DNA of 62,558 nucleotides from Lentisphaerota bacterium (GTDB taxonomy: Bacteria > Verrucomicrobiota > Lentisphaeria > Victivallales > UBA1829): assembly GCA_015061915.1 (NCBI GenBank), contig SUVR01000013.1:1-62558 (forward strand). The letters are read 5' to 3'. This document shows, piece after piece, positions 1 through 62,558 of this stretch (position 1 is its first letter; each line of letters opens with the position of its first letter). Both the position numbers and the translations under genes were made by a program. The notes under the pieces are model-generated. The model ran no database searches. It saw only the letters and a list, made by a program, of their open reading frames with translations, and was not told where the DNA came from.

Positions 1-14
1 TGGAGAAGCGTTAA

Positions 15-944
15 ATGAGTTTTTTTGATTATCTGCCTTGTTACATATTGAATCACTCTCCCAAGATCATTGCGGCGTTTGAAATGGATTTTCTGCGAAA
101 TTTGCCCGCTTTTCAAAAAGCAATTCCGCAAGGTGAAAAATTTACCATGCTTTTGCAGCTGGGGTGGTCAGCAGAACTTCCGGAAGTCGCTTCCGAATTG
201 AAAAACCGCCTTGCTGAAGCAAAAAACGCTTTCCCGGAGGCACGTTTTATTATTCTTGCCAACGCTCCTCGCGAAGTGGAAATAATCAAAGATTTCTGTG
301 AAGTATATCTTGCCAGTCACAACGCTTTTCTTGATCCGGGGCGTTACCCGGTTGCAAAGATCGGCAAACGGAAATTTGATGCGCTTTACATTGCCCGCAT
401 TACGCCGTTTAAAAGGCATGAACTTGCTGTGAAGATCAAAAATCTGCACCTTATCGGCAGCTATTCCGAAAAGGAAAAAGAATATTTCACGGAAACTATA
501 GCAAAATTTCCCCACGCCGTATGGAGTCAGAAAGTACCGTCGTTTTTCATCGGCAGAAAAATCTGCGAGGCCGCCTGCGGTCTGGCATTGTCGGCAGTTG
601 AGGGGGCGATGTTTTCCTGCGGAGAATACTCGCTCTGCGGAGTTCCGGTAGTGAATACAAAAAATCTTGGCGGCAGAGATACCCTTTTGCCGGATTTTGC
701 CGTCCGTTATGCCGATGATACACCCGAAAGTGCAGCCGAAAATGTGGAATACTATGTAAATAATCCCGTTGACCCACAGGAGATCCACAACGGATTTTTG
801 AAACTGGCTCTGCCGCAAAAAGAGTCTGTGCAGGATTTAGTTGATTCGATCGCAGGGAAAAAAGTTTATTTACCGCATAAACTCAATATCAGATGCCGCT
901 TGCTGCCGCATACAAAAATTTTGCATGGAATCCGGAGAAAGTAA
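15..944 (+). CDS. Glycosyltransferase, GT-B fold (family 4-like)
   Basis: Probably transfers a sugar from a nucleotide-sugar donor to a surface glycan or lipid acceptor in the cytoplasm. The 309-residue protein is short for a GT-B enzyme. What is seen is a C-terminal donor-binding half: a strand-turn segment near residues 122-135 (YIARITPFKRHE), then an EX7E-type pair, E196 and E204, followed by a GVPVV stretch and GGRDTLL, as in group 1 glycosyltransferases. The N-terminal acceptor half looks divergent. The start ATG follows a GGAGAA ribosome site at the window edge, so the gene may continue an operon from outside. The acceptor cannot be told from the sequence. Confidence 0.72.
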   Translation: MSFFDYLPCYILNHSPKIIAAFEMDFLRNLPAFQKAIPQGEKFTMLLQLGWSAELPEVASELKNRLAEAKNAFPEARFIILANAPREVEIIKDFCEVYLASHNAFLDPGRYPVAKIGKRKFDALYIARITPFKRHELAVKIKNLHLIGSYSEKEKEYFTETIAKFPHAVWSQKVPSFFIGRKICEAACGLALSAVEGAMFSCGEYSLCGVPVVNTKNLGGRDTLLPDFAVRYADDTPESAAENVEYYVNNPVDPQEIHNGFLKLALPQKESVQDLVDSIAGKKVYLPHKLNIRCRLLPHTKILHGIRRK

Positions 945-1179
945 TTATGAAAACAGAAATCCGACTGGAAAAGATCAAAAACTGCGCAGTAATAAAATCC
1001 GGAAAATCATTGCTGATAACAACCAAGTGGTAATATTACATCAGTTTTGATAAGATATACTCTGAAATTCTGAGTTTTTCGGAACAAATGTAAAGCGTTT
1101 TTCAGAATTTCATTTTACAGCAAAACTCTGAATTTTTAAGCTCAAAATACGTTTCAAAATGGCGGGAGAAGATAAAAAA

Positions 1180-2058
1180 TCACAAAAGGCTTTTGCTTTT
1201 TTTATGAGGTATTTGTACCAGCACAACAGCAGCAAAAATAATACCGCAGCCAATCAGATTCATCAGGGAATAGTGTTCATCCTGCAGTAACCATCCCCAG
1301 AGAACCGCAAAGACGGAGGCGGTACTCAAAATGATCGACGCAGTCGCCGGATGAACATATTTTTGAGCAGCAATCTGGATCGTACAGGCAATGCCAATGG
1401 CAATCATGCCACAGAAAAGTAACGGCCAGACCGTCTGGGCAATGTTGGTTACAGTACAGGTCTCCCCAGCAATCAGAGCGGCAATTCCGGACACCACGGC
1501 AACCGTTGCAAACTGTACTGCCGATAATTGCAGCGCATCTGCGCCGGGGGCAAATTTGGCAATGGCAATAAATTGAAATGCAAAAAACAAAGCACAAATA
1601 AGCATCAAAGCATCTCCCAGATTTCCAATCGTACCAAAGGAATCATCGCTGCAAAGCAAGTATGTTCCGAGAATAGAGAGCAAGGAGGCACACCATATCG
1701 GCCATGTCGATTTCTTATGAATGAAAACGCCGATCACCGGAATCATTATTACATACAGAGCAGTCAGAAAACCGGCCTTTCCGGCAGATGTATAGAGCAA
1801 ACCGAATTGCTGCAATATTTCACCGCCTGCAAGGCATATCCCACAGATGACTCCGCCGGAAAGAAGCTTTTTATCCGGGCGTTTCCGGAAAAACAAAATG
1901 GCAGGAACGAGCATCAACGATCCAAGCAAATAGCGTAAAAACACAAACATCAGAGGAGACATGGTATCCATGGCCTTTGCCTGGGCGGAATAAGAAAGTC
2001 CCCATGTTGCAGCAGTAATGAACAGCAAAATGATTGCCAGTCGATTCAGATTTTTCAT
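1180..2058 (-). CDS. DMT-superfamily (EamA) transporter
   Basis: Inner-membrane drug/metabolite transporter, likely an exporter of a small metabolite. The 292-residue protein is almost wholly hydrophobic, with about ten predicted membrane helices arranged as two EamA repeats (roughly residues 8-140 and 150-283), the usual family length. It starts with a positively charged helix containing the ATWGLSY motif common at the first helix of EamA proteins and ends in a short basic tail. A GGAG lies upstream of the start. The gene is transcribed away from the glycosyltransferase and is followed, on the same strand further upstream, by a radical SAM gene. The substrate is unknown. Confidence 0.85.
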   Translation of the reverse strand: MKNLNRLAIILLFITAATWGLSYSAQAKAMDTMSPLMFVFLRYLLGSLMLVPAILFFRKRPDKKLLSGGVICGICLAGGEILQQFGLLYTSAGKAGFLTALYVIMIPVIGVFIHKKSTWPIWCASLLSILGTYLLCSDDSFGTIGNLGDALMLICALFFAFQFIAIAKFAPGADALQLSAVQFATVAVVSGIAALIAGETCTVTNIAQTVWPLLFCGMIAIGIACTIQIAAQKYVHPATASIILSTASVFAVLWGWLLQDEHYSLMNLIGCGIIFAAVVLVQIPHKKSKSLL

Positions 2059-2097
2059 ATTTTATCATCTCCGGGGTTTTATCTTGCCATCAGAAAT

Positions 2098-2865
2098 TTA
2101 TTTGTGCGGGACGTGCGGCTCTCTTGTCGGACCGAATATTTCAGCAGGTGCAATATTTCCCAATACAGATGCAAACTTTTCCAGCCGTTCCCGTGAAGCG
2201 GGAGCCAATTCAGCAATGACACCGTGACGGTCAAGGGTATTGAGATGTATTAAATCGGGATCGATATCTTTGACCAACCGGTAAAAACGGTCAATACTTT
2301 CATCGGAATCATTGATTCCGGGAACAACAAAAATCTCCAATGCCATTTTCACAGGAACATTCCGGCGGAATGAACACAGTCCGGAAAAAAGTTTTTCCAG
2401 CGTTTCACCGGGACAGGGACGATTTATATACGAATATTCCTCTTCCGAGGATGCATCCAGAGAAGGAATGATCAAATCGAGTTGAGAAAGTTCTTTCTGG
2501 AGGGTTGCATCCCCCAGCAGGAGCCCGTTGGTCAAAAGGCATACCGGACACGCTGAATGATATTTTTTGATGTGATCGATCACGCGCCCGATACCGGAAT
2601 TCAGTGTGGGTTCGCCTGCACCGGAAAAAGTAATATAATCAGGCGCGGGAATGTTTTTCAAGACCGCATCCAGCTCTGCTGTCACCCTATCTACGGGAAC
2701 ATACTCCCTGCGGGACATGGTCAAATTTGTTGTTGCTTTTGCTTCACAGTATATGCAATCCAGTGAACAGGTTTTGGCTGTCACCAGGTCAACTCCGAGG
2801 GACTTCCCCAATCTGCGGGAATTGATCGGCCCGAAGATAAATTTTCTTGCTTGAGATTCTTCCAT
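2098..2865 (-). CDS. Radical SAM protein, COG0731-like Fe-S oxidoreductase
   Basis: Iron-sulfur enzyme that would cleave S-adenosylmethionine to start a radical reaction; the substrate is unknown. The cluster motif CX3CX2C is at C33, C37 and C40 (CSLDCIYC), followed by a GAGEPTLN stretch that matches the SAM-binding GGE-type motif, and a conserved LTNG segment. At 255 residues it is a minimal radical SAM barrel without an extra SPASM or Cys-rich C-terminus. It resembles small wybutosine-synthesis-like and MoaA-related proteins of COG0731. A promoter at 2900-2928 reads into it. Its start is 40 bases upstream of the transporter gene on the coding strand side, so the two may be co-transcribed. 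Confidence 0.82.
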   Translation of the reverse strand: MEESQARKFIFGPINSRRLGKSLGVDLVTAKTCSLDCIYCEAKATTNLTMSRREYVPVDRVTAELDAVLKNIPAPDYITFSGAGEPTLNSGIGRVIDHIKKYHSACPVCLLTNGLLLGDATLQKELSQLDLIIPSLDASSEEEYSYINRPCPGETLEKLFSGLCSFRRNVPVKMALEIFVVPGINDSDESIDRFYRLVKDIDPDLIHLNTLDRHGVIAELAPASRERLEKFASVLGNIAPAEIFGPTREPHVPHK

Positions 2866-2899
2866 AAATAGCCTTGATTTTTCAGAAAGTTATCCTATT

Positions 2900-2928
2900 A
2901 ATATAATTCTTCTGATGATGCTTTTCAA
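2900..2928 (-). promoter_or_regulatory. Promoter for the radical SAM gene
   Basis: On the minus strand TTGAAA (2923-2928) and TATATT (2900-2905) are separated by 17 bases. The -10 lies about 35 bases before the start at 2865. Confidence 0.6.
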
Positions 2929-3085
2929 ACAACGGGGCCCCATTTTTTTATTTTTCCATTCATTGTTTTTCAGAAATGTATTTTGATCCGTACAGAACAC
3001 AGCAGATACTGCAAGGAAAATTATCAGCCGATTGCACACCCACAACCTGCCCGACTTGTCCCTCTGTGGAGAATGTCTTTCTGAT

Positions 3086-3562
3086 TTATCTGATTTTTTC
3101 CATGCGGATGAGCCCTTCTTCATCCGGTTCAATGCCGTTTTTCGGAGAATAGCCCAGCTTCTGATAAAACTTTACCGCAGTAGTGGATGAGGGAATTTCC
3201 ACGCGATTCGCCCGTAAAAAATATTCATCCTGCTCCAAAGCGTTGATGATGGCAGTTCCGATGCCTTGTCCGATCCTTTCCGGCAGTACATAAATGGTCA
3301 GCAGGATGCTTTCTGTTTTGCTGTCCCAATAAGGTGCAATGGAGCCGGTACCGACAACTTTGTCATCCGCAATGGCGACGTACATATGCGCAGAATTCGC
3401 CTGACTTTTGATTTTTTCAAGCGTAAAATATGCACAATATTCTTCAATCCGTTCTGCCGGATAATCTTTACCGTTGATCTCCCGCAAACCTCTATGGATT
3501 ATCGTTTGCACAGCCCCGGCATCGGACTCAACAAATAAGCGAATCAGCAATTTTTTCTTCAT
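3086..3562 (-). CDS. GNAT-family N-acetyltransferase
   Basis: Transfers an acetyl group from acetyl-CoA to an amine of an unknown substrate in the cytoplasm. The 158-residue length is standard for a single GNAT domain. The acetyl-CoA-binding motif A is visible as LPERIGQGIGTAII (around residues 93-106), preceded by the beta-4 strand and followed by a KFYQKLGY segment, the typical end of the fold. Nothing in the neighbourhood identifies the substrate. The 220 bases between this gene's end and the radical SAM start hold only the promoter listed above and AT-rich sequence. Confidence 0.85.
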   Translation of the reverse strand: MKKKLLIRLFVESDAGAVQTIIHRGLREINGKDYPAERIEEYCAYFTLEKIKSQANSAHMYVAIADDKVVGTGSIAPYWDSKTESILLTIYVLPERIGQGIGTAIINALEQDEYFLRANRVEIPSSTTAVKFYQKLGYSPKNGIEPDEEGLIRMEKIR

Positions 3563-3632
3563 ATTTATACATCCCGCTCTATTATAAGTTCACCGGCAAG
3601 GAAAAGTAAAATCCAGCGGTCTTTTTCCGGCA

Positions 3633-5096
3633 TCAGTGCTGCCAGCCCTGAATTTTGTAATTTTTCTCAAAAAGTTTCCGTTCGGCTTCGCCATTCTCCG
3701 GATTGAACCAGACCTCAAATCTTGCACCGTAAAACTGTTCCCACTCCCCTTCGTAAATGGTAAAATTGAATCCGGTACAAAATTGTTCCTGGGGATCATC
3801 CGACCAACCGGCGACAGCATTCACGCCTTTCAGGCGCTCAACAGAAAGGGGCGTTCCCTGTGTTATTTCAAAGGCTTTCAGATAAAGCAGACCTTTCTCA
3901 CCCGGATTACACCACAGGATCCCTTCATAAATACCTCCCTGCATTCCATTGCGCAAGATCAGATCCGGATTCCCTTTGCGGACGCTGTTGACCGGCAGAA
4001 GATTCCGCCAACAGTTCCGGTTTTTCTGAAGTTGCGCAAATTCATTTTCCACAAAGTCCAAAGCGGCTTTTGTCATCTGCCGTCCGGAAAAATCGGTTCG
4101 TTCGAAAATATCAACTAATGCAGACCCGCATAAAAAGCGGGTATTCCAGGTATTCCCGTTCCGCTCCGTTTTTTCCCGGGGATACATTACGCTGCCGTTC
4201 CACGGTTTCCCGCCGAAACCGATGTCAAAACGGAATTGAAAATTCAACTCCGACTTGCTGCCGGGTCTGCCATTCCCCCTGCTGTAATAAAATTGATGCA
4301 GCGTGGGAACGATTTCCCCATCGGGATTGCAAAAATAGCGCACGGCATGAAGAGAACCGTCTTTTTCCTTATACAATCGCCATTGGGGATGGCAGGCAAG
4401 ATATTGCAGCAAGAGAGCTTTATGATCTGCGGAAGCCAGCAATCCGGTCAGAGACGGGATGTCACACACGGCATCGTCGGCAAGTTTTGGTCCATTATTG
4501 ATGGCGGAAAGGACACGCCGCTGAAAGGAGTCTGCTGGGGCATCTTTCCAATTCAAATCGAAGGGATGCTCTTTTTCCGGTTCTGCCAGTTTGATTTTTT
4601 CGGGCAGCTTCAGATTTTCTGCGAACCGGTCCCGTCTGGCATTTTTCACCGTATCCCAGAATTGTTTTGCCTGTTCCGGAGAAAATTTTGCATCCTTCTG
4701 CGCCAGAACCAGAAAAGATTGCTTTATTTCCGGCAACAGAATATCCGGATACTCTCCGATCAGATAAGATTGCGAACCACTCATTCCGTCAAACGTAAAC
4801 CGTAAGATCAGTTTATTCTCTCTGACCTCCCAGGTAATTTTGGTTTCCGGCATCTCCCTGCCATGCTTTTTTTGAAAAGCGGCTCGCTGCTTTTTCCGAG
4901 ACTCAGCTGCTTTTCCGGAAAGGATCAATTCTGCCGTACCATCCGGCTTGAAACGGAATGAAATATCTGCGGTACGGATTTTTCCATCATATTCCGGATT
5001 TGCAATATACCATTCCCCTTCCGTCAAAACAAAATTCTTTCCGGAAAGAGGAAGAAACACGCAACTCAACAGCAAAAACAAAAGGATCTTTTTCAT
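3633..5096 (-). CDS. Secreted protein of unknown function
   Basis: I do not recognise this 487-residue protein. It has a clear signal peptide (basic MKK, hydrophobic core to about residue 17, then LSGKNF), so it is exported. The mature part begins with a beta-rich segment, then a charged helical stretch around residues 100-170 rich in Lys and Glu, and ends with a beta-rich region containing many Trp, Phe and Gly. The C-terminal half has repeated aromatic-Asn-Gly turns, as in carbohydrate-binding or beta-sandwich proteins, but no motif settles this. GGAG lies upstream of the ATG and a TTGACA/TATGTT promoter at 5132-5160. It stands alone as a transcription unit. Confidence 0.7.
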   Translation of the reverse strand: MKKILLFLLLSCVFLPLSGKNFVLTEGEWYIANPEYDGKIRTADISFRFKPDGTAELILSGKAAESRKKQRAAFQKKHGREMPETKITWEVRENKLILRFTFDGMSGSQSYLIGEYPDILLPEIKQSFLVLAQKDAKFSPEQAKQFWDTVKNARRDRFAENLKLPEKIKLAEPEKEHPFDLNWKDAPADSFQRRVLSAINNGPKLADDAVCDIPSLTGLLASADHKALLLQYLACHPQWRLYKEKDGSLHAVRYFCNPDGEIVPTLHQFYYSRGNGRPGSKSELNFQFRFDIGFGGKPWNGSVMYPREKTERNGNTWNTRFLCGSALVDIFERTDFSGRQMTKAALDFVENEFAQLQKNRNCWRNLLPVNSVRKGNPDLILRNGMQGGIYEGILWCNPGEKGLLYLKAFEITQGTPLSVERLKGVNAVAGWSDDPQEQFCTGFNFTIYEGEWEQFYGARFEVWFNPENGEAERKLFEKNYKIQGWQH

Positions 5097-5131
5097 CGTT
5101 ATACTCCTCGAATCGATACGGCTTTTTCCGT

Positions 5132-5160
5132 AACATACAACATCCGGTACGGATTGTCAA
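5132..5160 (-). promoter_or_regulatory. Promoter for the secreted protein gene
   Basis: On the minus strand TTGACA (5155-5160) and TATGTT (5132-5137) are 17 bases apart, about 35 bases before the start at 5096. Confidence 0.6.
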
Positions 5161-5249
5161 ATTTTCGCTGAGGTTTTGCAGAAAAAATTTACATGTTTTA
5201 TGCGTACCCGGTCTGAAATAACAAATCGGTCAGCAAAGGCTATATTTTC

Positions 5250-5277
5250 TTGCAAAATTCACATTATATGCTATATT
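5250..5277 (+). promoter_or_regulatory. Promoter for the SGNH-MBOAT operon
   Basis: TTGCAA (5250-5255), 16-base spacer, TATATT (5272-5277); the start codon follows at 5312. Confidence 0.65.
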
Positions 5278-5311
5278 AGGTAGAGAACATTCAAACAGAA
5301 CCGGATAAACG

Positions 5312-6451
5312 ATGTGGAACAAACTGAAAACGATTTATGAAAAAATCATCAATGCGGAAATCCCGTACAAGCGCTGGTGCAAGATCGTGATCCTTGCTGT
5401 GCTTGGGATCATTTTCGGTGCTGTGGCATTGGTCTATGTGGTCGATCCCCACTACCGGTATCGCCTGCCGGGGTTCTACGACACGGTTTATTATGAACTC
5501 TACGCCACTGCGCCACGTCTGCTGCGGGATATGGAATACGATACCTTTGTCCTCGGCTCTTCCATGACCCGGAATTTCTTTCTGAATGACATTGATGCCG
5601 CACTTGGTGGAAAATCCGTCAAGCTGGCGGCATCCGGGGCAACGACCACCGATTTGAAAAAGTTTTTTGACATTGCCCTTGAAGCAAAAGGCGATTCCCT
5701 CAAACGGGTGGTCTTCTCCCTTGACATCTATTCCATGAACAAGAGCAAAGATGAAGCGCATTACAAGGAATTTGAATATCTTTACCGGGATGACTTGGCA
5801 GAGGAATATAAATATTTCTTCTCCCGGCAGACCTATTCCAGTATGTTTTATCTGCTCAAACGCAAAATCAGACCGAAGAAAAAACGGCAGCATCAGGCAG
5901 ATGTCAACCGGATGTTCTCCACGGAATATGACGGGATGCGTTTCGGGATCCGGGAAGTGATGGCGGATGCGATCCACAATGAACGGATCCACCACAGCCA
6001 AACTCCGGCACACCCGAAGAACTTTGAACACAGTCTGAACAACTGCCTGCTCGCAATGATCGCCGAAAACCCGCAGATCAAGTTTACGGTATACCTGCCG
6101 CCGTATCACATTTACACCTACTGCCAGAGTGAACAGTTCAAGGAGGCGGAAGGGCTGATCCGGCAGCGGACTCTGGTCATGAAGCAACTGCTGAAATATC
6201 CCAATGTAACGCTGTATGATTTCCAGACGGACCGTTCTTATGTCTGCGATCATGACCTTTACAGCGATGTGCAGCACTTCAGTTCCCATGCCGCACGGCG
6301 GATCCTTTCCGATCTCACCGCCGGACGCCACCGCATCAGAACAGAAGCAGAAGTCATTGCAAACGAACATGAACTGCGTGAACTGATCAAAGAACAAATG
6401 CCGATTTATTACGCCAATCTCAAAAAGTTCAAGGAGCAGAGGAAACACTGA
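5312..6451 (+). CDS. Membrane-anchored SGNH-like protein (AlgX/DltD-type partner)
   Basis: Likely the extracytoplasmic half of a polymer acylation pathway, moving or removing acyl groups on a surface glycan. A single membrane helix (about residues 24-44) anchors a 335-residue outer domain. SGNH features are visible: block I as LGSSMTRN with S83/S84, a substrate-binding Gly-Asn-like loop near residue 110, and a block V-like D319-x2-H322 pair. The next gene is an MBOAT acyltransferase that overlaps this one by one base (TGATG), the arrangement seen for alginate and related acetylation genes. The polymer itself is not identified, and the family can also include catalytically silent partners. Confidence 0.75.
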   Translation: MWNKLKTIYEKIINAEIPYKRWCKIVILAVLGIIFGAVALVYVVDPHYRYRLPGFYDTVYYELYATAPRLLRDMEYDTFVLGSSMTRNFFLNDIDAALGGKSVKLAASGATTTDLKKFFDIALEAKGDSLKRVVFSLDIYSMNKSKDEAHYKEFEYLYRDDLAEEYKYFFSRQTYSSMFYLLKRKIRPKKKRQHQADVNRMFSTEYDGMRFGIREVMADAIHNERIHHSQTPAHPKNFEHSLNNCLLAMIAENPQIKFTVYLPPYHIYTYCQSEQFKEAEGLIRQRTLVMKQLLKYPNVTLYDFQTDRSYVCDHDLYSDVQHFSSHAARRILSDLTAGRHRIRTEAEVIANEHELRELIKEQMPIYYANLKKFKEQRKH

Positions 6452-7824
6452 TGCTTTTCCCGACTTTTACATTTCTTTTCGGTTTTCTGCCCCTGACCGT
6501 GATCGTGTATTTTCTGCTTTCCAGCCGGAGCAGGATCGTATCCCAGATCTGGCTGGTGCTGGCGTCCTTCGTCTTTTACTCCTGGTTCAACTGGAGTTAT
6601 TCCCTGATCCTCGGCGGATCTCTGCTGATGAACTGGTTTTTCGCGCAGCTGCTGTATAAAAAACAGTCAAAGATCATCCTGACCATCGGGATCATCTGCA
6701 ATGTTCTGCTGCTGGGATACTTCAAGTATTACGACTTCTTTATTGAAAATATCAATGCCCTGTTCCAGACCTCGTTTCTGCTCAAGCACATTCTGCTGCC
6801 GTTGGGGATCAGCTTCTTTACCTTCCAGCAGATCTCGTTCCTGCAGCTGGTTTATTCCCGGTCTCTGGCAAAACGCTATTCCTTCGGCAGTTATGCCCTG
6901 TTTGTCTGCTTCTTCCCCCAGTTGATCGCCGGTCCGATCGTGCTGCCGGATGAGATGATGAGCCAGTTTGACAGAGACGACCGACTCCGCCCGAACGCAC
7001 GCAACATCGCCGCCGGTCTGTACCTCTTTGCGCTCGGTATGTCCAAAAAGATCCTGCTCGCCGACTTCTTTGCAGAGATGGCGGATCCGGGATTCCTGAA
7101 CGCCGCAGGAAACTTTTTCACCGGTTGGAAAACCGCCCTCGCCTACACGTTCCAGATCTATTTCGACTTCAGCGGGTACTGCGATATGGCGATCGGGCTG
7201 GGGCTGCTGTTCAATATCCGGCTGCCGAAAAACTTTCATTCGCCGTATCTTTCTGAAAATATTGCCGACTTCTGGCGGCGGTGGCATATCACGCTGGGAC
7301 GCTTCCTCATGACCGGACTTTACATTCCCCTCGGCGGCAACCGCTGCGGTAAGTTCCGGAACTGTCTGAACCTGCTGATCACGTTCTTTGTGAGCGGGTT
7401 ATGGCATGGGGCAAGTTGGCTCTTTGTTCTTTGGGGGATGCTCCACGGGACGGCGCTGGTGATCCACCGGATCTGGAGTAAGTTCCTGGGCTTGAAGATG
7501 CACCGCATCCCTGCAAAGCTGATCACGTTCCTTTTTGTGCTGTTGGCGTGGATCCCCTTCCGGGCAACGGATATGAGTCAGGTGAAGCAGCTGCTTGCCG
7601 CCATGTTCTGCCCCGAATCATGGAGTCTGCCCGCACCGTTTGATGTACGCGGTCTGCTGTTTTTGATTGCGGGCGGATTTATTATTGTCTTCCTGAAACC
7701 GGCGGTGGATATGGAGGAAAAATTCCGCCCCACGTGGGTCAACGCCATCCTGACGATCCTTCTGCTGATCGTGCCGATGTTCTTCTTTGTGAAGGTCTCC
7801 CCCTTTATCTACTTCAACTTCTGA
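6451..7824 (+). CDS. MBOAT-family membrane O-acyltransferase (AlgI/DltB-like)
   Basis: Multi-helix inner-membrane enzyme that transfers an acyl group, most often acetyl, across or at the membrane to a polysaccharide or other surface polymer. The 457-residue length and topology fit the AlgI branch. It opens with the family-typical LFPTFTFLFGFLP, contains KYYDFF and DFSGYCDMAIGLG, and carries the catalytic histidine in a GLWHGAS context (H319) with a second conserved His at 332 (MLHG). Translation is coupled to the SGNH gene upstream by a one-base overlap. A run of four 9-bp repeats follows its stop codon. The acceptor polymer is unknown; no complete polysaccharide cluster adjoins it. Confidence 0.9.
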   Translation: MLFPTFTFLFGFLPLTVIVYFLLSSRSRIVSQIWLVLASFVFYSWFNWSYSLILGGSLLMNWFFAQLLYKKQSKIILTIGIICNVLLLGYFKYYDFFIENINALFQTSFLLKHILLPLGISFFTFQQISFLQLVYSRSLAKRYSFGSYALFVCFFPQLIAGPIVLPDEMMSQFDRDDRLRPNARNIAAGLYLFALGMSKKILLADFFAEMADPGFLNAAGNFFTGWKTALAYTFQIYFDFSGYCDMAIGLGLLFNIRLPKNFHSPYLSENIADFWRRWHITLGRFLMTGLYIPLGGNRCGKFRNCLNLLITFFVSGLWHGASWLFVLWGMLHGTALVIHRIWSKFLGLKMHRIPAKLITFLFVLLAWIPFRATDMSQVKQLLAAMFCPESWSLPAPFDVRGLLFLIAGGFIIVFLKPAVDMEEKFRPTWVNAILTILLLIVPMFFFVKVSPFIYFNF

Positions 7825-7842
7825 CCGGAATCTCTCCGGCGT

Positions 7843-7878
7843 CGGACTTTTCGGACTTTTCGGACTTTTCGGACTTTT
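7843..7878. repeat. Four perfect tandem copies of a 9-bp unit
   Basis: CGGACTTTT is repeated four times without change, 19 bases after the MBOAT stop. It lies between convergent genes and is in no supported reading frame. It could vary in copy number by slippage. Confidence 0.9.
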
Positions 7879-7909
7879 TCTGCAGGTGTCCATACCGACC
7901 CGTAATGTG

Positions 7910-7928
7910 CCCCGCCCTGACGGCGGGG
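7910..7928. other. GC hairpin downstream of the variable repeat
   Basis: A perfect 7-bp stem CCCCGCC/GGCGGGG encloses a 5-base loop. No T-run follows on either strand, so it is not a good intrinsic terminator. It lies 41 bases past the stop of the lipoprotein gene. Retroelement target sites often have a short GC hairpin just after the variable repeat, so the position is suggestive. A further inverted repeat, CAGTTCAA at 7941-7948 and TTGAACTG at 7973-7980, spans the stop codon. Confidence 0.6.
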
Positions 7929-7969
7929 ATCACACGGTTTCAGTTCAAAAAAACAATGAAGCTGCCGTT

Positions 7970-9268
7970 TTATTGAACTGGGACAAGAGCGAGGCGGAAG
8001 CCGCTGAAGTCGCGCCGGTAGTCCGGGTCGTTGCGGCACCGGAACGCCACCAGGCAGCTGATCGCGTTGAGGTTCCAACTGCCGCCGCGTAAAACGCGGT
8101 AGGAGCCATCGGTATCCAAGCACCATTCCATTACATTCCCGCTCATATCATACAAACCGAGTTCGTTGGGCTTTTTCGTGCCGACATCATGGTGGGTTAT
8201 ATTATCGGAATTGCCATCATGCCACGCAACTTCATTGATATCATTACTGCCGCTGTATTCATATCCTTTGCTCTTGTTTCCGCCACGGGCGGCAAACTCC
8301 CACTGGGCTTCCGTGGGAAGAGAGAATTTATAGCCTGCCGGTGCCAGTCCGGCATCATTCAATCGCTTGCAAAATTCCATAGCATCGTTCCAACTGACCA
8401 TCTCCACCGGACGATCCGCCCCCTTGAAGTAGGCGGGATTGTTTCCCATCACCGCCTTCCACTGCGCCTGCGTCACTTCATATTTTCCAATGTAGCAGTC
8501 TTTTTCTTCAATTTTTATGAAAGATTTTATGAGATGTGACAAAGCATTTCTTAGAGCTTCTTTTTCTGCTTTTTCAAAAGTCCCTTCTGCCGCATCCAGC
8601 GACTGCAATGCTTCATCATATTTTTCCTGTGCATTTGCACTCACTGCCCGCTGCAAACAAGAAAGAGCCTCTTGATGAATCGCAGATGCCCACCGAGAAG
8701 CATTCACCATATCCGCCTTTTCTTTGGCGGCATTTGTTACCCGTACTGCCGCACGGAATGCCGAGGCGGTGGAAGTGGCTTTTTTGTATTCGTTTGCTGC
8801 AAGCACATACAAACGGGTCGCTTCCTCGAATTCGCTTTTTTCGTATGCTTCCTGTCCCTGCTGTTCGTATTTTTCCGCTTCTGCATAAATCGTGGAGGCA
8901 TATTTCGGAGCATAAGTTCCGTTGGATTCGCGTTTCCGGCTTTGCAGTACGCTGTATTGTTCATCCGCTTCGGCGCAGTTCATGATCCAGTCGGCAGCGG
9001 CTTCGGCTTCCTGCAGGAATTTGGAGGTGGCATTATAATCGCTCTGAGAAAAAGCACGGTTGGCAATAGCTTGTTTACGCTTGAGCAGATCCCATTTTTC
9101 CTGAAATCCCTGATCGATACTGAGGCGGGCGTCTTCGATCTTTTTCGCTTTTTCCTCTACACGGACAAGTTGTTCGTAAATCTCCTCCTCAGATTTTTCA
9201 TTTCCGCATCCGCAGAATCCAAGCGTCACCGCCAGAGCAAGCCCCAGCAGAACCAATGTTTTTTTCAT
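7970..9268 (-). CDS. Lipoprotein with coiled coil and SUMF (C-type-lectin fold) domain; candidate retroelement target
   Basis: Probably a surface-exposed ligand-binding protein. It has a lipoprotein signal with the acylated Cys at C21, a long Lys/Glu/Ala-rich helical region (about residues 25-245) that looks like coiled coil or helical repeats, and a C-terminal formylglycine-generating-enzyme domain (about 255-432) with KYEVTQAQW, LPTEAQWEFAARGG, GNVMEW, LRGGSW and GFRLA. The family name suggests sulfatase activation, but the sulfatase-activating cysteines are not evident and this fold is also the scaffold of diversity-generating retroelement targets such as the TvpA lipoprotein of Treponema. 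Codons from W398 to L426 are nearly all C- or G-ending, unlike the mixed codons before them. The gene is transcribed alone. Function as a variable binding protein is inference. Confidence 0.82.
   Translation of the reverse strand: MKKTLVLLGLALAVTLGFCGCGNEKSEEEIYEQLVRVEEKAKKIEDARLSIDQGFQEKWDLLKRKQAIANRAFSQSDYNATSKFLQEAEAAADWIMNCAEADEQYSVLQSRKRESNGTYAPKYASTIYAEAEKYEQQGQEAYEKSEFEEATRLYVLAANEYKKATSTASAFRAAVRVTNAAKEKADMVNASRWASAIHQEALSCLQRAVSANAQEKYDEALQSLDAAEGTFEKAEKEALRNALSHLIKSFIKIEEKDCYIGKYEVTQAQWKAVMGNNPAYFKGADRPVEMVSWNDAMEFCKRLNDAGLAPAGYKFSLPTEAQWEFAARGGNKSKGYEYSGSNDINEVAWHDGNSDNITHHDVGTKKPNELGLYDMSGNVMEWCLDTDGSYRVLRGGSWNLNAISCLVAFRCRNDPDYRRDFSGFRLALVPVQ
7976..8090 (-). repeat. Putative variable repeat of a diversity-generating retroelement
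   Basis: Within residues 394-427 the fixed positions (GGSW, A402, A408, R410, P415, R418, GFRLA) match the constant residues of SUMF-type variable repeats. The positions that are Asn (AAC) in typical template repeats are here N399, L400, N401, I403, S404, F409, C411, R412, N413, D414, D416, Y417, R419, D420, F421 and S422. Every one of these codons ends in C, so each differs from AAC only at its two adenines, as adenine-specific mutagenesis would give. The G/C-rich end (GGCTTCCGCCTCGC) could be the initiation site of homing. No second copy of this sequence and no reverse transcriptase is present in the window. Confidence 0.68.
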
Positions 9269-9692
9269 TTTGGAACCTCTTGTTTTTTCTTATTTTCTGA
9301 CAAAAAAATCAGTTGTAATTATATATACTGTACCGCAAAAAAGCCGTTTTTTCAAGATGTTCCGGTAAAAATATTACAAAAACCCAACCGGTATTGAAGA
9401 ATCCGGTGTCCTCCCGCACGCCTTCAGCGTGCAAATGGTATGGTATCTCCCTTTGACCTATGGGCAAGCCCATAGGCTGTGATCCTGCGCTCCTTCAGAG
9501 CGCTGTTTGAGGCAGCAGTGGGTTATTCTCCGGGACGGCGGGGAAGACTGCGCCACCGTTATCCTCCGTTATCCACCGTTCCCTACCGTTCCAACGGGGT
9601 ATAACGGAAAATAACGGAAGGTAACAATGAAGCGCTGAACTCCCGGTCCGAAGCTGTTATCCTCCCTTTTCGCCCTGCTCCGGGATCTTATT
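9269..9692. other. 424-base noncoding interval with hairpins and repeats
   Basis: No gene is supported here. The left 90 bases are the upstream region of the lipoprotein gene, with TATATATAAT about 45 bases before its start but no clear -35. The rest holds three perfect hairpins: stems of 6 bp at 9416-9432, 9 bp at 9457-9476 and 6 bp at 9487-9503, the first and third with the same CTTCA loop. A 10-bp repeat block, listed separately, follows. Confidence 0.75.
9556..9625. repeat. 10-bp-period direct and inverted repeats (CCGTTATCC family)
   Basis: Four units beginning CCGTT start at 9556, 9566, 9576 and 9586. After a short spacer the inverse, ATAACGG, occurs at 9601 and 9611, followed by a weaker GTAAC at 9621. 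Two CCGTTAT/ATAACGG pairs can stack into one hairpin with a 3-by-3 internal loop. Ten bases is one helical turn, so all units face the same side of the DNA. Confidence 0.85.
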
Positions 9693-12161
9693 TTACTTCC
9701 GGAAACGGCTGCAGAAGAGGCAATCCGGCTTTTCGCAAAGGAGAATCAGGGGATCTTCCCTGACCAGTTCCAGCCCGATCCGGTAAAGTTCCTGCAGGTC
9801 GATCACCTGAATGAAGTTCATCCCCAGCGGAACTTTTGTCACTTTCAAGCCACGCTCAAACGCCTTGCGGTAGAACACGCTGTTCTCCGCCGGTTCCCAG
9901 TAAAATTCCCGGTCGCCGGGCAGATGCTTTTCAATGGCGACCGTCTTGAGATCACCGGTCTCCGTCTTCACCCGGCAGATGGCGGTATCCAGATACGGCA
10001 CATCTGCGATGTCTTCCAGATAATGCAGGAATGTGGAGGGTTCCAGACCGGTCCCGAAGAACAGGATCTTGCCGTTCAGCTCCAGAGCCTTTTCCAGCGG
10101 AGAATTTTTGCCGGTGGGGGTGTCGCAGGGTTCGTGGGCGTCCAGACAGGCGTGTGCTTTGCTTCCGAATCCCGCCCAGGAATGAGTCACATGGCGGCTG
10201 CGGATCGCATCCGGATAGTTCCGCAGAACCGTTTTACCGATGGTTCCGGTCCAGACCTGATCCGGGTTGGCGGGATCGTGGGGCTGGTAATTCCATCCGC
10301 TGTTGACGCCGCCCAGATAGATGTACGGGCGGGTGAACGTGGTAAAAAGGCAGGTATCGGACGCTTCACGGATGGCATTGATGACCGTTTCCGCGCCGCC
10401 TTGAATGTATCCGCACTTGGAGATGGAGGCATGAACCAGCAACACATCGTCCTGCGTGATCCCCGCCTGTTTCAGTGCGGCAACAAGATCTTCCTGCGTC
10501 AAGGCGGGCCGTTCGATCACATCCAGATAGCCGTAATCCGCCAAGTGGTTCAGGGCATTGAGGACCTTTTTGACCTGACCTTCTTTCAGGTCGAAGCCCC
10601 GCTCCGCCTCGGCTTCCAGAATCAGAGTCGCCACATTCTTTTTGCCGTCCATATTGCTCAAAATGTTGCCAAAGGGACCATAGATCACGCCGTCCGGCAG
10701 AGGGATCTTCGCATAGGCAGGAACTTTCGCCTGTGAATAGGGGAAGCCGGGTTCTTTCCGGGCAAAAACAAACTTTGCAGCGTAATCCCGCCACGGAGAG
10801 TGCAGGTCCTTCAGTTCCAGTTTCTGTTCCGGCACGACCACATTTGCGCCATTCGCCATCCGGTAAAAATAGACACAGGCAAAGGCGGCATTTTCGTGGA
10901 GCAGATCCCAGTTGATAAAATCCGGTTCGCACTGGCGGGAGTTGTGCCAGAGACCGCCGCTCTTGCCGCCCATCAGCCAGGTGGTCGGCACGCCCACAGC
11001 CTTATCCGAAAGGCTCTGGTCGTCGTGATATTCTTTCGTGGCATACAGGAGACGGCGGCTGTCCTTGAACTCGTCGTACATCTCTTTCAGGATCACATTG
11101 CAGAGGCTGGGATCGCATCCGGAGGGGCTGAGTTTCAGGTCAATATCTCCGGTCACGCAGCAGATGTTATCCAAATTGCACGCGCCTGCGACTTTTCCGT
11201 TCAGATCATTACCACGGTAAGCAGCGTAGGCGGCAAAACCGTAAAATTCCATGGCAAAGACCAGACGGATGGAATAGTCCGGGGTTCCGCCCTTCTTCAA
11301 GAGCTGTTTGGCAATTTCGATCCCCGTGATGACCCCGATGGCGTCGTCGTTCAGCATGGGCTCGAACAGATGCGCCATGATCCAGACTTCCTTTTCGCTC
11401 TTGCCGGGGATCAGCGCCGTAACCATTGGCAACACGCCCTCGTAACGGTGTCCGTCGCACTCCACCTTGACTTTGCAGCCGTTGGTTTTGCGGATCATAT
11501 CCCCCACTTTCGGCGATACGCTGAAGCCGATGAACGGACGGTCCTGTGCCGTCACGTGCCAATCGCCCGCCTCCGTACAGGCAACGACCCACTGGAGGTG
11601 ATCGGGGGTGCTGTATCTGCCGACCAGATAATCGGAAACGACACCCAATCCGCCCTGATCGAGGATCGGTTTCAGGACCCGGGGACGGGGATCCGTCATG
11701 GGGTTGAGCATCACAAGACAGCCCCGGGGATCCGTTCCGGCAAGGTATTGATCTTCCGTGATGATCCGGGTGATGATCCCTTCCGGCGGTGTGGAAACTG
11801 AACCGTGGATCAGATGGAACGGATGCCGCTGGTAATCCGCCAACACCCCTTCCCCGCCGGCGCCATCGCCCCAATAGGGAGTCCATGCCGGAGCGTTGCC
11901 CATGATGGTGAGTTTTCCCACAGAGGCATCCCACGCAATGGGCATCCGCTTATCCTGATAGACCGTCTTTCCGTCGGCAGGAAATTCCAGCAGTTCCACG
12001 TTCGGGATACCGTTTTCGATCATAAGATCCCGCACGAATTCGCACGCTTTGTACTGAGCGGCGGAGGTTTGCTTCTGCTCGATTTGCATCAATTTGATCG
12101 CATTTTCACGGAGGAAATCTTTATCGACTCCGGCAAGAAATTCCTGATACATTTTTTTCAT
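9693..12161 (-). CDS. Fusion of M28-type aminopeptidase and AAC(3)-like N-acetyltransferase
   Basis: An 822-residue cytoplasmic protein (no signal peptide) with two enzyme-like parts. Residues 1 to about 470 resemble a divergent M28 zinc aminopeptidase: AHLFEPMLNDDAIGV gives the metal-binding His and Asp, a CNLDNI segment and a later HDDQ follow in family order. Residues about 540-800 resemble the aminoglycoside 3-N-acetyltransferase/YokD family: DVLLVHASISKCG, then GGAETVINAI, then SRHVTHSWAGFG and NGKILFFGTGLEPSTFLHYLED. A short winged-helix-like link lies between. Joining these two activities is unusual; a peptide or amino-sugar conjugate would suit both, but this is a guess. It is 24 bases downstream of the HD gene and probably co-transcribed with it. 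Confidence 0.75.
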   Translation of the reverse strand: MKKMYQEFLAGVDKDFLRENAIKLMQIEQKQTSAAQYKACEFVRDLMIENGIPNVELLEFPADGKTVYQDKRMPIAWDASVGKLTIMGNAPAWTPYWGDGAGGEGVLADYQRHPFHLIHGSVSTPPEGIITRIITEDQYLAGTDPRGCLVMLNPMTDPRPRVLKPILDQGGLGVVSDYLVGRYSTPDHLQWVVACTEAGDWHVTAQDRPFIGFSVSPKVGDMIRKTNGCKVKVECDGHRYEGVLPMVTALIPGKSEKEVWIMAHLFEPMLNDDAIGVITGIEIAKQLLKKGGTPDYSIRLVFAMEFYGFAAYAAYRGNDLNGKVAGACNLDNICCVTGDIDLKLSPSGCDPSLCNVILKEMYDEFKDSRRLLYATKEYHDDQSLSDKAVGVPTTWLMGGKSGGLWHNSRQCEPDFINWDLLHENAAFACVYFYRMANGANVVVPEQKLELKDLHSPWRDYAAKFVFARKEPGFPYSQAKVPAYAKIPLPDGVIYGPFGNILSNMDGKKNVATLILEAEAERGFDLKEGQVKKVLNALNHLADYGYLDVIERPALTQEDLVAALKQAGITQDDVLLVHASISKCGYIQGGAETVINAIREASDTCLFTTFTRPYIYLGGVNSGWNYQPHDPANPDQVWTGTIGKTVLRNYPDAIRSRHVTHSWAGFGSKAHACLDAHEPCDTPTGKNSPLEKALELNGKILFFGTGLEPSTFLHYLEDIADVPYLDTAICRVKTETGDLKTVAIEKHLPGDREFYWEPAENSVFYRKAFERGLKVTKVPLGMNFIQVIDLQELYRIGLELVREDPLILLCEKPDCLFCSRFRK

Positions 12162-12185
12162 GTTTGGTTCCTGTTTTTTATGGTT

Positions 12186-12740
12186 TTATTTCAATTTGAA
12201 TTCTTCACATAAAGCATCAAAACGCGCCAACGGTTCAACGCCGAATTTCACCATGGAATGCCGGACGGTTTCCAGACTTTTCTCCTTGAGATCTCCGGAC
12301 TTGGAGAAAAATTTATCGGCAAGACAGATCAGTTTCTCTTCCGTTGTCTCCGGCAGAAAATCCTGCTCCGGCAGAGGCAGCTGCTGAAGGCGGATCTCGT
12401 GGGCGGTCAAACCGGATCCGGTGTGGCGTTCACAGATCCGGGCGTAAACTTCCAACGCCGGATCAAGGTCCCGCAACATCTGCGCTCCAATGATCCCGTG
12501 GCGCAGATAATGTTCCGTGCCGGTACAGAGGATCTTCGGAGCATGACAATACAATATTCCAATATCGTGGAGCATCGCACCTGTTGCAACAATATTCAGA
12601 TCTGTTTCAACACCAGAAAGTTTTGCGATTTCCAATGCTTTCTCCCGCACCTGCTCGCTGTGCCGGAGCAGCAGCCGTTTCAGCGGCGTTTCCTCCGGAT
12701 AAAAATGAGCGATGACCGTGTCAAAATTCTGTATATCCAT
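12186..12740 (-). CDS. HD-domain phosphohydrolase
   Basis: Predicted metal-dependent phosphohydrolase of 184 residues, acting on a nucleotide or small phosphate ester in the cytoplasm. The HD motif is clear: a first His in RHSEQV (around residue 27), the paired His-Asp in MLHDIG (58-59), then further His in YLRHGIIGA and ERHTGSG, and a late Asp in LADKFF. This is the small, single-domain form without a GGDEF, response-regulator or RelA part. It precedes the M28/AAC(3) fusion gene by 24 bases and follows an AraC gene on the same strand, so the three may form one operon. The substrate is unknown. Confidence 0.85.
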   Translation of the reverse strand: MDIQNFDTVIAHFYPEETPLKRLLLRHSEQVREKALEIAKLSGVETDLNIVATGAMLHDIGILYCHAPKILCTGTEHYLRHGIIGAQMLRDLDPALEVYARICERHTGSGLTAHEIRLQQLPLPEQDFLPETTEEKLICLADKFFSKSGDLKEKSLETVRHSMVKFGVEPLARFDALCEEFKLK

Positions 12741-12827
12741 AAAATTTTTCCTGAATTCGGTTTTCAGCTTACTGTATCACACATTGCGCAGAGTGCAAGG
12801 AGTGAATCATTGAATAATATTCCTGTT

Positions 12828-13862
12828 TTATTGCCCGGAACCGTTGCGGGTGTAAAGGTCGGCACAATGTTGATACGCCTCGCTGCAATCGCCGGACATC
12901 TGCGACATGGAACGGAAGGGATCGGCAGGCGGATTGACCACCGGCGGTTCATTCTCCTCCGGATGGTAAAACTCCGTATTGGATGACTGGGCACTCAAAT
13001 ATTCCCGGACAGCCGGATCGGTCTTGGGCAGGTTCGTATAGTTGCCGGGACTGACGTGGAACCGGGCTTTGAACGCGCGTGCAAAACTGCTGGCAGAATC
13101 GTATCCGGTCCGCTCGGCAATCTCCTTGATAGACATGGTCTTATTGATCAAGAGGCGCACCGCGATCCGCATCCGTTCGGCGGCAGCGAACTGTCCGGGC
13201 GTGATACCGGTCTGTGAGCGGAAAACCCGGGTCAGATGTTCACGGGTCACGTGGAGGCGTTCGGCGATCTGCGCCACATCCAGCGTGCGGTCGATGTTGG
13301 AAGTAATGATGTTCTGTGCATCCCGCGTCAGTTTTGCCTGCGAGGATGTGGCAATATCTTTTTCCACGGTCTCACCGAACGCCGCCAGCACATCCTGCAC
13401 GATCTTTGCGCCAGCCATGGGGGAGATGATCTGAAAGACATTCCGCTGATTCCGGAAACTTTCCAGATGGGGGATCAGCCCCGTATCCAGCGGCAACCGG
13501 AAGATATAGCCGTAACGGCGATTGATCTCATTCACGATCCCCACAGCCTGCGGTCCGGAAAAGGCGAACCAGAGAAAATCCCACGGCTCGGCGCCCTTCC
13601 CCGGATAATAATAGGAAATATCCGGATCGCAGAGCGGAGCAATGAACGCCATTCCCGGCGTGAGGGTGTAAAGCTTATCCCGTTGACGGAAAACACCTTC
13701 TCCGGAAATAGTGCAGACGATCTGTGCCGCCTGAACCTGCGGGCGCCGCGCCTCATCCATGTGGTACTCCGGTCCGGTCTGCCGTTCATACACGATCTCG
13801 TTGGGTGCGGGCAGCGATTCAAAGCCCTGAACCACCTGAAAACGGGTCTGCCAAATTCTCAT
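12828..13862 (-). CDS. AraC-family transcription regulator
   Basis: DNA-binding regulator, 344 residues. The N-terminal part (about 1-170) is a cupin-like sensor with QIVCTISGEGVFRQ and LTPGMAFIAP, as in sugar-responsive AraC proteins. The C-terminal double helix-turn-helix is at about 185-285: LDVAQIAERLHVTREHLTRVFRSQTGITP, then IKEIAERTGYDSASSFARAFKARFHVSP. An extra tail of about 60 residues, rich in Pro, Glu and Asn, follows and is unusual. It is divergent from the ThuA-Gfo-isomerase operon across a 133-base gap, so it most likely controls that operon. GAAAGG precedes the ATG. Confidence 0.9.
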   Translation of the reverse strand: MRIWQTRFQVVQGFESLPAPNEIVYERQTGPEYHMDEARRPQVQAAQIVCTISGEGVFRQRDKLYTLTPGMAFIAPLCDPDISYYYPGKGAEPWDFLWFAFSGPQAVGIVNEINRRYGYIFRLPLDTGLIPHLESFRNQRNVFQIISPMAGAKIVQDVLAAFGETVEKDIATSSQAKLTRDAQNIITSNIDRTLDVAQIAERLHVTREHLTRVFRSQTGITPGQFAAAERMRIAVRLLINKTMSIKEIAERTGYDSASSFARAFKARFHVSPGNYTNLPKTDPAVREYLSAQSSNTEFYHPEENEPPVVNPPADPFRSMSQMSGDCSEAYQHCADLYTRNGSGQ

Positions 13863-13920
13863 ATTTCAACCTTTCTCACAAATTGTAGACTGTTATCACA
13901 TTTTGCATACTAATAGCCGT

Positions 13921-13938
13921 TTGAAAGATGATTTTCAA
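13921..13938. promoter_or_regulatory. Palindrome in the AraC/ThuA divergent promoter region
   Basis: TTGAAA and TTTCAA flank GATGAT as a perfect inverted repeat. The right arm read on the minus strand, or the left arm on the plus strand, could each serve as a -35. Nearby AAATTGT occurs as a direct repeat at about 13879 and 13944, a layout compatible with AraC half-sites. No binding is proven. Confidence 0.45.
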
Positions 13939-13995
13939 GGCGTAAATTGTGTATAGAACGAAAAAAATTCAACTTTTTTAAGGAAAGGTTACAAA

Positions 13996-14742
13996 ATGAA
14001 CAACGGAAAGATCAATGTTACCGTCTGGAATGAATATTGGCACGAGCAATCCGAAGAACGGATCCGCAAGGTTTACCCGGAAGGGATCCATGCGGCAGTG
14101 GCTGCAGCGCTGAACGAAGCCGGGAACTTCAATGTCACCACCGCTACGCTGGATATGCCGGAACACGGTCTGACACAGGAAGTTCTGGACAACACGGACG
14201 TGCTTTTCTGGTGGGGTCACTGCAAGCACGGTGATGTTTCCGACGAGATCGTGGACCGTGTTCAGAAGCGTGTGATCGAAGGTATGGGGCTGATCTGCCT
14301 GCACTCTGCTCACTTCTCCAAAATTTTCAAGCGCATGATGGCGACCGATTGCTCCCTCAAGTGGCGTGAATGGGCGGAAAAAGAACGGGTGTGGGTCATC
14401 GAACCGGGTCACCCCATTGCGCAGGGTCTGGGCGAATATTTTGAGATCGAACAGTGCGAAATGTACGGCGAACATTTTGATATTCCCACGCCGGATAAAG
14501 TGGTGTTCATCTCCTGGTACGAAGGCGGTGAAGTCTTCCGCAGCGGTGTGACGTACGAACGGGGTCGCGGCAGGATCTTCTACTTCTCCCCCGGCCACGA
14601 ATCCTTCCCCATCTACTACAACGAAAATGTGAAAAAGGTTCTTGTGAATGCGGCGAACTGGGCAGCGCCCCGGACACAGCTGCGGGAACATATCTGCCCC
14701 TGCGTGGAACCGCTGGAACCCATTGAAAACAAAGCAAAATAA
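13996..14742 (+). CDS. ThuA-like (trehalose-utilization) protein
   Basis: ThuA-fold protein of 248 residues, related to class I glutamine amidotransferase-like proteins and linked in known systems to use of 3-keto-disaccharides. It carries the family segments [10 protein letters not shown] at the N-terminus, [12 protein letters not shown] around residue 70, [10 protein letters not shown] near 100 and a [12 protein letters not shown] close to the end. It lacks a signal peptide, so it acts in the cytoplasm. It is the first gene of a four-gene operon with two Gfo/Idh/MocA oxidoreductases and a sugar isomerase, all with ribosome sites and gaps under 25 bases. This supports a role in catabolism of an oxidised sugar. 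Confidence 0.9.
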
Positions 14743-14760
14743 AGTAAGGCAAGATCAGAA

Positions 14761-15819
14761 ATGAGCGAATTCAAAGGTAAACTCCGCTGCGGTGTGGTGG
14801 GGCTTGGTGTCGGGAAACGCAGACACATTGAAGGCTACCGCACCCATCCGAACGCTGAAGTTGTGGCGATCGCGGACCTGGATCCGGCACGGTTGGAAGA
14901 TGTGGGCAACGCTTACGGGATCGATAAACGGTACCCCACGCTGACCGATATGCTCCGGCACGAAAAACTGGATGTCATTTCCATTGCCACCCCCAATAAA
15001 CTGCATATGCCCCAAACCGTGGAAGCGCTGGAAGCCGGTTGCCATGTTCTTTGCGAAAAGCCCATGGCAATGACAGAAAAAGACGGCTTGAAGATGATCG
15101 AAGCCAGCAAGCGGACCGGCAAACGTGTTATGATCAACTTTTCCTCCCGGATCAGCCCGGAAGCATACGCCATCAAGCGGGCTGTGGATGCCGGAACGCT
15201 TGGGGATATTTACTTTGCCCGGAGCATTTGGATGCGCCGGAGACGTCTGCCGGGGTTCGGCGGCTGGTTCGGTAAAAAGGAACTTTCCGGCGGCGGACCG
15301 CTGATCGATATCGGCGTACACCGTCTGGACCTGGCAGTGTGGCTGATGAACTTCCCGAAACCCACGTGGGTCATGGGGGCGACTTACGATCCCATTGCGC
15401 AGGAAATCGCCCGCAAGGAAGGCAAGGAATACGATGTGGAGGACCTGGCTGTCGCCATGATCAAGTTTGAAAACGGCGCAACGCTGGAACTGGAAGCCTC
15501 CTGGTGTTCCCACATCAAGGAACGGGAACACGTTTCCACCCGTCTGCTGGGTACGAAAGGCGGGATCCTCCACCACAATATCGGCGATGTTTATGACTCG
15601 TTTGCTGACATCTACCTTGAAAAAGACGGCTGCCAGTATGATATGCGCCTGCACCCGCCGGTGCCGGATGTACACGTCAATATGTACAATCTGATCGAAG
15701 CGATCATCAAGGACAAACCCCACGACTGCACGCCGGAACAGGGGCTTTACAATATGCGGATCCTGGATGCGATCTACAAGAGTGCGGAAACCAACAAACC
15801 GGTCAAGATCAAATCGTAA
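14761..15819 (+). CDS. Gfo/Idh/MocA-family NAD(P)-dependent oxidoreductase
   Basis: Oxidises or reduces a sugar or cyclitol hydroxyl with a nicotinamide cofactor. The 352-residue protein has an N-terminal Rossmann fold with GVVGLGVG (near residue 10-17), the catalytic-site CEKPMA motif around 98-103 and the C-terminal alpha/beta domain with GGGPLIDIGVHRLD near 177-190, which holds the usual catalytic Asp and His. It is closely similar to the next gene (long shared stretches such as ELSGGGPL and EDLAVA), pointing to a tandem duplication. The substrate may be a glycoside oxidised at C3, given ThuA and the isomerase next to it; this is inference. Confidence 0.93.
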   Translation: MSEFKGKLRCGVVGLGVGKRRHIEGYRTHPNAEVVAIADLDPARLEDVGNAYGIDKRYPTLTDMLRHEKLDVISIATPNKLHMPQTVEALEAGCHVLCEKPMAMTEKDGLKMIEASKRTGKRVMINFSSRISPEAYAIKRAVDAGTLGDIYFARSIWMRRRRLPGFGGWFGKKELSGGGPLIDIGVHRLDLAVWLMNFPKPTWVMGATYDPIAQEIARKEGKEYDVEDLAVAMIKFENGATLELEASWCSHIKEREHVSTRLLGTKGGILHHNIGDVYDSFADIYLEKDGCQYDMRLHPPVPDVHVNMYNLIEAIIKDKPHDCTPEQGLYNMRILDAIYKSAETNKPVKIKS

Positions 15820-15828
15820 GGAGTGATT

Positions 15829-16914
15829 ATGGCGAAGAAAAAAACAGAACGCAAGTTGCGCTGCGGCGTTGTGGGACTCGGCATGGGTCAGAACCACGTT
15901 CACGGTTACCGGAGCCATCCGGGCGCGGAACTGGTGGCAGTGGCAGATATTGACCCGGTCCGGCTGGAAGAGATCGGCAGAAAAAAGCTGGGTGTGGAAA
16001 AATGTTACTCCACCCTGACGGAAATGCTGAAAAATGAAGATCTTGACATTGTCTCCATTGCGACACCGAACAAATTTCACGCACCGCTGACCATCGAAGC
16101 GTTGAAAGCGGGCTGCCATGTTCTCTGCGAAAAGCCCATGGCAATGAGCGTGAAGGAAGCGGAAGAAATGATCCGGGTGGCGAAAAGCGTCGGTAAACGG
16201 ATCATGATCGACTTTTCCTACCGCACCAGCGAGCAGTCCGTTGCCCTGAAAAAGGCAGTGGAAAGCGGTATTTTGGGCAATATTTATTTTGCACGGACAC
16301 AATGGCTGCGCCGTCGCGGGGCACCGCTCGGCACGCAGGGCTGGTTCCGGAAAAAAGAACTTTCCGGCGGCGGACCGCTGCTGGACCTGGGCGTACACCG
16401 TCTGGACCTGGCATTGTGGCTCATGGACTACCCGAAACCGGTGTGGGTCATGGGATCGACCTACAATCATCTGGCACAGCAGCTTCAGGCACAGGACGGA
16501 CATCAGTACGATGTGGAAGACCTTGCCGTGGCGCTGATCAAGTTTGAAAACGGTGCGACGCTGGAACTGGAAGCCTCCTGGCTGACCAATATCCGGGAAA
16601 ATGAACTGATGTCCACCCGGCTGCTCGGCAACAAAGCCGGTCTGCTTCAGCACAACAAGACGGACGGCGACAACAACTTCGGCGGTTACACCTTTGAGGC
16701 GGAGATCTTTACTGACCTCGCGGGCTGTCAGTACGATATGAAACTGCATCCGCCGGTACCGGAAGCCAAGAGCCACTTCTACAACTTTGTGGAAGCGATC
16801 CGCACCGACACGCCCCACGACGCCACCGGGGAACAGGGTCTGCTGGTCATGCAGATCCTGGAAGCGATCTACAAGAGTGCCAAGACCGGGAAACCGGTTC
16901 AGATCAAGTCATAA
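15829..16914 (+). CDS. Gfo/Idh/MocA-family oxidoreductase, tandem paralogue
   Basis: Second nicotinamide-dependent sugar oxidoreductase of the operon, 361 residues. I start it at the ATG with AAGGAG seven bases before it rather than at the in-frame GTG six bases earlier. It has GVVGLGMG in the Rossmann fold, CEKPMA near residue 105 and GGGPLLDLGVHRLD near 185. Compared with its upstream neighbour the substrate-facing loops differ, for example NKTDGDNNFGGY around 283-294 in place of a shorter loop, so the two may act on different intermediates, perhaps one oxidising and one reducing. The gap to the preceding stop is nine bases. Confidence 0.93.
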   Translation: MAKKKTERKLRCGVVGLGMGQNHVHGYRSHPGAELVAVADIDPVRLEEIGRKKLGVEKCYSTLTEMLKNEDLDIVSIATPNKFHAPLTIEALKAGCHVLCEKPMAMSVKEAEEMIRVAKSVGKRIMIDFSYRTSEQSVALKKAVESGILGNIYFARTQWLRRRGAPLGTQGWFRKKELSGGGPLLDLGVHRLDLALWLMDYPKPVWVMGSTYNHLAQQLQAQDGHQYDVEDLAVALIKFENGATLELEASWLTNIRENELMSTRLLGNKAGLLQHNKTDGDNNFGGYTFEAEIFTDLAGCQYDMKLHPPVPEAKSHFYNFVEAIRTDTPHDATGEQGLLVMQILEAIYKSAKTGKPVQIKS

Positions 16915-16935
16915 TCAATCATCAGGAGAGAAAAG

Positions 16936-17832
16936 ATGAAAAATATTCTGATCGGAACGATGTCCAAGGCAAATGCCAACACACCGGACTATATCCGCCA
17001 GCTCGGAAAACTGGGCTTTGAATGTACCGAAGTCACTTTCGGTCACGACTGCAAGTGGCTCATGTCCGGAATCGATACGGACGCCTTCGCCGCTGACTGC
17101 AAAAAAGCTCTGGATGAGTACGGCATGGAAATGTCCGCTCTGGGCGTTTACGGCAACCCGCTGGAAAACGATGAAGATGCCGTTCTCTGCCGCAAGAGCT
17201 GGGAATTTCTCATTGACAACTGCGATAAGTTCGGCACAAAGCTGATCTGCGGGTTCACCGGGCGTCTGCGGGATAAACCGGTTCCGGAATCCATCCCCCA
17301 GTATAAAGCAGTGTTCGGCGATCTGGCAGCCCGCGCCAAAGAACGGGGCGTGCGTATCGCTTTTGAAAACTGCAATATGGGCGGCAACTGGGGCTACGGC
17401 AACTGGAATATCGCCTTCAACCCGGCAGCGTGGGATCTGATGTTTGAAGCACTGGATGCAGACAACATCGGTCTGGAATGGGAACCGGCTCACCACATGA
17501 TGCAGCTGATCGATCCCATGCCCCAGCTGAAAGAATGGGCGAAAAAGATCTTCCACCTGCACGGAAAAGATGCCACGATCCAGTGGGATGTGATCCGCAA
17601 ATACGGCGTCCTGACCGATAAGACATGGGGTGCACACCGTACCCCCGGTTTCGGCGACTGCAACTGGACGGACATCATCTCCATCCTCCGCGTGAACGGC
17701 TACGAAGGAAATATCGACATCGAAGGCTGGCATGACTGGGTGTACAAAGGCGAACTGGAAATGACCGGTCAGGTCCACGGTCTCAAGTACCTCAAGAATT
17801 GCCGCGGCGGAGATTTCGTGCCCAACTTCTGA
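16936..17832 (+). CDS. Sugar phosphate isomerase/epimerase-like TIM-barrel protein
   Basis: Metal-dependent TIM-barrel enzyme of the xylose-isomerase-like (AP endonuclease 2) superfamily, 298 residues. Metal ligands fit the family order: E in RIAFENCN (near 144), E in GLEWEPAHH (near 179), H in FHLHGKD (near 213) and E in NIDIEGWHD (near 258). Members are hexose epimerases, keto-sugar isomerases or, with Gfo/Idh/MocA partners, lyases that cleave 3-keto-glycosides such as C-glycoside deglycosidases. It ends the ThuA-Gfo-Gfo operon, followed by a large inverted-repeat terminator. The combination supports a role after glycoside oxidation, but the product cannot be read from the sequence. Confidence 0.88.
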   Translation: MKNILIGTMSKANANTPDYIRQLGKLGFECTEVTFGHDCKWLMSGIDTDAFAADCKKALDEYGMEMSALGVYGNPLENDEDAVLCRKSWEFLIDNCDKFGTKLICGFTGRLRDKPVPESIPQYKAVFGDLAARAKERGVRIAFENCNMGGNWGYGNWNIAFNPAAWDLMFEALDADNIGLEWEPAHHMMQLIDPMPQLKEWAKKIFHLHGKDATIQWDVIRKYGVLTDKTWGAHRTPGFGDCNWTDIISILRVNGYEGNIDIEGWHDWVYKGELEMTGQVHGLKYLKNCRGGDFVPNF

Positions 17833-17848
17833 GCGTAAGAGATCACGC

Positions 17849-18018
17849 CACGCCCGCAGCGCAAGGCTCCGGCAGAGCGCACCGGCAGCAACGCTGCCGG
17901 TACGCCAGCCCCGAAGCGGCGAGCGCTTCGGGGCAAGCACAAAAAAAACGCAGCACTCCGGCACTGCCGGGGTGCTGCGTTTTTTTGTGCCTGCCGGAGC
18001 CTTGCGCCAGCGGGCGTG
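17849..18018. repeat. Nested inverted-repeat element with four-way-junction layout (element 1)
   Basis: Outer arms at 17849-17875 and 17991-18018 pair over 26 bp with one bulge. Inside are three hairpins in a row: ACCGGCAG/CTGCCGGT at 17881-17901, GCCCCGAAGC/GCTTCGGGGC at 17908-17933, and the A/T-flanked terminator hairpin at 17938-17990. The whole can fold as an outer stem with three arms. It separates the convergent isomerase and oxidoreductase genes. Confidence 0.85.
17938..17990. terminator. Bidirectional intrinsic terminator
   Basis: GCACAAAAAAAACGCAGCAC pairs with GTGCTGCGTTTTTTTGTGC around a short CCGG...CCGG loop. A-run on the left and T-run on the right make it work for the convergent genes on both strands. 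Confidence 0.88.
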
Positions 18019-18032
18019 GGCGGGCGGTTATC

Positions 18033-19103
18033 TTATTCTTTACTGAGGAACTGCTGCATGGGAGCGAAGCCGCTCTTGCGGAATGCCTCTTCTGTCACGC
18101 GCACGATTTCCATCATTTCTTCCTTCTTGATGGGATAGGGAACACCATCGACCACAGATGCGTAGATATGCTTCCAAGTATCGGACATACTGGTGAAAGC
18201 GGGGTCATAGTCTGCATCAAAGAAGGAAAGGCGTTCATCAAAGTTACCGTACTGGAACGGGGGATTTTCCGGGTGTGGCTTCAAGTCTTTGTACTCAATG
18301 GATGGTTCGACAGCGCGGACATGGATCCGTTTCCCCGCTTCCTGCACAATGACGCCGCGGGTTCCGATGATCTCCACTTCTCTTCCGGGCATGGCATTGG
18401 CTCCGGTCACTTCCACGTCCACCAGGCGGCCGTTTGCGCCTTTGAGAATGATCTTGAACAGGTCATCGCCCTCGCCGATACTGATGACACGTCGCACATC
18501 TGCCCACAAATCCACCACGGGGGAATCCAGCAGCTGCAGACCGTGGTCAATGATATGGGGTCCCCAGTTGGAGAGGAGACCACCGTAAAATTCGGGCATT
18601 GTCATCCAGTCATTTCTGCGGCAGAAGTAGCAGCTGCGGTGGATCTTGATATAATGGACCTCACCGATGATCCCGGAATTCATCAGCTCTTTGACTTTAT
18701 TGAATTCCGGCTCAAAACGGCGGTTGTGCCGGACATAGAGTTTCCCGGGGTGAGCATCACCGCAATCCAGCAGTTTCTTCATTTCGACCACATTGCAGGC
18801 AACGGGCTTTTCCACAAGAGCAATCTTACCGGCTTCCAGCACTTTGATCCCCATGGGAACATGGTCCAGATGACGGGTGGCGATATTGACCATCTCCACA
18901 TTGTCGTCCTTCAACAACTCATCCAGCGAGCTGTATTTTTTGTAGTCGGTCCCCCAGGATGCGGGGAGATTTTCCAGACGGTCCGGAGCGTTATCACAGA
19001 CTGCCACCAGTTCAAATTTATCTTTGGCAACCGCGTTAATTTCGTCGATATGTCCGCGCCCCATTCTGCCCAGACCGACCACAGCATACTTGATTTTTCT
19101 CAT
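18033..19103 (-). CDS. Gfo/Idh/MocA-family oxidoreductase
   Basis: Third member of this family in the region, 356 residues when started at the ATG with AAAGG upstream (the open frame extends eight codons further). The Rossmann motif is GLGRMGRGH near residue 10, the active-site motif is VEKPVA near 94-99 and a NWGPHIIDHGLQLL segment near 176 replaces the GGGPLLD...H of the two tandem paralogues, so it belongs to a different subgroup. It faces the isomerase gene across the nested inverted-repeat element and is divergent from a second AraC gene. That AraC protein is the obvious candidate regulator. Substrate unknown. Confidence 0.9.
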   Translation of the reverse strand: MRKIKYAVVGLGRMGRGHIDEINAVAKDKFELVAVCDNAPDRLENLPASWGTDYKKYSSLDELLKDDNVEMVNIATRHLDHVPMGIKVLEAGKIALVEKPVACNVVEMKKLLDCGDAHPGKLYVRHNRRFEPEFNKVKELMNSGIIGEVHYIKIHRSCYFCRRNDWMTMPEFYGGLLSNWGPHIIDHGLQLLDSPVVDLWADVRRVISIGEGDDLFKIILKGANGRLVDVEVTGANAMPGREVEIIGTRGVIVQEAGKRIHVRAVEPSIEYKDLKPHPENPPFQYGNFDERLSFFDADYDPAFTSMSDTWKHIYASVVDGVPYPIKKEEMMEIVRVTEEAFRKSGFAPMQQFLSKE

Positions 19104-19152
19104 CCTTCCGTAATCCTTTCCGTTCATTTTGCAGATAATTATTTTTACAGTA

Positions 19153-19180
19153 TTGACTTTTTACCGCCTTGTGCTACTAT
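19153..19180 (+). promoter_or_regulatory. Promoter for the second AraC gene
   Basis: TTGACT (19153-19158), 16-base spacer ending in TGC, TACTAT (19175-19180). This places transcription start near 19187, so earlier in-frame start codons upstream are unlikely. Confidence 0.6.
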
Positions 19181-19239
19181 ATATCAAAACAAATCAAATT
19201 GCAATGCAGAAAAGAAGCATTTTTCAGGACAAAACAAAC

Positions 19240-20037
19240 ATGAAATATTTTGACGGTTTGCAATTTACGATCTGGAACGATCACCCGGTCATGCACGGAC
19301 TCCATAACAACAATGCGCTCTATTACGGGATACAGTACAATCACACCGGTCCGCTGATTTATTCGATCGATGACTCTCCGCCGGTCAAAGTGAATGGAGC
19401 GCACGTTTTCCTCACCATACCGGGACATCATTACCGTTACGGCTGTGAGGCTCATGAAACACGCCGTCACACCTTCATCTGCTGTACGGGCGAACGGATC
19501 CAACGGTATATTGAAGGCGGACTGTTTCCGCTCGACACCCGTACGCCGATCCCGGTTTCCGATCCGGAGCGTTTTTTGCAAACCATGCTGGAGATCATGT
19601 CTCTGCTGCGTCAATCACCGATCCCTCCGCCCCGTGCGGTACTGCTTTACGAGGATCTGCTGCTGCGGATCACTGAATCCGGAGAAGCAAAACAGAGTTT
19701 TCCATCTTATTGCCGGGAGAAAATTCTGGATCTGGCGGAACGGATCCGTCTTGAACCGGAGAAGAATTACGATTTTTCGCAGGCGGCGAAGGAGTGTTCC
19801 GTAACTCTGATCCATTACCGGCGTTTGTTCAAACAGTTGCTTGGTGTTCCGCCGCAGCACTTTCTGATCCACTGCAGATTACAGAAAGGTGCCACACTGC
19901 TGCTGGTGCCGGGAGAACCGTTGACTATGGCAGAGATCGCGGAACTTTCCGGGATCCCGGATCAGAACTATTTTTCCCGCCTGTTCAAAAGCCATTTTCA
20001 TGTCTCTCCGCTGACATACCGCAGAGAGTTTCAATGA
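19240..20037 (+). CDS. AraC-family transcription regulator
   Basis: 265-residue regulator. I choose the ATG at 19240, downstream of the promoter and after AGGA; the frame is open for 37 more codons. The N-terminal part is a cupin-type sensor (VFLTIPGHHYRYG, RRHTFICCTGERI) with many His residues. The C-terminal double helix-turn-helix spans about 170-262: YDFSQAAKECSVTLIHYRRLFKQLLGVPP, then MAEIAELSGIPDQNYFSRLFKSHFHVSP. It is divergent from the third Gfo/Idh/MocA gene and converges on a nuclease gene with a two-base gap. It likely controls the oxidoreductase gene. Confidence 0.88.
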   Translation: MKYFDGLQFTIWNDHPVMHGLHNNNALYYGIQYNHTGPLIYSIDDSPPVKVNGAHVFLTIPGHHYRYGCEAHETRRHTFICCTGERIQRYIEGGLFPLDTRTPIPVSDPERFLQTMLEIMSLLRQSPIPPPRAVLLYEDLLLRITESGEAKQSFPSYCREKILDLAERIRLEPEKNYDFSQAAKECSVTLIHYRRLFKQLLGVPPQHFLIHCRLQKGATLLLVPGEPLTMAEIAELSGIPDQNYFSRLFKSHFHVSPLTYRREFQ

Positions 20038-20039
20038 TT

Positions 20040-20999
20040 TCACTTGCGTTTTTCCCAGTTCCAATCTGATACGGAAATGGATTTTTTCAGGTCGGCATCT
20101 GCAGACTCCAAAGCGGGAAAGAATGTCAAGCCGGTAACTTTTTCCACTTTTTCGACCGGAACGGCAAACCATTTCAGACCTTTCCAGGTTCCTTCATTGG
20201 GGATGATAAAGCCGATCATCTTGCACGGCGGAGTCAGGTCATAGACCACCTTGTAATATGCGTGAGGAACAGAAACCCGGTTGACTGAACCGATGCTCCG
20301 GACTGATTTTCCTTCATAAAAAACCGGTCCGGTAACCACAAAAATCTCCTTTTCCCTGCGTGCGAAATCCCGGATCTGACTTTCCAGCTCCACCCAGATC
20401 CCCCGGTTGCAATCCGGCTTCTGGGGCGACATATTGCTCATATAGAAACTTTCGCTCATCACATCTTTATTCCAGCTCATATCAGCAGCCGGTGCCAGAT
20501 GTCCGCGGTCGTATCCGGAACCTTTGTAATCCTCCGGCAGAGCAGATCTGGTACGGATACGGGGATCTTCCCGGAAGTCATCCGTTCTGCCGGTCCGCTT
20601 CTGATCCAGCTCTTCAGCAGTGAGCTTGTAAGTCACCCACAAGGGCTGTTCATGAATCTCGGAGTATCCGAAAGCGTACCCCTCCCGCTCAAAGATGCGT
20701 TCCACGATTCCGCCTTCGGGAGCGCCCAGTTCAAGATTGTCATAATGTTCCGCAAAACCGATCTGTTCCAGCACCCAGTCTTTCCCCTCCAGGAAATAAT
20801 ATCGCACCAAATGGCTGAAGTCCGGCAGATAGAAAAAAGCGCCGGCGAAGGCAGCAAAAAGCAGAATCGGCAAAAAGCACGAGCGCAGTTTCCGCATCAG
20901 AAAGGGCTTCAGGATCTTTCCGAGGAAGTAAAAAATCGCCAAACCGGCAATACTGCTTTTCTTGTTGGAACCTTTTTCTTTTTTTGCACCTTTACCCAT
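20040..20999 (-). CDS. Membrane-anchored DNA/RNA non-specific endonuclease (NUC1 family)
   Basis: Metal-dependent nuclease of the beta-beta-alpha-Me type. After a Lys-rich N-terminus and one or two membrane helices (about residues 17-60), the 230-residue catalytic domain shows the signature DRGHLAPAAD (His near 167) and the metal-binding Asn in SPQKPDCNRGIW. RTRSALPEDYKGSGY just before the signature is family-typical. Membrane anchoring with an outer catalytic domain suggests degradation of extracellular nucleic acid or DNA uptake; either is inference. It is a single-gene unit with its own TTGACA/TAAAAT promoter, divergent from thioredoxin. Confidence 0.9.
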   Translation of the reverse strand: MGKGAKKEKGSNKKSSIAGLAIFYFLGKILKPFLMRKLRSCFLPILLFAAFAGAFFYLPDFSHLVRYYFLEGKDWVLEQIGFAEHYDNLELGAPEGGIVERIFEREGYAFGYSEIHEQPLWVTYKLTAEELDQKRTGRTDDFREDPRIRTRSALPEDYKGSGYDRGHLAPAADMSWNKDVMSESFYMSNMSPQKPDCNRGIWVELESQIRDFARREKEIFVVTGPVFYEGKSVRSIGSVNRVSVPHAYYKVVYDLTPPCKMIGFIIPNEGTWKGLKWFAVPVEKVEKVTGLTFFPALESADADLKKSISVSDWNWEKRK

Positions 21000-21043
21000 T
21001 TTTCATACTCTCCGGATGATTCAGTTTTTACATTTTGAGGAGT

Positions 21044-21071
21044 ATTTTATCACATCCGGGAACGATGTCAA
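21044..21071 (-). promoter_or_regulatory. Promoter for the nuclease gene
   Basis: On the minus strand TTGACA (21066-21071), 16-base spacer, TAAAAT (21044-21049), about 45 bases before the start. Confidence 0.65.
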
Positions 21072-21091
21072 GTAAAAATTGTCAATTTTGC

Positions 21092-21119
21092 TTGAAAAAC
21101 TCCCATCTGCAACTATATT
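21092..21119 (+). promoter_or_regulatory. Promoter for thioredoxin-tilS
   Basis: TTGAAA (21092-21097), 16-base spacer, TATATT (21114-21119), 45 bases before the start at 21164. Confidence 0.7.
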
Positions 21120-21163
21120 TCAGATAAAAAACAGTAAAAGCAAGAAGAAGAAAGGATATGACC

Positions 21164-21478
21164 ATGAGCGAAATCAAACATCTTACGGAAGCGGATTTTG
21201 AAAAAGAAACGGCTGGAAAAGTCTGTCTGCTGGATTTCTGGGCGACCTGGTGCGGCCCCTGCCAGATGTTTGCCCCCATTCTGGATGAAACTGCGGCGGC
21301 ACTGCCGGACGATATACTGGTCGCCAAGATCGATGTTGACCAGAATCCCGGACTTGCAATCAAGTTCGGCGTGCGCAGTATTCCCTCCATTTTCATTGTG
21401 AAGGACGGCAAAGTGGTCAAGTCCTTTATGGGCGTACAGACCAAGGATACACTGTTGGATGCGATTCGCGCTCTCTGA
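21164..21478 (+). CDS. trxA: Thioredoxin
   Basis: Small cytoplasmic dithiol-disulfide oxidoreductase, 104 residues, the normal family length. The active site WCGPC is at residues 29-33, with FWATW before it, DVDQNPGLA near 60 and the cis-Pro in RSIPSIFIVKDG near 75. The start at 21164 is preferred because AAAGGA lies seven bases before it, while the ATG at 21158 is too close. The 3' end overlaps tilS by 20 bases, which implies translational coupling. Many genomes carry several thioredoxins, so the symbol is by family and not by proven orthology. Confidence 0.93.
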   Translation: MSEIKHLTEADFEKETAGKVCLLDFWATWCGPCQMFAPILDETAAALPDDILVAKIDVDQNPGLAIKFGVRSIPSIFIVKDGKVVKSFMGVQTKDTLLDAIRAL

Positions 21479-22742
21479 CACAGAAACGATCTGCATTTCT
21501 TTCAGCGGCGGTGCCGACTCTCTGGCACTGCTGCATTTGGCACACGCACAATTTCCGGAAAAGATCAAAGCGGTTCATTTTGAACACGGATTCCGGGGCG
21601 GGGAATCCCTGCGTGATGCCACATTCTGCCGTAAGATCTGCGAAGCGTGGCGTATCCCGTTCCAACTGGTTCCGCTGAATGTACCGCAAAACCGGATCAA
21701 TGGCGAAGGCGATGAAGAAGCGGCACGGCGACTCCGTCTGAACGCATGGAAAAAAATCGTCACAGATCCGGATCATACCGTTGTCCTGCTGGGACATCAT
21801 GCCGATGATGCCGCTGAGACGCTGTTCATCCGGCTTTTCCGCGGCAGTAATGTTTCCGGGCTGACGGCATTACGGGAAAAACGCACCATTGACGGCATCA
21901 CGTTTCTCCGTCCGCTGCTCGATATGACCCGGGCAGACATTGAAGCATATCTCCTTGAAAACGGTATCACAGAATGGTGTGAAGACAGCACCAACCGGGA
22001 ATCAGTCTATCTGCGAAACTTTTTGCGGAACGATTTTCTGCCGGAACTGGCGGCACGCGCCCCCTATGCCTCCGGCGGGATCACACGATCCATACAATGT
22101 CTGGCAGACGATGCCGACCTGTTGGAACAAATGGCAGATGCTGCTTACGTACGCTGCCGGTCCGGAAATACGGAGGAATGGAAAGCGCTGCATCCGGCAC
22201 TGCTGGTCCGTGTATTGCGGCGATTTCTGGGAGGAAAAATCCCCGCCTGGCAGGCAGTCGAACGCCTGGAGCAGGAACTGAAGAAACCATATATCCGCCC
22301 GGTCAGGATCGACCTCGGTCAGGGGATCATACTCCATCGCCGGAAAAACACATTGAAACTTCAGGATGCCGTCGACGAAACAGAGACTCTCTGGAACTGG
22401 CGGAAAGAGCCGGATCGTATGGGACTGCACGCCGAAATTCTGCTCCGGCAAGATGCAACAGATCTTACAGACGGCGCCGCATATTTTGATGCGGATCTCG
22501 TTCCGGAATCTTTAAGGATCTCTCCATGGCACGCCGGCGATAAGATCCTTTCCTTCGACGGCAAGATGAAAAATCTGAAAAAACTGTTCTGCGATCTTCA
22601 TATTTCCGATCCCGACCGGTATGTTCTCCGGGGACCGGATGACACCGTTTATCAGGCGATCGGAGTCCGCAATTCTGCAGTGGCAAAGGTCACCGGACAG
22701 ACGAAATCCGTTCTCCGCATCACGGGGATTTACAAAGGCTGA
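21459..22742 (+). CDS. tilS: tRNA(Ile)-lysidine synthase
   Basis: ATP-dependent enzyme that attaches lysine to C34 of the CAU-anticodon tRNA-Ile so that it reads AUA. The PP-loop SGGADS is at residues 16-21, followed by the family segments HFEHGFRG, RRLRLNAW and GHHADDAAETLFIRLFRGS, and a DSTNRESVYLRNFLRNDFLP segment near 180. The 427-residue length includes the central and C-terminal TilS domains seen in full-length enzymes. It starts inside the last codons of the thioredoxin gene. No AUA-reading tRNA-Ile lies in the window. Confidence 0.95.
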   Translation: MRFALSDTETICISFSGGADSLALLHLAHAQFPEKIKAVHFEHGFRGGESLRDATFCRKICEAWRIPFQLVPLNVPQNRINGEGDEEAARRLRLNAWKKIVTDPDHTVVLLGHHADDAAETLFIRLFRGSNVSGLTALREKRTIDGITFLRPLLDMTRADIEAYLLENGITEWCEDSTNRESVYLRNFLRNDFLPELAARAPYASGGITRSIQCLADDADLLEQMADAAYVRCRSGNTEEWKALHPALLVRVLRRFLGGKIPAWQAVERLEQELKKPYIRPVRIDLGQGIILHRRKNTLKLQDAVDETETLWNWRKEPDRMGLHAEILLRQDATDLTDGAAYFDADLVPESLRISPWHAGDKILSFDGKMKNLKKLFCDLHISDPDRYVLRGPDDTVYQAIGVRNSAVAKVTGQTKSVLRITGIYKG

Positions 22743-22902
22743 ACCCGGATTCTGTCATAAAATCAGCCATCAAATGCACAAAATGCGCACAAATATGTAC
22801 TTTTTTCGTATTTTTTTTGATTTTCCACTTGAAAAATAAAAAAAAAGGTACATTAGTGTTTACGGTATGATACAAGGAGTTTTTACCACGGAGATCGAAT
22901 CG

Positions 22903-23280
22903 ATGGAAAAGTATTTTTCAAAAACACATGAATGGGTACAGACGGACGGCGAAGAAGCCATCGTCGGGATCACAGAATTTGCAACAAGTGAACTGGGTGA
23001 CATCACCGGGATCGAACTGCCGGAAGAAGGTACGGATGTGATCGCAGGAGATGTGATCGCCACCGTGGAATCCGTCAAAGCATCCTCGGAAGTCTTTTCT
23101 CCGGTCAGCGGCACCGTCAGCGCAGTCAACCACCATGTGGAAGACGATTCCGGGATCATCTCCAGATCCCCTGAAAAATACGGCTGGCTTTACAAGCTGG
23201 ATAATATTGATGATACTGAGCTGGAAGACCTCATGGAAGAGGACGAATACGAGGATTATCTGACAACCCTCGACAGCTGA
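22903..23280 (+). CDS. gcvH: Glycine cleavage system H protein
   Basis: Lipoyl carrier of the glycine cleavage complex, shuttling the aminomethyl group between the P, T and L proteins. The lipoylated lysine is K59 in the ESVKASSE context, with the usual FSKTHEWV at the N-terminus and PEKYGWLYKL near 95. The protein has 125 residues from the ATG at 22903, which follows CGGAG; earlier codons in the frame lack a ribosome site. The C-terminus is unusually acidic (EDLMEEDEYEDY). No gcvT or gcvP is adjacent; the neighbour is a LOG-family gene 24 bases on. Confidence 0.95.
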   Translation: MEKYFSKTHEWVQTDGEEAIVGITEFATSELGDITGIELPEEGTDVIAGDVIATVESVKASSEVFSPVSGTVSAVNHHVEDDSGIISRSPEKYGWLYKLDNIDDTELEDLMEEDEYEDYLTTLDS

Positions 23281-23304
23281 ACAGATAGATGAAGGAGGTG
23301 CAGT

Positions 23305-24033
23305 ATGATCGATGAAAGCCTGATTCCGGATCTGAAAAAAGAAAACAGACCCACCCCGAAAGACGAAATGATGACCGAATTCACAAAAGGTGATTCCTGG
23401 CGCGTCTTCCGTATTATGGCAGAGTTTATCGACACCTTCGAGACAATGGCAAAGTATAAGGACCTCGTTCCGATCTTCGGATCAGCAAGACTGAAGCCGG
23501 ATTCCCCCGCTTATCAGGATTGCGTCCGGTTGGGCGAACTGCTGGCAGATGCGGGCTACGGCGTTCTCAGCGGCGGCGGTCCGGGGATCATGGAGGCAGC
23601 CAATAAAGGCGCCTGGCAGCGGAAAGGCGTTTCTGTCGGGCTGAATATCAAACTGCCGATGGAACAGCACGAAAACCTCTACCAGACCGAATCTCTGGAG
23701 TTCCGTTATTTCTTCATCCGCAAAGTTTGCTTTATGAAGTACTCCGTGGCAGTAGTGGCATATCCGGGCGGATTCGGCACACTGGACGAAATTTCCGAAG
23801 CGTTGACGCTGGTCCAGACCAATAAGGTCAACCGGGTACCGGTCGTCTTCGTGGGCAAAGCCTTCTGGAGTCCCCTCATCGACTGGTTCAAAAATACCCT
23901 GCTCGAACAGGGCATGATCTCCGCCGACGATATGGATCTCTTCTATCTGGCAGATAACGCCGACGAAGCCTGCGAATACATCAAGGCGTGGCACGCCAAA
24001 AACGGCAGAGAATCCACCGTACAGGATGCGTAA
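23305..24033 (+). CDS. LOG-family protein (TIGR00730-like nucleotide phosphoribohydrolase)
   Basis: Member of the lysine-decarboxylase-like LOG family, whose characterised members release the base from nucleoside 5'-monophosphates. The fold is Rossmann-like, with FGSAR near residue 53, GGGPGIMEAANKGA near 93 and the signature PGGFGTLDE near 153, which binds phosphate and holds the catalytic Arg and Glu region. At 242 residues it is the longer bacterial form. It follows gcvH by 24 bases with a strong GGAGGTG ribosome site, so the two are co-transcribed. A terminator and the second nested inverted-repeat element follow. Physiological substrate unknown. Confidence 0.88.
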   Translation: MIDESLIPDLKKENRPTPKDEMMTEFTKGDSWRVFRIMAEFIDTFETMAKYKDLVPIFGSARLKPDSPAYQDCVRLGELLADAGYGVLSGGGPGIMEAANKGAWQRKGVSVGLNIKLPMEQHENLYQTESLEFRYFFIRKVCFMKYSVAVVAYPGGFGTLDEISEALTLVQTNKVNRVPVVFVGKAFWSPLIDWFKNTLLEQGMISADDMDLFYLADNADEACEYIKAWHAKNGRESTVQDA

Positions 24034-24054
24034 GCTGTAAGCATAATATCACAG

Positions 24055-24088
24055 ACGGGGCGGAGAAAAAACTCCGCTCCGTTTTTTT
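24055..24088 (+). terminator. Intrinsic terminator of gcvH-LOG operon
   Basis: ACGG-GG-CGGAG pairs with CTCCG-CT-CCGT around AAAAAA, followed by seven T. Confidence 0.85.
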
Positions 24089-24113
24089 GTGTCCGGATGG
24101 CAGGGACGGCAAC

Positions 24114-24277
24114 GCAGGGCAAGGACGGGGCGGCGGCGCACGGGAGGCGCTGAAAAAGCCGCCGCGGCTTTTTTCTCAGCGCCGGGTCCGTGCCGGCACC
24201 GGTAAAGCAGGCGGTAACGCCCGCTTTACCGGTGCGCCCCGCCTGCGGGGCAACCGCCGCCCCGTCCCCTGCCCTGC
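24114..24277. repeat. Nested inverted-repeat element with four-way-junction layout (element 2)
   Basis: Outer arms at 24114-24136 and 24254-24277 pair over about 22 bp with one bulge. Inside are three hairpins: a long one at 24138-24193 with A/T-tracts (GCGCTGA-AAAAGCCG against CGGCTTTTTT-TCAGCGC), one at 24197-24235 (CACCGGTAAAGC/GCTTTACCGGTG) and GCCCCGC/GCGGGGC at 24236-24251. The plan matches element 1 read on the other strand, though most bases differ. No gene is supported in the 349 bases between the LOG gene and asd. Confidence 0.83.
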
Positions 24278-24307
24278 GAAAAATCCGCACTTTTCCTGAA
24301 AAAGCAT

Positions 24308-24335
24308 TTGAAAAAATGTACTTCCGGTGTATCTT
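24308..24335 (+). promoter_or_regulatory. Promoter for asd
   Basis: TTGAAA (24308-24313), 16-base spacer, TATCTT (24330-24335); start at 24383. Confidence 0.6.
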
Positions 24336-24382
24336 ATATACTTGCATATTCTTTTTAACACTAACATAATGGAGTCTTGAAA

Positions 24383-25399
24383 ATGGCTAAATCCTACAGA
24401 GTAGCGATCGTCGGTGCCACTGGTGCAGTCGGTATCGAAATGCTCAAAACCCTTGAAAACCGCAAATTCCCCGTTTCCACGCTGAAGCTGCTGGCATCTG
24501 CAAAATCCGCCGGTAAAACATTCCAGTTCAACGGCAAAGATGTTGTGGTGGAAGAGCTGACAAAAGACTCCTTCAAGGATGTGGATATTGCTCTTTTCTC
24601 TGCGGGCGGCGATATTTCCCGTGAATACGCTCAGGCTTGCGTCGATTCCGGTGCGGTTATGATCGACAACTCCAGCGCGTTCCGTATGGATCCCAACGTC
24701 CCCCTCGTCGTTTCCGAAGTCAATCCGGAAGACGTTTTCACCCACAAGGGTATCATTGCCAACCCGAACTGCACCACTGCCATCATGTGCGTTGCGGTCT
24801 ATCCGCTCCACAAGGCAAAAGGTCTGAAGCGCATGATCGCCTCCACCTATCAGGCGGCATCCGGCGGCGGTCAGAAGGCGATGAACGAGCTCATTGAACA
24901 GACCCGCGATGTTCTGGACGGCAAGGAAGCCCAGGTCAAGGTCATGGCGCAGCAGATCGCCTTCAACCTGTTCCCCCACATCGACTCCTTCACAGAAAAC
25001 GGTTACACCAAGGAAGAGATGAAGATGGTGAATGAAACCCGCAAGATCATGCACCTGCCCGAAGCGCAGATCTCCTGCACTTGCGTGCGTATTCCCATTC
25101 TCCGCGCTCACTCCGAATCCCTGAACCTGGAATTTGAAAACGAAATCACGGTGGAAGAAGCGCAGGAAATCATCAAGAATGCTCCCGGCGTGCAGCTGCG
25201 TGACAACCCGGCGGAAAAGATCTATCCCATGCCGAAGGATGCCACCGGTATGTACGACGTCCTCGTCGGCAGAATCCGTCAGGACGTTTCCAGAACGGAC
25301 AAGCGCGGTCTCGACATCTTTGTCAGCGGCGACCAGCTGCTCAAGGGTGCGGCTCTGAACGCCGTCCAGATCGCGGAAGTCCTCATCAGCAGAGACTGA
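24383..25399 (+). CDS. asd: Aspartate-semialdehyde dehydrogenase
   Basis: Reduces aspartyl phosphate to aspartate semialdehyde with NADPH, the branch point to lysine, diaminopimelate, threonine and methionine. GATGAVG (11-17) binds the cofactor, the catalytic Cys is C130 in ANPNCTT, and the substrate-binding QAASGGGQKAMNEL and later RIPILRAHSESL are family-typical, the last holding the catalytic His. At 338 residues it is the usual length of the non-proteobacterial type. The ATG at 24383 has TGGAG upstream. It is monocistronic, between its own promoter and a terminator at 25422. Confidence 0.96.
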   Translation: MAKSYRVAIVGATGAVGIEMLKTLENRKFPVSTLKLLASAKSAGKTFQFNGKDVVVEELTKDSFKDVDIALFSAGGDISREYAQACVDSGAVMIDNSSAFRMDPNVPLVVSEVNPEDVFTHKGIIANPNCTTAIMCVAVYPLHKAKGLKRMIASTYQAASGGGQKAMNELIEQTRDVLDGKEAQVKVMAQQIAFNLFPHIDSFTENGYTKEEMKMVNETRKIMHLPEAQISCTCVRIPILRAHSESLNLEFENEITVEEAQEIIKNAPGVQLRDNPAEKIYPMPKDATGMYDVLVGRIRQDVSRTDKRGLDIFVSGDQLLKGAALNAVQIAEVLISRD

Positions 25400-25421
25400 T
25401 CTCTCCCCTGTTCTGATCCTC

Positions 25422-25454
25422 ACGGGAAAGGCTGAAAAGGCTTTCCCGTTTTTT
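25422..25454 (+). terminator. Intrinsic terminator of asd
   Basis: ACGGGAAAG and CTTTCCCGT form a 9-bp stem around a 10-base loop, followed by six T. Confidence 0.9.
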
Positions 25455-25456
25455 GT

Positions 25457-25484
25457 TTGACATTTTTCCGTTTGATGTTATATT
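25457..25484 (+). promoter_or_regulatory. Promoter for the GT2 gene
   Basis: TTGACA (25457-25462), 16-base spacer, TATATT (25479-25484). It begins right at the end of the asd terminator T-run. Confidence 0.75.
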
Positions 25485-25517
25485 AACTTCAACCCCGAAC
25501 AATGGAAAGTCATTCTT

Positions 25518-26459
25518 ATGGATAAAATTGCAGTCCTCATTCCCTGCTATAACGAAGCGGCAACGATCCGTCAGGTCGTTTCCGGATTCCGTGCGCAGCT
25601 GCCGGACGCAGTGATCTATGTGTACGACAACAACAGCACGGATGATACCGCCACCATCGCCGCCGAAGCCGGAGCGATCGTCCGTTATGAGTACAAACAG
25701 GGTAAAGGCAATGTGATCCGCCGTATGTTCCGGGAAATCGATGCCGAGTGCTACCTGATGGTGGATGGGGATGCCACCTATCCCGCTGATGCCGCTCCTG
25801 CCATGTGTCAATATATCTTTGACCGGCAGGCAGATATGGTGATCGGTGACCGGCTTTCCTCCACGTATTTTCAGGAGAACAAACGGCGTTTCCACAGCTT
25901 CGGAAACCGTCTGGTCCGCTACACGATCAACCGGCTGTTCCATACGAATATCCGGGACATCATGACGGGGTACCGGGCGTTCAGCTATCATTTTGTCAAG
26001 ACCTTCCCCGTGCTTTCCTGCGGGTTTGAACTGGAAACGGAAATGACGATCCATGCAGTCAGCCGGGATCTGAACATTGTCAATCACATTATCGACTACA
26101 AAGACCGTCCGCAGGGCAGCGAATCGAAATTGAACACCTGCCGGGACGGGATTCTCGTTTTTCTGATGATCCTGCGTCTGTGGAAAGATGCCAAGCCGCT
26201 GCAATTTTTCTCTGCCATCGCTGCGTTTCTGCTGTTGGTCAGTATCATACTTCTGGTACCGGTCTTTCTGGAGTATTTCCAGACCGGTTTGGTGCGCCGT
26301 TTTCCCACGCTCTTTGTGGGATGCTGCGGCGGACTGGCGGCATTTCAGGCGTTTTACAGCGGTCTTCAGCTCTCCACTTACAACAAAAAAGCCCGCTCCG
26401 ATTTTGAGTATCAACTCAAGCAGACCACGGAAGAACTGCGCCGTAAAAAGGGTGAATAA
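25518..26459 (+). CDS. Family 2 glycosyltransferase (DPM1-like) with C-terminal membrane helices
   Basis: Inverting GT-A enzyme that probably loads a sugar on a polyprenyl phosphate at the inner membrane face. The N-terminal domain shows the GT2 start IAVLIPCYNEAATI, the nucleotide-binding YDNNSTDDT near 37-45, the metal-binding VDGDATYP near 86 and MTGYRAFS near 153. Two membrane helices at about 228-250 and 262-285 and a charged cytoplasmic tail follow, as in undecaprenyl- or dolichyl-phosphate sugar transferases. The 313-residue length fits that subgroup. It has its own promoter and stands before a small three-gene cassette. Confidence 0.9.
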   Translation: MDKIAVLIPCYNEAATIRQVVSGFRAQLPDAVIYVYDNNSTDDTATIAAEAGAIVRYEYKQGKGNVIRRMFREIDAECYLMVDGDATYPADAAPAMCQYIFDRQADMVIGDRLSSTYFQENKRRFHSFGNRLVRYTINRLFHTNIRDIMTGYRAFSYHFVKTFPVLSCGFELETEMTIHAVSRDLNIVNHIIDYKDRPQGSESKLNTCRDGILVFLMILRLWKDAKPLQFFSAIAAFLLLVSIILLVPVFLEYFQTGLVRRFPTLFVGCCGGLAAFQAFYSGLQLSTYNKKARSDFEYQLKQTTEELRRKKGE

Positions 26460-26509
26460 GTCTGTTTTCTCTTTGACGCTCCTCTCCCTTCCAGCGAAAG
26501 GAGCAATTC

Positions 26510-26887
26510 ATGTTGAACGAAAAATTGATTTATCAGGCAGAAAAACTCTGTCTTTCCGGAGCGTACCTGCTCCGCCATAAAGATGCCGGTACCGCCTGCA
26601 ACGGGATCGGTCCGGATTGGTTTCCGGCGTGGTTGCGCGTGCTTGCCAATACCCTCTGCCCCGTCCTGATCCTTGCTGCTCAGATCCATGATATGCGTTA
26701 TCATCTGGGCGGTTCCAGTTACGAGAGACGGGCAGCAGATGCCGAATTCGTGGCAAACGCCTTCATTGCCGCAGAAGCAAAATACCGATATTTTCCGCCC
26801 GCAAAGTGGCTGACAGAATGGATCGCACTCAAAATGTTTCACCTTCTCCGGCTGGCAGGAAACACGGCATGGAGGGCAGACGTATGA
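26510..26887 (+). CDS. Small protein of unknown function, phage-like
   Basis: A 125-residue protein I cannot name with certainty. CNGIGPDWFPAWLR near 29-42 and an AAQIHDMRYHLGGSSYERRAADAEF segment near 55-80 resemble small proteins in phage genomes that have a phospholipase A2-like His-Asp pair. The HD pair could therefore be catalytic, but this is only a resemblance. It has a GAAAGGAG ribosome site and its last four bases overlap the next gene (ATGA). The three overlapping genes 26510-27458 appear to be one cassette. Confidence 0.6.
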   Translation: MLNEKLIYQAEKLCLSGAYLLRHKDAGTACNGIGPDWFPAWLRVLANTLCPVLILAAQIHDMRYHLGGSSYERRAADAEFVANAFIAAEAKYRYFPPAKWLTEWIALKMFHLLRLAGNTAWRADV

Positions 26888-27078
26888 CGATCCCCCTCCC
26901 TATCGTATGGGAAATCGTGCTGGTGGTCGTGGGGTTCATCCTCGGAACATTGTGGGGACACCATAACGCCATCGGAAAACGGATCACCTATTCCGAGTGC
27001 AGCGAAAAACGAAAGAGCTGTCCTTGTATCGGCGACATCGAAGGAATCAAAAAACAACTTGAAAGGATCGATTTATGA
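26884..27078 (+). CDS. Small single-pass membrane protein
   Basis: A 64-residue protein with one strong membrane helix near residues 7-25 (IVWEIVLVVVGFILGTLWG) and a short polar tail containing three Cys (C39, C46 and C48, the latter pair in SCPC). The size and helix fit a holin- or spanin-like phage protein or a small membrane anchor, but no motif proves it. It overlaps the preceding and following genes by four bases each, so all three are translated together. The start is fixed by the ATGA overlap; a longer open frame upstream has no ribosome site. Confidence 0.6.
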   Translation: MTIPLPIVWEIVLVVVGFILGTLWGHHNAIGKRITYSECSEKRKSCPCIGDIEGIKKQLERIDL

Positions 27079-27458
27079 AAGCAATTCTCACCAGTTGCAC
27101 GCTTTCTTTTCTGTTTCTCTGCGGCTGCAGCACCACCGGTCAGCTGGCAAAAAATATGAGCGCAAAAAATCTGATCGGGGAAGGATTTTTCTCCCTCTCC
27201 CGCATCAGTACCACCAACCCGGAAACCGGTCTGCCGGAGATCCGGACCCTCCTTGTTTCCGGGAAGTTACAGACAATCCTGAAGGATGCCAATCTGCTTT
27301 CCTATACCCGGAACCGGTCCGCATCTGTGTTCAATGCAGAAAGCATCACCGAACAGGAACAGCTGACTCTCTCCCTGCCGCCCGGTCAAAGAATGGCAGA
27401 CACCCTCGCTCAACTTTCCGCTTTGATGGCAGAAAAGAAGTCGATCAGCGGCGAATAA
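27075..27458 (+). CDS. Small lipoprotein of unknown function
   Basis: 127-residue lipoprotein with an N-terminal signal (MKAILTSCTLSFLFL) and a lipobox LCGC, acylated at C18. The mature part, about 110 residues, is predicted to be mixed alpha/beta without a family motif that I recognise. A membrane protein followed by an overlapping small lipoprotein resembles the i-spanin/o-spanin layout of phages, but o-spanins are usually shorter and Pro-rich, so this is weak. Its 3' end overlaps the convergent GH20 gene by 49 bases. Confidence 0.62.
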   Translation: MKAILTSCTLSFLFLCGCSTTGQLAKNMSAKNLIGEGFFSLSRISTTNPETGLPEIRTLLVSGKLQTILKDANLLSYTRNRSASVFNAESITEQEQLTLSLPPGQRMADTLAQLSALMAEKKSISGE

Positions 27459-28819
27459 AGGGTGCGCGAGAGCGTCTCCGCGGAAATGCCGCTCTGCCAG
27501 CGCAGGAAGGCAGAGCGTGCTTTTTTGCGGAGCGTTTCGGCATCCGCCCACTCACCCGCAAGAGCCTTTTCCACCAGAGCAAGATGCTCTTTTTCCAGAG
27601 CGACCGCCTCCAGCCAGTGCGTCATTTCTTCCGGAGCGTCGTTTTTCAGACTCAAAAAGATTGCTTCGGCTTCGTCCAGCTTCTTCCGGACATCAGCTCC
27701 GACCACCTTATCTTTCATCCGTTCTGCCAGCCATCCTTCGGGCGGTAAGTCGTGGCATTTGTACCGGTTCCAACAGAATCCGAGTTCATGGACAGCAGAA
27801 AACGGGAACTCTGTTGCCGCCAGTTCCGTACCTTTCAAAAATCGTTCGATCTTTTCCCGGTCGCCGCCGAGCAGACCGCTTCCGGTCAGCAGTTCGCTGA
27901 TCTCTTCCGTCTCCGTTTCTTCCGCCAGCGGACCGAGGGCAATGAGATGTTTCTGCAAGTCAAAATTCACACAGCGTATCGCCCAGCTGGTGGTGCAGTA
28001 CCCATCGCAGCCGCGCTTCACTGCATTCCGGGCAGTCCCGGCGACATTGACGTCATGACCGGCGGACGGCAGAAACACCCGGTCGCCCCAGCGGCGGGAC
28101 GCAGAACAGGGGATCACTTTCAATCCTGCCTCTTTCAGCAGGTCGATGTTCCCGTATCCATCCTCACCGAACCCGCGTGTGTAGTGCCAGTCCCAGAACC
28201 GGAACTTTTTCAGCAGGGGCAGATGGGGCTTGATCTCATCCGGATGCTGCACAACGATATCCATCCACATTTCCGGCTGGATACCGGACCGGATCAGGAC
28301 TTCCGTCAGGGCGGCATAATGCTCCATGGCAAGCCCAAGTTTTCCCATTTTTTCCGTTTTTGCGGCACAAACGGGACACTGGGCGAAGGAGTAGGCTTCA
28401 TCTCCGCCGAGGTGGAAAGACTTTATCTCACCGAACAGGTCCAGATATTCTTCGATCAGTTGAGAAAGCAGATTCCGGACGGCAGGCTTGCTGACACAAT
28501 AGCAGTCCTTCCATTCCGGCAGTTCCCGCAACGGCACAAAGTCTTCATTGCCGAGGACATATTCACCGTGACCAAGCGTTTGCAGCAGCGGGATCGGTTC
28601 CAGACCGAGACTCCGGCTGTACGCCAGAATTTCCGCAAATTCCTCTTTGCTCAAGGCTTCAGGATGGATGCAGGGAGCGATCGTTTCAAAACGGACTTTA
28701 TCTTCCAGTTCCCACAGGATCGCATTGTATCCCATGGCGGCAATGCTTGCGAGCTGACGGCGGATCTCCTCTTTCGTCAGCATCAGAAAATTGAAATCGA
28801 GATGAAAAATCCTCTGCAT
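27410..28819 (-). CDS. GH20-like beta-N-acetylhexosaminidase
   Basis: Glycosidase predicted to remove terminal N-acetylglucosamine or N-acetylgalactosamine by substrate-assisted catalysis. The TIM barrel starts at residue 1; the GH20 catalytic pair is D140-E141 in FHLGGDEAY, preceded by PLLQTLGHGEYVL near 77-88 and followed by a WMD (near 194) and FWDWHY segment. There is no signal peptide, so it is cytoplasmic and would act on imported disaccharides or muropeptide-type products. The 469-residue protein lacks the N-terminal GH20b domain, an atypical short form. It overlaps the stop of the thioesterase gene by one base (TAATG), so the two are coupled. Confidence 0.82.
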   Translation of the reverse strand: MQRIFHLDFNFLMLTKEEIRRQLASIAAMGYNAILWELEDKVRFETIAPCIHPEALSKEEFAEILAYSRSLGLEPIPLLQTLGHGEYVLGNEDFVPLRELPEWKDCYCVSKPAVRNLLSQLIEEYLDLFGEIKSFHLGGDEAYSFAQCPVCAAKTEKMGKLGLAMEHYAALTEVLIRSGIQPEMWMDIVVQHPDEIKPHLPLLKKFRFWDWHYTRGFGEDGYGNIDLLKEAGLKVIPCSASRRWGDRVFLPSAGHDVNVAGTARNAVKRGCDGYCTTSWAIRCVNFDLQKHLIALGPLAEETETEEISELLTGSGLLGGDREKIERFLKGTELAATEFPFSAVHELGFCWNRYKCHDLPPEGWLAERMKDKVVGADVRKKLDEAEAIFLSLKNDAPEEMTHWLEAVALEKEHLALVEKALAGEWADAETLRKKARSAFLRWQSGISAETLSRTLYSPLIDFFSAIKAES

Positions 28820-29559
28820 TATACAAAACTCCCCTGAGCCTGGAAGGAATTTTTCCCGCTTTCCCGGTCGATCCCTTCCACATAAAAATTGTTATCATCC
28901 AACACGCCGGAAACGATCAGGTCCTCTCCGAACATCATGGCACGGTTGAAGTTCAACTGAATTTCCTGCAGTTTCACGGGACGCCCCACCTGCCGTGCGA
29001 TCCAGTCCGTTGTGAATGCGGCATAGTACGCATTGTTCAGATGATCGTTCAGGTCGATGTGGCTGTTGCTGATGTTATGGACCACCGGATCCACGCAGGG
29101 CGCGGGGCTTTCCAGTTTCTCCAGATGGGGGAAGAAATCCGGCTTTTCCGCATTGGCATAGATGCCGTCGCCGAGGGCGGCGGCGGGCGCTTTCGGGCGC
29201 AGCGTGGGCAGTTGCAGACACATCCAATAGCTGGTGGCACAGGCAAAGCGTTCGCCGGTCTTTGCGTTATACAGGGCGAACTGACGCTTTGCAAAGATCC
29301 GTTCCGTGCCGTTGTGATAGGTCTCGACCCGCATCACATCGTCGTAGCGGGGGGATTTTTCGATCTGCAGTTTCAGGCGGGAAAGGACCCAGATCAGGTT
29401 ATTTTCCTTGATCGCACTCATACCGAACCCCATTTCTTCGGCGTTCCAGGCGGCGATGTGTTGGAGATAATCGAAAAAGATATGACTGCGCAAGGTTCCG
29501 TCAGGACCGCAAGAGCCCATGAGGATCGGCATTTCCAGCGTGTAGTTTGCTTCGGACAT
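28819..29559 (-). CDS. Acyl-ACP thioesterase (double hot-dog)
   Basis: Releases free fatty acid from acyl carrier protein in the cytoplasm. The 246-residue protein has two hot-dog halves. The first contains RSHIFFDYLQHIAAWNAEEMG near 24-44 and the second the catalytic-type NSHIDLNDHLNNAYYAAF near 164-181, where an Asp, Asn and His occupy the FatA/FatB-like positions. The start at 29559 is chosen because CCGGAGG lies just before it; a start five codons earlier has none. It is the first gene of a pair with the GH20 gene. A second thioesterase, not closely alike, lies at 39390-40094. Confidence 0.85.
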   Translation of the reverse strand: MSEANYTLEMPILMGSCGPDGTLRSHIFFDYLQHIAAWNAEEMGFGMSAIKENNLIWVLSRLKLQIEKSPRYDDVMRVETYHNGTERIFAKRQFALYNAKTGERFACATSYWMCLQLPTLRPKAPAAALGDGIYANAEKPDFFPHLEKLESPAPCVDPVVHNISNSHIDLNDHLNNAYYAAFTTDWIARQVGRPVKLQEIQLNFNRAMMFGEDLIVSGVLDDNNFYVEGIDRESGKNSFQAQGSFV

Positions 29560-29593
29560 TTTGACCTCCGGCATGGTTGTGTTTTGTTAAAAT

Positions 29594-29636
29594 AATATAT
29601 CACGCCTGTGGAAAAAATCAAATTCTGTGTTATATT
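29594..29636. promoter_or_regulatory. Overlapping divergent promoters, thioesterase and hrpA
   Basis: Minus strand: TTGATT (29616-29621), 16-base spacer, TATATT (29594-29599) for the thioesterase. Plus strand: TGGAAA (29609-29614), 16-base spacer, TATATT (29631-29636) for hrpA. The two -35 regions interlock, so only one polymerase can bind at a time. Confidence 0.6.
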
Positions 29637-29643
29637 ACCTCCT

Positions 29644-32600
29644 ATGAAAAAATCAGCTGTCCAAGATAAAAATTATGATAAGATCCGCATCCTCTGGCGG
29701 AAGATCCGCCTCAATCAGCGGGGACGGCTTTCTGCCCGTTACAAAGCATACCTTGCCGCTGCAGCCGATGATCCGGCAATGGCGGAAAAACTGGCTGTGC
29801 CGCTGCTGGAAGAACTGACCGCTGCGGAAAAATCGTCCCTGCACTACCACGCACAGAAACTGACCTGCACCTTCCCCGAAGATCTGCCAATCACGGAAAA
29901 GATCCCTGCTGTCCGGGCGGCATTGAAAGAAAATCAGGTGGTCATCGTCTGCGGGTCCACCGGCTCCGGCAAGACGACCCAGCTGCCGAAGGCGGCGCTT
30001 CTGGAAGGCTTCGGACGGGCGGGCAGGATCGGCTGTACCCAGCCGCGGCGTCTGGCGGCAACTGCTCTCGCCTCCCGTTTTGCGGCGGAAACCGGCGTGG
30101 CAAACGGCGGCGAAGTGGGATACAAAGTCCGGTTTGATGACCATACCACAGAAAACACCATAGTCAAGTTTATGACAGATGGTATCCTTCTGGCGGAAAC
30201 CCGCACCGATCCCCTGCTGCTGCAGTATGACTGCATTATTCTGGACGAAGTTCACGAACGCAGCCTCAATATCGATTTTCTCCTCGGCTATCTGAAACTG
30301 CTCCTCAAAAAACGCCGGGACCTGCGGATCATCATCTCCTCCGCCACACTGGAATCGGAACGGATCTCGGACTTTTTTCACGGAGCGCCCATTGTGGAAG
30401 TGGAAGGTAAACTTTTTCCCATCGAAGACATCTGGCAGGAAAGCGGAGAAGAGGATGACGACGACCTTTCCGAAGCCATCGCCCGCGCTGTGGAGACATT
30501 GACCGAATTTGACAAAAATGGCGATATCCTCGTGTTCCTCCCCGGCGAACGGGAGATCCGGGACGCCCTCGATATGCTGGATGGCAGAAACTATCCCCAC
30601 ACGGAAGTTATGCCCCTTTTCGGTCGGTTGAGTGCAGCAGAACAGAACCGGATCTTTCAGCGGTCCAGTCTGCGCCGGATCATTCTGGCGACAAACGTGT
30701 CGGAAACCTCCCTCACCATTCCCGGGATCCGGTTCGTGATCGATACCGGGCTGGTGCGCCTCAGCCGGTACAACCCCAAAAGCTCCATTCAGGAGCTGCG
30801 GGTGGAGTTCATCTCAAAGGCAAGCGCCAGACAGCGGCGCGGACGCTGCGGGCGTCTGCGGGATGGCGTTTGTGTTCATCTTTACAGCGAAGCAAAACTG
30901 GAAGAGGCAGACGACTACACCGCCCCGGAGATCCAGCGGTCCAGCCTTGCCGGAGTCATTCTTCAGATGGCTGCTCTCAAACTGCCGCCGATCGAAGTCT
31001 TCCCCTTCGTGGATCCGCCAAGCCCCGCTCTCATTAAGGAGGGCAGAATCACGCTGGACGATCTGGGTGCGACGGACGAACAGGGTAAACTGACAAAGAC
31101 CGGCTGGGCGATGTCCGAGCTGCCTGTCGGTCCCCGCATCGGAAAAATGATCCTTGCCGCTCAACAGCGTCATATACTGCCGGAAATCCTGGTGATCGCT
31201 GCGTTTCTCTCTATGCCCGATCCCCGGGAGCGCCCCTTTGAACACGCCAAAGAAGCAGATGCCGCACAACGCCAATTCGATGCAGAAGGCTCTGACTTCC
31301 TTTCTGCGATCATCCTCTGGCGGGAGATGGAAAAACAGCCCTCCACCTCCGCACTCCGCCGGTTCGCCAATAAGAATTATCTCAACTTCAAACGGCTGCG
31401 GGAATGGCGGAATCTGGTGGCGGATCTGGCGGAAATCATTGAATATAAAGAAGGTCTGCCGGACCGGGAAGTAGATTCCGATACGATCCATCAGGTGCTG
31501 ATGAGCGCTCTGCCCCGTCAGCTGGGTATGTTCGATCCGGAAAAGAAATGTTATCTCGACCGGAACGGCAGGAAGTTTCAGGTTTTCCCCGGCTCCGTGC
31601 TGGCGCGGGCAAAATCTGCCGCCCGCTGGATCCTCTCCTTCACCATTGTGGAAACCACCCGTCCCTACGCCCGATGCAACGCCGTGGTGGATGGTCTCTG
31701 GCTGGAAAAAGCGGCTCCGCGCCTCTGCACAAAGACCTACGATTCCATCCATTGGAATGCCGATACCGGGTTCGTTTCCGCCCGGGAAAAAGTCATGGCA
31801 GGTCAACTGCTGATCCATCCGGGGCGTCGCTGCCATTACGGAAGGATCAATCCGGAAAAATCCCGGGAAGTCTTTATCCGGGAAGCCCTTGCAAGCGGAG
31901 CGATCCACGCGCCGGAAATTCCGTGGTGCCGGACTTTTGAGCAGAATTACCGTTTTCTGCAAGCGCTGGAAGTCCGCAAACGGCGTCCCGATTCCCTGCT
32001 GGACCGGGACGGGATCTTCGCCCATTTCAACAAAGTCCTGCCGCCGGATGTGTGTTCGGTCGATACTCTGCGCCGGAACCGGAAAAGTTTTCTTCCGGAC
32101 CGTTCGGCGATGGTGTACGATCCGGAAGACCTGAAAAATGAGGCGGATTTCCCTTCGTATCTGGTCCAGTCCGGCGCGAAACTGCCCCTGCGTTATGTGT
32201 TCGATCCGGGCGAAAAGAACGATGGTATCACGATTCTGGCAGAGGAAAGCGAACTGCCCCTGATCAGTCAAAACGCCCTGACCTGGCTGGTGCCGGGGTA
32301 TCTGCCGTTCCTGTTGGAACCTATGCTCCGGTCACTCCCGAAAGTCACGAGAAAAGAACTGATGCCGATGGCGGAATGTGCGGAAAATTTTGTTACCGCT
32401 GTGAAAGAGGGGCATATCTTCACCGACCAGCCGCTGGTGGATGCGCTTTGTGATTATCTTGCTGAAAACTATGGCGTTGTGCTTGGTGCATCCGACTTTG
32501 CGAACTTTGAACCGATGGAGTTTCAGCGAATGAAGATCGCCGTGCTGGATGAGCAGAAAAAAGTCAAACAGATCCTTTACGAAGTGCCGGATACCGCAAA

Positions 32601-33486
32601 AACCGGATCAAAAATCGCAAAAAGTCATAAAGTTTCCAAACGGTTTGACCAATCCGGCTGCACCGACTGGCAGGAGGGGTTGAGCCTGCCGGATACCGTG
32701 GCTGTTTCGCCGGACGGGAAAAAACTGGCATACCCTGCCCTCTGCGATGAAGGCAGCAGTGTGGGGGTCTCTCTTTATCTGGATAAAACCGAAGCTGATC
32801 TGGCGCATCTCGCCGGGTTGCGGCGTCTTGTAAAACTGGCGTATCCCCATATGATCAAACATCTTGCATCAATGCTGAAGTTTCCTCACAGTATGGAGCT
32901 TTCCTTCTTCATCCAGGACAAAAACTGGAAAAATAATCTGGTGGATCATGCCATCGATAACAGCTGGCGCATCATTCCCAGAGATGAAGACACATTCCGC
33001 ACCGCCCTCGAAGAACTGCGGGATACCGCCGGAGAAAAGGTGGCGCAGACCGTCAGCACACTGGAAAGTCTTTACAAAGATTACCAGAAAATGGAGAAAC
33101 ATCTCGACCGGTTGGACCGGGACAGCGACACCTATGAAGATGTTTCCATGCAGTTGGATTTTCTGTTCCGGGAAGGATTTTTGAAGACCGGCGCTGCCTT
33201 TGCGCAGTACCGGCGTTACATCAAGTCGCTGGCGATCCGGCTGGAACGGGCGGTCTCCGATCCGAAACGGGATTCTCTCAAGGGCGCAGACCTCTACCCG
33301 TACCTGGACAAGTTTTATCTGGCGTATGACAATCTGGAAAAACCGCTGGAACAGCTGCCCCGTCTGTACGACTTTTTCCTGTTGCTGGAAGAGGCACGGA
33401 TCAGCATTTTCAGTCCGGAGATCAAAACCATCCGGAAAGCCACGCTCCCCATCATCGAAGCCGCGTGGAAAGAGATGCGGCTGTAA
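29644..33486 (+). CDS. hrpA: DEAH-box ATP-dependent RNA helicase HrpA
   Basis: Large helicase of 1280 residues, acting on RNA or on stalled ribosomes. Motif I GSTGSGKTT is at 104-112, motif Ia TQPRR near 132, motif II DEVHE near 200, motif III SAT near 234, motif V TNVSETSLTIPG near 360 and motif VI QRRGRCGR near 400. The long C-terminal DUF3418-type region is present, so this is full-length HrpA rather than HrpB. I start at the ATG at 29644; the GTG twelve codons earlier lies inside the promoter. The -10 is only seven bases before that ATG and no Shine-Dalgarno is seen, so the mRNA may be leaderless. Confidence 0.95.
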   Translation: MKKSAVQDKNYDKIRILWRKIRLNQRGRLSARYKAYLAAAADDPAMAEKLAVPLLEELTAAEKSSLHYHAQKLTCTFPEDLPITEKIPAVRAALKENQVVIVCGSTGSGKTTQLPKAALLEGFGRAGRIGCTQPRRLAATALASRFAAETGVANGGEVGYKVRFDDHTTENTIVKFMTDGILLAETRTDPLLLQYDCIILDEVHERSLNIDFLLGYLKLLLKKRRDLRIIISSATLESERISDFFHGAPIVEVEGKLFPIEDIWQESGEEDDDDLSEAIARAVETLTEFDKNGDILVFLPGEREIRDALDMLDGRNYPHTEVMPLFGRLSAAEQNRIFQRSSLRRIILATNVSETSLTIPGIRFVIDTGLVRLSRYNPKSSIQELRVEFISKASARQRRGRCGRLRDGVCVHLYSEAKLEEADDYTAPEIQRSSLAGVILQMAALKLPPIEVFPFVDPPSPALIKEGRITLDDLGATDEQGKLTKTGWAMSELPVGPRIGKMILAAQQRHILPEILVIAAFLSMPDPRERPFEHAKEADAAQRQFDAEGSDFLSAIILWREMEKQPSTSALRRFANKNYLNFKRLREWRNLVADLAEIIEYKEGLPDREVDSDTIHQVLMSALPRQLGMFDPEKKCYLDRNGRKFQVFPGSVLARAKSAARWILSFTIVETTRPYARCNAVVDGLWLEKAAPRLCTKTYDSIHWNADTGFVSAREKVMAGQLLIHPGRRCHYGRINPEKSREVFIREALASGAIHAPEIPWCRTFEQNYRFLQALEVRKRRPDSLLDRDGIFAHFNKVLPPDVCSVDTLRRNRKSFLPDRSAMVYDPEDLKNEADFPSYLVQSGAKLPLRYVFDPGEKNDGITILAEESELPLISQNALTWLVPGYLPFLLEPMLRSLPKVTRKELMPMAECAENFVTAVKEGHIFTDQPLVDALCDYLAENYGVVLGASDFANFEPMEFQRMKIAVLDEQKKVKQILYEVPDTAKTGSKIAKSHKVSKRFDQSGCTDWQEGLSLPDTVAVSPDGKKLAYPALCDEGSSVGVSLYLDKTEADLAHLAGLRRLVKLAYPHMIKHLASMLKFPHSMELSFFIQDKNWKNNLVDHAIDNSWRIIPRDEDTFRTALEELRDTAGEKVAQTVSTLESLYKDYQKMEKHLDRLDRDSDTYEDVSMQLDFLFREGFLKTGAAFAQYRRYIKSLAIRLERAVSDPKRDSLKGADLYPYLDKFYLAYDNLEKPLEQLPRLYDFFLLLEEARISIFSPEIKTIRKATLPIIEAAWKEMRL

Positions 33487-33502
33487 GAGTTAGCGACAAA
33501 AA

Positions 33503-33531
33503 AATACTGTGAAACCATATTCCACAGTATT
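33503..33531. terminator. Bidirectional terminator between hrpA and symporter
   Basis: AATACTGTG and CACAGTATT form a 9-bp stem around an 11-base loop, with an A-run on the left and a T-rich tract on the right, between convergent genes. Confidence 0.8.
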
Positions 33532-33600
33532 CTTTCTGTTTCTGTAAACACCCGCTCAATGTTTGAACGGATGGTCACGGAGAGTTTTTACCTTCCGGTG

Positions 33601-34863
33601 TTATGCAACGTCTTCGGGCTTGAGCTGCTTATCAACCATGGCGTTGACGCAGGAGTCGGACCAGACATTGACGCCCGTTTCGATCATATCGATAACCGTG
33701 TAGATCGGCAGGATGATCCCCAGGATCCCCACCGGAGCGCCGACGCCGGTCATCAGGGAGAGAGTCAGGAAGAAACAGCCCATGGGCACGCCGGCATTAC
33801 CAACCGCAGAGATCACCGAAATCAGGATCCACAGCAGAACAGTACCGGCAGTCAGTTCCACGCCGCCATTCTGCATCACAAAGAGAGAGGTCACAAGGAT
33901 AAACGCTGCACAGCCGTTCATATTGATGGTGCAGCACAGAGGCAGCACAAAACGGGAAACTTCCTTCTTGGCTTTCTGGTTGTTTTCCGCAGAGGAAATC
34001 GTCACAGGCAGCGTGGCAACGGAACTCTTGGTGAAGAACGCCATCATCACAGCCGGCAGCATATTTTTGAAGACCTTGAAGGGATTGATCCGGCAGGCAA
34101 GGAGGAACAGCGGCAGGATGATGAAGAACTGGAGCAGATTACCGCCCAGCACCACTGCCACATATTTTCCGAGAGATCCGACCAGGTCCCCGGCGCCGCT
34201 GATCTGGGCAGCCAACTGCGCAGAAAACGCCACGATCCCCAGCGGCAGAGTCCAGACAAGCGCCTTGATCAACACGAAGAACAGTTCCTGCAGACCGTTG
34301 ATCCCTTTCAGGAGGATCTGCACATTTTCGGACTGGGGCATCAGAGCGAGTGCCAGACCGGCCGCCGCCGCAACCAGCAGAATACTCAGCACATTGCCGC
34401 TGCTCACCGGCTTCACCACATTATCCGGAACCACGGAAAGAATGTGGTCATAAACCGTTGGTGTAGCTGCCAGATCCTTTTTCTCCAGCGTCTGCTCTAC
34501 AGTCACCTGACCTTTTGCAATATCTTCCTTGCCGAGATTTTCAGGCTTGATCGCCTTGTAAAGGACTGCACCGACGATGGATGCGGCAAAGGTAGTCAGG
34601 AGCGTAAAAAGGATCGTATATTTGAAGATCTTGCCGGTCCCTTTCTTGGCGCCCAGCATAGCGAGGGTGGTTGTCACAGCCAATGCGATGGTGGGGATCG
34701 CCACAAACTGGAACAGTTTGGTGTAGACGGTCGCCACAAAATCACAGGCTTCCATGATCTTCTGCACACCCAGCAGCCCCAGGACCGCACCGATGACCAG
34801 TGCTGCCATCCAGATTCCGAATTGTACCCAGTTGAAACCGACTTTCTTCTTTTCGTTTTCCAT
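33601..34863 (-). CDS. Dicarboxylate/amino acid:cation symporter (DAACS family)
   Basis: Inner-membrane symporter importing glutamate, aspartate, serine or C4-dicarboxylates with sodium or protons. The 420-residue protein has about eight membrane helices and two re-entrant loops. The Ser-rich motif is visible as TKSSVATLPVTISS near 265 and the cation-binding INMNGCAAFI near 300, the equivalent of NMDGT in glutamate transporters; the Asp-to-Asn and Thr-to-Cys changes suggest a different substrate from glutamate. A periplasmic insertion near 115-150 is present. The ATG at 34863 follows AAGGAA; the frame extends upstream into the promoter. The gene is monocistronic. Confidence 0.9.
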   Translation of the reverse strand: MENEKKKVGFNWVQFGIWMAALVIGAVLGLLGVQKIMEACDFVATVYTKLFQFVAIPTIALAVTTTLAMLGAKKGTGKIFKYTILFTLLTTFAASIVGAVLYKAIKPENLGKEDIAKGQVTVEQTLEKKDLAATPTVYDHILSVVPDNVVKPVSSGNVLSILLVAAAAGLALALMPQSENVQILLKGINGLQELFFVLIKALVWTLPLGIVAFSAQLAAQISGAGDLVGSLGKYVAVVLGGNLLQFFIILPLFLLACRINPFKVFKNMLPAVMMAFFTKSSVATLPVTISSAENNQKAKKEVSRFVLPLCCTINMNGCAAFILVTSLFVMQNGGVELTAGTVLLWILISVISAVGNAGVPMGCFFLTLSLMTGVGAPVGILGIILPIYTVIDMIETGVNVWSDSCVNAMVDKQLKPEDVA

Positions 34864-34912
34864 CTTTCGTTCCTTGATTACGGTTGAATGTTGTTTTCTT
34901 TTTGCCCTTTTA

Positions 34913-34940
34913 AATATAGCATACATTTTATCTTTTTCAA
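34913..34940 (-). promoter_or_regulatory. Promoter for the symporter gene
   Basis: On the minus strand TTGAAA (34935-34940), 16-base spacer, TATATT (34913-34918). Confidence 0.7.
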
Positions 34941-35000
34941 TTTGAAAATAGAATTCCATCATATTATATTACTCCAACCGAAATGCGAAAGGAGCGTCCT

Positions 35001-35753
35001 GTGGAAAAAAGATTGACTACTGCCCTGCTGACACTGATTCCCTCCCTTGCTATGGGGGCGGACTGGACAGCCGATGAAATCGAAGCCCGGATCAAGTCAT
35101 GCCCGGCAAGAGATGCAAATACCTACTATATCCTGCTTTCCTGTACGCACGGCCGTTGTACTTCCCTGCCGGATTCGGACCAGTACAAGGACCGACTGGG
35201 AGAACGGACAGCGCAACTGCAGAAACTGTTGGAGGAAGGTTCCATCCTGCGGAAGAACGATCTGGAGAAATTTCTTGCCCGGCGGGCGGACCTTGTCTCT
35301 CATGCGGCAAAAACAAATGAATCGGTCGCCATCCTGACCAGACGGATGATCGCCTTCCCTGTGGAAGGCAATCTCCGCCTGACCTGCCCCAAGTGCAAAA
35401 AGGCATTTCTGGCTCCCGACTGCAACGCGCTGCTCCTTTCCATAGTGAAAAATGTCGATCTGACGCCGGATTTTTCCAGCATCTGCCCCCATTGCAGCAC
35501 CGCCGGAACAAACCAGCCCAATGAAGAAAAAGAATGTACCCTCCATATCACGGTCCGCAGGAACGGCAAAGAGATCAAAAGTAAGCTGAACCACGAGGAT
35601 CTGCACCTGCTTTACGCTTTTCTCTCCTCTAATGAAATGCATCGGCAGAAGTATAACCGGCAGGGACAGGAAGTACTGCCGCACCTGACGTCGGAACAGG
35701 CAGCGCGTCTGCGGGAGATCCTGCTGGGTGAAAAGGCGGCAGCAAAAGAATGA
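35001..35753 (+). CDS. Secreted Cys-rich protein coupled to a radical SAM gene
   Basis: 250 residues from a GTG start that has AAAGGAG eight bases before it. I do not recognise a family. The N-terminus is a signal peptide (RLTTALLTLIPSLAMGA), so the protein is exported. Ten or so Cys follow, including SCTHGRC near 48-53, a CPKC near 130 and a CPHC near 162 that together look like a zinc ribbon. A helical stretch with many Leu, Glu and Arg lies between. It ends with a charged helical tail. The next gene overlaps by four bases (ATGA) and encodes a radical SAM enzyme, so this protein may be its partner or substrate. Confidence 0.7.
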   Translation: MEKRLTTALLTLIPSLAMGADWTADEIEARIKSCPARDANTYYILLSCTHGRCTSLPDSDQYKDRLGERTAQLQKLLEEGSILRKNDLEKFLARRADLVSHAAKTNESVAILTRRMIAFPVEGNLRLTCPKCKKAFLAPDCNALLLSIVKNVDLTPDFSSICPHCSTAGTNQPNEEKECTLHITVRRNGKEIKSKLNHEDLHLLYAFLSSNEMHRQKYNRQGQEVLPHLTSEQAARLREILLGEKAAAKE

Positions 35754-36664
35754 CACAGTTACCGCAAAGTGTTGTTTTTGAGCTGACTTATGCGTGCAAT
35801 CACGCCTGTCCGTTCTGTTCCTGTCCCTGGGAAGCGGAAGGCGCGGAACGGGGAATGGAATTATCCATTGAAGACTGGAAAAAAGCGGCGTTGGAATTCA
35901 TCGGGCACGGCGTGCGGAACATCATCCTTTCCGGGGGCGAACCGCTGCTGAAAGAAGGGATCGGGGATCTGCTGGGATTTCTTGCGTTTCAACTCCGGGC
36001 GGCATACGGAACCCATTACGATCTGCAACTTTCCACCAACGGCACGCTGCTCACCCGGGAAATGCTTCACCTGCTGAAAGATTGCAATGCAACACTCTGC
36101 ACCAGCCTGCCCTCCCTCTTCGACTTCAAAGGACAGACCGGAACCGGTCAGGATTTCCGTGCAGTCCTGAAACACGTTTACGCCGCCTCGGAACTCGGGA
36201 TCCGGTCAACCGTTGGGATCCCTCTCACAAAAGCGGTCCTTCCGGAACTTTATGAGATGATTTCCTACGCTCTTTTGAGCGGAACAGATACCGTTCTGCT
36301 CAATCCGTTCCGTCCGTCCGGACGGGGGGCGAGTCATCCGGAATATCTGCTGTCACCCGAAGACATCCATTCCGCGTTGAACACGGCAGAAGAGGTGTTC
36401 CACGCCTGCAAAGGGAAGGTCCGGATCGGCGGGGAATATCCGCCCGGCATCGTAGATCCGGCACAGTATCCGGACCTGATCCTTTCCACGGATTGCCCTG
36501 CGGCAAAGGGCATTTTCACCGTTTCGCCGGATGGCATGATCCGGCTCTGCGAACACGATCCCCGGCAGCTCTGCCGTTGGGATGAATGGAAAGCGCTGGA
36601 ACAGATCCCCGTTTGGCGGGAGATGATCACCGGCAAACATCCGGTCTGCCCGCTTTTTTCATAA
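35750..36664 (+). CDS. Radical SAM protein
   Basis: 304-residue radical SAM enzyme of the MoaA/NirJ/PqqE type. The cluster motif is C16, C20, C23 in ELTYACNHACPFCSC, with an extra Cys right after it. ILSGGEPLL near 58-66 binds SAM, and STNGTLL near 97 is family-typical. The C-terminus holds four Cys or His (DCPAAKGIF, RLCEHD, RQLCRW, HPVCPLF), in SPASM-like positions that could carry an auxiliary cluster. These enzymes often modify peptides or small cofactors. Coupling to the upstream secreted Cys-rich gene by a four-base overlap is the only clue to its partner. Confidence 0.87.
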   Translation: MTQLPQSVVFELTYACNHACPFCSCPWEAEGAERGMELSIEDWKKAALEFIGHGVRNIILSGGEPLLKEGIGDLLGFLAFQLRAAYGTHYDLQLSTNGTLLTREMLHLLKDCNATLCTSLPSLFDFKGQTGTGQDFRAVLKHVYAASELGIRSTVGIPLTKAVLPELYEMISYALLSGTDTVLLNPFRPSGRGASHPEYLLSPEDIHSALNTAEEVFHACKGKVRIGGEYPPGIVDPAQYPDLILSTDCPAAKGIFTVSPDGMIRLCEHDPRQLCRWDEWKALEQIPVWREMITGKHPVCPLFS

Positions 36665-36666
36665 CA

Positions 36667-37923
36667 TCAGTGCTGCCAGGGGGATTTATCCCGGGTTTCG
36701 GGGAAGAAGAAACAGGCAGCCAGACTGATTGCACCACCGATCACAAAGAAGAGAAAGATCTCCTCGTAAGCGATCAGCGGATAGGCGTGTGTCACCGGAT
36801 CTACGGGGTGTGCTTTCAGGATCCAGCCAACCACATTCTGATACAGAGAGATGAATACAAACGCCATAAAATTGATGAATGCAACGGACATCGCCGTAAA
36901 TTTCGGCTTATTCAACTCCTTTGCCACAGTGCTGAACATTGGGAAAAAACCGGCGGGGATCGCCAGCAGAAACGCCGCGATCACAAAGCAGACCACTCCC
37001 AGTTTTGCCACCAGACCGCACAATCCGACCACCGTCCCGGCAAGTGAGAGGAGAACGCCGGAGAAGATCACGGCTTTTCTTCTGCCGCCAAACAATTTCA
37101 GCAGCAGTTCCACCAGCATATTGTTCACCGCCACGATCAGGGTCATGATCATGATGAACAACGCCGCCCTGCCCGGTTCCATTCCGAAAAGGTCCATAAA
37201 ACTCTTCTTCCCGATCTGCCCCACCAGCGCATAGTATGCACCATAGACCGTGGCGCAGGAGAAACAGGCAAACCACATAAAGGGATTTTTCACCATGGCG
37301 ATCAGCGGATGAAGCGTTTGACCGCGGGTCACCGGCTTGATCGTCCCCTTTGCCAGCGCAATGATCAGCAGCATAGGCAGAAGCGCCACCGCTCCCGGCA
37401 GGATCATTGCCGGTTTCCAACTGATCCACTCCACCAGCTTCACCATGGGCATAGTACCGGTGGTCGGTCCGAGATAGCTGAAAAAGAGGACACATCCGAG
37501 GGCAAACCCGAACTTTCCGGGGAACAGATCCGCCAACAGTTTCGCCACGCCGAGAAAGATCGTCCCCGCTCCGAAACCGGTGATCACCCGCAGAACGATC
37601 ATCAGCGGATAGTAACTGCACAGGGGAAAAAGGATCGTCCCGAAAACAAACATACTGCCGCCGATCAACAGGATCCGCACCCCGCCATAACGGTCGGAAA
37701 AACACCCGATCAGCAGCTGACTCAAAGCGTACGCATAAAGGAACGCCGAGCCGAGCCAGGCAATATGGCTGGAATCCAGTCCGAGTTTCTGCAGGTCTGC
37801 ATAGATCGTGCCGGGGATCAGCACTTTTGCCATACTGGTCAGAAAAAAGATCACCACCCCGCAGAGCAGGATCAGCATTTTCTTTTTCCGTATCGTTTCC
37901 GGAGATAAAACACGCTTGTTCAT
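36667..37923 (-). CDS. Major facilitator superfamily transporter
   Basis: Twelve-helix inner-membrane secondary transporter of 418 residues. The MFS loop 2-3 motif is seen as GCFSDRYGGVRILL near 77-90, and a conserved RVITGFGAGTIFLG in helix 4. The C-terminal half repeats the pattern with GGRRKAVIFSG near 272. Substrate is unknown; the sequence resembles sugar-phosphate or organic-anion carriers in general layout only. It has its own TTGAAA/TATATT promoter and converges on the radical SAM gene with a two-base gap and no obvious terminator. Confidence 0.88.
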   Translation of the reverse strand: MNKRVLSPETIRKKKMLILLCGVVIFFLTSMAKVLIPGTIYADLQKLGLDSSHIAWLGSAFLYAYALSQLLIGCFSDRYGGVRILLIGGSMFVFGTILFPLCSYYPLMIVLRVITGFGAGTIFLGVAKLLADLFPGKFGFALGCVLFFSYLGPTTGTMPMVKLVEWISWKPAMILPGAVALLPMLLIIALAKGTIKPVTRGQTLHPLIAMVKNPFMWFACFSCATVYGAYYALVGQIGKKSFMDLFGMEPGRAALFIMIMTLIVAVNNMLVELLLKLFGGRRKAVIFSGVLLSLAGTVVGLCGLVAKLGVVCFVIAAFLLAIPAGFFPMFSTVAKELNKPKFTAMSVAFINFMAFVFISLYQNVVGWILKAHPVDPVTHAYPLIAYEEIFLFFVIGGAISLAACFFFPETRDKSPWQH

Positions 37924-37956
37924 AATAAGGTCCTTATATCAAAATCATTTCTGTTT

Positions 37957-37984
37957 AATATACTGTTTTTTTTCTTTTTTTCAA
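37957..37984 (-). promoter_or_regulatory. Promoter for the MFS gene
   Basis: On the minus strand TTGAAA (37979-37984), 16-base A-rich spacer, TATATT (37957-37962). Confidence 0.7.
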
Positions 37985-38040
37985 GAGAACGGCAACAAGT
38001 TCCTGTCAAAGAAAAATCACGCCCTTTTTTCAGTTTCCGC

Positions 38041-38068
38041 TTGCAAGTTGGCTCTCCCGCTGTATATT
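38041..38068 (+). promoter_or_regulatory. Promoter for the UDP-sugar dehydrogenase gene
   Basis: TTGCAA (38041-38046), 16-base spacer, TATATT (38063-38068), 34 bases before the start. Confidence 0.7.
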
Positions 38069-38102
38069 TACAACAGAAAAAAGTACAACAAAGGATAACG
38101 CT

Positions 38103-39377
38103 ATGGACTTGGATAACTTGAAGATCGCCGTGATCGGGCTGGGATATGTGGGACTGCCGCTGGCGATCGCTTTCGGAAAAAAATATGATACCTGCGGATT
38201 CGACATCAAAAAATCACGACTGGATGCCCTCCGGAACGGGATCGACACCACGCGGGAAAGCGACCCGGAACAGCTCCGGGCTGCGACACGGCTTACCTTC
38301 ACCGATGATCCGGAGTTGATCCGGGATGCCACCGTTTTTATCGTGACCGTTCCCACACCCGTTGACAAGTACAACCGCCCGGACCTGACACCGCTTTACC
38401 GCGCCAGCGAAACAGTCGGAAGCGTGCTGAAAAAAGGCGATATCGTCATCTATGAAAGCACGGTCTACCCCGGCTGTATTGAGGAAGATTGCGTGCCGGT
38501 ACTGGAAAAGTTCAGCGCCCTCAAGTTCAACACGGACTTTTTTTGCGGATACAGTCCGGAACGGGTCAATCCCGGCGACAAACTCCACACACTGGAAAAT
38601 ACGGTCAAAATCACGGCTGGCTCCACGCCGGAAACGGCAGATCTGGTGGATGCCCTTTACAACTCCATCCTGAAAAACGGGACCCACCGCGCCAGCAGTA
38701 TCAAGGTTGCAGAGGCGGCAAAGGTCATCGAAAACGCCCAGCGGGATCTGAATATTGCCTTTGTAAACGAACTGGCAAAAATCTTCCACATCATCGGGAT
38801 CGATACCCACGAAGTGCTGGCGGCGGCTGGGACAAAGTGGAATTTTCTCGACTTCAAACCGGGCTTGGTGGGCGGTCACTGCATCGGCGTTGATCCCTAC
38901 TACCTGACCCATAAAGCGCAGTCGCTGGGCTATCTTCCGGAAGTGATCCTCGCCGGACGCCGCATGAACGACGGTATGGGAAAATATGTGGCGGAACAGA
39001 TTGTAAAACTGATGATCCGGAACGAGAAGAAAGTTCTGAACGCCAAAGTGTTGCAGCTGGGGATCACCTTCAAGGAAAATTGTCCCGATATCCGGAACAG
39101 CCGCGCGATCGACGTGGTCCGGGCGCTGGAGGAATTCGGCTGCAGCGTGGATGTTGCCGACCCGCTGGCAGATCCGGAAGAAGTCTTTGCCGAGTACGGG
39201 ATCAGATCCGTGCAGGATGTCAAGACCCTCCGCAACAACAATTACGAAGCCGTGATTTTAGCCGTGGCACACCGGGATTTTCTTGCGCTCAACCTTGCGG
39301 ATCTGCACGATGGCACTGCAGTGATCTACGACATCAAAGGCATTCTGCCGGAAGATCAGATCAGCGGACGGTTGTAA
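38103..39377 (+). CDS. Nucleotide-sugar dehydrogenase (UDP-HexNAc 6-dehydrogenase, TviB/WbpA type)
   Basis: Oxidises C6 of a UDP-N-acetylhexosamine to the uronic acid with two NAD per turn, feeding capsule or O-antigen synthesis. The Rossmann motif GLGYVGLPLA is at 12-21, TPVDKYNRPDLT near 89 and YESTVYPGCIEE near 118 are typical of the N-acetyl-sugar branch, and the catalytic Cys is C260 in GGHCIGVDPYY. KWNFLDFKPGLVGGH distinguishes it from UDP-glucose dehydrogenase. At 424 residues it is full length. No epimerase or transferase for the product is next to it, so the pathway must be completed elsewhere. Confidence 0.9.
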   Translation: MDLDNLKIAVIGLGYVGLPLAIAFGKKYDTCGFDIKKSRLDALRNGIDTTRESDPEQLRAATRLTFTDDPELIRDATVFIVTVPTPVDKYNRPDLTPLYRASETVGSVLKKGDIVIYESTVYPGCIEEDCVPVLEKFSALKFNTDFFCGYSPERVNPGDKLHTLENTVKITAGSTPETADLVDALYNSILKNGTHRASSIKVAEAAKVIENAQRDLNIAFVNELAKIFHIIGIDTHEVLAAAGTKWNFLDFKPGLVGGHCIGVDPYYLTHKAQSLGYLPEVILAGRRMNDGMGKYVAEQIVKLMIRNEKKVLNAKVLQLGITFKENCPDIRNSRAIDVVRALEEFGCSVDVADPLADPEEVFAEYGIRSVQDVKTLRNNNYEAVILAVAHRDFLALNLADLHDGTAVIYDIKGILPEDQISGRL

Positions 39378-39389
39378 CCGGTCAACCAC

Positions 39390-40094
39390 TTAAAACGTGG
39401 AAAATTCCGCCACGGCACAGGACTCGCCTTCGCCGTTCTGAAGATCCACCACGCAGACGGCGCCGGGATAAACGACCGGCGTGACCGTCTCGTCCTGTTT
39501 GATCTGTTTTTTGAACTCCATCCGTACCCGGTTATAGGCAAGATCCCCCGGAATGGCGTCTGCAGCAATAGCAAAATACATATGACTGGTCAGGTGTCCG
39601 TTGGGGTCCAGCTGGGAGGGTGTAACCACGGTGGGGTTTCCGGCGGTACCTCCGGAAGCGGGGACGGGAACTTTGCGGGGCAGACACTCCATCGGTTCGG
39701 CATCTTCAAACTGCACCGGCATCGTATCGGGATCCAACTTGATCGCACGTCCTGCCTGTGTATCGAAAAAAGCACCGGTAGCGTTGGCGATCATGCAAAG
39801 TTCGCCTGCTTCATCCCGCATGGTCAAACGGCGCAGACCGCAGATGGTCTTGCAGCCGTAGATCTTGACGGCTGTACGCACATTTTCCCGGAACGACGGA
39901 CGGCGGAAGAAGTCGATCTGGATCGAAAAGAGAAAAACCGCCAAGTGATTGCTTTCCAGAAAATTACGGAACGCCACCTCCTGATACTCCTGAAACTGAC
40001 AGCAATCCATCATATAGGATACCGCCTCGTGGAGTTTCAGTTTCTGCTCCGGATCACATTTCGTAAACGGGATCGTGTGGGTCATCTCAAACAT
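39390..40094 (-). CDS. Acyl-ACP thioesterase family protein
   Basis: 234-residue hot-dog protein. The start at 40094 follows AAGGAGG; the open frame continues 41 codons upstream without support. The first half has KLHEAVSYMMDCCQFQE near 20-36 and the second DPNGHLTSHMYFAIAADAIP near 169-188, matching the Asn/Asp-His layout of acyl-ACP and acyl-CoA thioesterases. It is more diverged than the protein at 28819-29559, and the two share little sequence. It converges on the nucleotide-sugar dehydrogenase gene (12-base gap) and follows the lipoprotein gene on the same strand by 58 bases. Confidence 0.72.
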   Translation of the reverse strand: MFEMTHTIPFTKCDPEQKLKLHEAVSYMMDCCQFQEYQEVAFRNFLESNHLAVFLFSIQIDFFRRPSFRENVRTAVKIYGCKTICGLRRLTMRDEAGELCMIANATGAFFDTQAGRAIKLDPDTMPVQFEDAEPMECLPRKVPVPASGGTAGNPTVVTPSQLDPNGHLTSHMYFAIAADAIPGDLAYNRVRMEFKKQIKQDETVTPVVYPGAVCVVDLQNGEGESCAVAEFSTF

Positions 40095-40152
40095 AAAAGC
40101 CTCCTTGATCGCTTCAAACGCCAGGTTAACATAGCATCGGAACAGACAAATT

Positions 40153-40902
40153 TCAAGGCTTGGAGTTTGCGTCTTCCGCTTCGCTTTTTTCTGTTTCACG
40201 CACAAACAGCGTACCATCCATCAGATAATATTGATCGGGGATAGAGGTCTTTTTTTCCGGCAGCAGATAAGATGTATTTTCTGCGTGAGTGAACCATGTC
40301 GTAGCAAAACCGCCGTTATTCCGGGGCGGACGGGCGATTTCACCATTCAGAACATTGCAGCCATAGGCAAAAACCTTCCGGTCCTGTGCGTCAAAAAACA
40401 CAGTTACATATCGCTCCCCGCCATACGCTTTGATATGGGCATAAATGGCAAAAGGTAAAATAAACGGATCCCCCACTTCAAGGATCCCCCAAGTCCCGAT
40501 GACTATAAGTGCCAGGTCCGCCGCTATTTCCACCATTTCGTGACTGTTAGCTCCGGAAAAACGGTACACAACCAGACGGACTGCCGGCGACAGGGCTTCC
40601 TCATTTTTACCGGGCTTCGGCAGAACGGCGTTCACCGGCACGCCGAGAGCAGCACTGATATTTTTCTCCACAAACGCCTTGATCTCCTGAGGATCCATCG
40701 GTTTCGTGAGTTTCATTTCCGTAACGATCTGCGCCTTCGGCAAACTCAAGTAAAACTCCGAACTCTCTTTATTGGGCTCATCCGCATCATTGCTGCCAGA
40801 GAAATTAAATACAAATGAGGATAAACAACCGCTGCACAGACACATTGCCACACAACAGATAAGCAACAGGAAAATTTTTCCGTATCCTTTTCTTTCCGCC
40901 AT
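40153..40902 (-). CDS. Lipoprotein of unknown function
   Basis: 249-residue lipoprotein with a signal peptide and lipobox LCSGC, acylated at C26. The mature protein starts with a Ser/Asn/Asp-rich linker, then a mixed alpha/beta domain, and has a hydrophobic stretch near 125-150 (IAADLALIVIGTWGILEVG) that may be a buried helix or membrane contact. No family motif is recognised. AAAGGAG precedes the ATG and a TTGAAT/TATATT promoter lies at 40925-40952. It is likely co-transcribed with the downstream thioesterase. Location, from the signal alone, is the periplasmic face of a membrane. Confidence 0.72.
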   Translation of the reverse strand: MAERKGYGKIFLLLICCVAMCLCSGCLSSFVFNFSGSNDADEPNKESSEFYLSLPKAQIVTEMKLTKPMDPQEIKAFVEKNISAALGVPVNAVLPKPGKNEEALSPAVRLVVYRFSGANSHEMVEIAADLALIVIGTWGILEVGDPFILPFAIYAHIKAYGGERYVTVFFDAQDRKVFAYGCNVLNGEIARPPRNNGGFATTWFTHAENTSYLLPEKKTSIPDQYYLMDGTLFVRETEKSEAEDANSKP

Positions 40903-40924
40903 AAGATGATCTCCTTTCAGAGTA

Positions 40925-40952
40925 AATATAGCACCACAAAAAGAAAATTCAA
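40925..40952 (-). promoter_or_regulatory. Promoter for the lipoprotein gene
   Basis: On the minus strand TTGAAT (40947-40952), 16-base spacer, TATATT (40925-40930). Confidence 0.65.
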
Positions 40953-41118
40953 GGCGGCTTGCCGCCGTTTAAGCGAAGCGCAGTAAAAAAACGCCATCCT
41001 TACTCGCGGCTTGTCCTCCGGAGTTTGGTGAAGATGTGAAGAAAAGGCTACGCCTTTTGAGTGAAGAGCGGCTGTCGCCGCGTGAAGTGAAGCCTTGCGG
41101 CTTCGTTCGCCATTTTTT
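40953..41118. repeat. Array of short perfect hairpins next to tRNA-Ser
   Basis: GGCGGC/GCCGCC (40953-40966), AAAAGGC/GCCTTTT (41042-41058), GCGGC/GCCGC (41068-41081) and GAAGCC/GGCTTC (41089-41104) are perfect stems with 2-4 base loops, joined by repeats of GTGAAG. No gene is supported in the interval between the lipoprotein promoter and tRNA-Ser. Confidence 0.75.
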
Positions 41119-41129
41119 GGCAAAAAAAA

Positions 41130-41219
41130 TGGCGGAGAGAGTGGGATTTGAACCCACGGTAGACTTGCGCCTACACAGCATTTCCAATGCTGCGCCTTCG
41201 ACCACTCGGCCATCTCTCC
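41130..41219 (-). tRNA. tRNA-Ser (anticodon GGA)
   Basis: 90 bases on the minus strand with GGAGAGA/TCTCTCC acceptor, discriminator G and encoded CCA. The anticodon loop TTGGAAA gives GGA, reading UCC and UCU. A long variable arm of class II type is present. Eight T follow the CCA and, with the A-run opposite, make a terminator. Promoter at 41236-41263. Confidence 0.96.
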
Positions 41220-41235
41220 GCAGATGATGGTATTT

Positions 41236-41263
41236 AATATACCGTACTTTTCTGAACTTTCAA
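41236..41263 (-). promoter_or_regulatory. Promoter for tRNA-Ser
   Basis: On the minus strand TTGAAA (41258-41263), 16-base spacer, TATATT (41236-41241), 17 bases before the tRNA. Confidence 0.75.
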
Positions 41264-41299
41264 GCCCGAAAAGTCATTTTTTCAAAAAAAATCGGCTTT

Positions 41300-42103
41300 T
41301 TATTTGTTTTTGCCCAGTTCTTCGGAACGTTTTGCCGCCGCGATCACCGCTTTTGCCGCAGTCGCCTTGAAGGCGCCGTTCTGCAGCTCCATGATCCCGC
41401 AGGCAGTCGTTCCGGCGGGCGAGATCACGGCATCCCGCAGTTCAGCGATCTTTGCGGGCGCTTCCCGGCACATCGCCGCTGTTCCAAGAACGGTTTGGAT
41501 CGCCAGTTCCAGAGCAGCATCCCGGGGGAGACCGCAGAAGACACCGCCATCGGCAAGCCCCATAATAAATTCCATGACATAAGCCGGACCGCTTCCGCTC
41601 AAACCGGTAACGGCATCCAGCTGTTTTTCCGCCACGAGCCGGACTTTCCCGACCGCAGAAAGGATCGTTTCCGCCACCGCCTGATCATCGGCAGAGACAG
41701 CGTCCGCAGGAGCATAGCAGCTCATGCCCTCCCCTGCCAGAGCAGGAGTATTGGGCATCACCCGGATCACACGGTCCAGTTCTGCGTGTTCCTGCAGAGT
41801 TGCGATCTTCCAACCGGCAACGATGGAGATCAGCAGCTTTCCGGTCAGGTGGGAAGCTGCTTCTTTCAACGCTTCCGCCGCATACTGGGGTTTGACCGCA
41901 AGGAGAACGACCTCCGCGCCCGCCAGCGTTTCCGCCATAGAAGTACAACAGGCAAAACCGGTGGCTGCGGTAAAGGCTTCTGCCGCCGCCGGGGAAACAT
42001 CATACGCCCGGACCTTGAGTCCCGTGGTGTTTTTTGCCAGACCAGCCGCAATGGCGGTCGCCATTTTACCCGCACCGATAAACGCAATGGAAAGTTCTTT
42101 CAT
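41300..42103 (-). CDS. proC: Pyrroline-5-carboxylate reductase
   Basis: Last step of proline synthesis: reduces pyrroline-5-carboxylate with NAD(P)H. The 267-residue protein begins with the Rossmann motif IAFIGAGKMATAIAAGL and contains LLAVKPQ near 70, VIRVMPNTPALAGEGMS near 115-131, TGLSGSGPAYVMEFI near 168-182 and the C-terminal ISPAGTTACGI, all ProC signatures. The true start is the ATG at 42103 with CAGGAG before it; the open frame runs much further upstream by chance. An extended -10 (TGCTATATT) lies upstream, divergent from rsmB. The tRNA-Ser promoter lies just past its stop codon. Confidence 0.95.
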   Translation of the reverse strand: MKELSIAFIGAGKMATAIAAGLAKNTTGLKVRAYDVSPAAAEAFTAATGFACCTSMAETLAGAEVVLLAVKPQYAAEALKEAASHLTGKLLISIVAGWKIATLQEHAELDRVIRVMPNTPALAGEGMSCYAPADAVSADDQAVAETILSAVGKVRLVAEKQLDAVTGLSGSGPAYVMEFIMGLADGGVFCGLPRDAALELAIQTVLGTAAMCREAPAKIAELRDAVISPAGTTACGIMELQNGAFKATAAKAVIAAAKRSEELGKNK

Positions 42104-42259
42104 CTTCTGCACTCCTGCTGAAATTGGATTCTTTTTATCTTTTCCATAACAATATAGCACATTTTTTGAAAATAGAAAAGCCCAAAGGGTGAAAAAATTA
42201 AAAAACTGTGCTATATTATAGGGAATAGACAGAAAAATTGACACAGAAACGGTGATTTT

Positions 42260-43522
42260 ATGAAAAAAACAAGCGGGATCTCTCAAAAGATCCTTACCAC
42301 AGCGGCAAATCTGGCGGCATCCTGGGAAAACGACGATCTGACACTTGACGTGCTTCTGGACGATCTCCGGGAAAGCAACGCACCCGAACGGGCGGCGGTC
42401 TCCGACCTGCTCTTTGAATACTTCCGGCACAAGGGATTTATTGACGGGCTCATCACAAAACACGCAAAACACGAACGGGTCCGGCAGGATATGCGTCTCA
42501 TTGTTGCCTGTGCAGCGACCCAGATCTTTTTTCAGACGGGGATCGCTCCGGAATCGGCGGTCAACGTGGCAGTGGATACGGGTAAACAACTCCGCGGTCC
42601 CGGCGGCGGAGGCTTTGTCAACGCCATGCTGCGCTCGTTTCTGCGGGATAAATCCTTCAAGCACGATGATATTCCAGTCTCTTTTCCTGTGGAACTGAAA
42701 GTCCGTTGGGAAGAATGTTTCGGCAGAGAAACGACCAAGGAAATGACCGGATTTTTCGCCTCCAATCCGCCGCTGACATTCCGTCTGCGGGATGAATCGG
42801 CGCGGGCGGAACTGGAAGCAGCCGGAGCCACACCGGTCAAGGGACTGGATTTTCTGGAAAGCACCGGATTTCAGTTCTATTCCATGAAAAATCCCTCGCC
42901 CCTTTTCAGCGGGAATTATCTGGAAAAAGCCCGGATCTACATTCAGGACCCGGCAACTGTAATGGCATTCAGTCTGCTGGACGAAGCACCGAAAGGGTAT
43001 CTGCTGGATTGCTGTGCGGCGCCCGGCGGCAAAGCCGTGATGCTCTCCGATCTCTGCGATCCCTCAACCGTAAAACTGACCGTGTGCGACCGGAGTCAGA
43101 AGCGTCTTATGCAGATGAACCGGAATCTTCAACGGGCAGGTGTACGCTGTCGCAGCCTGACTGCAGATGCCGCCGAACCACCGTTCTCCCCCAATACTTT
43201 TGACTTCATTCTTGCGGACGTTCCCTGTACCAACAGCGGCGTTTTCCGCAGACGCCCGGATGCGCCGTGGCGATTCAGCCAGTGCCGTCTCATTGATACG
43301 GTCAAGCTCCAGACACGAATTCTGGATTCACTCGCCCGGATTTTGAAAATCAATGGTCAACTGCTTTATTCCACGTGCAGTATTGAGCCGGAGGAAGATC
43401 AGAAACAGGTGGAGAATTTTGTGCTTGCACACCCCAACTTCGAGATCGTGAAAAGCCGTCTTCTGCTGCCGGGCGAAAGTCACGATGGTGCCTTTGCGGC
43501 ATTGATCCGGAAGAAAAGCTGA
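42260..43522 (+). CDS. rsmB: 16S rRNA (cytosine-C5)-methyltransferase RsmB
   Basis: Methylates a cytosine of 16S rRNA (C967 in E. coli). The N-terminal NusB-like RNA-binding domain covers about residues 1-145, followed by a linker and the Rossmann methyltransferase. Motif I is LDCCAAPGGKAVMLSDL near 249-265, the Pro-Cys of motif IV is ADVPCTNSGVFRRRPDAPWR near 317-336, and the catalytic TCSIEPEED of motif VI is near 373. At 420 residues it is the standard length. An extended TGCTATATT -10 lies at 42209-42217 without a good -35. It is followed at once by the 83-bp tandem repeats. Confidence 0.95.
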   Translation: MKKTSGISQKILTTAANLAASWENDDLTLDVLLDDLRESNAPERAAVSDLLFEYFRHKGFIDGLITKHAKHERVRQDMRLIVACAATQIFFQTGIAPESAVNVAVDTGKQLRGPGGGGFVNAMLRSFLRDKSFKHDDIPVSFPVELKVRWEECFGRETTKEMTGFFASNPPLTFRLRDESARAELEAAGATPVKGLDFLESTGFQFYSMKNPSPLFSGNYLEKARIYIQDPATVMAFSLLDEAPKGYLLDCCAAPGGKAVMLSDLCDPSTVKLTVCDRSQKRLMQMNRNLQRAGVRCRSLTADAAEPPFSPNTFDFILADVPCTNSGVFRRRPDAPWRFSQCRLIDTVKLQTRILDSLARILKINGQLLYSTCSIEPEEDQKQVENFVLAHPNFEIVKSRLLLPGESHDGAFAALIRKKS

Positions 43523-43524
43523 AA

Positions 43525-43711
43525 TGGCATCCCCAACGGGATTTGCGCCATGTCGCATGACGTGGCGAACCCGGAGCAAGCGTGAGGGGGAAAAAATCAG
43601 AAAGGATTGGCATCCCCAACGGGATTTGCACCATGTCGCATGACGTGGCGAACCCGGAGCAAGCGTGAGGGGGCAAAAATCAAAAAGAAATGGCATCCCC
43701 AACGGGATTCG
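43525..43711. repeat. 83-bp tandem repeat carrying copies of the tRNA-Glu 3' end
   Basis: Two full copies (43525-43607 and 43608-43690) are followed by the start of a third, which is the 3' end of the tRNA-Glu gene itself at 43691-43711. The three 21-base tRNA-derived segments, TGGCATCCCC plus AACGGGATT and flanks, lie exactly 83 bases apart. The two 62-base spacers differ at only a few positions and contain a near-palindrome, CCATGTC/GACGTGG. The copies lack the 5' part of the tRNA and cannot be functional tRNAs. Confidence 0.92.
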
Positions 43712-43766
43712 AACCCGTGTTACCAGGATGAGAACCTGGTGTCCTGGGCCTCTAGACGATGGGGAC
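43691..43766 (-). tRNA. tRNA-Glu (anticodon CTC)
   Basis: 76 bases on the minus strand, GTCCCCA/TGGGGAT acceptor (first pair G-U), discriminator G and encoded CCA. The anticodon stem ACCAGG/CCTGGT encloses TTCTCAT, giving CTC, which reads GAG. No intrinsic terminator follows; the tandem repeats begin at once. Confidence 0.96.
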
Positions 43767-43787
43767 ATGAGGCATAAAACAGGATTT

Positions 43788-43815
43788 AATATACAGCGGA
43801 GCGCCTCGATTTCAA
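43788..43815 (-). promoter_or_regulatory. Promoter for tRNA-Glu
   Basis: On the minus strand TTGAAA (43810-43815), 16-base spacer, TATATT (43788-43793). Confidence 0.75.
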
Positions 43816-43929
43816 GAGGGATGGGTACTTTTTTCGGATAATTTTACAAAAGTGATTTTCATTTTCGGAAAAGTGAGCTATAATATCAGGACTGTAAATC
43901 GAACCATAACAACATAAAGGAATCAAACT

Positions 43930-44562
43930 ATGGCAATCGAACTCAAGAACGAACAGGACAAGTTCAGCTATGCGCTGGGCATGAACATCTCCGCCTCCGT
44001 GCTTCAGCTCCCGCTGGATGTGAACAAGGAAGTCATCATTCAGTGCGTGACCGATCTTCTGAACGGCGCACAGCCCCAGCTGGAAGAAAAGGAATACCAC
44101 CAGATCATGCAGGATTTCCAGAAGAAACTGCAGGAAATCGCCAACGAACAGAAGAAGAAAGTTGCGGACGAAAACGCAAAAGTCAGCGCAGACTTTCTGG
44201 CAGAAAACGCCAAGAAGGACGGGATCAAAGTCACGGAATCCGGTCTGCAGTATGAAGTCATCACCGAAGGTGACGGCGCCAGCCCGAAGGCAACGGATGT
44301 GGTCAAGGTCCACTACGAAGGCACGCTGATCTCCGGTCAGATCTTCGACAGCTCCATCAAGCGCGGCGAACCGGTGGAATTCCCCCTGAATCAGGTGATC
44401 CCCGGCTGGACGGAAGGCGTGCAGCTGATGAAAGTCGGTTCCAAGTACCGCTTCTTCATTCCCTCCAATCTGGCATACGGCGAACAGGGTGCCGGCGGCA
44501 TGATCGCCCCGAACAGCGCTCTGATTTTTGAAGTGGAACTGCTGGAAATCAAGAGCAAGTAA
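43930..44562 (+). CDS. FKBP-type peptidyl-prolyl cis-trans isomerase (Mip/FklB type)
   Basis: Prolyl isomerase and likely chaperone, 210 residues. An N-terminal helical dimerisation part (about 1-95, with SYALGMNISASVLQLP and a long Gln/Lys/Glu-rich helix) precedes the FKBP domain at about 100-208, which shows VKVHYEGTLISGQIFDSS, VIPGWTEGVQLM and the closing ALIFEVELLEI. This is the Mip/FkpA/FklB arrangement. There is no signal peptide, so it resembles cytoplasmic FklB. AAAGGA precedes the ATG and TATAAT lies at 43878-43883. A strong terminator follows. Confidence 0.93.
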   Translation: MAIELKNEQDKFSYALGMNISASVLQLPLDVNKEVIIQCVTDLLNGAQPQLEEKEYHQIMQDFQKKLQEIANEQKKKVADENAKVSADFLAENAKKDGIKVTESGLQYEVITEGDGASPKATDVVKVHYEGTLISGQIFDSSIKRGEPVEFPLNQVIPGWTEGVQLMKVGSKYRFFIPSNLAYGEQGAGGMIAPNSALIFEVELLEIKSK

Positions 44563-44587
44563 ACCGCTTCTGAAATTTGATTTTCTG

Positions 44588-44632
44588 AAAAATCTCTGTA
44601 TACCCCCATGGTACGCAGAGATTTTTTCTTGT
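44588..44632 (+). terminator. Intrinsic terminator of the FKBP gene
   Basis: AAAAATCTCTG and CAGAGATTTTT pair over 11 bp around a 17-base loop, followed by T-rich sequence. Confidence 0.9.
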
Positions 44633-44669
44633 TTTTTACTCAAAAATCCAATTTTTTTCCTGTTTTGAT

Positions 44670-44698
44670 TTGACAGAACGGCTTGTGCGTGATAGAAT
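44670..44698 (+). promoter_or_regulatory. Promoter for the adaptor-M50 operon
   Basis: TTGACA (44670-44675), 17-base spacer, TAGAAT (44693-44698); start at 44744 after GAAAGGA. Confidence 0.7.
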
Positions 44699-44743
44699 AT
44701 AGATTATGATTATTTTTATTAAGATAAAGAAAGGACTTTTGTC

Positions 44744-45526
44744 ATGAAAAAATTATTCCTGGCGGTAATGGCGGCATTTACCCTTCTGCCATTCGCCCAA
44801 GCAGCAGATGATCATATGGAAACGACCCGTGTGGTATTCTTCCCCTACCGTGAAGCGATCCTCTCCTCCCGGATCGACGGGATCGTGTTGGAAAACAAAC
44901 TGATCATCGGTCAGAAATTCAAACGCGGCGACCTGCTGGTGACATTGGATCCCACTCATTACCAGATCGAGATCGAGCGGGTCAACGCCGCCATTGCGGA
45001 ACAGATCATTCTGCATAAATTTGCAAAAGATGCTCTGGTGATCCAGGAAGATCTTTACAAACAGAGCATGACCAGTGAACTGGAAATCAAGAAGGCGAAA
45101 CTGGAAGTCGATACGGCAGAAGCCCGGATCAAAGCAACTCAGGTCAACCTGAAAGATGCCCAGACCCAGCTTTCTTACTGCCGGATCCTTGCTCCTTTTG
45201 ACGGGCGTATTGAAGAAATCAACACCCGCTCCTTTGAAACCCTGCGGGCCGGTCAGCCCCTGATGAAGATCATTGATGATAATCAGCTGAAAGCAACGAT
45301 GTTTGTTCCGGTCTCCATGCTGGACAAGCTGAAACCCGGCACGGAAGTCAGCGTGACCTGTACCGATACAAAACCTGCCCTGACGCTGAAGGGTGTTGTT
45401 TATGAAATTGCGACCCACGCGGACCATCGGAGCAATACGATCGAGATCCGTGTGCTGGTACCGAATAAAGACGGCAAAGTCACTGCCGGTATGATAGGAG
45501 AATTCAAGTATGCCCGGTCCGAGTGA
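44744..45526 (+). CDS. Periplasmic adaptor (HlyD/RND membrane-fusion type)
   Basis: Exported adaptor of 260 residues that would bridge inner-membrane and outer parts of an export or signalling complex. A signal peptide ends near residue 21 (FAQA). The barrel-sandwich (lipoyl-like) halves are seen at about 40-70 (KLIIGQKFKRGDLLVTLDPTHY) and 145-175 (YCRILAPFDGRIEEIN), separated by a helical hairpin (about 70-140), and a beta-barrel end (180-258). It lacks the usual C-terminal membrane-proximal domain, so it is a short adaptor. The next gene starts 17 bases before its stop, behind AGGAG inside this gene. Confidence 0.85.
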   Translation: MKKLFLAVMAAFTLLPFAQAADDHMETTRVVFFPYREAILSSRIDGIVLENKLIIGQKFKRGDLLVTLDPTHYQIEIERVNAAIAEQIILHKFAKDALVIQEDLYKQSMTSELEIKKAKLEVDTAEARIKATQVNLKDAQTQLSYCRILAPFDGRIEEINTRSFETLRAGQPLMKIIDDNQLKATMFVPVSMLDKLKPGTEVSVTCTDTKPALTLKGVVYEIATHADHRSNTIEIRVLVPNKDGKVTAGMIGEFKYARSE

Positions 45527-46925
45527 TCAACTGCAGGAAATGGCTGCACGCCTTAAGGCGTTCGGCGTAATGATGCGTCTGGGGCATGATCTTTTCAATG
45601 CGCCCGATTTTCAAACGGCTGCCGTTATGGCAGTCAATAATGCCCGCCCGGTCGTTGGTTTCCGCAGCTCCACTTTGTTGCAGATCCGCGGCAGAAAAGT
45701 AGATATTCTTTCCCAGTACGCTCAACCGGTAGTGAATAAACACAGCCGTCAGGCGGTCCTTCAGCGGGAACTGCTGGAAATCACCGGAAGACTGGAAGAA
45801 AATCTGGAGATCACCGGTGCGGATGCGGAAAAATACGGTAACGGCAATGCCGTGCGGGAACTGTGCCCGGATAATGTCACGCTGTTGCTTGTCCCCCTGA
45901 AAGCGCCCCCGTTTATGAAAAAACCTGCAGTCCAGTTGATCTGGCTGTTGGAATTTGAAGGAAAGATCCCGGCGTACGCTATGACGGCAGCGAAACTGCT
46001 GGCATCCAGTTATGCAGAAGCGCTGTACTGCCAGCTGATCGATGCCTCCCGGATCCGTGCATTCAGCCGGAAACGGATGGTCAGCTTCAAATTGATTTTC
46101 TGGCTGTTGATCCTTGCGGGTCTGGTCTATGTGATGTTCCAGCCGATCCCGGAAAAAGTCAATGCGGAATTTGAATTGAAAGCGCCGGAGATCACCACGG
46201 TTTATGCCTGGTTTGACGGACCGATCGCCGAGTGCCGGACTCCCGATGGAAAACTCTGGAAGTCCGGTGATACGATCAAAAAAGGCGATGTGATCGCACG
46301 CTATGACACCAGCCAGTTGGAATTCCGGCTGGAAAATGCCCGTGCAGCCATCAAAGAATTGCAGGAGGAACTGGATCAGAAAGAACGCGCCCCGTTCGAT
46401 AAGGACAGCCGGGAAAGCGGCGGCGATGTCAAACTGTTGAAGGCACGGATCGCCTCCGCCGAGATCGCAGTCCGGGAAGCACAGTGGTATCTGGATCACG
46501 CAGATATTGTGGCGCCCTGTGACGGGATCCTTCAGCTGGCTGACGGCAGAGCCGAAGCACTGATCGGGAAAGCAGTCCGGACCGGCGATAAGATTTTTGA
46601 AGTTCTCAGCGGCGAAGGAATGGAAGTCAAGGTCCCTGTTCTGGAAAGTGAATCTTCCATTCTGCTGGAAAATCCGTCCCGGATCACCCTCTTCCTGCAC
46701 ACCTCTCCGGATACCCCCATTCTGGCGGACGTAAAAGAGATCACCCCTGCCCCGGAACTGACCGAGCAGCGGACTTACTGTTACAATCTCTACGCCTACC
46801 TGCCGCCGGAACAGGCAAAAGATCTGAAATACGGTATGCGCGGGATCGCCAAAGTGGAAGGCAAACAGGTGACGATCGGTTACTTCCTCTTCAAGAGCGT
46901 CATTCTTTACTTCCGGGGTTTGTGA
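45510..46925 (+). CDS. Membrane adaptor with GAF-like cytoplasmic N-domain and HlyD-type outer domain
   Basis: 471-residue single-pass protein. Residues about 1-180 are a soluble alpha/beta domain that resembles GAF-type sensors in layout (GVMMRLGHDLFNAPDF, then RSSTLLQI, then VTLLLVPL), although no ligand motif is clear. One membrane helix follows at about 192-210. The outer part has two lipoyl-type halves (KLWKSGDTIKKGDVIARYD near 248-266 and HADIVAPCDGILQL near 330-343) with a helical hairpin between. A sensor-like domain joined to an adaptor is unusual. It is translated in overlap with the first adaptor and three bases before the M50 gene. Confidence 0.75.
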   Translation: MPGPSDQLQEMAARLKAFGVMMRLGHDLFNAPDFQTAAVMAVNNARPVVGFRSSTLLQIRGRKVDILSQYAQPVVNKHSRQAVLQRELLEITGRLEENLEITGADAEKYGNGNAVRELCPDNVTLLLVPLKAPPFMKKPAVQLIWLLEFEGKIPAYAMTAAKLLASSYAEALYCQLIDASRIRAFSRKRMVSFKLIFWLLILAGLVYVMFQPIPEKVNAEFELKAPEITTVYAWFDGPIAECRTPDGKLWKSGDTIKKGDVIARYDTSQLEFRLENARAAIKELQEELDQKERAPFDKDSRESGGDVKLLKARIASAEIAVREAQWYLDHADIVAPCDGILQLADGRAEALIGKAVRTGDKIFEVLSGEGMEVKVPVLESESSILLENPSRITLFLHTSPDTPILADVKEITPAPELTEQRTYCYNLYAYLPPEQAKDLKYGMRGIAKVEGKQVTIGYFLFKSVILYFRGL

Positions 46926-46928
46926 TCC

Positions 46929-49211
46929 ATGGCTGACGAAAAGGATAACAAAACATCGTTCTCGATCCCTGCGCCTGCGGCACAGCCGGATTCGCTGCAG
47001 ATTTCTCTGCATCCGGACCAGCCGAAGGAACCGGGGCTCTCCGGAACGGCTCCGGCAGCAGCAGAACAGCCGGCAGTGACCGGGCAGGCACCTGCAGAAA
47101 ATGCTGCTCCTGCCGGTACACCCCAGCCTCAGACACCCCAGATGATGACAGGGATGCTGCGGCAGGACATCGAACTGATCCGTCCCGGCGAACACGGCGA
47201 TTTTGCGATGCTGTTCGATCCGGCTGCAGATGCCTATTACAAGATCAGCAAGCGGTCACTGGAGATCATTTCCCGTATCGACAAGAACTATGCGCTGCTG
47301 GATTTTCTCAATCTGCTGAACAACTGCGGGATGCAGGTGACAAAAGATGAAGTGCTGCAGCTGATCGCGTTTCTGCATCAGAACAACCTGATCGCTCCGG
47401 AATACGGGCAGATGGAGAAAAAATACGCTCAATACGTGAAGATGAAAGAAGATACGCTCTTTCTGCGCTTCTCTTCGGCATATCTCTTTTTCAAACTGCC
47501 GCCGATCCGTCCGGAAAAATTCTACAATTTCATCCGTCCGGCAGTTTCCTGGATGGCATCAAAATTCTTTGTGATGCTGCTTCTGATCCCTGCCGTTGCC
47601 GGATATATTCTGATGCTCCGTGACTTTCCGACGGTCCGTGCGACATTTATGGACTCTCTTTCCTGGGCAGGGTTGGCAAAATATTTTATGGCGATCCTGA
47701 TTATGAAAGTAGTCCACGAAGCGGCACACTCGCTTGCGGCGATCCATTTCAACTGCCGTGTCCGGGGGATCGGGCTGGGGTTCATGGTGTTCTATCCGCG
47801 TTTGTTCACGGACACCACGGACAGCTGGCGTCTGCCCCGGAAACAGCGTCTTCTGATTGACGCCGCCGGTATTATCATTGAATTATTGGTAGGCGGTATT
47901 GCGGCGTTGATCTGGGTCTATTCGCCGCCGGGGATGTGGAAATCCACTATGTTCTACATCTTTGCAGTCAGTACGATCAGCACGATTTTCGTCAACGGGA
48001 ACCCGTGTATCCGTTACGACGGCTACTACATTCTGTGCGATATTACGAATATGGAAAACCTGATGACCCGTTCGGCGGAATATGTAAAACAGTTCTGGCG
48101 CTGGTATTTTCTGCGTCTCGGCTCCAGCCCGAAAGAGGAACGGGGTGGTTTTCTGCTGTTTTTCGGGATCATTTCCTTCATCTACCGGATCTTCCTTTAC
48201 ACCTCGATCATCCTGATCATTTACAATCAGTTTGTGAAGGCGGTGGCACTGGTGGCACTGGTGCTGGAACTCTATGCGATCTTCTTCTACCCGATGTACA
48301 AGGAAATCAAGACCATCCGCGCGCTTTCCAAAAAATCTGCAAACTGGGCACGGCTTTACCTGTTCCTGTTTTTGAGTATCGTCACTTATGCGGTTCTGTT
48401 CTTTCCCCTCTCCTGGAATGTGGACCTCTCCGGCGAAGTGGTGCCGGTCTCCCAGCTGCAGGTGACCGTAATGGAAGGTGGCTATCTGACCAACGACCTG
48501 CCGGGAAAACCGGTCCATTATCAGAAAGATCAAAATATTTTCCAGCTGGAATCACCATTTCTGGATTTGGGGATCGAGCGCAGCAAACGGGATATTTCGT
48601 ATATGCAGACGCTTCTCAATCTCCAGCAGCTGGATCGTGAAACACTCGGACCGGCAATGATCACAAAACAGAAGATCCAGACCCAGCAGGAAAGCCTGAT
48701 GGAACTGTTGCGCCGGAAGTCCGACCTGACTGCAACAGCATCTGCGGCGGGGATTTATGTTCCGCGAACACGGGGAGCAGTCTATACGGGGATGTTCCTG
48801 CCGAAGGGTACGCTTACCGGCGAGATCCTCTCTACGAAAAAAATGGCATACGCTTATGCTGACGACCGGGACATTCCAAAGCTCAAGATCGGTGAACGGG
48901 TAAAAATGCACACGAAAGATTCTCTTGTGGATTTTTACGGGACGATCACAGCGATTGACCCGGTTCCGGCAAAATTGCGTAACTCTCCGCTGCTGCAGCA
49001 ATATGGCGGACCGCTGCCGGTTTACATTGATGAACAGAATCCCGGCGAATTCACTTCCGTGCTGCCTCTCTACCGGTTGGAAATCCAGTTTGATGAGGAA
49101 GACCCGCCTATCCAGCTGGGCAGAAATCTGAAAGTGGAAGTGCTTCACACCGAACGACTTTATGACTCTATGAAACAGTATATCCTCTCGTTCATCCGAA
49201 AGGAATTCTGA
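46929..49211 (+). CDS. M50 site-2 protease fused to adaptor domain, with PqqD-like N-domain
   Basis: 760-residue membrane protein. After a Pro/Ala-rich tail (about 1-75), residues 78-155 look like a PqqD/RRE-type winged helix (DFAMLFDPAADAYYKISKRSLEII), a peptide-recognition fold in RiPP systems. The membrane zinc protease follows: HEAAH at 263-267 and the third ligand D364 in CIRYDGYYILCD, in a multi-helix region to about 500. The C-terminal part (about 505-760) is an HlyD-like barrel sandwich with helical hairpin. The architecture resembles the putative peptide zinc metalloproteases (YydH-like) of Planctomycetes. It probably cleaves or exports a peptide, but no precursor gene is evident nearby. 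Confidence 0.82.
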   Translation: MADEKDNKTSFSIPAPAAQPDSLQISLHPDQPKEPGLSGTAPAAAEQPAVTGQAPAENAAPAGTPQPQTPQMMTGMLRQDIELIRPGEHGDFAMLFDPAADAYYKISKRSLEIISRIDKNYALLDFLNLLNNCGMQVTKDEVLQLIAFLHQNNLIAPEYGQMEKKYAQYVKMKEDTLFLRFSSAYLFFKLPPIRPEKFYNFIRPAVSWMASKFFVMLLLIPAVAGYILMLRDFPTVRATFMDSLSWAGLAKYFMAILIMKVVHEAAHSLAAIHFNCRVRGIGLGFMVFYPRLFTDTTDSWRLPRKQRLLIDAAGIIIELLVGGIAALIWVYSPPGMWKSTMFYIFAVSTISTIFVNGNPCIRYDGYYILCDITNMENLMTRSAEYVKQFWRWYFLRLGSSPKEERGGFLLFFGIISFIYRIFLYTSIILIIYNQFVKAVALVALVLELYAIFFYPMYKEIKTIRALSKKSANWARLYLFLFLSIVTYAVLFFPLSWNVDLSGEVVPVSQLQVTVMEGGYLTNDLPGKPVHYQKDQNIFQLESPFLDLGIERSKRDISYMQTLLNLQQLDRETLGPAMITKQKIQTQQESLMELLRRKSDLTATASAAGIYVPRTRGAVYTGMFLPKGTLTGEILSTKKMAYAYADDRDIPKLKIGERVKMHTKDSLVDFYGTITAIDPVPAKLRNSPLLQQYGGPLPVYIDEQNPGEFTSVLPLYRLEIQFDEEDPPIQLGRNLKVEVLHTERLYDSMKQYILSFIRKEF

Positions 49212-49276
49212 TCACAAACAAACGCAACAACGCTTTAACCAGTTCCAAATAACGGACTTTGCAAGGAATCGATATT

Positions 49277-51424
49277 ATGAGCAGCATCAGAGAAGACGCA
49301 ATCGCAGTAGTGGCATCCATGCCGCCTGGCAGGGAAGAAGACATCCGCCCCGTGGGGGAAATCACCGGATCATTCGGATCCGATGTTTTCAGCATCGAAA
49401 CGATGCAAACGCTGCTTTCCGCTCAAACATTCAAAAAGCTGACAAAATCCATTCATGACGGGATCGCTTTGGATCCCGGGATCGCCAATGAAGTTGCTGC
49501 CGCTATGAAAGAGTGGGCAGTCTCCAAAGGTGCAACACATTACACGCACTGGTTCCAACCCCTGACCGGTGCGACCGCCGAAAAACATGAAGCATTCGTG
49601 GAACCGGATAAAACCGGACACGTGATCCTGAAGTTTTCCGGAAAAAACCTGATCGTGGGCGAAGCTGACGCCTCCAGTTTTCCCTCCGGCGGTTTGCGCT
49701 CTACCTTTGAAGCTCGCGGCTACACGGCATGGGATCCCACAAGCCCCGCATTTCTGCGTCGCAACCGGGACACCGTAACGCTGTGTATTCCCACCGCATT
49801 CTGCAGTTACACCGGTGAAGCACTGGACAAAAAAACACCGCTGCTGCGGTCGATCCAGGCGCTTTCCCGCTCGGTCACACGCCTGATGAAGGCATTTGGT
49901 CTCTACGACCCCAAAACCCGCTGCCGGGTCAGCCTCGGTGCGGAACAGGAATATTTCCTGATTGACCGTCATTTTTATTATGCCCGTCCGGACCTGATCC
50001 AGTGCGGCAGAACGCTTTTCGGAGCCACGCCGCCGAAACATCAGCAGCTGGAAGACCATTACTACGGTGCGATCCGTCCCCGGATCCTTGCCTTTATGGC
50101 AGATGTGGACCGTCAGCTCTGGCGCTTGGGCATCCCGGCAAAGACCCGTCACAACGAAGCTGCTCCGGCACAGTTTGAAATTGCCCCTCTCTTTGAAGAA
50201 CTGAATCTGGCAGTGGACCATAATATGATCATAATGGAAGTCCTGCGCCTGACTGCGGAAGAACACGGGCTCGTCTGCCTGCTTCACGAAAAACCCTTTG
50301 CGGGCGTCAACGGTTCCGGTAAACACAACAACTGGTCTGTGGAATACGGCAATATCAATCTGTTGAATCCGGGCAATGACCCGCATCAGAACGCACTCTT
50401 CCTGACCACGCTCTGTTCGGTGATCCGGGCAGTGGACAAGCACGCTGATCTGCTCCGGGTGGCAACCGCCAGCTCCGGAAACGATCACCGTCTCGGCGCC
50501 TGTGAAGCGCCTCCGGCAGTCATCTCCATTTTCCTCGGGGAACAGCTTACGGAGATCATTGAACAGATCGAAGCCGGCAGCACGAAAAAATCGACCCGCC
50601 GCGGCGGTATTCTGAACGTGGGTGTAGATTGTCTCCCGCCGTTGCCGATGGATGCCACCGATCGCAACCGCACCAGTCCTTTTGCGTTCACCGGCAACAA
50701 ATTCGAGTTCCGCGCCCCGGGTTCAAGCCAGTCCTGCGCCAGTGCAAACATTGTTCTGAACACCATCGTTTCCGAATCGATTGACAAAATGGCGGAAGCA
50801 ATTGAAAAATTCGATCAGGAAGCCGACTTCAACACGCAGTTGCAGACCCTTCTTCAGAAAACGATCAAAGCCCACAAACGGGTCATTTTCAACGGAAACG
50901 GTTATGATCAGTCCTGGCTGGATGAAGCGGAACGGCGCGGTCTGCCGAATCTGAAGAACACGCCGGAAGCAATGGCGCAGTTCAAAAAGCCGGAAAATAT
51001 TGCCCTTTTTGAAAAAGCCGGAGTCTACTCCAAGGCAGAAGTCTGCTCCCGTTACGAGATCTATATGGAGGAATACGAACGCAAGATCCGGATCGAGGCG
51101 GAACTGGCACTGCTGCTGACCCGCACCGTCATTATGCCGGCGGCGTCGATGGAACTGCGGAATCTGTTCCAGACGATCAAGGATGCCGGCAGCATCAAAG
51201 TCGCCCTGCGTTCGCTGACCAAAACGGCAACAACCATCGCCAGTCTGTTGGATGCCATTGATGATAAAGCAGAAGTGCTGGAAGACCTCATCGGTAAAAA
51301 AGATTCGGTCGGTATGGTCGGTGCCATGCAGGCGCTGCGGAAGGAAGTGGATGATCTGGAACGGATCGTGGCAGACAGCTCCTGGCCGCTGCCGAAGTAC
51401 CGGGAACTGCTCTTTATCTATTGA
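49277..51424 (+). CDS. glnN: Glutamine synthetase, type III
   Basis: Makes glutamine from glutamate, ammonia and ATP; the large GSIII form (715 residues) is typical of Bacteroidetes, Lentisphaerae, cyanobacteria and some Firmicutes. GSIII signatures are THWFQPLTGATAEKHEAF near 87-104, FPSGGLRSTFEARGYTAWDP near 132-151, SLGAEQEYFLID near 216, KTRHNEAAPAQFEIAP near 290 and FAGVNGSGKHNNWS near 340. Started at the ATG with AAGGA ten bases before; a TTG further upstream is less likely. It is 65 bases after the M50 gene with no terminator between, so it may be read from the same promoter. The link, if any, between the two is unclear. Confidence 0.96.
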   Translation: MSSIREDAIAVVASMPPGREEDIRPVGEITGSFGSDVFSIETMQTLLSAQTFKKLTKSIHDGIALDPGIANEVAAAMKEWAVSKGATHYTHWFQPLTGATAEKHEAFVEPDKTGHVILKFSGKNLIVGEADASSFPSGGLRSTFEARGYTAWDPTSPAFLRRNRDTVTLCIPTAFCSYTGEALDKKTPLLRSIQALSRSVTRLMKAFGLYDPKTRCRVSLGAEQEYFLIDRHFYYARPDLIQCGRTLFGATPPKHQQLEDHYYGAIRPRILAFMADVDRQLWRLGIPAKTRHNEAAPAQFEIAPLFEELNLAVDHNMIIMEVLRLTAEEHGLVCLLHEKPFAGVNGSGKHNNWSVEYGNINLLNPGNDPHQNALFLTTLCSVIRAVDKHADLLRVATASSGNDHRLGACEAPPAVISIFLGEQLTEIIEQIEAGSTKKSTRRGGILNVGVDCLPPLPMDATDRNRTSPFAFTGNKFEFRAPGSSQSCASANIVLNTIVSESIDKMAEAIEKFDQEADFNTQLQTLLQKTIKAHKRVIFNGNGYDQSWLDEAERRGLPNLKNTPEAMAQFKKPENIALFEKAGVYSKAEVCSRYEIYMEEYERKIRIEAELALLLTRTVIMPAASMELRNLFQTIKDAGSIKVALRSLTKTATTIASLLDAIDDKAEVLEDLIGKKDSVGMVGAMQALRKEVDDLERIVADSSWPLPKYRELLFIY

Positions 51425-51432
51425 AAACGGCA

Positions 51433-52530
51433 ATGACTCCTGCTGATCTGGGAAATCTGATCTCTCCAATGAAAGTGCGTTTTTCGGAACTGGAAAACGC
51501 ACTGAATGATCCTGCGATCTACGCGGACCCGGCAAAGTCCGGCGCACTGATGCGTGAACGGAGCCGGCTGGAAGCATTTTTTGCGCTCTATCATACGTGG
51601 GAGCAGATGTTGAAAGAAATGCAGGAAAACCGGACTCTTCTGGAAACAGAAGCGGATCCGGCGCTCCGGGAACTGGCGGAAAGTGAACTTGCCGGACTGG
51701 AAGAAAAGTCTGCTGAAGCGGAAAAACAGATCATGATTGCCCTGATCCCGCCGGATCCCAACGATTCCCGGAACATCATTGTGGAGATCAAACCGGCGGC
51801 GGGCGGCGATGAAGCAGCTCTTTTTGCGGCGGAAATGTTCCGGATGTATCTGCATTATGCCGAAAAGCGCGGCTGGAAAGCGGAAGTGCTGGATCTTTCC
51901 GAAACCGGACTCGGCGGCGTGAAAGATGTGACATTTTCCCTTTCCGGAGCAGATGTCTTTTCCCGGATGAAGTTTGAAAGCGGCGTTCACCGGGTACAGC
52001 GCGTACCAGCCACGGAGTCCGGCGGAAGGATCCACACAAGCACGATCACCGTCTCTGTTCTGGCAGAAGCGGATGAACTGGATGCGATCCAGATCCGGCA
52101 GGAAGATCTGGAAATTTCCACGTTCCGTTCGTCCGGACCGGGCGGGCAGAATGTGAACCGGACCGATTCTGCCGTTCGGATCGTTCACAAGCCCAGCGGG
52201 ATCACGGTGGCGAGCCAGCAGGAACGCTCCCAGATCCGGAACCGGGAGATCGCACTGCGTATTTTGAAATCAAAATTACTGGAGATCCGTCAGCGTGAAG
52301 AAGCGGAAAAACACGCTGAAAGCAAGCGCCAACAGGTTGGCACGGGCGAGAGGAGTGAGCGGATCAGAACCTATAACTTTCCGCAAAACCGGATCACGGA
52401 CCACCGGTTCGGCGTCTCGGCATTTGACCTGCCATCCCTGATGGAAGGGGCGCTTGACCTGATTCTGGACCCGGTTTTTGAATGTGCCGGACGGAAACGC
52501 CTGGAACAAATTTTAACCAGACAGGAGTAA
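51433..52530 (+). CDS. prfA: Peptide chain release factor 1
   Basis: Ends translation at UAA and UAG. The GGQ motif is at 237-239 in a SSGPGGQNVNRTDSAVR context, and the codon-recognition PAT tripeptide is in VHRVQRVPATESGGRIH near 190, which marks RF1 rather than RF2. Length 365 fits. The start is uncertain: the ATG at 51433 lacks a clear ribosome site, and a TTG at 51421 would overlap the glnN stop (TTGA), implying reinitiation after glnN. Unusually, hemK/prmC, which modifies the GGQ glutamine, is not next to it. Confidence 0.95.
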   Translation: MTPADLGNLISPMKVRFSELENALNDPAIYADPAKSGALMRERSRLEAFFALYHTWEQMLKEMQENRTLLETEADPALRELAESELAGLEEKSAEAEKQIMIALIPPDPNDSRNIIVEIKPAAGGDEAALFAAEMFRMYLHYAEKRGWKAEVLDLSETGLGGVKDVTFSLSGADVFSRMKFESGVHRVQRVPATESGGRIHTSTITVSVLAEADELDAIQIRQEDLEISTFRSSGPGGQNVNRTDSAVRIVHKPSGITVASQQERSQIRNREIALRILKSKLLEIRQREEAEKHAESKRQQVGTGERSERIRTYNFPQNRITDHRFGVSAFDLPSLMEGALDLILDPVFECAGRKRLEQILTRQE

Positions 52531-52535
52531 TGCTC

Positions 52536-54329
52536 ATGCCTCCCCGTTTTTTCAGTGACAAACCGCCGAAAAAGTTTACGATCAAGGAACAGATCGCCAT
52601 TCTGAAAACCTTTGTCCATTACTATCCCAAGCACAAAAAGCTGCTGGTGCTGGATATGATTTTTGTGGTGCTTTCCCCTATTTTTTCCACAGCATTGCCG
52701 GTGATTGTTTACAATGCGTTCCAATCCTATCTGCCCCAGAAAAATATCCGGATGCTGCTGTGCTGCCTGCTGGGGATCATCTGCCTGACCGTGTTCAACA
52801 TTGTCTCCAACTATATCAAGACCCGTTTCGGTCATACGCTGGGCGTCCGGATGGAGGCGGATATGCGGACCGACCTTTTTACGCACCTGCAAAAACTTTC
52901 CTTCAGCTACTTTGACAAGACCAAGACCGGTCATATCATGTCCAAGATAACCAACGACCTGACGATGATCGCCGAGGTGGCACACCACTGCCCGGAAGAT
53001 ATTATCTCCGCGATCCTGATGTTGATCGGCGGGCTGACCGTGATGATCTGCATCAACCCGCTGCTGACCCTGCTGACCCTGCTGCCGATCCCGTTTATGA
53101 TCCTCTGGGGCACAAAATTTCTACCAAAGATGAAGCAGTGCTTCCGGGATGTCCGTAAAGAAGTGGCAGACATCAACAGCCAGGTGGAAAATGCGATTCA
53201 GGGCGTCCGCGAAGTCAAGTCCTATACCAACGAAAACTTTGAGATCAACCGTTTCAATGACGTCAACAACAACTACCGCAAAGCGCAGGAGCGCGTGTTC
53301 TCCACCATGGCGTTTTTCCATTCCGGTATGGGATTTTTCATGCACGGGTACACGATCATTTTCATCGCCCTCGGGATCGGTTTGATCTATCTGGACAAAG
53401 CCAATGCGGCAGAACTGATCACCTTCTTTATGTACTCCAACCAGATCACCATGCCGGTTATGCAGCTGGTGGGATTTATGGAACGCTATCAGCAGGGAAT
53501 GGCTGCCTTTGAACGGTTCCATGAAGTTATGATGGAACTGCCGGAGATCCAGGACAAGCCGGATGCAATCACCGCCCTGCCCGCGCCCGTTTCCGGCAGG
53601 ATCGTTTTCGATCAGGTCTGTTTCAAGTACAACGACATGACGGAAGAAGAAGCGAATGTGCTGGATCATATTTCGCTGGAAGTCGCTCCGGGCGAAACAG
53701 TTGCGCTTGTCGGCGAATCCGGTGCGGGCAAAACGACTCTTGCAGCGTTGATCCCCCGTTTCTATGAAGCGAAGTCCGGTGCCATCCGCATAGATAACAT
53801 TCCGATCACCGATTTTGCTCAAAAATTTCTGCGGTCCAATGTGGGGATCGTGCAGCAGACGCCGTTCCTCTTTGACGCCACGATCCGGGAAAATATCCTT
53901 TTCGGCAGACCGGATGCGACCGAAGAAGAACTCATTGCGGCGGCAAAAGCTGCCAACATTTATGATTTCATCCAGACCCTGCCCGAAGGTTTTGACTCCA
54001 ACTGCGGCGAAAACGGGGTGCGGCTTTCCGGCGGGCAGAAACAGCGCATCAGCATTGCCCGCGTGTTCCTGAAAAATCCGCCGATCCTGATCTTTGACGA
54101 GGCGACCAGTGCGCTGGACAACGAATCCGAAGCGTATGTGCAGGAATCCATGGAAAAGCTCTGTCAGGGCAGGACCACGGTCATCATCGCTCACCGTCTT
54201 TCCACGGTCAAAAACGCCAAGCGTATTTTCTGTATGAAACACGGCAAAATCGTGGAACAGGGCAGTCACAACGAACTGATCGCCCTCAACGGATATTACA
54301 AAGACCTTTACACCATGCACTCGTTCTGA
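52536..54329 (+). CDS. ABC transporter, fused membrane and ATPase domains (MsbA-like)
   Basis: Half-size exporter of 597 residues that would act as a homodimer to flip a lipid or export a drug or peptide. Six membrane helices occupy about 35-320. The ATPase has Walker A GESGAGKTT near 391, the Q-loop IVQQTPFLFD, signature LSGGQKQRIS near 495 and Walker B ILIFDEATSALD near 516, with the H-loop AHRLST. I use the ATG at 52536, eight bases after AGGAG; another ATG at 52530 overlaps the prfA stop. It is probably co-transcribed with prfA and the next two metabolic genes. Substrate unknown. Confidence 0.93.
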   Translation: MPPRFFSDKPPKKFTIKEQIAILKTFVHYYPKHKKLLVLDMIFVVLSPIFSTALPVIVYNAFQSYLPQKNIRMLLCCLLGIICLTVFNIVSNYIKTRFGHTLGVRMEADMRTDLFTHLQKLSFSYFDKTKTGHIMSKITNDLTMIAEVAHHCPEDIISAILMLIGGLTVMICINPLLTLLTLLPIPFMILWGTKFLPKMKQCFRDVRKEVADINSQVENAIQGVREVKSYTNENFEINRFNDVNNNYRKAQERVFSTMAFFHSGMGFFMHGYTIIFIALGIGLIYLDKANAAELITFFMYSNQITMPVMQLVGFMERYQQGMAAFERFHEVMMELPEIQDKPDAITALPAPVSGRIVFDQVCFKYNDMTEEEANVLDHISLEVAPGETVALVGESGAGKTTLAALIPRFYEAKSGAIRIDNIPITDFAQKFLRSNVGIVQQTPFLFDATIRENILFGRPDATEEELIAAAKAANIYDFIQTLPEGFDSNCGENGVRLSGGQKQRISIARVFLKNPPILIFDEATSALDNESEAYVQESMEKLCQGRTTVIIAHRLSTVKNAKRIFCMKHGKIVEQGSHNELIALNGYYKDLYTMHSF

Positions 54330-54347
54330 ACTGAAAGGGAAATTACA

Positions 54348-55457
54348 ATGACACTTGCAATCCGGTCCGTTACCCTCTATCCGTACACGATCCCCCTGAA
54401 AATGCCCTTCCGCATCAGTGCGGGCGAGATCCGGGAAAAAGATGGGCTTCTGGTCAAAGTCGAAAATGTGGATGGACTCATCGGCTGGGGCGAAGCATCT
54501 GTAGATAAAGTGCCGTTTTATGCCCACGAAACCGTGGGATCCGCCATCGACCTGCTGAAAAATTCGCTGGTTCCCCTGCTGACGGGAAAGACTTTTTCCC
54601 ATCCGGATGAAGTGACAGATCTGCTGGAACACTTCCGGGGCAACAACTTTGCCAAAGCCGCGCTGGATGCCGCTTTCTGGGACATCTACGGCAAACAGCA
54701 GTCACAGCCGGTATGGCGTCTGCTGGGCGGAGTGGATCGACCGGTGGAAGTGGGTCCCAGTCTGGGGATCAAGAAAGAACCGGGTATTCTGGTGGAGGCG
54801 GTGGGGGCGAAACTGGCAGAAGGCTTCCGCCGGATCAAGATCAAAGTCTCGCCGGGATTCGATACGGCATACATCCGGGCGGTCCGAGAGGCATACCCGG
54901 AAATCACGCTGATGGTGGATGCCAACAATGCGTACAAAATTTCCGATGCGCCGGAGATCGCCAAGTGGGATCCGTACAAACTGCTGATGCTCGAACAGCC
55001 GCTGGATGAACGGGATATTTATTTCCACTCCGTACTGAAAAAACAGATCACCACCCCGGTCTGTCTGGATGAAAGTATCCACACGATGCACGATGCCCAA
55101 TGCTGCGCCGATATGAACAGCGCCGACATCATCAATATCAAGGTCTGCCGGGTGGGCGGGCTGACCCATGCGAAACGGATCCATGATTTCTGTCAGGCGC
55201 AGGGCTTGCCGAACTGGATCGGCAGCCGGGTCGGCTCCGGCGTCTCCGAAGCAGCACGGCTGGCGGCGGCGACGCTCCCCAACTGCACCCTGCCCTCCGA
55301 TTGCGTCATCACCCGGATGTATATGACCGATGACGTTCTGGCGGAACCTTTTGAACTGAACGGCTGCCGCGTGACCCTGCCGGAGAAACCCGGCCTCGGC
55401 TTCGACATCGATCCGGAAAAACTCGCCCGCTACGCCCCCGAAAAAATCAAACTCTGA
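54348..55457 (+). CDS. Enolase-superfamily enzyme (o-succinylbenzoate synthase/N-acylamino acid racemase type)
   Basis: Muconate-lactonising-enzyme subgroup protein of 369 residues. The general-acid/base lysines lie in RRIKIKVSPG near 164 and NIKVCRVGG near 267, and metal ligands are the Asp in LMVDANNAY near 191, Glu in MLEQPL near 217 and Asp in CLDESIH near 242. The sequence resembles the MenC/N-succinylamino acid racemase branch. Without other menaquinone genes nearby, racemase or dipeptide-epimerase activity is as likely as o-succinylbenzoate synthesis. It lies 18 bases past the ABC gene and 18 bases before an RpiB-like gene. Confidence 0.82.
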   Translation: MTLAIRSVTLYPYTIPLKMPFRISAGEIREKDGLLVKVENVDGLIGWGEASVDKVPFYAHETVGSAIDLLKNSLVPLLTGKTFSHPDEVTDLLEHFRGNNFAKAALDAAFWDIYGKQQSQPVWRLLGGVDRPVEVGPSLGIKKEPGILVEAVGAKLAEGFRRIKIKVSPGFDTAYIRAVREAYPEITLMVDANNAYKISDAPEIAKWDPYKLLMLEQPLDERDIYFHSVLKKQITTPVCLDESIHTMHDAQCCADMNSADIINIKVCRVGGLTHAKRIHDFCQAQGLPNWIGSRVGSGVSEAARLAAATLPNCTLPSDCVITRMYMTDDVLAEPFELNGCRVTLPEKPGLGFDIDPEKLARYAPEKIKL

Positions 55458-55475
55458 TCCAACAGGAGAATGGAT

Positions 55476-55928
55476 ATGAAAATTGTACTTGCTTCCGATC
55501 CTTTTGCTTATGAACTGAAACGGGCACTTGCCGCTCATCTGGAAAAATCCGGTCACACCGTGGTGGATGCCGATTCGTACAGCAATGCCGCCTTCTATGT
55601 CGCCGCTGCCGACGGTGCAAAAATGATCGTTTCCGGCGCTGGCGACTGCGGGATCTTTCTCTGCGGGACCGGCGCCGGCATGAATGTGGTCGCCAACAAG
55701 ATCCCGGGGATCACGGCTGTCGCAGTGGAATCCACATTCACGGCGGAAAAAGCGAAGATCATCAATAACGCCAACGTGATCACCATGGGGGCAATGGTCG
55801 TGGGCAAAGAGCTTTCCTGTGCTATGGCAGACGCCTGGCTCAAAGCGGAATTTGCGGAAGGTCTGGACGCTCAGACGGCAGATTTTCTGCGGGATGCTGA
55901 AAAATTCATCGCCGGTCTGGAAAAGTAA
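55476..55928 (+). CDS. RpiB/LacAB-family sugar-phosphate isomerase
   Basis: Aldose-ketose isomerase of the ribose-5-phosphate isomerase B and galactose-6-phosphate isomerase family. The catalytic Cys is C63 in GIFLCGTGAGMNVVANKIPGI, the phosphate-binding NNANVITMG near 110 is typical, and the 150-residue length is standard. The N-terminal GSDHAG motif of classical RpiB is replaced by ASDPFA, so His-10 is missing and the substrate may not be ribose 5-phosphate. I start at 55476, seven bases after AGGAG; an ATG two codons earlier is too close. It ends the prfA-ABC-racemase run. Confidence 0.85.
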   Translation: MKIVLASDPFAYELKRALAAHLEKSGHTVVDADSYSNAAFYVAAADGAKMIVSGAGDCGIFLCGTGAGMNVVANKIPGITAVAVESTFTAEKAKIINNANVITMGAMVVGKELSCAMADAWLKAEFAEGLDAQTADFLRDAEKFIAGLEK

Positions 55929-55929
55929 C

Positions 55930-56217
55930 TCAATCCCGGAAGGAGGGTGCGCCGGGATATTTTTTCAAGTCCCGCGCCGCCGAGAAAAAATAAAAGATCT
56001 GCCACGCTGTCAGCCAGAGGATCAGTCCGGCGAGGCTGAGAAGCGGTCGGTCTTTTATGGCAATCAAACCGATCAAAATCCCGGTCAGAGTCAGCAGATA
56101 GAAAATCCGGCTGCGGACATACGCAAAATTCAGGATCACGCCGCACCACTTGTGCCGGGACGAAAGATACAGAAATGTGCGGGGATCGTTCGGATTTTTG
56201 TACGGAAGTTTTCCCAT
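55930..56217 (-). CDS. Small two-helix membrane protein of unknown function
   Basis: 95-residue protein with two membrane helices, about 33-54 and 60-80, a basic N-terminus and a short charged tail. The start at 56217 follows GAGG; a TTG at 56229 would overlap the lipase stop. No family motif is visible. It follows the lipase gene on the minus strand within nine bases and so is likely its operon partner. It converges on the RpiB-like gene with a one-base gap. Confidence 0.6.
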   Translation of the reverse strand: MGKLPYKNPNDPRTFLYLSSRHKWCGVILNFAYVRSRIFYLLTLTGILIGLIAIKDRPLLSLAGLILWLTAWQIFYFFSAARDLKKYPGAPSFRD

Positions 56218-56225
56218 CGCCCGCC

Positions 56226-56960
56226 TCAAAAAGCACCGGTCTCAAGGAATCTGCGAATCAGATTCGCGGTATACGGATCATACATCATCGTTACGTGGTC
56301 CACGTTGCAGAAGGCGGCAGCTTTAGCATCCGGCGCCAGGGCGGAAGACTTCTCCACCAGACCATCCGCCTCCCGGCTCAAAAAGAGGCGTCCGGGCCAG
56401 TGACCGTTTTTCGTACTGGCGATGACGCCGATCTCCAAACCGGGGATATCCGGCGTGGTGATCGTTTTCCGCGCGGAAGGTTTCAGAGCGTAAAGGGGTT
56501 TGTGGATCATGCCCATAAAAGGGATCCACAGGGCGATGTCCGCCAGTTTTGATCCGTAATGAGGCGTACCGACACACACAAGGCGCCGCGCGTTGGAGGG
56601 CTTTTTCCGCTGGAGATATTCCCGCGCCATCAGCCCGCCCATACTGTGACCGGCGATGTAAAGATTTTTATATTTTTCCGGTTCCGCCGCCTCGATGTCC
56701 CGGATCAGCTTCTCCACACAATCTTCAAAGCTGTCATAAGTGGTTGGCAGATCAGGCGCAATGATGTCGCATCCCTCCGCGAACAGGGCTTCTTTCCAGA
56801 ACTGCATATCCTTTGCGCCCTTGCAGTAGCCGTGAATCAGCACGATCAGATTCTTTGCAGTCTTTTCCGTCTGTATCATCTTTTCTCCCGTCGTATCCAT
56901 CTCTGCGCCCGCGAGAGGGAGCAGCAGCGATAAGATCAAAGTAAACCATATTTTCTTCAT
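56226..56960 (-). CDS. Secreted alpha/beta hydrolase (lipase/esterase)
   Basis: Exported hydrolase of 244 residues. A signal peptide ends near residue 19 (PLAGA). The fold is seen in NLIVLIHGYCKGAKDMQFW near 37-55 (oxyanion hole), the nucleophile elbow GHSMGG near 104, a VCVGTPHYGSKLAD segment near 128 and a late His in NVDHVTMMYDP near 225, completing a Ser-Asp-His set. This resembles small triacylglycerol-lipase or PGAP1-like esterases. The upstream open frame has no start support. Substrate unknown; location is the periplasm or outside. Confidence 0.85.
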   Translation of the reverse strand: MKKIWFTLILSLLLPLAGAEMDTTGEKMIQTEKTAKNLIVLIHGYCKGAKDMQFWKEALFAEGCDIIAPDLPTTYDSFEDCVEKLIRDIEAAEPEKYKNLYIAGHSMGGLMAREYLQRKKPSNARRLVCVGTPHYGSKLADIALWIPFMGMIHKPLYALKPSARKTITTPDIPGLEIGVIASTKNGHWPGRLFLSREADGLVEKSSALAPDAKAAAFCNVDHVTMMYDPYTANLIRRFLETGAF

Positions 56961-57071
56961 TTTCAGCAATGCCGTCTTTTCTGTATTTATCCTTATATAA
57001 TATAATCTAACATTTTTCGCTGTTTTTTCAAGTGCATTGCAAAGAAAAGAGAAAAAGGGATCTGCCACCGG

Positions 57072-57100
57072 TTGACATTGCACCTTTCCGGTGTTATATT
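57072..57100 (+). promoter_or_regulatory. Promoter for the sialate O-acetylesterase gene
   Basis: TTGACA (57072-57077), 17-base spacer, TATATT (57095-57100), 35 bases before the start. Confidence 0.75.
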
Positions 57101-57135
57101 GCGGATGGAAAACCAATCAATATCAAGGAGAAAAT

Positions 57136-58665
57136 ATGAAATTGAAAAGTGCCATTGTCTTTCTTCTGCTGACTGCAACAACGTGCTGTTTTGCAGCAAA
57201 GATTCCCTTCAAGTTCCACCAGCTCTTTACGGATAACGCCGTATTCCAGCAGAATACGGAAAAGCATCCATTCCGTGGATACGCCCCCGCCGGCAGTAAA
57301 GTGGAAGTCCAGTTCCGGGGCAAGACCGCCAGCGTCACTGCCAATGAAAAAGGCGAATGGTGCGTTTATCTGCCCACCGGATCTGCGGGAACCGATTTTG
57401 AACTGACAGCGATCTGCGATGGCAAAACGATCACGGCGAAAAATCTTGCTGTGGGTGAAGTCTGGCTGGTCTCCGGTCAGTCCAATGCGTACTTTCCGCT
57501 CAAAAACTTCAAGGATGGCGCAGAATGGGCAAAAGATTCCGACTATCCGCAGATCCGTTTTCAGCTCCAGACATGGCAGCCGCCCCATATGCGGAAGGAT
57601 GACCACTGGCAAGTTCTGAATGAACAATCTGCCATGAAGTTTTCCGCCACGGGCTTTTTCTTTGCGAAAGAACTGCACAAGCGCCATCAGGTTCCGGTGG
57701 GGATCATTGTTGCAGCAGTCAACGGCAGCTCCATCAACAAATGGATCCCAGCCGATGCCCTTGCAGAAATTCCTCACGCACAAAGCCGCCTGATCATACC
57801 GCTGCAGAACGCCCGGAAAGCCTATCCGGAAAAGCTGAAACAGTATGAGGCAGAACTGGCAAAACGGAAAGGAATGAGCGAAGAAGAAGTGAAAAAGCTG
57901 CCGAAACTGCGCCGCCCCCTGCCTCCATTCCAGCTTTACAGTAATCTGTTCAATCAACAGGTGTCGCGCCTTGCCGGACTTCCCATCCGCGGCGTGATCT
58001 GGTATCAGGGCGAAGCTGACGCCATGTTTGCCGGGGGCTATATCTACCGGGAATATCTGGAAAAACTGATTACAAGCTACCGGAAACATTTCGGCAAGGC
58101 GGACCTGCCCTTCCTGGTGGTGGAGATCCCGTACTACGGAAACAACCATATTTGGTCCGACCTGCGCGACTCCCAAAAGTTTGTTGCGGAAAAAATGGAT
58201 CATGTCCATCTGACCTCCATCCTCGACCTCAGTGATCTGAAAGACATTCATCCTCCCCGCAAAGCGGAACTGGGAGCACGGCTCATTCTGACAGCGGAAC
58301 GGTTTGTCTACGGGAAAGACCTGATCGCTACCGGACCGGTCTACGAATCCATGAAGGTGGATGGCAACCGGATCATCCTTCAGTTCCGAAAAGACAGCAT
58401 CGGCGGCGGACTCTGCTCCAATGACGGCACGCCTCTCCGGGGCTTCACAATCGCCGGAAAAGATAAAAGATTCGTACCTGCCACAGCAGTGATCGAAGGC
58501 GATACGGTAGTCGTTTCCTCTCCCCGGGTCAAGACTCCGGAAGCCGTGCGCTACGGCTGGGCACCGGCAAAGGAAGGACCTGTAAACTTCTACAATAAGG
58601 CAGGCCTGCCCAGTGGAATGTTCCGGACGGATAACTTCCGACTGACCACTGAACCGCGTCAGTAA
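57136..58665 (+). CDS. Secreted sialate O-acetylesterase-like protein
   Basis: Exported SGNH-type esterase that would remove acetyl groups from sialic acids or from plant or host glycans. A signal peptide ends near residue 20 (CCFAA). An N-terminal beta-sandwich (about 25-100) precedes the catalytic domain, which has VWLVSGQSNAYFPL with the nucleophile S116, a GVIWYQGEADA segment near 293 and a late Asp-x2-His in DLKDIHPPRKAELG near 375. At 509 residues it is full length. AAGGAG precedes the start. It is monocistronic with a strong promoter. Together with GH20 it fits use of host glycans. Confidence 0.9.
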   Translation: MKLKSAIVFLLLTATTCCFAAKIPFKFHQLFTDNAVFQQNTEKHPFRGYAPAGSKVEVQFRGKTASVTANEKGEWCVYLPTGSAGTDFELTAICDGKTITAKNLAVGEVWLVSGQSNAYFPLKNFKDGAEWAKDSDYPQIRFQLQTWQPPHMRKDDHWQVLNEQSAMKFSATGFFFAKELHKRHQVPVGIIVAAVNGSSINKWIPADALAEIPHAQSRLIIPLQNARKAYPEKLKQYEAELAKRKGMSEEEVKKLPKLRRPLPPFQLYSNLFNQQVSRLAGLPIRGVIWYQGEADAMFAGGYIYREYLEKLITSYRKHFGKADLPFLVVEIPYYGNNHIWSDLRDSQKFVAEKMDHVHLTSILDLSDLKDIHPPRKAELGARLILTAERFVYGKDLIATGPVYESMKVDGNRIILQFRKDSIGGGLCSNDGTPLRGFTIAGKDKRFVPATAVIEGDTVVVSSPRVKTPEAVRYGWAPAKEGPVNFYNKAGLPSGMFRTDNFRLTTEPRQ

Positions 58666-58719
58666 CGATGCATCCGGGGAATGCAGTCAAGAAAAATTGA
58701 AAAAAACTTGATTTTTGAT

Positions 58720-58747
58720 TTGCATTTTCCCCGCGGGGCTGTATATT
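58720..58747 (+). promoter_or_regulatory. Promoter for tRNA-Ala
   Basis: TTGCAT (58720-58725), 16-base spacer, TATATT (58742-58747), 21 bases before the tRNA. Confidence 0.7.
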
Positions 58748-58768
58748 AAAGACATCATAAAAATATAC

Positions 58769-58845
58769 GGGGTAGTAGCTCAGTTGGCTAGAGCGATACG
58801 TTCGCATCGTATAGGTCGTGGGTTCAACTCCCATCTACTCCACCA
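58769..58845 (+). tRNA. tRNA-Ala (anticodon CGC)
   Basis: 77 bases with encoded CCA. The acceptor GGGGTAG/CTACTCC has the G3-U70 wobble pair that identifies alanine tRNA. The anticodon stem ATACG/CGTAT encloses TTCGCAT, giving CGC, which reads GCG. The T arm is GTGGG-TTCAACT-CCCAT. A terminator follows, then an island-like operon. Confidence 0.96.
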
Positions 58846-58856
58846 GAACTTATTGA

Positions 58857-58899
58857 TTGCCAAGGACTTATGAATAAAGTCCCTGGCAATTTTCTTTTT
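58857..58899 (+). terminator. Intrinsic terminator after tRNA-Ala
   Basis: TTGCCAAGGACTT pairs with AAGTCCCTGGCAA (one mismatch) around a seven-base loop, followed by a T-rich tract. Confidence 0.85.
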
Positions 58900-59171
58900 A
58901 TACCCCTTACAGTTGCAGGCACTTACGGCTTTTCTGCGGAGAGCAAGAGACTGCTGTTCTCAACGCTGAACCATACCAGCAACAGCATTTTGCACCACTT
59001 TTACGGCAAAAGTCTCTGAAACGCAAGGACGCAAGTCCTTGGAGCATTATTGCTTATTATCAACGATTTACAAAAATTGATATTCCAAGGACTTGGTGTA
59101 TCAAATAGACGGTGCAAAAGTTGGTTTTCCGCCACTCCTGCTCCGTCTTTTATTTTGCCAAAGTGAAGTCC
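58861..59171. other. Noncoding interval with repeated AAGGACTT motifs
   Basis: No gene is supported here. The octamer AAGGACTT occurs at 58862-58869 and 59086-59093, and its inverse AAGTCCTT at 59033-59040 and 59163-59170. One inverse copy is part of a perfect hairpin, CAAGGAC-GCAA-GTCCTTG, at 59024-59041. The last copy overlaps the end of the island operon. Confidence 0.8.
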
Positions 59172-60143
59172 TTATCTTTTCTGCTGCTTGTTTTTCAGAT
59201 TCTCTCTGCCATATTTGAGTATCTGCGTTTTTGAAGCAAGAATCTCCCACATGATGATAAGCTCTTTGTATAGCGGTTTTCCGTTTTCATCTTCCGCACT
59301 GAATATTTTGGAAACCGTACCCTTGGAGATTCCAACACGCTCTCCCAACTGCTCAAAGGTCAACCGTGGGTAAAGTTCCTGCGATCCGTTATCCCGGTAA
59401 TTCTGATTGCAGTAATGGCTATATGCTCCGCTTATTTCTTTGATTATTTCCGCAAGCATCTTTTTTACATTATTGGCTCTGCTCCCGGTGGTATTCTTCG
59501 GCTTTTTCTTTTTCTCTACCGGAACACCCAGCCGTGCGTTCATCGCATCAATATTCAGCTCCAGGCGGTCTCCGGCAAATGACAGGATGTCACCAATGCA
59601 GAAAACATGGTCTGCCTTAAAATGATCTGAATACTGCATCTGTGAAGATCCGGAAATCAGTATCGCCTGCGTTCCATCTTTGGGTAAACGCTCATATATG
59701 TTAAAACTGTCTTTGCCGAGATTCAGAGCAAAGTAAACATCACGGGGAATACCGCCAATGCGGTGAGCAGTCATCCCCAGTGACCACAGCTTACCGCCAA
59801 TAATCTCTTCCGGCGTTCCCTTGCACTGAAACAGCTCTCCGAGATGCCGGGAAAATACAGAACTGTCAAAACGCCAATCCCGCAACTCTGCCGGAGAAAC
59901 TTCCCGCATACATCCGGTGTAGGAACAGAGAATGACCGGCTTACCTTGCGGATAGAAAACTTCCTCCTCATGATCCATATCACAATGACAGCGGGCAGTA
60001 GTCCGTTCCCTGCCGACCGGATAGATCATTCTTTGTTGCTGCCAGTATGCCGAGAGTTTATCAATGGTCTGCCAGGGGATTTCCGGGCGATCATGATTCA
60101 GCCATTCAGACAGCAACTTTATTTCGCTCATCGGCAGCACCAT
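59172..60143 (-). CDS. Unknown protein with Cys-rich N-domain and C-terminal helix-turn-helix
   Basis: 323 residues; I do not recognise the family. Near 51-80 a CHCDMD and a CSYTGC pattern could bind zinc. The middle (about 90-215) is an alpha/beta region with repeated Gly-Ser and no known catalytic motif. A Lys-rich linker at about 215-225 leads to a C-terminal helix-turn-helix (LTFEQLGERVGISKGTVSKIFS near 268-289), so it may bind DNA. It overlaps the end of the preceding gene by 38 bases and is the last of a four-gene minus-strand operon. The start is the ATG with GGA upstream; one four codons later is possible. Confidence 0.7.
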   Translation of the reverse strand: MVLPMSEIKLLSEWLNHDRPEIPWQTIDKLSAYWQQQRMIYPVGRERTTARCHCDMDHEEEVFYPQGKPVILCSYTGCMREVSPAELRDWRFDSSVFSRHLGELFQCKGTPEEIIGGKLWSLGMTAHRIGGIPRDVYFALNLGKDSFNIYERLPKDGTQAILISGSSQMQYSDHFKADHVFCIGDILSFAGDRLELNIDAMNARLGVPVEKKKKPKNTTGSRANNVKKMLAEIIKEISGAYSHYCNQNYRDNGSQELYPRLTFEQLGERVGISKGTVSKIFSAEDENGKPLYKELIIMWEILASKTQILKYGRENLKNKQQKR

Positions 60144-61332
60144 TGATTACATCCATTACCGGAGACTGTATGACACCAAGCGTTTCAAAGGCATCTGCCA
60201 AAGTCTGCCGGACCGCTTCATTCTTGGAATAGAGATCGGTATGGTCTCCGGAAAAATAGATGACCATATCACGGTTGAATTTGAACCGGGGATTCAGCCT
60301 GACACGGAATTTAATTTTGCGAACTTCTGCCAGTCCCCTGACCAACGCCTGGTTACTGTAAAGCGTATCAAGCCGGTCATAGACATCGCCGTCTTTATGG
60401 TTATAGGTGAGCCGTTCCTTGCCACTGCCGTCCAAATCGACATCAATAAATGATACTTCAAAAGTGGAAAAAACATTAACCAGATCCAACGGCAAGTGCG
60501 ATTTTTCCCTGTATATGAAATCATCTATATCGTAAAGCTTGCTCCGGAAACTGGACTGATCCAAAGATACGCCACGCATAATATCTGCCCAGGTCTGGCA
60601 AAGCAGAGTTCTCTTGGCTCGGTCAAACGCTTTTGCCCGGATACGCAGCTCATTACGGACATAGTCAAAAACAAAAACCATTTCTGAACTGGCATGATCG
60701 ACATCCCAGGAAAAGCCGTTTTCATTCCATTGGGGTATGATACGATGGGGTTTGTCATAATACACAAAGAAACATTCTTCCCCCATATCGTCCCGCTCAA
60801 CATGGTCAATGATGCACTGCTTGCCATGTCCGGTATGCCGGAAAACAAATGCACTTATCGTTTCCCGCAATGCCGACATCTGCTCTCCGGTATAAGTAAT
60901 TTTTCCGCTGCACTCCCCCTGCAATGACACCTTCAGCCAGAACCGTTCGGAAATAGAGTCTACTTCCGCATAGCGGAAAATACGCTTCTTCACTTCATCA
61001 CTGCCATTGATCAGTATCCACATACTCTTGTTGGGCAAGGTCCAATCTTCAAAATCTGCCGGGGTCTGCAGCTCAAAGAGCTTTACAAGATTATGGATCA
61101 CCGGACCGCTTGCCTTGTTTATGGAGATGTCAAAAACATCGTTCATCTCCTGGCTCACTTTTTCCCTCTGCTCCGTAGGCAGGTTTTTGAATGCTTCGAA
61201 CAATGGGTTGATATTATTTTTGCCTACGGTTTTCCAATCGATCTTCATATCCGGAACGCGGGACTGAAAATACGCTTTCTTCAACTCATTGTCGACTTGC
61301 CTGAACACTTTCTGGATGTCAAATTCAGCCAT
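60106..61332 (-). CDS. Unknown 408-residue protein of the ImmA/IrrE operon
   Basis: I do not recognise this protein. It is soluble, without signal peptide or membrane helix. The first 60 residues are helical and charged; the rest is alternating alpha/beta with several long hydrophobic strands (MWILING near 104, MVFVFDYV near 218, IKFRVRLNP near 351, MVIYFSGDH near 368). No catalytic motif, Walker box or nuclease signature is visible. AGGAG precedes the ATG. It lies 72 bases downstream of the ImmA/IrrE gene, with a stem-loop in the gap, and overlaps the next gene, so it belongs to the same operon. Confidence 0.72.
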   Translation of the reverse strand: MAEFDIQKVFRQVDNELKKAYFQSRVPDMKIDWKTVGKNNINPLFEAFKNLPTEQREKVSQEMNDVFDISINKASGPVIHNLVKLFELQTPADFEDWTLPNKSMWILINGSDEVKKRIFRYAEVDSISERFWLKVSLQGECSGKITYTGEQMSALRETISAFVFRHTGHGKQCIIDHVERDDMGEECFFVYYDKPHRIIPQWNENGFSWDVDHASSEMVFVFDYVRNELRIRAKAFDRAKRTLLCQTWADIMRGVSLDQSSFRSKLYDIDDFIYREKSHLPLDLVNVFSTFEVSFIDVDLDGSGKERLTYNHKDGDVYDRLDTLYSNQALVRGLAEVRKIKFRVRLNPRFKFNRDMVIYFSGDHTDLYSKNEAVRQTLADAFETLGVIQSPVMDVINGAADERNKVAV

Positions 61333-61370
61333 TTCTTCTGTTCTCCTGTATTGATATTGATATAAACATC

Positions 61371-61400
61371 AATACCCAACTCAAAAAAAGAGTGGGTATT
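61371..61400. other. Stem-loop between ImmA/IrrE gene and the 408-residue gene
   Basis: AATACCC-A-ACTC pairs with GAGT-GGGTATT around seven A. On the coding (minus) strand the loop is seven T and no T-run follows, so it is more likely an RNA stability or attenuation element than a terminator. Confidence 0.6.
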
Positions 61401-61404
61401 CCTC

Positions 61405-62115
61405 TTAAAAAAGGGATCCCTGCAACTGCTCTTGGGTCTCAATGAGGTGCAATTTTTCCAAACGATACTGCATTGCCTCTGCTGAAACCTCGAAAATCGC
61501 TGCCAGGTCTTTGGCGACTTTGGGGCGGACGCTGTCCGGGTAAAGGGAGTTCTGGCGCAACTCTTCCATCTCCTTGAAAACGTTCTGCGGTCCGCTGTCC
61601 GGTCCGAACATCTTCTCCCACTCCTGCAATATAAGTGACTGCGGCATAAGGAGAAGCTTGGCATAAATATCCGCCTGGATTTCTTTCTGCTCTTTGCGTT
61701 TTTTCGGATGCTCTTCGCTTTTCCGGTAAACAGAATACTCTTTGGGAGCATCGCCTTCAAACAGATCATCCATCTTATACGCAGCAAGGATCTCCGGCAA
61801 ATGAAGCCTTATATGTCCGACCTCGTGAGCAAGGGAGAAATGGAAACGCCCCGCTTGCTTGTGGTTATTGTACGGTGGATACGGATAGATACTGGAATTG
61901 ACCTGCATCGTAATTTTTCCATTTTTATCCACAGAAGAATGAGCAAGAATGTCATCATCCGGGAACTCTGCCGTTTCCGGGCAGATGCCGTAGACAAACT
62001 CCAACAGATCCTCAATCGGCACGGGCGCGGTCAACGGTTGCCCGTATTTTTCCGTGAACTCCGCCAAAAGAGAAAGAGTGTCTTCTTCTATAATGTTATC
62101 GGCAATATAGGCCAT
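61405..62115 (-). CDS. ImmA/IrrE-family zinc metallopeptidase
   Basis: Predicted protease of 236 residues that would cleave a partner repressor, as ImmA does for ImmR in ICEBs1 and IrrE for DdrO in Deinococcus. The zinc motif is HEVGH in HFSLAHEVGHIRLH near 96-100 and the third ligand region EIQADIYAKLLLMP near 144-157 is typical of the family. The gene starts three bases after the stop of an XRE-type regulator, the usual target. A C-terminal region (about 195-236) with a winged-helix-like pattern follows. It probably controls expression of the downstream unknown genes in response to DNA damage or phage, by analogy. Confidence 0.9.
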   Translation of the reverse strand: MAYIADNIIEEDTLSLLAEFTEKYGQPLTAPVPIEDLLEFVYGICPETAEFPDDDILAHSSVDKNGKITMQVNSSIYPYPPYNNHKQAGRFHFSLAHEVGHIRLHLPEILAAYKMDDLFEGDAPKEYSVYRKSEEHPKKRKEQKEIQADIYAKLLLMPQSLILQEWEKMFGPDSGPQNVFKEMEELRQNSLYPDSVRPKVAKDLAAIFEVSAEAMQYRLEKLHLIETQEQLQGSLF

Positions 62116-62118
62116 GCG

Positions 62119-62517
62119 TCACTCATCGCCTTTCTTTTCTGCCGGTGCATTTTCAGCCTGAACAAAATTCATAAATGTCCGAACCTTATCAAGTTGCTCC
62201 TTGGAGAGACCACTCGCCGTGCGGAGAAAATCCGCCATTATTTGCGGTTTCTCCTTGATGATAGTATCCAGCTCCGGATCGATTTTATTTCCGAGAGCAA
62301 GTAATTCATCAACATTGGTCCCCAATTTCAGAGCCATTGATTTGAGCAGTTCGGCACTTGCCGGGAGTTCCCCAGTTTCGATTTTGGAAAGATAAGTAGG
62401 GCTGATTCCCAGGGCTATGGCAAACTGCCGTCCGGAGAAATTGCCGGGATCTGTTGCCCGTTTCTCTTCTCTCAAGGTGCGAATCTTGTCGCCCAATGCT
62501 TTGCTGCCACCTGCCAT
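62119..62517 (-). CDS. XRE-family transcription regulator
   Basis: 132-residue DNA-binding protein with a Cro/C1-type helix-turn-helix at about 10-75 (IRTLREEKR, then SGRQFAIALGISPTYLSKIETGELPAS, then LLKSMALKLGTNVDELLALG). The C-terminal 55 residues form a helical tail that could hold the cleavage site for the metallopeptidase encoded three bases downstream. AAAGGAT precedes the ATG. It is the first gene of the operon and likely represses its own promoter, which lies at the window edge and cannot be read fully. Confidence 0.92.
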   Translation of the reverse strand: MAGGSKALGDKIRTLREEKRATDPGNFSGRQFAIALGISPTYLSKIETGELPASAELLKSMALKLGTNVDELLALGNKIDPELDTIIKEKPQIMADFLRTASGLSKEQLDKVRTFMNFVQAENAPAEKKGDE

Positions 62518-62558
62518 ATATCTATCCTTTGTTTAATTTCATGCCTCTATGCATTTTA

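Follow-up and report, generated by a model that had tools for sequence, protein, structure and literature searches.

A retroelement variable repeat in a gut Lentisphaeria lipoprotein gene, probably orphaned by loss of the neighbouring cassette

A lipoprotein gene of a gut Lentisphaeria bacterium ends in a run of codons that a first-pass annotation read as the variable repeat (VR) of a diversity-generating retroelement (DGR), mutagenised at adenines by a template and reverse transcriptase (RT) acting from a distance. Neither template nor RT lies in the window, the whole 62,558-nucleotide stretch of DNA analysed here, just as that annotation had said. Was the gene end copied from such a template, and, if it was, what became of the machinery? 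We compared the window and the organism's own genome (G000, a draft of 2.49 Mb in 31 contigs, 97.4% complete) with a sister species from its genus (G001, identical in sequence to MAG RGIG8655, L043), using one genome per species. Table 1 collects the features discussed.

Table 1. Features of the target locus in the window and on sister contig L157
Feature	Position	Strand	Basis or remark
Target gene, putative 432-aa lipoprotein	7970..9268	-	Signal peptide with FCGC, helical N-terminal part, C-terminal SUMF/C-type-lectin domain
VR, codons 386-432, 141 bp	7973..8113 (8113 down to 7973)	-	Compared with sister template L157:1741-1881
Candidate IMH-like stretch (initiation of mutagenic homing), VR 3′ end	7973..8002	-	Nucleotide comparison of both VRs and template
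Inverted repeat across the stop codon that immediately follows the VR; 14 pairs (two runs)	7941..7980	-	DNA fold
Replacement stretch, 130 bp	7838..7967	.	Ends of blastn homology
MBOAT acyltransferase gene, flanking the missing cassette, syntenic in sister	6451..7824	+	Pfam MBOAT E 1.3e-31
Gene flanking target at 5′ side, syntenic in sister	9693..12161	-	Compared with L154
SUMF gene end with VR	L157:1-169		Sister target 3′ end
HRDC accessory protein, 170 aa	L157:321-833		HRDC E 3e-15
DGR-type RT, motifs GNLTSQ and YMDD	L157:781-1890		RVT_1 E 7e-23
Template repeat	L157:1741-1887		RT reading frame runs on through it
Small lipoprotein	L157:2057-2467		
MBOAT gene (part compared)	L157:2524-3386	Opposite to preceding L157 genes	

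The target protein has an FGE-sulfatase (SUMF) domain (Pfam E 1.5e-36), and its best PDB match by sequence is TvpA (2y3c, E 1.1e-27). An AlphaFold2 model gives this domain a pLDDT mostly above 90 and the part N-terminal to it low confidence; with the model as query, Foldseek also ranks TvpA 2y3c as the best PDB fold match (E 7e-17). The proposed likeness to TvpA thus holds by both sequence and fold, while the lipoprotein half of that proposal is a reading of the sequence, in which the protein looks like one. With SUMF found by Pfam and TvpA at the top of both searches, the locus shows what is expected of a DGR target, a gene that encodes a C-type-lectin fold and has a VR as its 3′ end. The protein is intact, and it probably continues to be produced and displayed for binding.

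The sister genome has one RVT_1 gene, on the 3.4-kb contig L157, where an RT with the SQ motif, a template, a VR and an accessory gene stand together as a complete DGR. The sister VR differs from its own template at 22 of 44 adenines and at 1 of 97 other bases. Continuation of the RT frame through the template gives the RT a SUMF-like tail of ~48 aa, and the same RT-template arrangement, at 67% identity, occurs in another family of the same order (G079:C147, L224). The small lipoprotein on L157 starts much as the target protein does (signal peptide, EKSEETGIE), and from this resemblance it is apparently a partial duplicate of the target 5′ end within the cassette region.

Aligned without gaps to the sister template, the window VR is changed at 23 of 44 adenines but at only 2 of 97 other bases (hypergeometric P = 2.6e-12). 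Both non-adenine changes fall after the first 125 positions, within which there are none. One of them, GCT to GTT close to the 3′ end, also occurs in the sister VR, as TR and VR are expected to differ in the homing region. The concentration of mismatches at template adenines confirms that the window gene tail is a genuine DGR variable repeat: a template of this sequence wrote it or its ancestor. Both the placing of a DGR target at the 3′ end of the gene and the adenine mutagenesis, proposed from the window alone, are borne out by this comparison. Thirteen adenine sites are changed in both VRs, and the new base agrees at only five of them; mutagenesis thus took place independently in the two lineages.

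The template also corrects the outline of the repeat. Sixteen variable codons ending in C had been counted between residues 399 and 422; the endings are right, but the template has AAC at 15 positions (399-401, 403, 404, 409, 411-414, 417 and 419-422), and the sixteenth, residue 416, is a GAC that is fixed as GAC in the template too. At 141 bp, the repeat is longer than had been supposed, and four mutagenised codons had been missed: 387 (AAT to GAT), 390 (AAC to TAC), 393 (ATA to TTA) and 406 (CAA to CTG).

Might an ordinary SUMF tail have come to look like this by natural divergence and a codon bias to C, with no retroelement at all? Here SUMF tails do vary by nature, and the codon run alone is not decisive, since another window gene also reaches 18 of 24 C-ending codons. 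Many SUMF tails in other gut bacterial genomes have 11-13 of 14 variable codons ending in C, which is why we did not take a template-free codon test as proof; an NNC-pattern search allowing mismatches gave about as many matches as its control. The sister template contradicts this explanation. When other SUMF tails served as mock templates in 147 control comparisons, the share of non-adenine bases that were changed had a median of 0.41 and a lowest value of 0.16, so that none comes close to the 0.011 of the real template over the same stretch, and an ordinary tail is also at odds with the unchanged non-adenine bases across the first 125 positions. We give it practically no credence. In 36 genomes of the family, the template pattern with adenines masked occurs only three times: in the window VR, the sister VR and the sister template.

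The position of the sister cassette is given by two contigs. The MBOAT gene of L157 is 97.2% identical to that of the window over 863 bp. A second contig, L154, carries the first 355 target codons and the window's upstream neighbour gene (95.2% identity over 2,003 bp). The sister locus is divided between these contigs inside the target gene, with residues 356-377 absent, and the adjacency of its 5′ part is by synteny. On the synteny of L157 and L154, the sister cassette lies at the same site, between the target and MBOAT. There the window has the 130-bp replacement stretch in place of 2,352 bp of the sister (accessory gene, RT, template and small lipoprotein). This stretch has no likeness to sister sequence and is unique within its own genome, and its junctions do not form a clean deletion. 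Loss of the neighbouring cassette appears to be the best reading of this replacement. The stretch includes a tandem array of a 9-bp unit (TCGGACTTT, 4.1 copies) at 7842-7878.

No remnants of an RT or HRDC gene were found within the 62-kb window. The organism's own genome yielded no RVT_1 domain, no template repeat by similarity search or A-masked pattern search, and no cassette DNA other than the VR, which was also the sole match in a search for relatives of the sister RT. The one further match of note in the template search (G000:C15:135235, E 1e-6) encodes an Asn-rich part of a Rho-like protein and is no template. A second SUMF gene (G000:C2) was considered as a further DGR target and rejected, with only 3 of 14 variable codons ending in C; the genome has only one target-like SUMF gene. 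A phage origin was likewise set aside, no viral contig being found to encode a relative of the sister RT or the masked template. No SQ-motif RT of the DGR clade was found in this genome, so we class the window as an orphan target and not as a DGR. The first-pass annotation had named the absence of template and RT from the genome as grounds for dropping the target assignment, and formally that absence is what we find; yet it does not overturn the assignment, because the sister template shows that the VR was copied from such a template.

The explanation that we consider probable is that the tail of the window SUMF lipoprotein is a DGR VR that was subsequently orphaned by loss of an adjacent accessory-RT-template block. 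By analogy with DGR biology, the RT and the HRDC accessory protein of the ancestor would have copied the template RNA encoded next to the target, making random errors at its adenines, and the mutagenised cDNA would then have overwritten the 3′ end of the target gene in the homing step. Such overwriting may have altered up to ~19 residues upon a fixed lectin scaffold. Judging from the syntenic sister locus, the window lineage would later have lost the adjacent block, with 130 bp now in its place, and the binding site would be frozen, barring the arrival of a DGR that has this same template.

How long ago this happened may be gauged from silent changes. The window VR has at most one at ~31 template-protected synonymous sites, against 2.9-9.5 expected from the neighbouring genes and the gene body, a deficit that is not significant at the lowest expected rate (P 0.21). 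With the same limit at that lowest rate, the scarcity of silent changes suggests that the last overwriting, and hence the loss of the cassette, was recent. It would equally fit recent copying, or a well-conserved template, if an RT and template on an unbinned mobile element, or in the portion of the genome missing from the draft, were still serving the VR in trans. The genome is indeed a draft, which leaves room for an unbinned contig or plasmid that carries a cassette, and both T. denticola (PMC4891356) and cyanobacteria (PMC7517822) have known examples of remote targets. Such service from afar is nevertheless unlikely, as 2.49 Mb at 97.4% completeness contain no RT, template or cassette fragment and no other SUMF gene like the target. 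The earlier idea that the repeat acts at a distance from its template and RT is accordingly not supported: neither was found in its own genome, and in the sister the cassette adjoins the gene.

The cassette may instead never have been present in cis, if recombination brought in the target, with its VR already diversified, from a relative that bears a DGR. Between window and sister, the target body has dN 0.079 and dS 0.39, far beyond its neighbours (dN 0.003-0.006, dS 0.10 and 0.22), so the locus may have been exchanged, and the 130-bp spacer is unrelated to that of the sister. The high divergence could, however, reflect either fast evolution or an exchange of the locus, and we rank neither above the other. 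Against recombination, the target has the same two neighbours in window and sister, with gene order and signal peptide kept, and we regard an arrival of this kind as very improbable.

Under the preferred reading of loss in place, the 3′ end of the VR may retain traces of homing. The IMH-like stretch, whose role as an IMH is putative, has GTT in both VRs and GCT in the template. The inverted repeat beyond it folds at -9.3 kcal/mol (z -2.7; 3 of 200 shuffles equally good), and the corresponding sister hairpin is weaker (-2.4). In phage BPP-1, a hairpin or cruciform after the VR is needed for homing (PMC3240598); that the window repeat might serve in this way is a guess.

Loss of the mutator may extend beyond this locus. 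It is conceivable, though we would not count on it, that RT-template cassettes come and go in this family while diversified lectin lipoproteins remain as fixed variants. Two other genomes (G006 and G021; 94% and 90% complete) have several SUMF tails with common fixed letters and differing NNC codons, and no RT was found in them. The same features recur across L262-L284 (G006, G007 and G021), with several tails per genome and no RT found, and these may be orphan targets as well. At L161:4997-5417 (G028), a template and a VR separated by 330 bp, with an RT close by, form a different DGR-like pair; closely similar RT matches occur in G029 and G034. Should closed genomes confirm it, recurrent mutator loss would be of greater interest than this one case. 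The present locus already offers a natural before-and-after pair, in which two close gut bacteria have one locus with and without the mutator cassette and their proteins differ at programmed sites. With such a pair one can ask how fast an orphaned VR evolves, and whether getting rid of the mutator is a way for a bacterium to fix a good variant. It also demonstrates that orphan repeats can be proved through the template of a sister species.

Orphan targets have been described before. T. denticola isolates with target genes but without RT and TR were read as leftovers of cassette loss (PMC4891356), DGR fragments in Nanoarchaeota were proposed as fossils (PMC4372165), and all3226 of Anabaena PCC 7120 has a VR-like repeat that was changed under the direction of a template in the past and has no RT close to it (PMC7517822). 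A global DGR survey, by its own statement, would not detect remote targets (PMC8144416). The closest parallel is the TvpA/DGR system of T. denticola, which has a SUMF/C-type-lectin lipoprotein target with its VR at the extreme C-terminus, tails that align column by column with that of the window, and orphan targets interpreted in the same way. Unlike T. denticola, the window comes from another phylum (Lentisphaeria), the sister accessory protein is of HRDC type, the sister RT and template share one reading frame, and the syntenic cassette of a close sister directly marks the site of loss. The proposed Nanoarchaeota fossils and all3226 share with the window VR-like repeats of template-directed history with no RT nearby, but in those cases the genome either has an RT at another site or keeps template homology, whereas neither was found in the window genome. 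At the BPP-1 target site the VR closes with a homing stretch, which the end of the window VR resembles, and an inverted repeat comes next, as it does in the window; it is a phage site with a GC-rich stem and a GRNA tetraloop, in contrast to the AT-rich stem and dissimilar 10-nt loop of the cellular window locus. Set beside these systems, the window is a new and unusually clean example of the orphan targets already described, and not a new kind.
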